Assembly: GCA_003223555.1 (NCBI GenBank)
Contig: QHVM01000067.1
Location: 1 to 32,897 of the forward strand
Direction of reading: 5' to 3'
DNA: 32,897 nucleotides
Source: Acidobacteriota bacterium
GTDB taxonomy: Bacteria; Acidobacteriota; Vicinamibacteria; Fen-336
Shown here: positions 1 through 32,897 of the stretch, piece after piece
How positions within the stretch are numbered: position 1 is the first letter of the stretch
How the letters are laid out: each line of letters begins with the position of its first letter
Notes under the pieces: generated by a model
The model's input: the letters and a program-made list of their open reading frames with translations, nothing else
Databases searched by the model: none
What the model was told of the DNA's origin: nothing
Program-made: the position numbers and the translations under genes

Positions 1-1
1 C

Positions 2-127
2 GGCCTGGAGGGATACGGGCTGAAGATCGTCGAGCGGCTGCCGATCGAGATCCCCGCCTCCGACGCCAGCCGGCGCTACCTCAAGACCAAGAAGGAGAAG
101 CTCGGCCATCTGCTGCGAGGAATCTGA
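2..127 (+). CDS. ribBA: RibBA / GTP cyclohydrolase II, C-terminal fragment
   Basis: The last 41 codons of a gene that begins outside the window. The reading contains [15 protein letters not shown] followed by [15 protein letters not shown] and a TGA stop at 125-127. This is the characteristic C-terminal tail of GTP cyclohydrolase II, either RibA or the RibA half of bifunctional RibBA. The enzyme opens GTP to the first pyrimidine intermediate of riboflavin synthesis in the cytoplasm. The N-terminal DHBP synthase half and the zinc-binding cysteines lie upstream, so RibA versus RibBA cannot be decided here. The next gene starts 181 bp downstream across a repeat-rich spacer, so ribBA probably ends a transcription unit. 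Confidence 0.88.
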
Positions 128-180
128 TGCCGGCTCGGAGAAAGAAGCCACGGCGGGGGTTCAAGGGAACGCGCCGGGGC

Positions 181-323
181 GGGATTCACTCCCCTCGGGG
201 CCGCGAAGCGGACGCGCACGATGAGCGGCGGATTCACTTCGCCGCCGCGCAAGACGCGAGCGGGGGGTCTGGGGGGTGCGACACTGGCACCCCCCAGCTC
301 AGTGAAGGTTGATTCAACCCTTC
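181..323. repeat. Cluster of small hairpin repeats with TTCAC loop
   Basis: The ribBA-to-CNB spacer holds several inverted repeats. At 181-193 GGGA and TCCC flank the loop TTCAC. At 225-245 GCGGCGGA and TTCGCCGC flank the same TTCAC loop, an 8-bp stem with one G-U pair. At 304-323 a related GATTCA core forms another stem that overlaps the next gene's start. A G-rich string (GGGGGGTCTGGGGGG, 262-276) sits between them. The same combination occurs again around 2489-2623. This suggests a dispersed intergenic repeat family. No protein-coding signal is visible in 128-308. Confidence 0.55.
269..297. other. Perfect 11-bp GC-rich hairpin upstream of the CNB gene
   Basis: CTGGGGGGTGC (269-279) and GCACCCCCCAG (287-297) are exact reverse complements with a 7-base loop. 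No T-run follows, so it is not a classical intrinsic terminator. It could end ribBA transcription with Rho help, protect a 3' end, or be part of the dispersed repeat of this spacer. It lies 11 bp before the next start codon. Confidence 0.5.
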
Positions 324-770
324 CTGAAGACGGTGCCACTCTTCCGCGAGCTCGACGACGACGAGCTGGCCCAGGTCCTCATGGTCGGTCTCGTCAAGCG
401 CTACCCGGCGGGCGCCGTCATCCTTACCGAGGGGCAGGCTGGAGGGCAGCTCCACGTCATCCACCAGGGCCAGGTCCGCATCAGCAAGGTCGTCCCCGGC
501 GTGGGCGAGGAGGCGCTCACGATCCTCTCCCCGGGCGACTTCTTCGGGGAGGTGGAGTTCTTCGACGTCTCACCGGCCTCCGCCCATGCCATCGCCCACT
601 CGGACTGCGAGATCCTGGCCATCCCCCACCGCGAGGTGCAGGCTCTCATGCAGAGCCGTCCCGACCTGAGCGCCAAGTTCCTGTGGGCGTTCGGGCGGAC
701 GCTCGCCGGCCGCCTGCGGGACACGAACAAGCGCATGGCCAGCCTGATCGCAATATCGCGGGCGTTCTAG
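309..770 (+). CDS. Cyclic-nucleotide-binding-fold (CRP-like N-domain) protein
   Basis: A 153-residue protein made almost entirely of one cNMP-binding beta-roll: FLKTVPLF (residues 5-12), the GQVRISKV hairpin and the GDFFGEVEFFD cassette followed by a C-terminal helix. No helix-turn-helix follows, so it is not a full CRP/FNR regulator. It is more likely a stand-alone sensory or scaffold domain. The phosphate-binding cassette lacks the usual arginine (sequence runs ASAHAIAHSD), so cAMP binding is doubtful. The start is TTG at 309, because a TGA in the same frame at 303-305 excludes anything further upstream; GTG at 333 is an alternative. The GAAGG Shine-Dalgarno and the start codon both lie inside a hairpin. 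A possible terminator follows at 789-824. Confidence 0.75.
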   Translation: MIQPFLKTVPLFRELDDDELAQVLMVGLVKRYPAGAVILTEGQAGGQLHVIHQGQVRISKVVPGVGEEALTILSPGDFFGEVEFFDVSPASAHAIAHSDCEILAIPHREVQALMQSRPDLSAKFLWAFGRTLAGRLRDTNKRMASLIAISRAF

Positions 771-788
771 CGTTTCTCGCTGTCGGCA

Positions 789-824
789 CCCGCCCTAAAG
801 TGCGGGTGGGGCGGGCTTTAGTTT
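789..824 (+). terminator. Possible intrinsic terminator after the CNB gene
   Basis: CCCGCCC (789-795) pairs with GGGCGGG (809-815) and is followed by CTTTAGTTT. Competing pairings also exist: CACCCGC (787-793) with GCGGGTG (802-808), and CTAAAG (795-800) with CTTTAG (816-821). The T-tract is short, so termination strength is uncertain. It abuts the -35 element of the ffh promoter, a sensible place to insulate the two units. Confidence 0.4.
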
Positions 825-851
825 GACAGCCCGAGCGTCATGCCATAACAT
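823..851 (+). promoter_or_regulatory. Sigma70-type promoter for ffh and ribosomal cluster
   Basis: TTGACA (823-828), 17-bp spacer, TAACAT (846-851). The -35 is a perfect consensus, the spacer is optimal and the -10 matches 5 of 6. Transcription would start near 858, giving a leader of about 50 nt before the GTG of ffh at 909. The closely packed genes downstream suggest it serves ffh through rnhB and possibly beyond. Confidence 0.75.
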
Positions 852-908
852 CAACCGTTCGCCCGTTGCTTTGCCCTCGCGGCAGCGGTATTTGAGGTCC
901 GGCAGGCC

Positions 909-2252
909 GTGTTCGACTCGCTCAGCGACAAACTACAGGCCGTCTTCCGCACCCTCCGCGGTCACGGGTCCCTCACCGAGAGCGACGTCGACGCGGCGCT
1001 GCGCGAGATCCGTCTGGCGCTCCTCGAGGCCGACGTCCATTTCAAGGTCGTCAAGCAGTTCCTCGAGCGCGTCCGGTCTCGGGCGACCGGCCAGGAGGTC
1101 CTCAAGAGCCTGACCCCCGCCCAGGCCGTCATCCGGGTCGTGCGTGACGAGATGGTCGAGCTGCTGGGCGGAACGGATGCCAAGCGGCTGGAGACCTCGG
1201 CCCGGCTGCCCTCGGTCGTCCTGATGACCGGCCTGCAGGGCTCGGGCAAGACCACGTCCACGGCCAAGCTCGGCCGCTGGCTGGTCAAGGGCGGACATCA
1301 CCCCCTACTGGTCTCCACCGACGTCAACCGTCCCGCGGCGCGCGAGCAGCTGCGCACCCTGGGGGAGAAGAGCGCGCTCAAGGTCCATCACCCGGCCCGG
1401 CTCGACGAGCCGCGGGCGATCCTGCGCTCGGCGCTCGAGGAAGCGCGGGCGGTCGGCCACGAGTTCGTCCTCGTGGACACCGCGGGCCGGCTCCACGTCG
1501 ACGACGAGCTCATGGCCGAGCTGCAGGACCTGAAGACGCTCGCCCAGCCGAGCGAGGTCCTCTACGTGGCCGACGCCATGACGGGACAGGACGCGGTGCG
1601 CAGCGCCGAGGAGTTCCAGAAACGAGTGGGCATCACCGGCATCGTCCTCACCAAGCTCGACGGCGACGCCCGGGGCGGAGCCGCGCTCTCGGCCGCCACC
1701 GTCACCGGCGCTCCGGTGAAGTTCGCCGGGGTGGGGGAGAAGGTCGAGGAGTTCGAGCCGTTCCAGGCCGAGCGCATGGTCGGAAGGATCCTGGGCCTCG
1801 GCGACGTGCTGGGCCTCATCGAGAAGGTCGAAGAGACGGTCGACCGCGAGCAGGCCGAGGAGATGGCCCGCCGCATCCGCCGCAGCGAGCTGACCCTCGA
1901 GGACTACCGGCAGCAGCTCGCCCAGGTGCGCAAGATGGGATCGCTCGAGGCGGTGCTGGGCATGATCCCGGGGATGGGGCAGGCCGCCCGGCACGTCGAC
2001 ACGGAGGCCGGGGAGCGGGAGATGAAGCGCGAGGTGGCGATCATCGACTCCATGACGCCGCTCGAGCGCCGGGAGCCGTCGGTCATGAACGGCAGCCGGC
2101 GCAAGCGCGTCGCCCGGGGAAGCGGCACCAGCGTGGAGGACGTCAACCGCCTGCTGCGCAAGTTCATGCAGGCGCGCAAGCTCATGAAGCAGTTCGGGGG
2201 CGGGGGCAAGCTGATGAAGCGCTTGGCCGGCCGCATGCCCCAGATGAGGTAA
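909..2252 (+). CDS. ffh: Signal recognition particle protein Ffh (SRP54)
   Basis: A complete 447-residue Ffh, the usual length. It is the GTPase that binds 4.5S RNA and signal sequences and delivers ribosomes to FtsY at the membrane. Domains: N helical bundle at residues 1-85 (starts MFDSLSDKLQ), G domain about 95-295 with P-loop GLQGSGKT (108-115), DTAGR (190-194) and TKLD (248-251), then the methionine-rich M domain with GMIPGMG (351-357) and the RNA-binding segment around SRRKRVARGSG (396-406). The start is GTG at 909 with a GAGGT-like ribosome site around 893. rpsP follows 3 bp after the stop, so the two are co-transcribed, as in many bacteria. Confidence 0.97.
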   Translation: MFDSLSDKLQAVFRTLRGHGSLTESDVDAALREIRLALLEADVHFKVVKQFLERVRSRATGQEVLKSLTPAQAVIRVVRDEMVELLGGTDAKRLETSARLPSVVLMTGLQGSGKTTSTAKLGRWLVKGGHHPLLVSTDVNRPAAREQLRTLGEKSALKVHHPARLDEPRAILRSALEEARAVGHEFVLVDTAGRLHVDDELMAELQDLKTLAQPSEVLYVADAMTGQDAVRSAEEFQKRVGITGIVLTKLDGDARGGAALSAATVTGAPVKFAGVGEKVEEFEPFQAERMVGRILGLGDVLGLIEKVEETVDREQAEEMARRIRRSELTLEDYRQQLAQVRKMGSLEAVLGMIPGMGQAARHVDTEAGEREMKREVAIIDSMTPLERREPSVMNGSRRKRVARGSGTSVEDVNRLLRKFMQARKLMKQFGGGGKLMKRLAGRMPQMR

Positions 2253-2255
2253 TGG

Positions 2256-2522
2256 ATGCTCTCGATTCGATTGAGGCGGGCGGGGTCGACCAAGAAGCCC
2301 CACTACCGCGTGGTGGTGGCCGATAGCCGGGACTGGCGCGACGGCCGTTTCGTGGAGGTGCTGGGGCACTACGATCCCCGGCGCGACCCGGCGCTGGTGA
2401 AGATCGACGCCGAGCGGGCGCAGTACTGGATCGGCAAGGGCGCGCGGCCGTCGGAGACGGTGCGCAGCCTGCTCAAGCAGCAGTCGGCGGGGGGGTCTGG
2501 GGCCGGAGAGTCCAGCAAGTGA
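2256..2522 (+). CDS. rpsP: 30S ribosomal protein bS16
   Basis: An 88-residue bS16, a small-subunit protein needed for 30S assembly. It begins MLSIRLRRAGSTKKPHYRVVV, and the DGRFVEVLGHYDP and WIGKGARPSETV stretches are family hallmarks. The ATG at 2256 lies 3 bp after the ffh stop, and GAGGT inside the ffh 3' end serves as ribosome site. The last dozen residues (GGSGAGESSK) are encoded by a G-rich string, GGGGGGGTCTGGGG, that resembles the one at 262-276. The C-terminal tail may therefore be derived from a repeat; the conserved core ends before it. Confidence 0.96.
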   Translation: MLSIRLRRAGSTKKPHYRVVVADSRDWRDGRFVEVLGHYDPRRDPALVKIDAERAQYWIGKGARPSETVRSLLKQQSAGGSGAGESSK

Positions 2523-2623
2523 GCAGCGAGCGAGCGCTTCACTCGCGAGCGAGCGACTGGGGGAGGGCGCGAGGGTCTTACCCCTCCGAATTGACGAATG
2601 GAGCGCGGGATTCACTCCCGCGC
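2489..2623. repeat. Second copy of the composite spacer repeat
   Basis: This starts inside the 3' end of rpsP with GGGGGGGTCTGGGG and continues into the spacer. The spacer has a GCGAGCGAGCG direct repeat flanking CTTCACTCGC (about 2526-2556), then a perfect hairpin: GCGCGGGA (2603-2610), loop TTCAC, TCCCGCGC (2616-2623). The loop and closing bases match those at 181-193 and 225-245. No gene is visible between the rpsP stop and khpA. Confidence 0.5.
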
Positions 2624-2646
2624 GACCGAGAGTCCGGAGAGTCGGC

Positions 2647-2877
2647 GTGAAGGAGCTGCTGGCCCTGCTCGCCCGCGAGCTGGTGCAGGAGCCCGACCGC
2701 GTGTCGGTGACCGTATGGAACGAGGGCGAGATGACCCACCTCGACCTCGAGGTGGCGCCCTCCGACCGCGGCCGGGTGATCGGGCGGCGGGGCGCGACCG
2801 CCGATGCGCTCCGGGCGGTGCTGGAGGCAGTAGGGCGCCGGCGGGGCACGCCGTGCGACGTGGAGATCCTGGATTGA
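2647..2877 (+). CDS. khpA: KH-domain RNA-binding protein KhpA
   Basis: A 76-residue single-KH protein of the KhpA/YlqC family, placed between rpsP and rimM as in very many bacteria. It starts at GTG 2647 (MKELLALLARELV). The RNA-binding GxxG loop appears as GRVIGRRGATADALR (residues 44-58). KhpA binds RNA, usually with the partner KhpB, and influences translation and cell elongation in species studied; no khpB is in this window. The gene is preceded by the 8-bp TTCAC-loop hairpin 24 bp upstream, with GGAG at about 2635 as possible ribosome site. Confidence 0.92.
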   Translation: MKELLALLARELVQEPDRVSVTVWNEGEMTHLDLEVAPSDRGRVIGRRGATADALRAVLEAVGRRRGTPCDVEILD

Positions 2878-2897
2878 GCCGGGAGCGCTTCGCGGAC

Positions 2898-3404
2898 ATG
2901 ATCACCATCGGGCGCATCATCCGGCCCCAGGGGCGCAAGGGAGAGGTCCTGGTGGAGCCGCTGAGCGACCAGCCGGACCGCTTCCCTTCGCTTTCCCGGG
3001 CGTTCCTGCCCGGACCGGACGGCGCCGCCCGGCCGGTGCAGGTCCGCGACGCGTGGCCGCACAAGGGCCGCTTCGTGTTGAAGCTGGAAGGGGTGGACTC
3101 GATCGACGAGGCCGACGACCTCCGCGGCCTCGACCTGCGCATCCCGGAAGGAGACGTCTCCACGCTGCCCCCGGGCTCCTACTATCATCACCAGCTCCGC
3201 GGTCTGCGGGTGGAAGACCCGGCGGGGCGGGAGCTGGGGCGCGTGGCGGACGTGATGGAGACCGGCGGCGAGGCCGCCGTGCTCGTCGTGCGCGGACCCA
3301 ACGGCGAGACGCTGGTGCCGCTGGCGTACGCCTTCGTGCGCGAAGTGGACCTGGCGGGAGGCCGGGCGGTGGTGCTGGTCCCGGAGCTGGTGGACGCGGA
3401 CTGA
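2898..3404 (+). CDS. rimM: Ribosome maturation factor RimM
   Basis: A 168-residue RimM, the 16S processing and 30S head assembly factor that binds uS19. The N-terminal domain starts MITIGRIIRPQGRKGEV; the C-terminal PRC-barrel domain contains YYHHQLRGLRV and LVPLAYAFVREVD. I chose ATG at 2898 because the conserved sequence begins immediately there; TTG at 2874, which overlaps the khpA stop region, would add eight residues. GGGAG at 2881-2885 could be the ribosome site. The TGA overlaps the trmD ATG by one base (TGATG), indicating translational coupling. Confidence 0.94.
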   Translation: MITIGRIIRPQGRKGEVLVEPLSDQPDRFPSLSRAFLPGPDGAARPVQVRDAWPHKGRFVLKLEGVDSIDEADDLRGLDLRIPEGDVSTLPPGSYYHHQLRGLRVEDPAGRELGRVADVMETGGEAAVLVVRGPNGETLVPLAYAFVREVDLAGGRAVVLVPELVDAD

Positions 3405-4192
3405 TGCTGCGCATCGACGTGGTGACGATCTTTCCCGGCATGGTGACCGCTCCCGTCTCCGAGGGCATCGTGAAGCGTGCGGCCGATGCCGGCCTCGTGC
3501 GCATCGCCGTCCACGACCTGCGGGATTACACCGACGACCGCCACCGTAGCGTGGATGACGCCCCGTTCGGCGGCGGCCCGGGGATGGTCATGAAGGCCGA
3601 GCCCTTTTTCCGTGCCCGCGAAGCGGTCCTGCCCCGCGGACCCGGTCCGCGCGACGCGGTCGTGCTGCTCTCGCCGCGCGGAGCGCGTTTCGAGCAGGCC
3701 GCGGCCGATCGATACGCCCGGCTGGAGAGGCTCCTGCTGCTCTGCGGGCGCTACGAGGGCATCGACGAGCGCGTGGGGGAGGGCGTCGCCACGGAGGAGG
3801 TGAGCCTGGGCGACTTCGTGCTCACCGGCGGCGAGGTCGCGGCCCTGGCCGTGATCGAGGCCACCGTGCGCCTGATCCCCGGGGCCCTGGGCGACGAAGG
3901 ATCCGCCGCCGCCGACTCGTTCGGCGACGGCATCCTCGACTGCCCGCACTACACGCGGCCGGCCGTGGTCCGGGGGCTGGCCGTGCCCGAGACGCTGCTC
4001 TCGGGTGACCATGGACGGATCCGCCGCTGGCGCCGGAAGGAGGCGCTGCGGGCCACGCGGCAGAGGCGGCCCGACCTCCTGCGCGCCGCTCCCTTGACCG
4101 CGGAGGACCGCACCCTCCTGCGCGAGATCGAAGAGGAACAAACCACCGCCGGCGTCGCAAGCGCCGCGTTAGCAAGGAATAGCAGATCATGA
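3404..4192 (+). CDS. trmD: tRNA (guanine-37-N1)-methyltransferase TrmD
   Basis: A 262-residue SPOUT methyltransferase that makes m1G37 in tRNA from S-adenosylmethionine, preventing +1 frameshifting. Visible family motifs are DVVTIFPGM (residues 5-13), [10 protein letters not shown] (55-64), LLSPRG (88-93), [11 protein letters not shown] (114-124), [10 protein letters not shown] (135-144; part of the trefoil-knot cofactor site) and DCPHYTRP (179-186). The start ATG overlaps the rimM stop, and its own stop overlaps the rplS ATG (ATGA at 4189-4192). The final 15 residues are poorly conserved. Essential in most bacteria. Confidence 0.97.
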
Positions 4193-4590
4193 ACCCGATC
4201 GATAGCATCGAGGCCGGCGACCTGAAGAAGAGCCTGCCCCGCATCGGCGCCGGCGACACCGTGCGCGTGCACGTGCGGGTCAAGGAGACGGCGGTCAAGG
4301 AGGAGATCAAGGGCAAGCCCAAGGAGACCGAGCGCGAGCGCGTGCAGGTCTTCGAGGGCGTGGTCATCGGCCTGCGGGGCGCCGGCGCCCGGGCCACCAT
4401 GACGGTCCGCAAGATCTCCTTCGGCCACGGCGTGGAGCGCATCTTTCCCCTGCACGCGCGCACGATCGAGAAGATCGAGGTGGTGAAGCAGGCCCACGTC
4501 CGCCGGGCCAAGCTCTACTACCTCCGCGAGAAGAAGGGAAAGGCCGGGCGCATGAAGGAGAAGCGGGCCGCGGTGGCCACCGAGGCCTGA
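4189..4590 (+). CDS. rplS: 50S ribosomal protein bL19
   Basis: A 133-residue bL19, located at the 30S-50S interface. [14 protein letters not shown] (residues 51-64), [13 protein letters not shown] and [21 protein letters not shown] are diagnostic. It is longer than the usual 115 or so residues because of a lysine/glutamate-rich insertion at roughly residues 34-49 in the first beta region, and an alanine-rich tail. Translation is coupled to trmD by the ATGA overlap. Confidence 0.96.
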
Positions 4591-4607
4591 GGGCGGCGCC
4601 CGAGGCC

Positions 4608-5279
4608 ATGGCGCCGGACACCGCGCGCGGTCGAGGCCGCCGTCCCCTGGTCTACCAGGGGACGGAGCTACGCTGCTCGTGGAGGTTCGAGGAGGAGGCG
4701 CGCGGCGAGGGGCGCCAGCGGGTGGCGGGGTGCGACGAGGTGGGCCGGGGCGCGCTCTGCGGGCCGGTGGTGGCGGCGGCGGTCATCCTGGGCGACGGGT
4801 TCGACACCGACGGCCTCGACGACTCGAAGCGCCTGACCGAGCGGCAGCGCGAGGCGCTCGCCGCGCGGATCCGCGAGACCGCGCGCGCGTGGGCGGTGGG
4901 CTGCGCGGAGCCGCGAGAGATCGACCGGTTCAACATCCTGCGCGCCACCTACCTGGCCATGCAGCGGGCGGTGGCCGCCCTGGCCGAGGGACCCGACCTC
5001 CTGCTCGTGGACGCCCTGAGCGTGCCGGGCCTCGTGGTCGTCCAGAAGGCCATCGTCAAGGGCGACGCCCGGTCCTATTCCATCGCCGCCGCCTCCATCG
5101 TGGCGAAGGTGGTCCGGGACGCTATGATGCGGGTGTGGGACGAGCGCTATCCGGGCTACGGCCTGGCCCACAACATGGGCTACGCGAGCGAAGATCACCG
5201 GGAAGCCATCCGGCGCATGGGGCCCTCCGAGATCCACCGCCGCTCCTTCCACGGGACGCAGCGGTGGCTCTTCTGCTGA
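4608..5279 (+). CDS. rnhB: Ribonuclease HII
   Basis: A 223-residue RNase HII that cleaves RNA in RNA-DNA hybrids and starts ribonucleotide excision repair. The acidic metal-binding residues are recognisable: D43-E44 in AGCDEVGRG, D135 in LLLVD and D171 in IVAKVVRD. The typical DDSKRLT (71-77) and GYASEDHREAIRRMGPS segments are also present. The first 35 or so residues are longer than usual and include a perfect DNA palindrome at 4640-4665. ATG 4608 is the only clear in-frame ATG before the core, with GAGG just upstream, but a later non-ATG start is possible. It lies 17 bp after rplS. Confidence 0.95.
   Translation: MAPDTARGRGRRPLVYQGTELRCSWRFEEEARGEGRQRVAGCDEVGRGALCGPVVAAAVILGDGFDTDGLDDSKRLTERQREALAARIRETARAWAVGCAEPREIDRFNILRATYLAMQRAVAALAEGPDLLLVDALSVPGLVVVQKAIVKGDARSYSIAAASIVAKVVRDAMMRVWDERYPGYGLAHNMGYASEDHREAIRRMGPSEIHRRSFHGTQRWLFC
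4640..4665 (+). other. Perfect 11-bp hairpin within the 5' end of rnhB
   Basis: CCGTCCCCTGG (4640-4650) and CCAGGGGACGG (4655-4665) are exact reverse complements with a TCTA tetraloop. The structure lies 32-57 bases into the annotated rnhB reading frame, in its non-conserved N-terminal extension. It could slow translation, attenuate transcription between rplS and rnhB, or mark that rnhB really starts further downstream. Confidence 0.5.
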
Positions 5280-5293
5280 GCTGAAGAGGGCGA

Positions 5294-8156
5294 GTGGCCA
5301 AGATCAACCCCATCAAGGTCAAGCAGGACGCGGACAAGCTGGAGAAGGCCGGCCGGCTGGACCAGGCGATCGTCCTCTACCGGCAGGTCGTGGACGACAA
5401 CCCCCGCGACTGGAACACCATCAACAAGATCGGCGACCTCTACGCCAAGCTGAACAAGGTCCGCGAGGCGAGCCAGGAGTACGCCAAGGTAGCGGACTTC
5501 TACGCCCGGGACGGCTTCCTCCTGAAGGCCATCGCCATCTGGCGCAAGATCAACAAGCTCGACACCTCGGCTGCCGAGCCCTATCTCAGCCTCGCCGACC
5601 TCTACGCCAAGCAGGGCCTCATGATGGAGGCCAAGAGCCACTACCAGATCGTGGTCGACGAGTACATCAAGCGCGGCAAGACGCGGGAGGCGGGCGACGT
5701 CCTCAAGAAGATGGCCGAGATCGATCCCGGCGACCTCAAGGTGCGCAGCAAGCTCGCCGACCTCTACACCCGCGAGGGCAGCGCCGGCAAGGCCGTCGAC
5801 GAGCACATCGCCATCGCCGAAGAGCTGCACAAGAAGGGGCACCTGGCCGAAGCGCTCCAGGTGCTGGAGAAGGGGCTGAAGCTCGACCCCTCCAGCCCGC
5901 GGCTGCGGGTAGAGCTGGCCCGCGTTCACCTCGTGCAGCGCAACTACGACAAGGCGAGCCACTACCTGGAGGAGGCGCGGCAGCGCTCGCCCAACGATCC
6001 CCAGGTCCTGGCCCGGCTGGGTGAGGCGTATCTGGGGGCGAAGAAGATCGCGGAGGCGGAGTCGATCTTCAAGCGCCTGCTCGAGCTGAGCCCCAACGAC
6101 GACGAGGCCCGGGCCCAGATGGCGCGGGTCTACCTGCAGCAGGGGCAGCCCGATCAGGCCTTCGCGCAGTTCCTGCCGGTGGTGGACCGGCTCCTGGAGC
6201 GCCGCGACGCCGACCGCGCGGCCGGGCTCCTCCAGCAGATCGTCCAGAAGAACCCGGCCCACGTGAAGAGCCTGCAGAAGCTCGTCGACGTCCACCGCGC
6301 GGGAGGCCCGGGGAAGGAGACGGCTCTCGTCACCACCTATTCGCAGCTCGCCGAGGCCTACATCAACCAGAAGGACTTCGCCCAGGCCGCCGCCGCCCTC
6401 GAGGCGCTCGTACAGCGCGAGCCGCAGAACCAGCAGCACCGCACCAAGCTGGAGTTCGTGAAGAGCAAGCTCGGCGGCCGCCCAACCGCCGCCCCGCCGC
6501 CCCCACCCGCCCCCGAGGCCGCCCCGGAGCTGATCGAGGAGGAGTTCGACCTGTCGGCCAGCGAGGTCGACACCAGCTTCGAGATCGGCGCCGACTCCGC
6601 GGTCCCGGTCCCCGCGCCGCCGGCCGCCCCGCGGGTGTCGGCCGGTGGCGTGCGCCCGGCCATCGAGACGACCGGGCCGCTGAGCGAGGAGGACAAGGAG
6701 TTCATCGAGGAGCACCTCGGAGAAGGGCGGGTGTTCCGCAAGTACGGCCTCATCGACAAGGCGGCCGACCAGTTCGAAGCGGTGATCGCCCGCTTCCCGG
6801 ACAACGTCGACGCCCGGCAGGAGTTGCGCGACGTCTACAAGGAGAAGGGGCTCGCGCCCAAGGCGGCCGAGCAATGCCTGGCCCTGGCCGAGATCTTCCG
6901 GCTCAAGGGGGACACCGCCGCCGCCGAAGGGCACGAGGCGGAGGCGCAGCGGCTCGCGCCCGGAGCCGCGGCGCCGGCCCGCGCTCCCTCCGCCGCCAAA
7001 GCCGCAGCCAGGCCGGCGGCGCCTCCGTCCGCCCCCAAGCCGGCCGCGGTGCCTGAGCCAGAGCTGATGCTCGAAGAAGAGGAGCCGGCCCCGGCCGCCG
7101 TCGAGGAAGAGGAGATCTCCCTCGAAGTGGAGGAGCCGGACGTCGCCGCGGCCGACGAAGAGGCGGCGATCGACCTCGGCTCCGAGGTCGCCGGGGACGA
7201 AGAGCTCCCGGCGCGCTTCTTCGACGACGACGCCGCCGCGGCCGCGGAGGAGCCGTCGATCGGGCTCGAGTCGAGCGAGCTGGCCCTCGAGGAGGAGCCC
7301 GCCCCGCCCCCGCCGCCCCCGCTGAAGGCCGCCCCCGCCAAGCCTGCGGCCAGGGCGCCCGGGCCGGCGGCCAAGGCCGCTCCCGCCGGCCCGGTCGTGC
7401 CGGGCGACCTCCAGAAGGTACTCGAGGAAGTGGAACAGTACGTCTCGCTCGGCTTCATCGACGACGCGAAAGAAGCGCTGCGAGAGGTGAGCGCGCGCCA
7501 TGCCGGCCACCCGGCCATCCAGGCCCAGCTCGACGCCCTCGGCCTCGACCTGGCCGAGGAGCCGGGGATGGCCCCGGCGGCGGAAGAGCCGGGCCTCGAC
7601 ATCGGCCTCACCGAACCTGAGCCTGCCGCCACGGGCTCGGCGGCCGAAGAGCTCGTCTCCGAGCCCGCGCAGCCGTCCGCGGACCTGGCCGGCGACTCCG
7701 GGCTCGATCTCAGCGACGAGCTGAGCGAGCTGTTCGGCGCCCAGGCCGCGGTGGAGGAAGCGGCGCCGCTCTCGGCGGCGACTGATCTCGGCGACACCGG
7801 CCTGGCCGACATCTTCAAGGAGTTCAAGAAGGGGGTCGACAAGCAGCTCGGCAAGGAAGACTACGACACCCGCTACAACCTCGGCATCGCCTACAAGGAG
7901 ATGGGCCTGCTCGACGAGGCGATCGCGGAGTTCCAGCTGGCGGCGAAGGACGACAGCCGGATGCTCGAGTGCAGCAGCATGCTGGGGATCTGCTTCATGG
8001 AGGTACGCTGGGCTTCGTTACGACCTGGCCATGGCGTACGAGGCGGCCGGCCAGCTCGACAAGGCCCTCAGCCTGTTCACCGACCTCTACGGCCAGGACG
8101 CGAACTTCCGCGACGTGGCGGCCAAGGTCCGGGAGCTGCGCGGCGCCGTGCGTTAG
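5294..8156 (+). CDS. Large TPR-repeat protein, reading frame broken near 8003
   Basis: A roughly 950-residue cytoplasmic-looking protein with no signal peptide, starting at GTG 5294 after GAAGAGGG. Residues 1-395 are about ten TPR units. Pro/Ala/Glu-rich linkers follow (400-460, 545-700, 755-830), separating further helical repeat blocks: KEFIEEHLGEGRVFRKYG near 460 and DLQKVLEEVEQYVSLGFIDD near 700. The last block, EDYDTRYNLGIAYKEMGLLDEAI, ends in MLGICFME at 8002. The expected continuation YAGLRYDLAMAYEAAG resumes in the +1 frame from 8004 and runs to TAG at 8154-8156. About 20-25 residues of the final TPR pair appear missing at the junction. TPR arrays are protein-binding scaffolds; the partner is unknown. 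rnhB ends 14 bp upstream. Confidence 0.8.
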
Positions 8157-8177
8157 GACCCCTCTGCGCTGCCTTCC

Positions 8178-8408
8178 GTGGCCGTCTTCCTCTCCGTGCT
8201 GAGCACGTTCCTCGTCGGCCTCATCCTCGTCATCGCTCCGTGGACGTCGCTCTGGGACGCCAACTACCTGCTGAGCCCCTATCCGGCCCTGCGCGGCCTG
8301 CTGCTGAGCGCCTTCACCCGCGGCACTGTGAGCGGCCTGGGCCTCGTCAACATCGTCCTCGCCCTCTACGAGGCCCGGCAGCACATGATGGCCGATGACG
8401 GCGCGTGA
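8178..8408 (+). CDS. Small two-helix membrane protein of unknown function
   Basis: A 76-residue hydrophobic protein from GTG 8178. The first membrane segment is about residues 3-22 (FLSVLSTFLVGLILVIAPW), then a short loop (WDANYLLSPYPALR) and a second, weaker hydrophobic stretch about residues 50-64 (VSGLGLVNIVLALYEA). I do not recognise a named family. It sits 21 bp after the TPR gene, and its end overlaps the next gene's ATG by 14 bp, so it is probably translated in the same operon. Confidence 0.7.
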   Translation: MAVFLSVLSTFLVGLILVIAPWTSLWDANYLLSPYPALRGLLLSAFTRGTVSGLGLVNIVLALYEARQHMMADDGA

Positions 8409-9033
8409 GCCGTCGCTCACGCTGGTGAGCGACCGGCGTCGGTTGCCGGGAGGCGATCTTCCCGGGCTGGCCGGGGCGGCGGCGCGGGCCGGAGTGGACT
8501 GGATCCAGGTCCGGGAGAAGGACCTCGCCGACCGGGAGCTGGCCCGGCTGGCCGGCGCGGTGATGAGGGCCGTGGAAGGAACGCCCGCGCGCGTGCTCGT
8601 GAACGGCCGTCCCGACGTGGCGGACGTGGCCGGAGCCGACGGGGTGCAGCTTCCCGAGGACGGGCTGCCGGTCTCGGAGGTGAAGCGCTCCTTCCCGCGG
8701 CTGGTCGTCGGGGCGTCCCGGCACTCGCTGGAGGGAGCGCGCCGGGCCGAGGCGGAAGGCGCTGACTTCGTCCTCCTCGGTCCCGTATTCGCCACCCCGG
8801 GCAAGGAGAGCCGGGTGCTGGGACTCCAGCGGCTGGCCGAGGCCGCCCGCGTGCTGCGTGTCCCGGTCCACGCGATCGGCGGCGTCAGCGCGGCGACGGC
8901 GGGGGCCGCGTGCGAGGCGGGGGCGCGCGGCCTGGCCGCCATCCGCGCGTTCCTTCAAGCGGACGTCGCGGAGGTGGTGCGCGAGTTGCGCGCGGCCGCT
9001 CGGACGGGCACGGGCGGGGCGCCGCCGGCGTGA
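8395..9033 (+). CDS. Thiamine phosphate synthase / TenI family protein
   Basis: A 212-residue (beta/alpha)8 protein of the ThiE/TenI superfamily. QVREKDL (residues 38-44), the HSLEGARRAEAEGADFVLLG block with GPVFATPGK, and AIGGVSAAT are recognisable. The segment GVQLPEDGLP and the missing GxHxG signature resemble TenI (thiazole tautomerase) more than classical ThiE. The usual NDR or NDD motif reads NGRPD. The protein may therefore act in thiazole isomerisation or be a divergent ThiE; no other thiamine gene is nearby. Its TGA overlaps the next start (GTGA at 9030-9033). Confidence 0.8.
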   Translation: MTAREPSLTLVSDRRRLPGGDLPGLAGAAARAGVDWIQVREKDLADRELARLAGAVMRAVEGTPARVLVNGRPDVADVAGADGVQLPEDGLPVSEVKRSFPRLVVGASRHSLEGARRAEAEGADFVLLGPVFATPGKESRVLGLQRLAEAARVLRVPVHAIGGVSAATAGAACEAGARGLAAIRAFLQADVAEVVRELRAAARTGTGGAPPA

Positions 9034-10496
9034 GCTACCTGTGGCTCGTGTTGCCCGCCGGCCTGGCCCTCACGCTGGCGGTGGCCCGCCTCGCCCAGCT
9101 GCGGCCCTCGTTCCGGCCGCTGGTGGCCCCCTTCGCCGTCTCCACCCTGGGCCTGGCGGTATGGGTCCTCGTGGCCGAGGAGCGCCTCGCTCCTTCGAGC
9201 TGGGTGGTGCTCCTGATCCTGATCCCGTTCCTGATCCTCTTCGTGCGGGCGACGGTCATCGCCTTCCAGGCGCTCTTCCGCCGCCGGCAGGGCGCGGCGC
9301 CGCCCGCCCTGCTCGAGAGCGTCATCTCGGTCCTGCTCTATGGCATCGGCGCGGCGGTGGTGGCCCACCGCTGGTTCGGCATCGAGCTGACGCTCTTCCT
9401 CGGCACCTCGGCGGTCGTGGGGGCGGTGGTCGGTCTCGCCCTCCAGGACAGCCTGGGGAACCTCTTTGCCGGGATCGCGCTCCACACCGAGGCTCCGTTC
9501 CGGGTGGGCGACTGGGTGAAGGTCGGCGACCGCGACGGGCGGGTGGAGCAGATCTCGTGGCGGGCGACCCGCCTGCGCACGTGGGACGGCGATACGCTCA
9601 CGGTGCCCAACGGCGACGTGGCGCGGCACGCCATCCTCAACTACAGCGTGCCCCGGGGGCCGCACTCCCGCGTCCTGATCATCGGCGTCAACTACCACAC
9701 CCCGCCGAGCAAGGTCGTCACCGTCCTCCAGGGCCTCCTGGGCCAGGTCCAGGGCCTCGTCGCCGATCCCGCGCCCGTGGTGCGCATGATCGCCTACGAC
9801 GACTTCGCCATCCGATACGAAGTGCGCTACTGGGTGCCCGGCTACGACGAGTATCGGCGGATCGAAGGCGAGATCAACCGTCTCGTGTGGTACCACTTCC
9901 GCCGCCACGGCGTCGAGATCCCGCTCCCCATCAGCAACGTGTACGTCCATCAGGCGGAAGCCGAGGAGGGCGCGCAGGCTGCCGGCAGCCGGCTCGAGCG
10001 GGCGCTGCGGGCGGTCGACCTGTTCCGCCCGCTCAGCGACGACGAGCTGCGGGCGGCCGCTTCGCGCTTCCGCACGCTGCACTACGCGGGAGGCGAGAAG
10101 ATCATCGAGGAGGGAGCGCCGGGAGACAGCTTCTTCCTCATCGACCGCGGCGAGGTCCAGGTGTCGAAGAAGATGGGCGGCTACCCGCGCGAGCTGGCGC
10201 GGCTCATGGAGGGCCAGTTCTTCGGGGAGATGGCCCTGCTCACCGGGGAGCGGCGGGCGGCGACGGTGGTGGCGGCCACCGACGTGGACCTCTTCACGCT
10301 CGACAAGCACGGCTTCCAGGACATCATCGCCGCGAACCCCGCCATCGCGGTGGACATCTCCAGCATCCTGGCCGAACGGCGCGAGGCCCTCAGCCAGGCC
10401 GAGGGCGACGTCACCCACCGCTTCGACGTCCAGAGCAACCCCGGCGAGCTGAAGCGGCGCATCCTCGACCGCATCCGGCGCTACTTCGGGATCTGA
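9030..10496 (+). CDS. MscS-family channel fused to a cyclic-nucleotide-binding domain
   Basis: A 488-residue protein starting at GTG 9030. Four hydrophobic helices lie at about 3-22, 32-50, 56-78 and 93-113. The MscS pore helix and beta domain follow: FLGTSAVVGAVVGLALQDSL (123-142), FAGIALHTEAPFRVGDWVKV and VPNGDVARHAILNYS. A C-terminal cNMP-binding domain spans residues 329-445, with FFGEMALLTGERRAATVV (397-414). This cassette retains the glycine, glutamate and arginine of real cAMP/cGMP binders, unlike the small protein at 309-770. Such proteins are ligand-modulated small-conductance channels (the bCNG group). The next gene follows with no spacing. Confidence 0.93.
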   Translation: MSYLWLVLPAGLALTLAVARLAQLRPSFRPLVAPFAVSTLGLAVWVLVAEERLAPSSWVVLLILIPFLILFVRATVIAFQALFRRRQGAAPPALLESVISVLLYGIGAAVVAHRWFGIELTLFLGTSAVVGAVVGLALQDSLGNLFAGIALHTEAPFRVGDWVKVGDRDGRVEQISWRATRLRTWDGDTLTVPNGDVARHAILNYSVPRGPHSRVLIIGVNYHTPPSKVVTVLQGLLGQVQGLVADPAPVVRMIAYDDFAIRYEVRYWVPGYDEYRRIEGEINRLVWYHFRRHGVEIPLPISNVYVHQAEAEEGAQAAGSRLERALRAVDLFRPLSDDELRAAASRFRTLHYAGGEKIIEEGAPGDSFFLIDRGEVQVSKKMGGYPRELARLMEGQFFGEMALLTGERRAATVVAATDVDLFTLDKHGFQDIIAANPAIAVDISSILAERREALSQAEGDVTHRFDVQSNPGELKRRILDRIRRYFGI

Positions 10497-11243
10497 ATGC
10501 GCCCTGCCCTCGGGTCCGACGTCGACGCGCTCTTCGCCGAGCTGCTGCGGGCGGGGGAGCAGGAGCCCCGGCTGCGCGCCGCCCTGGCCGGGAGCAGCCT
10601 CGACGCGCCCTCGATGATCTCGCTCCTGCGGCGGGCGGTGCCGGTCCGTTTCCTGGAGATCGTGGCCGCGACGCCGCCCTACGGCGACGACGCGCGCGTG
10701 CTGGCGGCGGTGGTCCTCAACCCGCGGGTGCCCCGGCCGCTGGCCCTGCGCCTGGTGTCGTCGCTCTTCTGGCGCGACCTGGCCGACGTGGCGGCGGGTC
10801 CCCACGTGGCCGGGGCCGTGCGGGTGCGGGCCGAGGGCGTGCTGAAGGAACGGCTGCCCGAGCTGCGCGTGGGCGAGAAGGTGACGCTGGGCAAGATCGC
10901 CACCCCGGCCGTGCTCGCCGGCCTGCTCGCGGACCCCGAGGCGAAGGTCATCCGCGCCTGCCTGCAGAATCCCCGCCTCCGCGAGGAGGACCTCGTGACG
11001 GTCGTGCGCCAGGACGCCGCTCCCCGCGCGCTGCTCGAGGCGGTGCCGGAGTCGTGGCGTTGGCGCGACAGCTACGCCATGCGGCTGGCCCTGGTCCTGC
11101 AGCCGCGGACGCCCCTGGCAATCGCGCTGGCGCAGATCTCGTCGCTGCTGCCCGCCGACCTCGCCCGCGTGGCGGAGGCGCCCGGGCTCGCTCCGCTCGT
11201 GCAGATCGCCGCCCAGAGGGTCGCGGGACGGGAGCCCTCGTGA
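10497..11243 (+). CDS. HEAT-like helical repeat protein A
   Basis: A 248-residue all-helical protein starting directly after the previous stop. There is no signal peptide or membrane segment. It contains GEKVTLGKIATPAVLAGLL then DPEAKVIRACLQNPRLREED, a helical-repeat pattern in which each pair ends in an asparagine-proline turn. A closing segment RTPLAIALAQISSLLPADL parallels the C-terminus of the protein at 12143-13219 (RTPIAISLGLVSRLNPRDI), so the two are paralogous. No enzymatic motif is seen; probably a protein-interaction scaffold. It ends 33 bp before the next promoter. Confidence 0.72.
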   Translation: MRPALGSDVDALFAELLRAGEQEPRLRAALAGSSLDAPSMISLLRRAVPVRFLEIVAATPPYGDDARVLAAVVLNPRVPRPLALRLVSSLFWRDLADVAAGPHVAGAVRVRAEGVLKERLPELRVGEKVTLGKIATPAVLAGLLADPEAKVIRACLQNPRLREEDLVTVVRQDAAPRALLEAVPESWRWRDSYAMRLALVLQPRTPLAIALAQISSLLPADLARVAEAPGLAPLVQIAAQRVAGREPS

Positions 11244-11276
11244 GGCTGCAAACCATTGCCCCTTCGCCAGATAGAT

Positions 11277-11306
11277 TTGACACTCGGCCGAGCCGGTCGC
11301 TACAAT
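11277..11306 (+). promoter_or_regulatory. Sigma70-type promoter for the rodZ-like gene
   Basis: TTGACA (11277-11282), 18-bp spacer, TACAAT (11301-11306). The -35 is perfect and the -10 matches 5 of 6. It lies in the only sizeable gap of this stretch, 57 bp before the ATG at 11363. It probably starts a unit comprising the RodZ-like, HEAT-like and DnaJ genes. Confidence 0.75.
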
Positions 11307-11362
11307 CCCGCCTGAACCGTCGCCGCACCCCCCGAGAAGTCGCCATCGCTGAGCCCTCGGAC

Positions 11363-12127
11363 ATGGCCTCCTTCGGTGAGAACCTCCGCCGTGAACGCGA
11401 GCTGCGCGGCGTCGACCTGCGCGAGATCGCGAACGCCACCAAGATCAGCGTGCGCTTCCTGCAGGCGCTGGAGCAGGACCGGGTAGACGTCCTGCCCGGC
11501 GGCATCTTCCCGCGCTCCTTCGTACGCCAGTACGCGAAATACCTGGGCCTCGACCCCGACCGCATGGTCACCGAGTTCGACCACGTCTACGGCGCGGAGC
11601 CGGCGGTCCCGAAGTCCGCCGTCCCGAAGCGGCGCCGCTCGGACGCGCGGCCGGTGCTGGTCGTCGCGGGGCTGCTGCTCCTGGCCGGGGTCGGGTTCCT
11701 GGCCTGGAAGACCTCCCGGCCCGTCCCGGCGGCGGCCGGCGCACAGCCCTCGGCGGTCCTGCCTCCGCCCAGCTCGTTCCCGCCCGACCGGGTGTACCCC
11801 CCGCCCACGCCGACGCCCAACGCCGCTCCGGCCGCGGGAGGGGTCCAGGGCCTCGTCCTCGTCCTCACCGCGAAGCAGGATTGCTGGACGGCGGTGCAGG
11901 CCGACGGGGCCAAGCGGCTCGACCGCGTCCTCAAGGCGGGTGAGAACGTGACGCTCAACGCGCAGAAGGAGATCGTGCTCAGCGTGGGCAACGCGGGGGG
12001 CGTGAGCTTCACCCTCAACGGGCGCCCCGGGGTTCAGCTGGGGCGCGAAGGCGAGGTCCGCCGGAACATCACCTTCACCCGCGATTCCATGGCGTCCCTC
12101 CTGCAGGAGGCCCCTCCGCCGCGGTAA
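11363..12127 (+). CDS. RodZ-like membrane helix-turn-helix protein
   Basis: A 254-residue protein with RodZ architecture. A cytoplasmic HTH_25 domain covers residues 3-70 (FGENLRRERELRGVDLREIA; FLQALEQDRVDVLPGGIFPR). A single transmembrane helix lies at about 97-115 (PVLVVAGLLLLAGVGFLAW), followed by a Pro/Ala/Ser-rich linker and a periplasmic DUF4115-like beta domain at 163-238 (LVLTAKQDCWTAVQADG). RodZ links MreB to the elongation machinery in rods. No mreB is in the window, so that role is inferred. The conserved FGENLRRERE begins right after ATG 11363; the same frame is open far upstream, but that stretch is a shadow of other genes. Confidence 0.88.
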   Translation: MASFGENLRRERELRGVDLREIANATKISVRFLQALEQDRVDVLPGGIFPRSFVRQYAKYLGLDPDRMVTEFDHVYGAEPAVPKSAVPKRRRSDARPVLVVAGLLLLAGVGFLAWKTSRPVPAAAGAQPSAVLPPPSSFPPDRVYPPPTPTPNAAPAAGGVQGLVLVLTAKQDCWTAVQADGAKRLDRVLKAGENVTLNAQKEIVLSVGNAGGVSFTLNGRPGVQLGREGEVRRNITFTRDSMASLLQEAPPPR

Positions 12128-12142
12128 CTGCGGCGGATCCCC

Positions 12143-13219
12143 ATGGCCGAAGCCCGCATCGTCAATCCCCTGGTCGAGCAGTTCCGGCACGGCAAGGTCC
12201 CGCGCGACCTCCGCCTGATGGCCGCCCAGGGCGCGCTGCCGCTCGGGCCCGCCGACCTCGCCGACCTGCTGGAACTCCTCCTCCACGACGTGGACCCGGA
12301 CATCCGCGAGCAGTCCTCGGCCACGCTGCTGGCCCTGCCGGCCGCGGAGATGCGCGCCCTGGCGAAGGACCGCAGCTCGGCGCCGGCGCTGCTGGCCTGG
12401 ATCCTCGCCCACCGGCCGGAGGGCGACCTGCGCGAAGCGGCGCTGCAGAACACCACGCTGGCCGACGAGGCGATCGAGGCCCAGGCGGCGTCGTTGCCGG
12501 AGGAGCTGGCCGAGCTGGTGGTCATCAACCAGGTGCGCCTGCTCCGGCGCACGTCGCTGCTCGAAGCGCTGGAAGCGAATCCGAACCTCAGCAACGACCA
12601 GCGCCGCCGCCTGCGCGAGCTGAGGGAGAGCTTCCACATCGGCGAGCAGCCGCCGGCGCCGGCCGCTCCCCCTCCCGCGCCGGAGCCCGCCCCCGCTCCC
12701 GCGCCGGAAGCCGCGGAGCCGGAAGAAGAGCCACCGCCGCCCGCCACCGCTGCCGAGGCGGTGGCCCGTTACCTGTCCGAGGACGAGCGGCAGCAGGACG
12801 AGAAGGTCAACGCGGTGCAGCGGCTCTACCGCCTCAACACCGCGGAGAAGGTCATCGCCGCGCTGAAGGGGACGCGCGAGGAGCGGTCGGTTCTCGTCCG
12901 CGACCCGAACCGGCTGGTGGCGGCGGCGGTCCTGGGCAGCCCCAAGCTGACCGAGGTCGAGATCGAGTCCTTCGCCGGGATGAAGAGCCTGTCCGACGAG
13001 GTGCTGCGCCGGATCGGCAACCACAAGGAGTGGATGAAGAGGTACGGCGTGGTGGCGAACCTCGTCAAGAACCCCCGCACCCCGATCGCCATCTCTCTCG
13101 GGCTGGTGTCACGGCTGAACCCGCGGGACATCAAGGGCCTCACCACCGACCGCAACGTGCCCGAGGTGATCCGCAAGCAGGCCCAGAAGTTCATCAAGGG
13201 CCAGTCCGACAAGAAGTAG
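12143..13219 (+). CDS. HEAT-like helical repeat protein B
   Basis: A 358-residue protein of two helical blocks separated by a Pro/Ala/Glu linker (about residues 172-208). The N-terminal block has EQFRHGKVPRDLRLMAAQG and repeated leucine-rich helices. The C-terminal block has NTAEKVIAALKGTREERSVL, then DPNRLVAAAVLGSPKLTEVE and RTPIAISLGLVSRLNPRDI, matching the pattern in the protein at 10497-11243. It is soluble, with no signal peptide and no catalytic motif. It sits 15 bp after the rodZ-like gene and 1 bp before the DnaJ gene, so co-expression is likely. Function unknown; scaffold role inferred. Confidence 0.75.
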   Translation: MAEARIVNPLVEQFRHGKVPRDLRLMAAQGALPLGPADLADLLELLLHDVDPDIREQSSATLLALPAAEMRALAKDRSSAPALLAWILAHRPEGDLREAALQNTTLADEAIEAQAASLPEELAELVVINQVRLLRRTSLLEALEANPNLSNDQRRRLRELRESFHIGEQPPAPAAPPPAPEPAPAPAPEAAEPEEEPPPPATAAEAVARYLSEDERQQDEKVNAVQRLYRLNTAEKVIAALKGTREERSVLVRDPNRLVAAAVLGSPKLTEVEIESFAGMKSLSDEVLRRIGNHKEWMKRYGVVANLVKNPRTPIAISLGLVSRLNPRDIKGLTTDRNVPEVIRKQAQKFIKGQSDKK

Positions 13220-13220
13220 C

Positions 13221-13880
13221 ATGGCCGACTATTACGAGCTCCTCGGCGTCCCGCGCACCGCCTCGGGGGCGGAGATCCGCAAGGCGTACCTGAAGCTCGC
13301 CCGGGAGCGGCATCCGGACCGGTTCCCGGACCCGGTGGAGCGCGAGAAGGCCCAGGGCTTCTTCAAGGAGCTGACCGCGGCCTTCAACACCCTCGGCAAC
13401 GACCGGGGCCGTGCCGAGTACGACGCCGCCCTCGATCGGCCCCGGGAGGAGCCGCCGGCCGAGATCGCCCGCACCTCTTTTGCGCAGGGCATGGAGCGGT
13501 TCGAGAAGAAGGACTACCACGCGGCGGTCGAGCTGCTGCGCGCCGCCGTCCAGCACATGCCGGGCGACGCGCGCTATCACGCCGCGCTGGGTGTCGCCCT
13601 CGCCAAGAACCCGCATTGGGTGCGGGAGGCCATCCAGTCGGTGGAGAAGGCCACCCAGCTCGACCCGAAAAACGCCGCCTACCAGGTGGAGCTGGCCGAG
13701 ATGCTGCTGGGCCAGGGGCTGAAGCTGAGGGCGCGGCACCCGGCCGAGGTGGCGGCCCGCCTGGCTCCGCACGACCCGCGGGTGCAGAAGCTCGCCGCCG
13801 AGGTGGGTCTGGGGGGCCCCGAGGAGCCGCCCCGCCCGGAAGGAGGCGGCCGGCGGGGCCTGCTGCGGCGGAAGCCGTGA
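13221..13880 (+). CDS. DnaJ-domain protein with C-terminal TPR
   Basis: A 219-residue protein. The N-terminal J domain (residues 3-70) starts DYYELLGVPRTASGAEIRKA and has the HPD motif (31-33) that stimulates DnaK ATPase. There is no Gly/Phe region or zinc-finger, so it is not the general chaperone DnaJ. From about residue 88 come TPR-like helices (GMERFEKKDYHAAVELLRAA; YHAALGVALAKN). A basic tail closes it. Such J-TPR proteins usually direct DnaK to specific clients. It is the last gene before a 118-bp gap. Confidence 0.85.
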   Translation: MADYYELLGVPRTASGAEIRKAYLKLARERHPDRFPDPVEREKAQGFFKELTAAFNTLGNDRGRAEYDAALDRPREEPPAEIARTSFAQGMERFEKKDYHAAVELLRAAVQHMPGDARYHAALGVALAKNPHWVREAIQSVEKATQLDPKNAAYQVELAEMLLGQGLKLRARHPAEVAARLAPHDPRVQKLAAEVGLGGPEEPPRPEGGGRRGLLRRKP

Positions 13881-13908
13881 CGGCGTCGCCGGCGCGCCCG
13901 GGCCCGGC

Positions 13909-13937
13909 TTGCCCGTCCCGGCCTTTCATTGTCTACT
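13909..13937 (+). promoter_or_regulatory. Possible promoter for the phosphatase/kinase block
   Basis: TTGCCC (13909-13914), 17-bp spacer, TCTACT (13932-13937), each matching 4 of 6 consensus bases. It sits in the only gap before the PP2C gene. A GC-rich hairpin, GCCGGGGG (13951-13958) with CCCCCGGC (13971-13978), would lie in the leader, 21 bp before the ATG. This is the best candidate in the gap but weaker than the ffh and rodZ-like promoters. Confidence 0.4.
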
Positions 13938-13998
13938 GTGGCCGGCCGGCGCCGGGGGCGCACCTCCTGCCCCCCGGCCGCAGGGGTGGCCGCGCACG

Positions 13999-14763
13999 AT
14001 GAAGATCTCCTACCAGGCGGTCAGCGACGTCGGCCGCAAGCGGAAAGGGAACGAGGACAGCCTCTTCGTCAACCCCGAGCAGGGCCTGTTCGTGGTCGCC
14101 GACGGCATGGGGGGCCATGCCGCGGGGGAGGTGGCGTCGCGCCTGGCCGTGGACGCGATCAACGAGTTCATCTGCCTCACCGGCGACGACGAGGAGATCA
14201 CCTGGCCCTTCGGCCTCGACGAGACGATCTCCTACGACGGCAACCGCCTCAAGACCGCCATCCGCTATGCCAACCGCAAGGTGCTGGAGGCGACCAAGGA
14301 GAAGAGCGAGTACGAAGGCATGGCGACCACCGTGGCCGCCGTGTTGGTGGACGGCGACTCGGCCAACCTCGGCCACGTCGGCGACAGCCGGATCTACCTC
14401 CTGCGGGAGACCCGGATCACCCAGCTCACCACCGATCACTCGTGGGTGAACGAGCAGATCGTGAGCGGGCTCATCTCCCCCGACCAGGCCCGCAGCCATC
14501 CCCTCCGCAACGTCGTCACCCGCGCCCTGGGGGGCAAGACCGACCTGCAGGTCGACATGAAGGTCCAGAAGATCGAGACGGGGGACCTGCTCCTTCTCTG
14601 CTCGGATGGGCTCACGACCATGATGGGGGACGAGGAGATCGCGGGCCTGGTGTCGGAGGCGAAGGGCGACGTGGAGAAGGCCGCCCGCAGCCTGGTGGTG
14701 GCCGCCAACGCCAAGGGGGGGGAGGACAACATCACGGTCGTGATCCTGAAGTTCGGCGAGTAG
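13999..14763 (+). CDS. PP2C-type Ser/Thr protein phosphatase (Stp1/PrpC-like)
   Basis: A 254-residue PPM/PP2C phosphatase with the metal-binding motifs in order: SDVGRKRKGNEDS (residues 9-21), VADGMGGH (D35), GHVGDSRIYLL, CSDGLT and GEDNITVV. It is a Mn/Mg-dependent cytoplasmic enzyme that removes phosphate from Ser/Thr. The partner is probably the kinase encoded 8 bp downstream, a pairing common in bacteria. ATG 13999 was chosen because the family's N-terminus begins exactly there; the frame is open upstream without conservation. Confidence 0.95.
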   Translation: MKISYQAVSDVGRKRKGNEDSLFVNPEQGLFVVADGMGGHAAGEVASRLAVDAINEFICLTGDDEEITWPFGLDETISYDGNRLKTAIRYANRKVLEATKEKSEYEGMATTVAAVLVDGDSANLGHVGDSRIYLLRETRITQLTTDHSWVNEQIVSGLISPDQARSHPLRNVVTRALGGKTDLQVDMKVQKIETGDLLLLCSDGLTTMMGDEEIAGLVSEAKGDVEKAARSLVVAANAKGGEDNITVVILKFGE

Positions 14764-14770
14764 GGCCAAG

Positions 14771-16588
14771 ATGGGCACGGCGGGCCAGGCGCAGGGCCGC
14801 TACCGCAAGCGGATCGGCAAGTACGCGATCACCGGCCGGATCGGTCGGGGCGGCATGGGGATGGTCTACCGCGGCTACGACGAGGTCCTCGAGCGCGAGG
14901 TCGCGGTCAAGACCCTGACCCTCGAGGGCAGCCTGGATGAGGAGAGCCGGCGCCGCTTCTCGATCGAGGCCAAGGCGGCCGCGCGCCTCCAGCACCCGAA
15001 CATCATCACCGTCTACGAGCTGGGCGAGGACCGGGGCCTGCCATTCATCGCCATGGAGCTGCTGCCGGGCACGGACCTCGAGACCCTGATGCGCTCGGGT
15101 GAGCCTCTCATGCTCCAGGAGAAGCTCGACCTCGTCATCCAGGTCTGCCGGGGCCTCGCCTACGCCCACGACCACAAGGTCGTCCACCGCGACATCAAGC
15201 CGTCGAACGTGCGCGTCCTCGACGACGGCACCATCAAGATCATGGACTTCGGCATCGCCAAGCTGGGCGGGACGGGGGTCACCAAGACCGGGATGATGGT
15301 GGGCACCGTTCACTACATGAGCCCGGAGCAGATCCGCGGTCAGACGCTCGACGGACGGAGCGACCTCTTCTCGGTCGGGGTGATCCTCTACGAGCTGCTG
15401 GCGGGACGGCGGCCCTTCCCGGGCCAGGGCCCGACCGAGGTCCTGTACAAGATCATCCACGACGAGCCGCCGGAGCTGGAGCTGGCCGATCCGGGGGCCG
15501 AGGCGGCGGGGCTGCGCGACACACTGCGCCGCACGCTGGCCAAGGACCGCGAGCAGCGACCCCCGACCGCCGCGCGCCTGGCCGACGAGCTGGCAGGGAT
15601 CCTGGCCGGCCACCTGCGCTCGCTCTCCGCCGACACCTCGCCCGAGACCCGGGAGAGCGTCGCCCTCTCGCGACGCCTCCTGAAGGAAGGGCGGATCGAC
15701 GAGAGCGTCCGGCGGCTGCGTGAAGAGACCGAGAGCAACCCGCATTCGCTCGAGGTCCGCCGCGCGCTCCGGGCGGCCACGCGCGAGATGCGACGGCGCG
15801 AGCAGCCGGCGGCGCCTGTACCGGAAGACGACTTCCCCGAGCTGGACGCCACCTACCGTCCCCAGGCGGCGACCCTTCAGGCGCCAGCCACCCGCGTGGC
15901 GCCGGAGACCGTGATGCGGCCGACGGTGGTTCGGGACGGGCCGCGCGCCCGGCGGCCGGCGAAGATGCTGGCCGGAGCGGCGGCCGTGCTGGTGGTCGCG
16001 GTGGGCGCCGCAGCCGCGCTGCTGGCGCGCCGGGCGGCGCCGCCGGCGGACGGCCCGCCTTCGGCGGCACCGCGGCCGTCGCCGGCCCGGGTCGTTTCGG
16101 TGACGCCGCCGCCCATCGTCGCCCCCGAGCCGGCCAGGGCGACTCCCGGCTCGGCCGCCCCCCCGGTCACCGTTCCCGAGGGAAAGGTCAACGTCGTCTC
16201 CGCCTACCCGGTCGACGTGCTCTGGCGGGGCAAGCTGCTGGCCAGGGGCCAGGCCTCGCCGCAGGTCTCGCTCCCCGCCGGCCGTCAGGTCCTGACGCTG
16301 GTGTCCAGCGCGTTTGCGCTCCGGTCGAACGTCACGGTCGAGGTGCGCCCCGGCCTCCCCGCCGGGATCGAGGCGCCGCAGCTGGGCCGCATCAGCATCC
16401 GCGCCAACCCCGACAACTGCCAGGTGCTCGTCGACGGCGCCTTCCTGGACTACCCGCCGATCCTGGACAAGCCGCTCTCGGTCGGGCGGCACGAGATCGA
16501 GTTCCGGTGGCCGGACGGCGGACGCCGGCAGGAGACGGTGGAGGTGACGCGGGGCGCCCCGGCCTACGTCACGGGGCGCAAGGAGTAG
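14771..16588 (+). CDS. Transmembrane Ser/Thr protein kinase with PEGA-like C-terminus
   Basis: A 605-residue PknB-type kinase. The catalytic domain covers residues 18-285: glycine loop GRGGMG (25-30), lysine 47 in VAVK, HRDIKPSN (catalytic D141), DFG (159-161) and SPEQIRG. It is followed by a juxtamembrane stretch with a helical segment near 300-345 that may be TPR-like. One transmembrane helix lies at about 397-420 (MLAGAAAVLVVAVGAAAALL), followed by a Pro/Ala-rich spacer. Two PEGA-like beta domains (about 468-600; RISIRANPDNCQVLVDG) would lie outside the cytoplasm. The layout suggests kinase output controlled by an envelope signal. Genes for phosphatase, PEGA and FHA proteins flank it. Confidence 0.94.
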   Translation: MGTAGQAQGRYRKRIGKYAITGRIGRGGMGMVYRGYDEVLEREVAVKTLTLEGSLDEESRRRFSIEAKAAARLQHPNIITVYELGEDRGLPFIAMELLPGTDLETLMRSGEPLMLQEKLDLVIQVCRGLAYAHDHKVVHRDIKPSNVRVLDDGTIKIMDFGIAKLGGTGVTKTGMMVGTVHYMSPEQIRGQTLDGRSDLFSVGVILYELLAGRRPFPGQGPTEVLYKIIHDEPPELELADPGAEAAGLRDTLRRTLAKDREQRPPTAARLADELAGILAGHLRSLSADTSPETRESVALSRRLLKEGRIDESVRRLREETESNPHSLEVRRALRAATREMRRREQPAAPVPEDDFPELDATYRPQAATLQAPATRVAPETVMRPTVVRDGPRARRPAKMLAGAAAVLVVAVGAAAALLARRAAPPADGPPSAAPRPSPARVVSVTPPPIVAPEPARATPGSAAPPVTVPEGKVNVVSAYPVDVLWRGKLLARGQASPQVSLPAGRQVLTLVSSAFALRSNVTVEVRPGLPAGIEAPQLGRISIRANPDNCQVLVDGAFLDYPPILDKPLSVGRHEIEFRWPDGGRRQETVEVTRGAPAYVTGRKE

Positions 16589-16589
16589 C

Positions 16590-18042
16590 ATGGGCCGCCT
16601 GCTCGGCCTGGCCGCGGCGCTGGCGCTGGCGGGCGTCCCCGCGCTCGCGCAGCCGACCTCGCCCGACGAGCAGGCCCGCGGCCTGCTCGAGGACGGCCGG
16701 ACCTACCGCCGCGAGGGCAAGCTGAAGCAGGCCCTCGACAACTTCAACACCATCGTCACCGGCTTCCCCAACACGGAGTACGTCGACGATGCGCTGCTCG
16801 AGATCGGGCGCTACGAGATGGAGGTGGAAGGCAACGCGGACAAGGCCCGCGAGGCGTTCGAGCAGGTGACCAAGCGCTATCCGCAGAGCGACGGGGCGCC
16901 CGGAGCCTACTACTACCTCGGGCGGCTGACCCTCGACCGCGCCACCACGGCCGCCGAGCTCGACGACGCGCTGGCCCAGTTCGCGCGGGTGCAGCGGCTC
17001 TACCCCCGCAGCGAGTGGGTGGCCAAGGCGCTCTACGGGACCGCGCTCGCCCACCGCAAGGCCGGCCGCCTGCCGGAGACGGTGGAGGCGGCCCGCCGGG
17101 TGGCGCTCGAGTACCCGAGCAGCGACGCCGCTCCCGCCGCCCAGTTCCAGATCGGCCACGCGCTGGCCTTGATGGGCGAGCCGCGCCCGGCGATGGAGGA
17201 GTTCCAGCGGATCCGCAGCCGCTTCCCGGGGAGCGAATGGGCGCCGAAGGCGCTCGACCGCATCACGGCGCTCTACCGTCTCCACGGCCGCGGCAAGCCG
17301 GTCTTCACTCTCGATCCCGCCTACAGCGCGGGAGGCGGAGACGTGCTGAAGGACGTGCGGGCGATCCTCATGACGCCGGGACGCACGCTGTGGATCGCCT
17401 CCGACAAGGTGAAGGCCGTCGTGCCGGTGGGTCCGGACGGCAAGGTCGGCGGGAGCCTGAGCGGCGCCGATCTCCAGAGCCTGTCCCTGACCCCGGGCGG
17501 CGACCTCGTGGTGGCGGCACCTCCGCTCCTACAGCATCCCCACCGACAAGCCGGGCGTCACCGAGCCGCTGGAGAAGATCCAGGCCGCGGTCGTGACCCC
17601 GGGCGGCGTCACGCTCGTGGCCGACGACAAGCGCAAGCGGGTGTGCCGCTTCGACGCCAAGGGTCAGTTCCAGGGCCCGTTCCCCGATCCCCGGGAGCGG
17701 CAGGTCTCGCGCATGACCGTGGACGGCGAGGGCGGTATCGTGGTCCTGGACCGCGACCAGAAGACCGTCCAGGTCTACGACGAGGCCGGCAAGCTGCTGC
17801 GCGCGGTGGCGGCGCGCGGAGCGGGCTGGGAGCTGAAGCGGCCGGTCGACGTCGCCGTCGATCCCTTCCGCAACACGTACGTGGCCGACGAGGAGGGCTC
17901 GGTGTACGTCTTCTCGCCCGCCGGCCAGCTCCTGACCGGCATCACCGGCGAGCTGCGCAAGCCGAAGGCCATCACGCTCGATCCGACGGGGGCCGTCCTG
18001 GTTTACGACGAGAAACAGGAGAGGGTGCTCAAGTACAAATGA
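16590..18042 (+). CDS. Exported TPR / beta-propeller (NHL-like) protein, +1 frameshift near 17520
   Basis: Starts at ATG 16590, 1 bp after the kinase stop, with a signal peptide MGRLLGLAAALALAGVPALA. TPR units of the YbgF/BamD kind cover residues 25-235 (QALDNFNTIVTGFPNTEYVD). From about residue 250 a beta-propeller begins (VFTLDPAYSAGGG). The frame is lost near 17520: LVVAA is followed by nonsense, while YSIPTDKPGVTEPLEKIQ resumes in the next frame from 17530 and continues through VDVAVDPFRNTYVADEEGS to TGA at 18040-18042. Removing one C around 17520 restores a 483-residue protein. It overlaps the next gene by ATGA. Propellers of this kind bind proteins or ligands; specific role unknown. Confidence 0.8.
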
Positions 18043-20222
18043 TCCGCAGAGTCGTCGGCTTCCTGGCGCTGTTCGTGGTCGTGGCGGCGGCCGGGGGCGC
18101 GCAGGAGCCGCCCGCGCCGCCGCCGGCCGTGCCCGATGCGGTACAGCGCGAGCTGCAGGCCGTCCAGGACCTGCTCGCGCGCGCCACCGCGGAGTTCGAG
18201 GGGCCGCAGCAGAGCCGCTCCATCGTCATCCTCGACGAGATGATCACGCGCCTGGAGACCCTGCGGCGGGAGGGCACGCTGACGCCGCGGGGACGGGAGG
18301 TGCTCGCCCAGGCGTACGAGCTGCGCGGCCGCGCCTACTACAACATCGGTCTCCAGGAGAAGGCGGCCGACTCGTTCCGCTCGCTCATCCAGCTCCAGCC
18401 GCAGTACGCCCTCAGCAAGGAGAAGGTCTCGCCGAAGATCGTCGACTACTTCAACTCGGTGAAGAAGGCCCTCGTCGGCTATCTGGCGGTGTCGTCCAAG
18501 CCGGCCGGAGCGAAGGTCACCCTCAACGGCGAGTTCCTGAGCCTCACCGATTTCTTCCCGCTGGAGGTCCTGGCCGGCGATTACCGGGTGGAGATCGCGC
18601 GCGACGGGTATCGCACCGAGACCCGTACCGTCAGCATCGCCCCCCGGGCGACCGAGACGCTCGAGGTCCCGCTCACCCGGACCCTGGCCAGCGCGTTCTT
18701 CGTGACCGAGCCGGCCGGGGTCGAGATCTGGATCGACGGGGCGCGGGCGGCGACGACCGCCGGCGCCCTCGCCCCCGACCTGGTGCTGGCGGCGCGCGAC
18801 AAGGGCCTCGACCCGGCCCGCGCGTCGGCCCGGACGGAGGTCGGCGGGCTGTCGCTCGGCTCCCACGTGGTGGAGCTGCGCAAGAAGTGCCACGAGGTCG
18901 TGCGCAAGACCGTCGACCTGTCCGAGGCGAAGGACTACGAGATCGAGCCGGTGAAGATGGAGGAGTCGCTCGCCTCGCTGTCGCTGAAGTCCGAACCGCC
19001 GGGGGCCAGGATCTACCTCGACGGCGAGGCGATGGGGGTGACGCCGAAGGAGCTGGAGGGAGTGTGCTCCGGCAAGCACCGGGTGGAGGTCAAGCACGCC
19101 TCGGGCAAGTTCCTCCAGGACGTGGTCCTCGAGAGGAACGAGTCGCTCACCCTCGACTGCCCGATCCGCCCCAGCCTGGCGTTCCTGGGGGTGGTGGCGG
19201 AGAGCGCGGGGGGCGAGCGGGTCGTCGCCGACGTCCAGGAGGCGCTCGTCAAGAACCTCTCGAAGCTCACCACCCTGAACTTCCTTCCCGGCCCGAAGGA
19301 GACCGTCGACCGGATCATCGACGCTGACCGGCTCACCCGCAAGGGCCTGCTGCCCGGGGCGGGGACCGACCCCGACCTCATCCGCAAGGTCACGGAGAAG
19401 CTGGCCGCCGCCCTCGAGGTGCAGGGCTTCCTGCTCGCGGTCCTGCCGGAAGAGAGGCTGCAGCGGACGGCGGCCCTCCAGCTCCTGGCCGCCGGCAACA
19501 CCGTCGCCGACCGCTTCGACGTGGCCTTCAACGAGGCGGCGTCGTACCTGCGATTCCTCGCCGCCGTGGACCAGAAGGCCGCCGTCTACCATTCCTGGAC
19601 CGGGATCATCACCGTGGACACGCTGCTCCACGAAGGAGTGCCCATCCTGCGCCTGGCCGCGGGCGGCCCCGGCTCCCAGGCCGGGCTCCTGCCGGGCGAG
19701 GTGATCGATGCCGCCGAGGGCCGTCCCATCAAGCAGACCGCCGACCTGCTGGCGCTGGTCGAATCGAAGAAGCCGAAGGACAGGCTCGCTCTCCACGTGA
19801 AGGGCGCCTCGGCGCGGGCGGTGGAGGTCGTCCTGGGCCAGACGCCACAGGAGATCCCGCTCAACGACCCGGCACTGCTCTACAACAAGGTGATGATGGA
19901 CCTCCGGCAGCAGGTCGAGGGCTATCCCGGCACCGAGGCGGCCGCCTTCGCCCGGCTCAACCTGGCCGTGTGCGCCATGCATTTCGGCGACTTCGCGGCC
20001 GCCCACGAGCACCTCTTGAAGGCGCGCACCGAGCTGCCCCAGCGGCCGGGGATCTCGCAAGGGACGGCCCTGTACTATCTGGGTCTCGCCCTGGAGCGGC
20101 TGGGGTACAAGAAGGAGGCGGTCGAAGCCTACCGGGCGGCGGCGGCCGCGAAAGAGGCCACGCTCTTCGACAACGACGGGCCCGCGGTGGCGCCGCTCGC
20201 GGCGCGCCGGGCCGGACCGTAG
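18039..20222 (+). CDS. Exported TPR-PEGA-PDZ protein
   Basis: A 727-residue protein with signal peptide at residues 1-21. Order: TPR about 35-125; PEGA repeats near 148-212 (YLAVSSKPAGAKVTLNGEFL), 217-305 (FFVTEPAGVEIWIDG) and 312-375 (LSLKSEPPGARIYLDGEAMG); a domain at about 376-510 whose pattern (VVADVQEALVKNLSKLTTL) resembles CsgG/FlgO/TolB-N type domains; a PDZ domain at 520-597 (AAGGPGSQAGLLPGEVIDAA); and a second TPR at 635-710. It lacks protease residues. It is probably a periplasmic organising protein. It is coupled by overlap to the preceding TPR/propeller gene and shares PEGA domains with the kinase. The middle-domain call is the least certain. Confidence 0.82.
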   Translation: MIRRVVGFLALFVVVAAAGGAQEPPAPPPAVPDAVQRELQAVQDLLARATAEFEGPQQSRSIVILDEMITRLETLRREGTLTPRGREVLAQAYELRGRAYYNIGLQEKAADSFRSLIQLQPQYALSKEKVSPKIVDYFNSVKKALVGYLAVSSKPAGAKVTLNGEFLSLTDFFPLEVLAGDYRVEIARDGYRTETRTVSIAPRATETLEVPLTRTLASAFFVTEPAGVEIWIDGARAATTAGALAPDLVLAARDKGLDPARASARTEVGGLSLGSHVVELRKKCHEVVRKTVDLSEAKDYEIEPVKMEESLASLSLKSEPPGARIYLDGEAMGVTPKELEGVCSGKHRVEVKHASGKFLQDVVLERNESLTLDCPIRPSLAFLGVVAESAGGERVVADVQEALVKNLSKLTTLNFLPGPKETVDRIIDADRLTRKGLLPGAGTDPDLIRKVTEKLAAALEVQGFLLAVLPEERLQRTAALQLLAAGNTVADRFDVAFNEAASYLRFLAAVDQKAAVYHSWTGIITVDTLLHEGVPILRLAAGGPGSQAGLLPGEVIDAAEGRPIKQTADLLALVESKKPKDRLALHVKGASARAVEVVLGQTPQEIPLNDPALLYNKVMMDLRQQVEGYPGTEAAAFARLNLAVCAMHFGDFAAAHEHLLKARTELPQRPGISQGTALYYLGLALERLGYKKEAVEAYRAAAAAKEATLFDNDGPAVAPLAARRAGP

Positions 20223-20227
20223 GGCCG

Positions 20228-20560
20228 GTGCCACCGTCGCGGCCGGCGCGGCTGGTGTGGGAGAAGGCCGACGGCGGCCGCGTGGAGTTTTCGCTGGAAT
20301 CGTCGCCGATGCTGGTAGGCCGCGACGAGACCGCCGAGATCCGCGTCGACGAGCCGCTCGTCTCGCTGGCCCACGCCCGCATCGAGCGGCGCGGGGAGGC
20401 CTACGTCGTCTGCGACCTCGGCTCCACCAACCTCACGCGGGTCAACGGCGAGGTCGTGGCCGAGCGCGAGCTGCGTCACGGGGACGAGGTCCGGTTCGCC
20501 CGCGCCCGGTGCCTGTTCCTGGCCCAGGCAGGCCCGGACCCGATCGCGGGAGGCGTCTGA
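20228..20560 (+). CDS. FHA-domain protein
   Basis: A 110-residue protein that is little more than one forkhead-associated domain. It has LVGRDETAEIRVDEPLVSLA (near residues 30-50), HARIERRGEAYVV and DLGSTNLTRVNGE. FHA domains bind phosphothreonine, and the Gly-Arg, Ser, His and Asn of the binding site are in place. Its position at the end of a kinase-phosphatase block makes it the likely reader of that kinase. The start is taken as GTG 20228, 5 bp after the previous stop; the reading frame is open further upstream without similarity. Confidence 0.87.
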   Translation: MPPSRPARLVWEKADGGRVEFSLESSPMLVGRDETAEIRVDEPLVSLAHARIERRGEAYVVCDLGSTNLTRVNGEVVAERELRHGDEVRFARARCLFLAQAGPDPIAGGV

Positions 20561-20723
20561 CGTGACGGAAGCGGCGAGATGTTCGAGGCCCTGAGCCTGT
20601 GGGCGGGTGGCTGCTGCTGCTCCTGCTCGTCCTCGTCCTCGCCGCATCGACGGGCCGGCCCCGCTCCGGGTGTCTCGCGCCGTGTTTCGCACCCGCAGCG
20701 AGCGACTGTGGCTTGAGCCGCTG

Positions 20724-22250
20724 TCACCGGCCGGGTCCCCGCGCGTCGTAGAGGACGTAGCCCCCCCCTTCGTAGACCTTCGGGTACGGCAGCGGCTCGA
20801 GGCCCTGCGTGCGTAGCGTATCGACCAGCACGTAGCCGACGTGCCACCGGGCCAGGATCGCGGCGCGCTCCTGGGAAGGAGTGCTCCACGACAAGAAGCG
20901 GCGGACGTCGAGCGTGCGCTGCCAGCCGCCGGCCATGACCAGGAAGACGTCCGGGCCGTCGGGGGCGACGACCTTGCGGCCGGTGAGGCCGGCGACCGCG
21001 CTCGACGTGGGCGGGTCGGAGAGGATCACCGCCTCCGCGGGCGTGAGCCGGGTGACGAAGTCTAGGTGGGGGACCTCGCGGTCGAGTGTCCAGGCGATGC
21101 GCTCGGCGGCCGAGGCGGCGCCCGCGGCGAGGAGGGCGACCGCGAGCGCTTTGCCCGGGAGGCCCAGACGCCAGGCGGCCTGGAGGAGACCGGTGGCGGC
21201 GATCTGCAGCGGCAGCAGGGCGAAGACCAGGAAACGCTGGTGGAAGGGGAGCGGAGAGGCGGCGAGCATCAGGTCGAGGCCGGCCCACAAGAGAAGGCAG
21301 GGCTGGCGGCGCACAGCCAGCACGGCGCACCAGGCCAGGCCGGCCACGGCCGGCCCCAGCGAGCGTAGGCTCGCGACGAGGGACGACAGCGGCAACAGCG
21401 ACATCACCACATGGACCGGGCCTGGTCCCGAGGCCGCCCGCGGCGGCTCCCAGAGCTGCGGCATGGTGAAGGCCTTCAGCAGCTTGAGCAGAGGGTAGTA
21501 CGGCCAGAGCGCGGCCAGGCCGAGGGCGAGGACCGGCAGCGTGGCGAGCAGGGCGACCCGAGCCGGCGGCGGACGCGACGTCATGAGGTCGGCGACGATC
21601 AGCGCGCCGAGGGCGGAGGCCATCGCCAGCCCGCTCAGCGGATGGCTGGCGACCAGCAGGCCGGCGACGACCACGGCGGCCGCGGCACGCCGGGGCCGAA
21701 GGTCCGGCGCCGCCCCCGGCCGCGCCGGAAGCAGCAGCCCGAGGAGCACGAGGAGCAGCACCAGGCCGGCGTGCTGGGGGAAGAAGAAGTTCTGCGCGTC
21801 GGCGATGGACGTCGTGCCGGGCCAGCCGGGACTGGGCAGCCGGCCGCCGCGGACCGGCCACGGCCCGGACAGCAGCAGGGCGGAGAGCGCGGACCAGCGC
21901 GCCGCGTCGGGGCCGATGAGGCGGGCGGCCACGAGGCGGAAGGCCACGACGAAGACGACCAGTCCGGCGAGGCCGGCGGCATGGAGGGCGGCGCGGGCGG
22001 ACGCCCCGGTCAGCCGGGCCAGCCTCGCGACCGCGACCAGGTAGGGCCCGTAGTGCCCCTGCGGCACGTAGCCTTCGACGAGGTTGTGCCGCGGCGGGAA
22101 CTCCCCGCGCCCCAGCTCGCGCACTGCGGCCAGGTGATGGAACGTGTCCAGGCCCAGGCGCACCGGGCTGTCCTGAGAATAGAGCCAGGCCAGGACGAGG
22201 AGGCCGGCGGCGGAGGAGAAGGTGAAGAGCGCGTCCGGCCGCGCCCTCAC
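20724..22250 (-). CDS. Polytopic membrane protein, possibly GT-C-type glycosyltransferase
   Basis: A 508-residue protein with roughly ten to twelve hydrophobic helices and a soluble C-terminal tail of about 100 residues (LTPAEAVILSDPPTSSAVAG; VGYVLVDTLRTQG). The first extracytoplasmic loop begins GLDTFHHLAAVRELGRGEFP. An acidic residue and histidines in that position are typical of GT-C glycosyltransferases that use lipid-linked sugars. Otherwise I recognise no family, so the function is tentative. The start is GTG 22250, overlapping the stop of the EAL gene upstream (GTGA, 22247-22250). It is the last gene of the signalling operon and converges on the FHA gene across 163 bp. Confidence 0.78.
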   Translation of the reverse strand: MRARPDALFTFSSAAGLLVLAWLYSQDSPVRLGLDTFHHLAAVRELGRGEFPPRHNLVEGYVPQGHYGPYLVAVARLARLTGASARAALHAAGLAGLVVFVVAFRLVAARLIGPDAARWSALSALLLSGPWPVRGGRLPSPGWPGTTSIADAQNFFFPQHAGLVLLLVLLGLLLPARPGAAPDLRPRRAAAAVVVAGLLVASHPLSGLAMASALGALIVADLMTSRPPPARVALLATLPVLALGLAALWPYYPLLKLLKAFTMPQLWEPPRAASGPGPVHVVMSLLPLSSLVASLRSLGPAVAGLAWCAVLAVRRQPCLLLWAGLDLMLAASPLPFHQRFLVFALLPLQIAATGLLQAAWRLGLPGKALAVALLAAGAASAAERIAWTLDREVPHLDFVTRLTPAEAVILSDPPTSSAVAGLTGRKVVAPDGPDVFLVMAGGWQRTLDVRRFLSWSTPSQERAAILARWHVGYVLVDTLRTQGLEPLPYPKVYEGGGYVLYDARGPGR

Positions 22251-23479
22251 TCCGGCCCGGCGTCGGGACGGCCGAGCAGGAAGCCCTGGCCCCAGTCGAC
22301 GCCCGCGTCGAGCAGGGCCCCGGCCTCTTCGTTGGAGTGGATCCCCTCTCCGATGACGGCCGCGCCGATGCCGTGGCCCATGGCCACGATCGCCTCCACC
22401 ATGGCCCGGTTCACCAGGCTGGCGTGGACGTCGCGCACGAGCGACATGTCGATCTTCAGGAACGTCGGCTTCAGGCGGGCGATCGACTCCAGGCCGGAGT
22501 AGCCCGATCCCACGTCGTCGACGGCAAAGGACATGCCGAGGTCGGTGAAGTAGGCCATGGCCTCCCGGAAGAGGTTGTAGTTCTCGATGACGAGCTTCTC
22601 GGTGATCTCGATGACGATGCGGTCGGGGGAGACCTGGGCCTTGTCGAGGAAGTCGATGAGCGACTTGCCCCGGAACTGCGGGTCGCGGATGGTGGCGGGC
22701 AGCGTGTTGACGAAGATCTTGGCCCCGGTCGGGATGCGGCCCGAGGAAAGGAGCGCCCGCCGGCGGCAGAGCCGGTCCAGCTCAACCAGCAGCTGGTGCT
22801 CGGTCGCGGAGCCGAACAGGTCGTCGGCCCGCTCCAGGCCCGAGCCACGCGGCCCGCGCGACAGGGCCTCGAAGCCCAGGACGGTGCGGTCGGGGCCGAG
22901 GCGCATGATCGGCTGGAAGGCGGTGATCACCCGCTCCCGCAGGATGATGTCGAGCAGCTGCTCGCGCGCCACCAGACGCTCGGCCTCCCGCAGGTGGCGG
23001 GCGATCTCCAGCGCCTCCCGGAACGCGGTGAGGGCGATGCGGCTCGGGTGCAGCAGCGGGTTGTAGACCGCCATGCCATAGCCCACCTCGATCCGGGGCG
23101 GCGTCTTGCAGTAGGGGAAGGTGGCCCGGCCCAGGTTGGGCACCAGCGAGGCAGCCATCCGCGTCTGGACGACCTTGAGGTCGGCGATGGTCGTCGGGTT
23201 CGAGCGCCGCCGCTTGCGCTCCAGGAAGAAGATGAAGCGCAGCCCGCCCGGGCGGTCGAGGGTCAGCACGTCCTCGTTGCGGAACTCCTTCCCCCGCTGC
23301 TCGCGGAGGATCTTGAAGAGGCGCTGGCGGACCTCCTCGAAGGCGTCGCTGCCGTACTGCTCCTCGATGACCTCCAGCGGCGAGGCGTCGATCACGACCA
23401 GGCCCTGGCTGCCGCGCTCGGTCAGCTCCCGGGCCAGCTCGGGCAGGTGCTCGTGGTAGGGCGGGAACGAGTCGGTCAC
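22247..23479 (-). CDS. EAL-domain c-di-GMP phosphodiesterase with degenerate GGDEF, second copy
   Basis: A 410-residue protein from GTG 23479. The N-terminal 160 or so residues have a GGDEF-like fold in which the signature reads PGGLRF, so cyclase activity is unlikely. The EAL domain (about 170-405) keeps the residues for c-di-GMP hydrolysis: EALSR, FVNTLP, EITEKLVIE, VDDVGSGYSG, LKIDMSLVRD, IGEGI and GQGFLLGRP. No membrane helix or signal peptide. It is paralogous to the preceding gene, overlaps that gene's stop by GTGA, and lies four genes after the histidine kinase start. Confidence 0.92.
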   Translation of the reverse strand: MTDSFPPYHEHLPELARELTERGSQGLVVIDASPLEVIEEQYGSDAFEEVRQRLFKILREQRGKEFRNEDVLTLDRPGGLRFIFFLERKRRRSNPTTIADLKVVQTRMAASLVPNLGRATFPYCKTPPRIEVGYGMAVYNPLLHPSRIALTAFREALEIARHLREAERLVAREQLLDIILRERVITAFQPIMRLGPDRTVLGFEALSRGPRGSGLERADDLFGSATEHQLLVELDRLCRRRALLSSGRIPTGAKIFVNTLPATIRDPQFRGKSLIDFLDKAQVSPDRIVIEITEKLVIENYNLFREAMAYFTDLGMSFAVDDVGSGYSGLESIARLKPTFLKIDMSLVRDVHASLVNRAMVEAIVAMGHGIGAAVIGEGIHSNEEAGALLDAGVDWGQGFLLGRPDAGPE

Positions 23480-24807
23480 GAGACGGCGGTCTCGGAGGCG
23501 CCCACCAACACCGGCGGACCGAGGTAGCGCCCCTGGCCGAGGGGGACGCCCATCTCGCGCAGCGTGGCCAGCTCCGGCTCCATCTCGATCCCCTCCGCGA
23601 TGACCTTGGCCCCGATCTTGGACGACAGGTCGACGAGCGTCTCCAGCAGGCTGCGCTTGATGAGGCTGCGGTCGATGTCCCGCACCAGCGAGATGTCGAA
23701 CTTCAGGTAGTCCGGCTCCACTTCCACCAGGGCCTTGAGGCTCGAGTAGCCGGAGCCCATGTCGTCGATGGCGATGCCGAAGCCGTCCGCCTTCAGCTTG
23801 CGCAGCATGCCGCGGTAGGCCTCGCGCTCCTCGATCGCCACCCGCTCGGTGATCTCGAGGACCACGTCCCGGTGATCGAGGCCCTGCTCCTCCACCTGGC
23901 GCACGAAGGCGTCTCCCGACACGGTGGGGTCGGCGAGGGCGGGCGCGGAGGTGTTGAGGAACAGCTTCGTGCCCGGCCGCAGGTGGCGGGGGGCGGAGAC
24001 GAGCGCGCGGTTGCGGCACAGCCGCTCGAGGTCGAGCAGGCGCCCGGTGCGCTCGGCGAGGGCGAACAGCCGCTCGGCGTCCTCGAAAGGCCCGCCGGCC
24101 GGCCCGCGGCTGAACACCTCGTGGCCGAGCACGTCGAGGGTCCTCAGGTCCAGGATCGGCTGGTAGAGCGTGACGACCTCTTCCTCGCCGATGATCTCGT
24201 CGAGGCCCTGCAGGCGGCGGTCGTCCTCGCGGGTGCGCTGGGTCAGGCTCATGAACATGGCCTCGTCGAGCGCGCGGTGCATGGAGCGCTCGGCCCGCAG
24301 CATCGGATCGCGGAACATCACGGCGTGTCCCTCGTGGAAGGGGACCGGCGCCTTGCGGGCCGACTCAAGGAAGCGGGGGATGGCCTCGGCCAGCTTCTCG
24401 CACAGCCGCCGCGCCCGGGCGTCCATGGAGCCGGAGTCCACGCCGCCCGGATCGCCCGCCCGCATGAACACCAGGAACTTGTCGCTCCGCACGCTGGTGA
24501 CGGCCACGATGTCCCGCGGCGAGAGGGGACCGCGCTCGCCCTTGAGCGAGAGCAGCGCGCGAGCGAAGGCGCGCAGCAGCTCGTCGTAGGCCTGCCAGCC
24601 CCGGGCGGCCTCCACTCCCGGCTCCGCGGCCAGGTCGAAGTAGACGACCCCCAGGCTGCCCCGCTCCTCCATCAACCGCCGCACGTCGTCCATCACGGCC
24701 GCCAGCGTCGGCAGCTCGGTGTTGGCGTCGAAGACGTGGTTCTTGAAGCGGAGCCACTCGGCCCGCAGGCGGAAGAAATCCGCCTCTTGCGGGTTGGGAG
24801 GCTTCAT
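23476..24807 (-). CDS. EAL-domain c-di-GMP phosphodiesterase with degenerate GGDEF, first copy
   Basis: A 443-residue soluble protein from ATG 24807 (MKPPNPQEADFF). A divergent GGDEF domain at about 40-170 has VYFDLAA and, at the active-site position, RSDKFLVFM instead of GGDEF. The EAL domain is at about 205-435, with the EAL triplet reading EVF (GHEVFSRGP) but the catalytic glutamate kept. LFLNTS, EITERVAIEE, IDDMGSGYSS, LKFDISLVRD, AEGIE and GQGRYLGPP are present, so hydrolysis is plausible. The stop and start overlap neighbours on both sides (ATGA with the regulator, GTGA with the second EAL gene). Confidence 0.92.
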   Translation of the reverse strand: MKPPNPQEADFFRLRAEWLRFKNHVFDANTELPTLAAVMDDVRRLMEERGSLGVVYFDLAAEPGVEAARGWQAYDELLRAFARALLSLKGERGPLSPRDIVAVTSVRSDKFLVFMRAGDPGGVDSGSMDARARRLCEKLAEAIPRFLESARKAPVPFHEGHAVMFRDPMLRAERSMHRALDEAMFMSLTQRTREDDRRLQGLDEIIGEEEVVTLYQPILDLRTLDVLGHEVFSRGPAGGPFEDAERLFALAERTGRLLDLERLCRNRALVSAPRHLRPGTKLFLNTSAPALADPTVSGDAFVRQVEEQGLDHRDVVLEITERVAIEEREAYRGMLRKLKADGFGIAIDDMGSGYSSLKALVEVEPDYLKFDISLVRDIDRSLIKRSLLETLVDLSSKIGAKVIAEGIEMEPELATLREMGVPLGQGRYLGPPVLVGASETAVS

Positions 24808-25205
24808 CTCTCGCGGGCCGCCTTCCCGCGTCCCTCCACCTGCCCGAATATCGTCTCGATCTTGGCCAGCAGGTCCTGGAGCGAGAACGGCTTGCAGATG
24901 TAGTCGATGGCTCCTTCCTGCAGCCCCTGCACGCGGTCCTTGGCCTCGGTGCGGGCGGAGAGCATCGCCACCGGGATGTCGGCCGTCTCGTCGTCGACCC
25001 GGAGCAGCTTCAGCACCTCCCACCCGTCCATCTGGGGCATCATGATGTCGAGCAGGATCAGGTGGGGCTGCTCGATCTGGGCCTTGGTCAGGGCCTCGTG
25101 GCCGCCGGAGGCGGTGGCCACGTCGTAGCCCTTCTCCCTCAGCACGAGCTCGAGGAAATGCAGGATGTCGTCCTCGTCGTCCACCACCAGGATCTTCTTC
25201 CTCAT
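24804..25205 (-). CDS. Single-domain response regulator (CheY-like)
   Basis: A 133-residue receiver domain with no output domain. Acidic pocket D9-D10 (VVDDEDD), phosphoacceptor D53 in LLDIMMPQMDG, S83 in MLSAR and K105 in ICKPFS are all present. It probably receives phosphate from the histidine kinase whose gene overlaps it by ATGA at 25202-25205, and acts by protein contact, perhaps on the EAL enzymes translated next. It ends in a short basic tail (GRGKAARER). Confidence 0.95.
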   Translation of the reverse strand: MRKKILVVDDEDDILHFLELVLREKGYDVATASGGHEALTKAQIEQPHLILLDIMMPQMDGWEVLKLLRVDDETADIPVAMLSARTEAKDRVQGLQEGAIDYICKPFSLQDLLAKIETIFGQVEGRGKAARER

Positions 25206-27601
25206 ACGCTCGCTCGATGCGCCGCCGGGGCGCCCTCTCGTGAGACGTGGCGCCGGACCTCGGCCACCAGCGGCCGCGGATCCAGGATGCGGCCCGGTCG
25301 CCGAGGCCCCTGCGCGGGGCCGCCCCGCGCTTCCTCGCGCCCGCCCAGCAGCAGCACCGGCGCGCGCGACACCGTGTTCGGACCCAGCTCGGACAGCAGC
25401 TCCAGACCGGCCAGCGTCGCGCCCGCGTGCACCACGACGAGGTCGGGCGGGCTGGCCCGCAACGATTCCCGGGCCTGCCGGCCGTCGCGGGCGGCCACCA
25501 CGCGGCAGCCCGCGAGCTTCAGGGTATCGCGGATCTGGTTCGCCGTCTCCGCATTGCCGTCCAGCAGCAGCACGGTCGGGATTTTCGCTCGCGCGAAGTG
25601 GATCCGCGCTCGCTCGTCTTCATCGGGCGGGGGGGACTCGGTCCCCTCCGGGCCCCCCGCCGCGCCCGACAGCAGGCGCCGCGCCGCAGCCGCCACCGCC
25701 GTCGCGTCGACCGGCGGGGCCAGGCATTCGCCGGACCCGAGGCTGAACACGCGCAGTCCGTCCTCGGCCTCCACGTAGGCCACCACCGGCAGGTCGCGGG
25801 TGGCGCCCTGCCGGCACAGCCGGCGGAGCAGCTCCCAGCCCTCGGGGGCCGGAGGGTTCACGTCGACCAGCACCGCCTCCGGCCGGCGCTCGGCGGCGAG
25901 GCTGGCCGCCTCGGCCGCCGTGGACGCTCCGAGGACCGCGAGGCCGTCCGCCTCCAGCGCGCCCCGGACCTGTCCCAGCGCCTCCGCCTCCTCCGCCATC
26001 ACCAGCACGACGCCCGCCTCGGCCGCCGCCCGGGGCCGCTCCTCCCGCGGCTGTGCCTCCTGCTTCTCCAGGACCGGCAGCACGAACCGGAACGCGCTGC
26101 CCCGGCCGGGCTGGCTCTCCACCTCGATCGCGGCACCGTGGGCCTCCAGGATGGTCTTGACGATGGCGAGGCCGAGGCCGACCCCGCCGAAGCGGCGGGT
26201 GCTGGAGCCGTCCACCTGATGGAAGCGGTTGAAGACCTTGCCGATCTGGTCGTGCGGGATCCCGACCCCGGTGTCGGCGACCCGGATCTCGGCCGAGGGC
26301 CGGGCGGCGCCGGACAGCCGGGCCGCGCTCACCGCGATGCTCCCGCCCTCGGGGGTGAACTTGATCGCGTTGATGATGAGGTTCTCGAGAACGGCCGCGA
26401 CCTTCTCCCGGTCGGCGATGACCGAGGGCAGCTCGGGGTCCAGCTCCGAGCGGAAGGACAGCCGCTTCTTCTCCAGCTCCGACCGCAGGGAGGTATGGAT
26501 CTGGTCGACCAGCGGGCCGAGGAGGAAGGGCTGGATGTTGAGGGCGATCCGGCCCACATCCATCCGCGAGAAGTCGAGCAGGGCGTTGATCGACTTCGAG
26601 AGGCGGTCGAGGTTGCGCTGGACGACCACCAGCCCCTTCTCCTGCTTGTCGCTGATGGGGCCGAGCTTCCGCTCGAGGATGTAGTCCGTGTAGCCCTTGA
26701 TGGCGGTGAGCGGCGTGCGCAGCTCGTGGCTGACGTTGGCCAGGAGGTCCGACTTCAGGCGATCCAGCTCTTTCAGCTCGTCGTTGGCTGCGGCGAGCTT
26801 GACGTTGGACTCCTCGAGCTGCTGCACGTTCTCCTTCAGCCGTCCGGTCATGTGGTTGAAGGCCTCGGCCAGGATGCGCAGCTCGTCCTCCGGGGAATGG
26901 ATGGCCAGCCGGCGGTCGAAGTGGCCCTTGGCGATGTCCTTGGCCCCCTCGGTCAGCTCCTGGACGGGGCGGGTGATCCGGCTGGCCAGGGCGGCCGCCA
27001 CCAGGGCGGAGGCGAGGATCGACAGCAGCGTGAGGGCGGCGGTGGCGAAGATGATCCCCGCGATCTTGGGCTTGAGCGACTTGTAGGAGACCTCGTAGAG
27101 GACCGACAGGCGGTGCTTGCCCCATTCCTCGAAGTTGGGCGCCACGATCTCGAATCCGCGCTCGCCTTGCGCGTCGCGCGCAGGCAGCACCCGCGTCTCC
27201 AGCCCCCGGATGGCGGACAGCCGCGCCGGCTCCTGGATCCATCGATCGGGGGGCGGACCCTGGCGGCGCGGGTCCAGCTCGTCCAGCTCCGAGGAGTCGA
27301 AGAGGACGCGGCCGTTGTCGTCGACGATGAGGATGCGCTCGACGTCGGTGTTGAGCCGCAGCTTCTCCCGGACCAGCTCGCGGAGCTTGTCGTACTGCTT
27401 CTCGTGGTAGGCGTCCCAGGCGGTGGAGAGGCGGTCCTTGGTCAGCTCGGCGAAGGTGAGGGTCTCCTGCGCGATGTCGGTCCGCAGCTCCGAGCGCTTC
27501 TTGAGGATGAGGTAGACGGCGTTGATCACCAGGGTCACGACGACCACCGAGGCGATCGCGAGGGCAGTGCGGGTCTTGAGGCTCGTGAGCCGGAGGGCCA
27601 T
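25202..27601 (-). CDS. Hybrid sensor histidine kinase with two C-terminal receiver-like domains
   Basis: A 799-residue membrane kinase from ATG 27601. Membrane helix 1 is at about 11-33, an extracytoplasmic sensor at 34-179 (with ERILIVDDNGRVLF, CACHE-like), helix 2 at 180-207, and HAMP at about 208-262. The HisKA domain has H292 (VSHELRTP). The ATPase domain has N411 (NLIINAIKF), DTGVGIP (443-449) and GGVGLGLAIV. Two receiver-like domains follow: one at about 530-645 keeps an aspartate (D580, LVDVNPP), while the one at about 675-790 has histidine 725 at the phosphoacceptor position (VVVHAGA). The gene starts the minus-strand operon and is divergent from the 38-residue gene. Confidence 0.93.
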   Translation of the reverse strand: MALRLTSLKTRTALAIASVVVVTLVINAVYLILKKRSELRTDIAQETLTFAELTKDRLSTAWDAYHEKQYDKLRELVREKLRLNTDVERILIVDDNGRVLFDSSELDELDPRRQGPPPDRWIQEPARLSAIRGLETRVLPARDAQGERGFEIVAPNFEEWGKHRLSVLYEVSYKSLKPKIAGIIFATAALTLLSILASALVAAALASRITRPVQELTEGAKDIAKGHFDRRLAIHSPEDELRILAEAFNHMTGRLKENVQQLEESNVKLAAANDELKELDRLKSDLLANVSHELRTPLTAIKGYTDYILERKLGPISDKQEKGLVVVQRNLDRLSKSINALLDFSRMDVGRIALNIQPFLLGPLVDQIHTSLRSELEKKRLSFRSELDPELPSVIADREKVAAVLENLIINAIKFTPEGGSIAVSAARLSGAARPSAEIRVADTGVGIPHDQIGKVFNRFHQVDGSSTRRFGGVGLGLAIVKTILEAHGAAIEVESQPGRGSAFRFVLPVLEKQEAQPREERPRAAAEAGVVLVMAEEAEALGQVRGALEADGLAVLGASTAAEAASLAAERRPEAVLVDVNPPAPEGWELLRRLCRQGATRDLPVVAYVEAEDGLRVFSLGSGECLAPPVDATAVAAAARRLLSGAAGGPEGTESPPPDEDERARIHFARAKIPTVLLLDGNAETANQIRDTLKLAGCRVVAARDGRQARESLRASPPDLVVVHAGATLAGLELLSELGPNTVSRAPVLLLGGREEARGGPAQGPRRPGRILDPRPLVAEVRRHVSREGAPAAHRASV

Positions 27602-27713
27602 GGGCGTGTAGCGCGGGGCTTGCCTTTGTCCTCGGCGCGCTCGGATGATACTCCAAACCGGCTAGAATAGGCGGCTTTGCGGCCGACGCGGAAGCGGGGG
27701 AGAAGGAGAGCAG

Positions 27714-27830
27714 ATGATCGAGCGGATGAAGGAGCTGCGGCGGCGGCGCAAGCGCCGGGAGAAGCGGCGCAAGGCACGTCTCAAGGAGGCCCGGGCCGCG
27801 GCGCCCAAGAAGCCCACCGGCAAGCGCTAG
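27714..27830 (+). CDS. 38-residue very basic small protein
   Basis: ATG 27714 follows GGAGAAGGAGAG, a strong Shine-Dalgarno region 4-15 bp upstream. The product begins MIERMKELRRRRKRREKRRK and ends in KKPTGKR. It has about 20 Arg/Lys residues, one predicted helix and no cysteine. A TAGAAT hexamer at 27663-27668 could be its -10. I recognise no family. Such peptides often bind RNA or ribosomes, but that is only inference from charge. It is divergent from the histidine kinase gene and convergent with the zinc-ribbon gene. Confidence 0.6.
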   Translation: MIERMKELRRRRKRREKRRKARLKEARAAAPKKPTGKR

Positions 27831-27841
27831 CGTTGCCTCTC

Positions 27842-27870
27842 GACGCAGAGGACGCGGAGAACGCGCAGAG
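27842..27870. repeat. Short degenerate tandem repeat, ACGCAGAG type
   Basis: Three units in a row: GACGCAGAG, GACGCGGAG, AACGCGCAGAG. This resembles the CGCAGAGGACGCAGAG-like intergenic strings seen in many unrelated genomes. It sits 12 bp after the 38-residue gene, in the convergent gap. Preceding CCTCT (27836-27840) can pair with AGAGG (27847-27851). Confidence 0.45.
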
Positions 27871-27902
27871 GCTGCGGGAAGCGTCAAGAAGAAAACAACG
27901 AA

Positions 27903-27948
27903 GGGCGCGCGTGTCTCGCGGAGCGCGCGAAGCGATGACCGCGCGCCC
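27903..27948. terminator. Inverted repeat between convergent genes
   Basis: GGGCGCGCG (27903-27911) and CGCGCGCCC (27940-27948) are exact reverse complements with a 28-base loop. The position, between two convergent genes, fits a bidirectional terminator. The long loop and lack of a T-run make this tentative. Confidence 0.35.
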
Positions 27949-27959
27949 GGACAACTGGT

Positions 27960-28256
27960 TCATCGCCACCAGCGGGCGAGGGCGTAGAGGATCGCCACCA
28001 GGGAGAGGGTCGCGGCCGTCGACCAGATGAGCCAGCGTCGCAGGCGGCTGGGAGAGGGCTCCTCCGCCCACTCCACCTGGAGGGCGGTCTGCGGCTCCCC
28101 GACCACTTCCACCTGGTACGCCGGAACCGGCCGCCCGTCGTCGATCCGGCGGCTGCGCAGGCGCCGGCCGCAGGCCGGGCAGTGCAGCATCCACGACTCG
28201 GGGCTGCCGGGCAGCGCGGCGCCGCAGGCCGGACACGCGAGCGGTGGACGCGCCAT
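27960..28256 (-). CDS. Small zinc-ribbon protein with C-terminal membrane helix
   Basis: A 98-residue protein from ATG 28256 (MARPPLACPACGAALPG). Two CPACG knuckles about 18 residues apart form a zinc ribbon. A charged middle region follows (YQVEVVGEPQTALQVEW) and then one membrane helix near the C-terminus (LIWSTAATLSLVAILYALA). It is probably a tail-anchored protein with the ribbon in the cytoplasm. No specific function is known to me. A TATACT hexamer lies 6 bp before the start codon, suggesting a leaderless transcript. An in-frame ATG 51 bp upstream is less likely because the family-like sequence begins at MARPP. Confidence 0.75.
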   Translation of the reverse strand: MARPPLACPACGAALPGSPESWMLHCPACGRRLRSRRIDDGRPVPAYQVEVVGEPQTALQVEWAEEPSPSRLRRWLIWSTAATLSLVAILYALARWWR

Positions 28257-28262
28257 GGGCGA

Positions 28263-28268
28263 AGTATA
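28263..28268 (-). promoter_or_regulatory. Possible -10 element of the zinc-ribbon gene
   Basis: Read on the minus strand, TATACT, matching 5 of 6 consensus bases. Only 6 bp separate it from the ATG, so the transcript would start at or next to the start codon. No convincing -35 is seen 16-18 bp upstream. On the plus strand a TAAGAT at 28275-28280 could serve the divergent phosphodiesterase gene in the same 50-bp gap. Confidence 0.35.
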
Positions 28269-28306
28269 GGGTGGTAAGATCCGCGCTCCCTTCGAGGCAC
28301 GATCCA

Positions 28307-29564
28307 ATGAGCCTGCTCGTCCTGGCCGCCTCCGCCCTGCTCGCCGCGCCTGCGCCCGCCGCGCGTCCCGCCGATCACGTCTTCGTCGTCATGCTGGACG
28401 GGACACGGCCCGACTTCCTGCGCCGGGCCCGTGCGCCGGTGATCCACCGGATGGCGATCGAGGGAACGACGTTCCTCCAGGCCGAGACGACCTACCCGTC
28501 GCAGACGCGGGTGGCCTTCGTCAGCCTGCCCACCGGCAGCCACCCCGGCAGCCACGGTATCGTGGGGGGAGACGAGATCAAGGACGCGAGCTGGAAGAAC
28601 CTGGAGACCGGTGACAACGACCCGATCGCGGCCCAGGTCCTGGTCGCCCGCCCGACGTTCTTCGAGGAGGCGACCGCGGCCGGGCTGACCTCCGTCTACG
28701 CGGCCATGAAGGGGTACGAGCTGGTGGGGGCGAAGGGCGCCACCTGGACGATCAACGGGAAGCTGACCCTCGACAAGACGGCCTACGCCGCGCGCTACGC
28801 GCCCGAGACCGGGGGCAGCCAGGAGCTCGCCCTCTGGTACAAGGAGAGCCTCTCCCGGCAGCTCCTGGACCAGACGCTGGCCATCGTGCGGGAGCGCCGG
28901 CCCAACCTCGTCGTCATCAACCTCGGCTCGGCCGACTACGTGGCCCACACGTGGGGCCCCTCCAGCGCGCAGTACATGCAGACCATCGAGTTCATGGACG
29001 GCCTGGTCGGTGAACTGGCCGCCGAGCTGGGACGGCTGGGGATGCTCGAGCGAACCGCCTTCGTCTTCTCGGCCGATCATGGCTTCAGCGACGTCGACCC
29101 GACCCGGATCATCGCTCCCGCCGGCGATGCCACGCGTCGTCACCAACACCGGGGGGGCCAGCATGGGCGTCTACGTGCGTGACAAGTCTCGCGTGGCGGA
29201 CGCGGCGGGCCTGCTGCGCCGCGAGCCCTGGGTGGAGTCCATCTACTGCGAGCCGGTGGCGGCCGGCTGCGACCGCACGCTCACCAGCCTGCACTCGTAC
29301 TTCGCCGGCCGCTCCCCCGACCTGATGGTGGACCTCGACGACGACGCGGCGCTCAACTTCCCGCAGCCGGGCCAGCACGGCACGCACCGCCTGACCGACA
29401 TGCGCATCCCCCTCGTGTTCTCGGGCGCGGGCGTGGCCCGCGGCGGGTTGGGCGGCAAGGCGTCGCTGGTCGACGTGGCCCCGACCGTGCTCCGGCTCCT
29501 CGGCCTCCCGGGCGTGGTGCTGCAGCCCGACGGCCGCGTGCTCGAGGAAGCGCTGGCCCGCTAG
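28307..29564 (+). CDS. Type I phosphodiesterase / nucleotide pyrophosphatase family protein, +1 frameshift near 29120
   Basis: Starts at ATG 28307 with a signal peptide (MSLLVLAASALLAAPAPAA). It belongs to the alkaline-phosphatase superfamily: VVMLDGTRPDFLR, TYPSQTRVAFVSLPTG (probable nucleophile region), NLGSADYVAHTWGP, FSADHGFSDVDP and, after the break, QHGTHRLTDMRIPLVFSG supply the metal-binding Asp/His set. The frame is lost at about 29117-29126: RIIAPA runs into nonsense, while AMPRVVTNTGGASMGVYV resumes from 29124 in the next frame to the TAG at 29562-29564. Removing one G restores a protein of about 418 residues. An exported hydrolase of phosphodiesters or nucleotides; substrate unknown. 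The MFS gene follows 7 bp on. Confidence 0.8.
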
Positions 29565-29571
29565 CCGCCTC

Positions 29572-30828
29572 GTGGCAGATCCGGCTGCGCCCGCCGAACC
29601 CCGGCCGAGCCTGGGTGGCATCGCCCTTCCCGGCTTCCTGAGCGGGTTCGCCTTCCGCAACTTCCGCCTCCTCTGGACCGGCGCCTTCCTGAGCAGCATC
29701 GGGACGTGGACGCAGGACGTGGCGCTGGCCTGGCTCATCCACGTCCGCTTCGTGGACCCCTTCTATCTCGGCCTGCGCGCCTTCGCCTCCGACGCGCCGC
29801 TCATCACGTTCATGCTCGTGGGCGGCGCGGTGGCCGACCGCGTCGACCGCCGGCGGATCCTGCTGACCTCGCAGGTGCTTCAGATGCTCTTCGCCGCCTC
29901 GCTGGGGATCCTCTACGTCATGGGGCGGCTGGGCATCTTCCCCATCCTGCTCTTCGCGTTCCTGACCGGCCTCGCCCAGTCGCAGTCCGCGCCCACGTAC
30001 CAGGCGGTGATCACCAGCCTGGTGCCGCCCCGGCAAATCCCGAACGCGGTCGCCCTCAACTCGCTCCAGTTCAACCTCTCGCGCGCCATCGGCCCGGCCA
30101 TCGCCGCGCTGCTGCTGGCCACGTGGGGAACCGGGACCTGCTTCGCGGTCAACGCCGTCTCCTTCCTGGCCGTCATCGTGGCTCTCTGGCGCATCGACCT
30201 GCCGGTGCCGGCCCGGACGACCAGGGAGACCCTCGGCGAGAGCCTGCGCGCCGGCCTGCGCCATGTGTGGCGGAGCCCGGTGCTGTCGGTCCTGACCGCG
30301 CTCGGTCTCGCGGGCAGCCTGCTCGCGTTCCCGCTCCTGACCTACCTGCCCGTGCTGGCCGGCGACGTCCTGAAGACCGGCGCGCAGGGCTACGGCCTGC
30401 TGCTGTCGAGCTTCGGCGTCGGCGCGATCGGCGGCGCGGTGGCCACCGCGCAGCGCGGCCACGCGCCGGGGCGGGGGCGGCTGATGCTGGCCACCATGGG
30501 TCTCTACGGGATCACCGCTCTGGCGGCCGTCGTGTCCACGCGCCAGCTCGTCTCGATGGCGCTCCTGTTCGTGTCGGGGTGGAGCCTCGTCACGGCATTC
30601 TCGACCCTGAACTCCCTGGTCCAGGAGAACGCGCCCGACGCGCTGCGCGGCCGCGTGGTGAGCATCTACGGCCTGGCCTTCCGCGGCGGCATGCCGCTCG
30701 GCAGCCTGATCGCGGGCGTGCTCGTGCGAGGGCTCGGGGCGCCGCTGGTGCTCGGCGCCTTCTCCGGCCTCCTGGCGCTCGTCTCCGTGGCAGTGTTCGC
30801 GCGCAACCGGCGCCTGCGCGCCATGTGA
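29572..30828 (+). CDS. MFS transporter, EntS/MFS_3-like exporter
   Basis: A 418-residue transporter with about eleven to twelve hydrophobic helices, from GTG 29572. It begins FAFRNFRLLWTGAFLSSIGT and has TQDVALAWLI, the loop motif GGAVADRVDRRRILL between helices 2 and 3, and QSQSAPTYQAVITSLVPPRQ. These match the MFS_3 / enterobactin-exporter-like group. It probably expels a small molecule by proton antiport, but substrate and physiology cannot be read from the sequence. The gene is 7 bp after the phosphodiesterase, so co-transcribed. The start codon is a GTG with no strong ribosome site. Confidence 0.9.
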   Translation: MADPAAPAEPRPSLGGIALPGFLSGFAFRNFRLLWTGAFLSSIGTWTQDVALAWLIHVRFVDPFYLGLRAFASDAPLITFMLVGGAVADRVDRRRILLTSQVLQMLFAASLGILYVMGRLGIFPILLFAFLTGLAQSQSAPTYQAVITSLVPPRQIPNAVALNSLQFNLSRAIGPAIAALLLATWGTGTCFAVNAVSFLAVIVALWRIDLPVPARTTRETLGESLRAGLRHVWRSPVLSVLTALGLAGSLLAFPLLTYLPVLAGDVLKTGAQGYGLLLSSFGVGAIGGAVATAQRGHAPGRGRLMLATMGLYGITALAAVVSTRQLVSMALLFVSGWSLVTAFSTLNSLVQENAPDALRGRVVSIYGLAFRGGMPLGSLIAGVLVRGLGAPLVLGAFSGLLALVSVAVFARNRRLRAM

Positions 30829-30842
30829 TGTGACCGCGATCC

Positions 30843-30872
30843 TTGACCCTCGCGGAGGTAGGGGCGTAAGCT
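30843..30872 (+). promoter_or_regulatory. Promoter for the 58-residue zinc-ribbon gene
   Basis: TTGACC (30843-30848), 18-bp spacer, TAAGCT (30867-30872). The -35 matches 5 of 6 and the -10 matches 4 of 6. Only 7 bp separate the -10 from the GTG at 30880, so transcription would begin at the start codon and the mRNA would be leaderless. GGAGGT at 30854-30859 inside the spacer is too far to act as a ribosome site. Confidence 0.5.
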
Positions 30873-30879
30873 GGATCAC

Positions 30880-31056
30880 GTGATCAAGGACCGCGTCGGC
30901 TCCACGTCGCCCCGGCCGTCAGGGCCCGCCAAGCGACCGGGCGTCTACCTGAGCTGCCTGGCCTGCGGGCGCCTGCTCAACATCCAGTGGGCCACGCGGA
31001 GCATCGTCTGCTCCTGCGGGGCGAGGGTCAGCCCCACGCCCGCCCAAGGCAAATAG
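30880..31056 (+). CDS. 58-residue zinc-ribbon-like protein
   Basis: A 58-residue reading from GTG 30880 to TAG 31054-31056, beginning MIKDRVGSTSPRPSGPAK. It has SCLACGRLLNIQW then IVCSCGARV, two cysteine pairs (CxxC and CxC) 18 residues apart, suggesting a zinc knuckle. It has no membrane segment and ends PTPAQGK. It resembles no named family I can identify. It lies between the MFS gene and the glycosyltransferase-like gene, which may begin 3 bp after its stop. Confidence 0.62.
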   Translation: MIKDRVGSTSPRPSGPAKRPGVYLSCLACGRLLNIQWATRSIVCSCGARVSPTPAQGK

Positions 31057-31058
31057 GC

Positions 31059-32897
31059 CTGGCGGCCGAGCCGGATCCTCACCGGCTTCCCATCGACGCC
31101 GCCGTCGTTCCCGGGTCGCTCCTCCTGGTCGCGCGTGAGCTCCTCCTCCACGATCCGCCCCGGGTGCTGGCCTGGCGCCTGCTGCACGAGCCGGCGCTCG
31201 CCCACCTGCCCGCCTGGCTCGCTCCTTTCGCGCCTGCGCCGTCGGGAGGGTATGACCGGGATCCGATTGCGATGCTGCTGGCGGCCATGGCGACCGGCCT
31301 GGCCGCCGCTTATTTCATAGCGGGCCTGACCGCCGCGCGGCCGCGGCTGCGGGCGGGACTCCTGGCCGCGGGCGCCGTGGGGCTGGTCGCGCTGCCGACG
31401 CTGGCCTTCATCGCGATGGGGGCCGCCACCGGGCGACCCTATGGGCAGGACGGCGGTGTCGTGCAGCTTCCGCTGGCCCTCGACCGCCTACGGGAAGGCA
31501 GGAGTCCCTACGGCGCCGACTATTCGGACAGCATGCTCGGCAAGCAGGCGCGCGCCTCGGACTTCTGGGCCCCTTACGGCGGCAATCCGATCCTGCGCCA
31601 TCACGCGTACCTGCCGGGGACGCACCTGGTGATGATGCCGTTCTACCTCATCGGCCGCGCGGCGTTCGGCGGCTTCGACCCCCGTTTCGTGACCCTCCTC
31701 GCCTGGGCGGCGGCGGCGCTGCTGGCGGCGCGGCTGGCGCCGCGGCCCGAGGGACGGCTGGCCGCGGCGGCGCTGGTATTGGTGAACCCGCTCGTCTATT
31801 GGCACCAGATCTTCGGCGCCAACGACCTCGTCGTGGCGGCGCTGCTGCTCGCGGCGGTGGCTCTCGTCCGGCGCCAGCGCCCCGTGCTGGCCGGAGCCGT
31901 CCTGGGCCTGGCCTGCGCCACCAAGCAGCTCGCCTGGCCGTTCGCGCCGTTCCTCCTCGCCCATCTTTCGGGGGCGCGGAGCCTGCGCGAGCTCATCGCC
32001 CGTCCCGCCCTCTCGCGGGCCGGCCGGCCGCTCGCCGCCGCCGTCCTGGTCTTTGCCGCGGTGGTGGCGCCGGTGGCGGCCCTCGACCCGCGTGCGTTCT
32101 GGGGCGACGTCGTCGTCTACAACCTGGGCCTGCCCGGGGCCGACAACTATCCTCTCGGCGGCACGCCCGGCTTCGGCTTCGCGAACTTGCTGATCGTGGC
32201 CCGCGCGGTCAAGAGCCTGCGCGATCCCTTTCCCTTCGGCGTCTTCTACGTGCTCCTCGTCCCGCTGGGCCTGCTCCTGATGCGGCGCGTCCTGCGGGAG
32301 GACACGCTGGCCTCGGCCCTCGCCGCGGGGGGAGCCGCGCTCGTCGCCACGCTCTACTTCTCCCGCGTCGTCCATCCCAACTACCTGGTGCTGGCCGCGG
32401 TGCTGCTGCCCGTGGCGTTTCTCATGGGCGAGCGGGCGCCGGCCGACGTCGCGGTGGCGCCGCTGCTGCTGCTGGCCCTCGCGGCCGAGATGGTCGAGGG
32501 TGAGGTGTTCCGGGCCACCTGGGCGCAGGTGCGGCCGCCGCATCCACTCGCCGTCGATCCTCTGGGGCTCGCCGTCTCGGCCGCGGTGGCCGGGGTCGCG
32601 GTGGGCCTGTTGTGCGACGGACTGCTCGGCGCACCGCCGTGGCGGCGGGGAGCTTGGCTGGCCGCGGCGGCCCTAGCCGGCATCGTCGTGCCGGCTGCCT
32701 TCCTCGTCTGGTCGGGGATGAGTACGGGCACCGCTCGCGCCCAGGACGAGTGGCTGGCGCGCGTCGTGGCTCCGGCGTCCGCCCTCGAGGCCTGGAGCGT
32801 CAGCTTCCGCCGGGACCCGCCGGGCCCGCTGATCGCGGGCGCGGAGGCGGCACCGCTCGCTCCCCGTTCGCCGGTCCGTGACCCGCGGCCGCTCGTG
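31059..32897 (+). CDS. GT87-like (DUF2029) membrane glycosyltransferase, partial at window end
   Basis: An open frame runs to the last base, giving about 613 residues so far. It encodes many hydrophobic helices. Hallmarks of the GT-C/GT87 type are an extracytoplasmic loop with SPYGADYSDSMLGKQARASD, then AYLPGTHLVMMPFYLIGRA, GANDLVVAALLLAAVALV and ATKQLAWPFAPFLLA, plus RVVHPNYLVLAAVLLP. Such enzymes transfer sugars from polyprenyl donors at the membrane. The start is unresolved: no ATG or GTG precedes the well-aligned part, and the frame continues backward through the zinc-ribbon gene. CTG 31059, after AAGG, or GTG 31161 are candidates. The 3' end is outside the window. Confidence 0.72.
   Translation, partial: MAAEPDPHRLPIDAAVVPGSLLLVARELLLHDPPRVLAWRLLHEPALAHLPAWLAPFAPAPSGGYDRDPIAMLLAAMATGLAAAYFIAGLTAARPRLRAGLLAAGAVGLVALPTLAFIAMGAATGRPYGQDGGVVQLPLALDRLREGRSPYGADYSDSMLGKQARASDFWAPYGGNPILRHHAYLPGTHLVMMPFYLIGRAAFGGFDPRFVTLLAWAAAALLAARLAPRPEGRLAAAALVLVNPLVYWHQIFGANDLVVAALLLAAVALVRRQRPVLAGAVLGLACATKQLAWPFAPFLLAHLSGARSLRELIARPALSRAGRPLAAAVLVFAAVVAPVAALDPRAFWGDVVVYNLGLPGADNYPLGGTPGFGFANLLIVARAVKSLRDPFPFGVFYVLLVPLGLLLMRRVLREDTLASALAAGGAALVATLYFSRVVHPNYLVLAAVLLPVAFLMGERAPADVAVAPLLLLALAAEMVEGEVFRATWAQVRPPHPLAVDPLGLAVSAAVAGVAVGLLCDGLLGAPPWRRGAWLAAAALAGIVVPAAFLVWSGMSTGTARAQDEWLARVVAPASALEAWSVSFRRDPPGPLIAGAEAAPLAPRSPVRDPRPLV

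Follow-up and report, generated by a model that had tools for sequence, protein, structure and literature searches.

Paralogous solenoid proteins flanking a RodZ-like gene in Acidobacteriota and their possible part in envelope growth

The gene cluster and its RodZ-like protein

The window, by which we mean the whole stretch of 32,897 nucleotides that was analysed, contains a row of forward-strand genes in which a RodZ-like gene is bracketed by the genes for two proteins, here called A and B (Table 1). This bracketing had been noticed in the original prediction, whose coordinates for A and B hold, and the RodZ-like assignment is borne out by two domain matches above their cut-offs, HTH_25 (3.1e-22, 78.6 bits, cut-off 24.6) and RodZ_C (9.2e-17, 61.2 bits, cut-off 23.9). 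By hydropathy only, the protein has a transmembrane-like segment with a maximum of 2.32 at residue 97, and values of at least 1.6 are reached in 56 of 58 RodZ-like orthologues. Thermotoga maritima RodZ (2wus_R) aligns to the HTH domain with 7.4e-6, and 55 of the 58 orthologues carry F or Y at both of the HTH positions that we take to contact MreB. The NCBIfam equivalog models for RodZ, streptococcal and E. coli, were missed (56.4 versus 375 bits and 34.5 versus 208 bits).

Table 1. Genes of the cluster, with positions in the window
Feature	Position	Strand	Description	Basis
Protein A	10497..11243	+	248 aa; predicted LRV-like alpha solenoid, paralogue of B	ORF, BLASTP, model
RodZ-like protein	11363..12127	+	cytoplasmic HTH_25, one hydrophobic segment, RodZ_C	domain matches, hydropathy
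Protein B	12143..13219	+	358 aa; predicted HEAT-like half (~1-165), Pro/Ala/Glu-rich linker, LRV-like C-terminal half (~203-357)	ORF, model
J-domain + TPR protein (J-TPR)	13221..13880	+	J domain, TPR; start 1 base past the end of B	PF00226 1.6e-17, TPR families
PP2C phosphatase	13909..14763	+	Stp1 family	NF033484 256.7 bits, cut-off 230
Ser/Thr protein kinase	14771..16588	+		PF00069 3.6e-50
TPR-PEGA-PDZ protein	16590..20222	+	after the kinase	PEGA 2.1e-22, TPR families

The RodZ proteins of E. coli, T. maritima and B. subtilis (YmfM) have the same three elements as the window protein. Some Acidobacteriota orthologues differ from them in lacking RodZ_C: among seven short rodZ genes, the four that were scanned all contain HTH_25, none contains RodZ_C, and B is still adjacent. 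The continued adjacency of B to these short genes suggests that its partner is the cytoplasmic or the membrane part of RodZ.

The gene downstream of B does encode a J domain, as had been proposed (63.8 bits, cut-off 27.8), followed by TPR repeats. The full DnaJ model TIGR02349 reaches 61.7 of 377.2 bits, so that the likeness is to the J domain only. The PP2C reading frame was taken from its first start codon, and the homologous part begins near 13999. The kinase stays under the cut-off of the PASTA-kinase model NF033483 (314.8 of 450 bits).

Homology, repeats and predicted folds of A and B

A and B had been described as paralogues, and several comparisons speak for this. BLASTP aligns them at 2e-10 (27% over 125 aa), and a further hit joins the end of B to residues 62-117 of A (7e-6); when the window's own genome was searched with A, only A and B came back (B at 3.4e-8); and a profile-profile alignment with hhalign gives 99.4% probability and E 7.6e-22 over 221 columns. 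The motif RTPxAIxLxxxSxL occurs literally in both, as PRTPLAIALAQISSL in A and as PRTPIAISLGLVSRL in B. In a tree of 100 core rows (of 102), the B sequences from different phyla group in a single clade (99/90) that excludes A; many of the A rows are long branches, and a single A clade is not demonstrated. A derivation of A from B inside the window's family was considered and rejected, since the tree places A outside the cross-phylum B clade. The best explanation is that A is an old paralogue of B with LRV-like repeats only.

The description of both proteins as HEAT-like holds for one part and fails for another. The N-terminal half of B resembles HEAT-repeat proteins, whereas its C-terminal half has repeats of a different type, and the part shared with A is nearer to LRV repeats. 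That neither protein belongs to a known family was confirmed: A and B are without match in Pfam, HEAT (for B) and LRV and LRV_2 (for both) included, and likewise in NCBIfam, except for a single low-complexity match of B far under its cut-off. Among relatives, HEAT_2 matches 23 of 51 weakly (E up to 1, best 4.9e-6) and some match LRV or LRV_2 weakly; scanning 51, 30 and 52 relatives against Pfam and 52 against NCBIfam yielded no whole-protein family, but weak matches to repeats and scattered weak hits. Searches of PDB sequences with window B found matches mostly in the Pro-rich linker, and a profile search with A found none. With its first 120 positions, the B profile finds designed helical-repeat chains (best 2.3e-7), of which several are alphaRep.

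Confident AlphaFold models predict A and B to be helical solenoids. The A model is helical throughout (pLDDT 94.5), and the B model (pLDDT 92.3, pTM 0.52) has low confidence at residues 183-194. Structure prediction and profile comparison agree that the two are homologous proteins with similar predicted folds, and not structurally unrelated. Foldseek found no match to either model in the PDB at E 0.001 or better, and the VIA lists contain generic solenoids, none reaching Z 8, so that no function was read from the folds. The LRV repeat protein of Azotobacter (1lrv) is similar to A (Z 6.7, rmsd 8.4, 202 aligned) and to B 220-351 (Z 6.1, rmsd 6.8, 119 aligned), in both cases tied with many ARM/HEAT chains. 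1lrv carries an Fe-S cluster; as A has one cysteine and B none, such a cluster cannot form in them in the same way.

Gene order in Acidobacteriota and in other phyla

Judged by its relatives, the window comes from Vicinamibacteria-like Acidobacteriota, and the neighbourhood of A, rodZ and B is kept far beyond close relatives. At class level, rodZ lies directly upstream of B in 24 of 25 loci, and the remaining locus begins at a contig end. Across the phylum, 41 loci from 40 families were counted with stop-to-stop ORFs: rodZ is immediately upstream of B in 34 loci (33 families), A is upstream of rodZ in 22, and PP2C is downstream of B in 26, a count that misses the PP2C of locus L107 seen in another reading of the loci. 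One locus (L140) has no upstream sequence, and six have B without rodZ despite upstream sequence, as do many records from Pyrinomonadaceae or Blastocatellia. Two genomes of family f4 have rodZ and no B match. The gap between rodZ and B is at most 30 bp in 50 of 57 loci, with a 1- or 4-base overlap in 16; a value of -497 in this set stems from a broken frame in L069. Some rows were dropped from the sequence sets: 5 of 26 listed as B in set A1 (an A gene, frameshifts, a doubtful start), 4 of 41 phylum B rows in A3 and 6 of 23 phylum A rows in A4, in both cases together with some close rows; set A6 used 51 of 73 B rows, 7 B and 4 rodZ rows having been skipped earlier.

The B profile matches 200 of 297 sampled Acidobacteriota genomes, partial and A-type matches counted. 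The MreB model (PF06723) matches all 297, and since it also matches 12 of 14 controls, co-occurrence with MreB cannot discriminate.

Further downstream the gene set is less uniform. Of the 41 loci, 13 have a J protein after B. In eight others the gene separating B from PP2C was read, and all six of these that were scanned encode TPR proteins without a J domain. The J domain is the variable part of the set and PP2C is more constant (26 versus 13 of 41). The kinase belongs to the block in three families (f1, f2, f10), one of them the window's own, and otherwise occurs in 2 of 40 phylum families; it was rejected as a fixed part on that count. The TPR-PEGA-PDZ gene, in identical order in the f1, f2 and f10 loci, is a lineage-specific neighbour.

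B also has relatives in other phyla, where its neighbours differ. No rodZ lies beside B in 40 loci from two such phyla, hand-chosen from match lists and thus non-random (20 of 121 and 20 of 46 matching genomes). In 9 of 12 loci outside Acidobacteriota, B is followed by the gene for an MglA-like GTPase; the window's ORFs and the scanned Acidobacteriota loci gave no such match. In the phylum of locus L187, 15 of 20 loci have an EF-G paralogue one to a few genes ahead of B or of its stand-alone C-terminal core. In 20 loci of other phyla there are relatives of A/B that score as paralogues (A profile above B profile in 16); no rodZ match was found near them, a DnaJ-like gene lies within three genes in 5, and a zinc-ribbon protein in 7. 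Literature searches on RodZ, MglA, HEAT and leucine rich repeat variant proteins brought up nothing pointing to A or B: they revealed no similar operon partner of RodZ, nor B as a known Mgl partner.

A possible RodZ-centred module

Together, our data suggest a model, which we hold tentatively and with somewhat less than even confidence, in which A and B are cytoplasmic solenoid adaptors in a RodZ-centred, phosphatase-linked envelope-growth module of Acidobacteriota. A, rodZ, B, a TPR protein (here J-TPR) and PP2C form one operon. RodZ would span the membrane, its cytoplasmic HTH domain being able to hold MreB. B would be a soluble adaptor with two arms, its HEAT-like half and its LRV-like half, which are connected by a flexible linker and would each hold a partner; the likeliest candidate for one of these is MreB or the cytoplasmic part of RodZ. 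A may supply an extra docking surface. PP2C, with the adjoining Ser/Thr kinase in the window's lineage, could set the phosphorylation of RodZ or of the adaptors and in this way tune Rod-complex activity. There is a precedent in B. subtilis, where RodZ is reported to be phosphorylated by PrkC and phosphorylated RodZ leads to a higher density of MreB patches (PMC8270655). In that PrkC/PrpC system, too, a Ser/Thr kinase and a PP2C are found near a RodZ-type protein; here, in contrast, both are neighbours within a single cluster, and the kinase falls short of the PASTA-kinase cut-off.

The original prediction had suggested that these genes could be an uncharacterised cell-shape or envelope-assembly scaffold set. 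That the set is uncharacterised and linked to RodZ is well supported, but the J domain is no constant part of it. A scaffold role is what we infer from RodZ, from the MglA-like GTPase that other phyla often have next to B, and from published links of RodZ and MglA to MreB; for M. xanthus, one study describes MglA as reaching Rod complexes through MreB (PMC8144978). Against the envelope-growth model count the Acidobacteriota loci with B and no rodZ, the f4 genomes with rodZ and no B, and the absence of rodZ beside B in the 40 loci of the two other phyla.

In the window's class the module sits after the genes for SRP54 (ffh), S16, TrmD, L19 and RNase HII. This block and the EF-G paralogue in the phylum of L187 fit a role in translation equally well, and the J domain of the window's J-TPR protein would agree with A and B scaffolding translation or the handling of nascent proteins at the membrane, with the RodZ-like protein as anchor and J-TPR as chaperone link. 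We consider this unlikely, as identical probes (ffh, TrmD and RNase HII included) found no match to the ffh-ribosomal block in the 41 phylum loci, the constant partners there are RodZ and PP2C and not translation genes, and the J domain is frequently missing. The frequency of PP2C after B, the kinase adjoining in f1, f2, f10 and two further families, and folds akin to HEAT scaffolds, among them the PP2A A subunit (although tied with unrelated solenoids), could instead indicate a general Ser/Thr phospho-signalling unit, in which A and B dock PP2C and kinases and RodZ is one client of many. However, rodZ lies closer to B than PP2C does and accompanies it more often, and families f5-f9, f11 and f12 of the window's class have the rodZ-B pair without PP2C or kinase matches, which makes this account rather improbable. 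We give little credence to the idea that the RodZ-like protein regulates gene expression as a membrane-bound HTH protein, modulated by A and B and without an elongasome role. HTH_25 is a helix-turn-helix family, the short orthologues lack RodZ_C, and a second strong HTH_25 match exists elsewhere in the window's genome, but the window protein combines its hydrophobic segment with a RodZ_C match above cut-off, and the presumed MreB-contact pair is aromatic in nearly all orthologues.

On a broader and more doubtful reading, B would be the founder of an ancient HEAT-LRV adaptor family through which regulators particular to each lineage are connected to MreB-based growth and polarity complexes, namely RodZ and PP2C in Acidobacteriota and MglA-type GTPases in Myxococcota-like and related phyla. 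If this is true, B would be an as yet unnamed part of morphogenesis common to three or more bacterial phyla.

B represents a widespread uncharacterised family, of which Pfam and NCBIfam families fit single repeats at most, and Acidobacteriota are a large and poorly cultured phylum. The tight operon link between B and RodZ makes it testable whether RodZ in Acidobacteriota works through dedicated solenoid adaptors and a phosphatase, and the MglA-like GTPase beside B in other phyla offers a second, independent route to the adaptor question. As the unnamed A and B share the rodZ operon across many families, and relatives of B often lie beside a polarity switch in other phyla, they may be overlooked parts of the cell-shape machinery.

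Genes of the rodZ neighbourhood

The original prediction, two HEAT-like paralogues bracketing a RodZ-like gene with a J-domain protein following, is borne out at the level of the genes: open reading frames at the predicted positions encode A (248 aa) and B (358 aa), the gene between them carries HTH_25 and RodZ_C matches, and a J-domain and TPR protein (J-TPR) is encoded 3' of B. The latter is followed by a PP2C phosphatase, a Ser/Thr kinase and a TPR-PEGA protein, and SRP54, S16, TrmD, L19, RNase HII, a large TPR protein, thiE and an MscS-type channel are encoded upstream of the module. The spacing is operon-like, with 119 bases between A and rodZ, 15 between rodZ and B, and 1 between B and the J gene, and the last base of the channel gene immediately precedes the first base of A. 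Besides the window, only a few family members (L042, L045, L069) have this channel between thiE and A. Judged by its nearest named matches, MAGs of Vicinamibacteria or Acidobacteria, the window probably belongs to a Vicinamibacteria-like genome of Acidobacteriota.

Features of the module and related rodZ-like genes
Feature	Position	Strand	Remarks
MscS-type channel with cNMP-binding domain	8910-10496		between thiE and A
A	10497-11243	+	
RodZ-like gene	11363-12127		HTH_25 3.1e-22, RodZ_C 9.2e-17
B	12143-13219	+	
Short rodZ genes (L108, L112, L117, L121, L122, L135, L060)			140-169 aa, upstream of B
Additional strong HTH_25 match in the genome of the window	L331:2325-3965 (G000:C125)		other context

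Homology and predicted fold of A and B

The paralogy of A and B is supported by BLASTP (E 2e-10, 27% identity over 125 aa), in which the end of B also aligns to A 62-117, and by profile-profile comparison (probability 99.4%, E 7.6e-22); with A as query, the only matches in the window's own genome are A and B. In a tree of 100 rows, all 52 B rows form one clade (99/90), separate from A and paralogues. Pfam gives no match for either protein, and NCBIfam gives none for A and, for B, a single low-complexity one far under the cut-off. Relatives of B weakly match HEAT_2 (23/51), LRV_2 (7/51) and DUF2336 (1/51), and 5 of 30 relatives of A weakly match LRV. The first 120 positions of the B profile match designed repeat proteins, several of them alphaRep (best 2.3e-7).

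Both AlphaFold models are confident: that of A is entirely helical (pLDDT 94.5), and that of B (pLDDT 92.3, pTM 0.52) consists of two helical parts with a low-confidence joint at 183-194. Because 1lrv scores level with many ARM and HEAT chains, both against the A model (Z 6.7, rmsd 8.4, 202 aligned) and against B 220-351 (Z 6.1, rmsd 6.8, 119 aligned), the models place A and B in the alpha-solenoid fold class, and LRV is a likeness, not family membership. RodZ has a TM-like segment, A and B have none; A has one cysteine, B none.

Conservation of gene order

The neighbourhood is conserved much more widely than could be seen from the window. Of 13 relatives in the window's family, 12 have A-rodZ-B-J-PP2C-kinase as one contiguous run; the exception, G002, has A at the end of one contig and rodZ-B on another. 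Among 29 loci read in the class, B is present in 25 and directly preceded by rodZ in 24, the remaining locus beginning at a contig end. In f2, the two genomes with both contigs read (G014, G016) have A with thiE on one contig and rodZ-B-J-PP2C-kinase on another; the eight loci from f5-f9, f11 and f12 contain rodZ-B, with no match for A, J, PP2C or kinase. Across the phylum, 41 loci representing 40 families were compared: rodZ immediately precedes B in 34 of them (33 families), and one of the other seven (L140) has no upstream sequence. A is upstream in 22, the J protein follows B in 13, and the kinase occurs in 2 families; PP2C, a frequent partner, is downstream in 26. The intervening gene was read out in eight loci that have a gap ahead of PP2C but lack a J match, and the six scanned encode TPR proteins lacking a J domain. 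The rodZ-B operon is tight: the distance is at most 30 bp in 50 of 57 loci, with overlaps of 1 or 4 bases in 16.

Matches to the B profile, partial and A-type ones included, occur in 200 of 297 genomes sampled from the phylum. Of 80 named loci, 35 have rodZ upstream of B; many of the others are from Pyrinomonadaceae or Blastocatellia with B alone, and some are truncated by contig ends. In 40 relatives, the window's own genome included, all 28 with B have a strong HTH_25 match (E 1.4e-18 or better). B is lacking in ten f3 genomes, where HTH_25 is absent or weak (best 7.9e-5), a co-absence that may be a single event, and in two f4 genomes, which retain a strong HTH_25 match; RodZ can therefore stand without B. 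One of the two (G037) has rodZ after thiE and then unrelated genes, and in the other (G018) the contig stops inside rodZ.

Fifteen records are not Acidobacteria-like by title. Three have rodZ ahead of B and were grouped with Acidobacteriota: L165 (Aminicenantes) and L166 (B38) by taxonomy, and L178 by gene order. In L178, titled 'Acidimicrobiia bacterium', the genes run thiE-rodZ-B as they do in Vicinamibacteria relatives, and this MAG may be mislabelled. In 9 of the other 12, an MglA-like GTPase directly follows B (that of L187 matches M. xanthus MglA at 5.7e-65); L192 stops at a contig edge, and L184 and L194 lack the GTPase, which was not found in the other loci scanned (151 sources, window included). 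In the phyla of L201 ('Myxococcota bacterium') and L187 ('Deltaproteobacteria'), the profile matches 121/140 and 46/99 genomes, the weaker matches including paralogues and proteins with the C-terminal core only. Among 20 further, hand-picked loci from each, an MglA-like gene follows B in 6 of one set and 8 of the other, and none of the 40 has rodZ next to B. A-type paralogues of other phyla (L299-L301, L303, L305, L307, L318) often adjoin or lie near the gene of a zinc-ribbon protein whose Pro/Ala-rich part is long.

Possible roles of A and B

The main rival to a cell-shape role is a translation-linked role of A and B, because EF-G paralogues and ffh-ribosomal genes occur as neighbours. An EF-G paralogue lies ahead of B in 15/20 loci of the L187 phylum, versus 3/20 of the L201 phylum. 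In the L187 phylum, the C-terminal core of B also occurs as a separate protein (about 150-210 aa; L286, L287, L289-L295) encoded directly or nearly directly 3' of an EF-G paralogue, and this pairing of EF-G with an LRV-like core is conserved there. The literature searched, which included few subscription papers, held no pointer to A or B.

If RodZ is the partner of B, the cytoplasmic or membrane part of RodZ is the more likely contact, since short RodZ proteins without RodZ_C still have an adjoining B: 7 of 58 orthologues are shorter than 175 aa, and the four scanned (L108, L112, L117, L121) all have HTH_25, none has RodZ_C, and B begins at most 10 bases after rodZ. At the two putative MreB-contact positions, 55 of 58 orthologues carry F or Y. 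The L331 protein resembles the window's RodZ in the HTH part only.

In B. subtilis, RodZ is a substrate of PrkC, and its phosphorylated form increases the density of MreB patches (PMC8270655). In the cell-shape reading, B would link a second partner to RodZ or MreB, A would offer an extra docking surface and PP2C would set the phosphorylation state, a combination that we propose tentatively and rate a little below an even chance. The cell-shape or envelope scaffold originally proposed for these genes, whose presence and conservation held up, is unproven but plausible.
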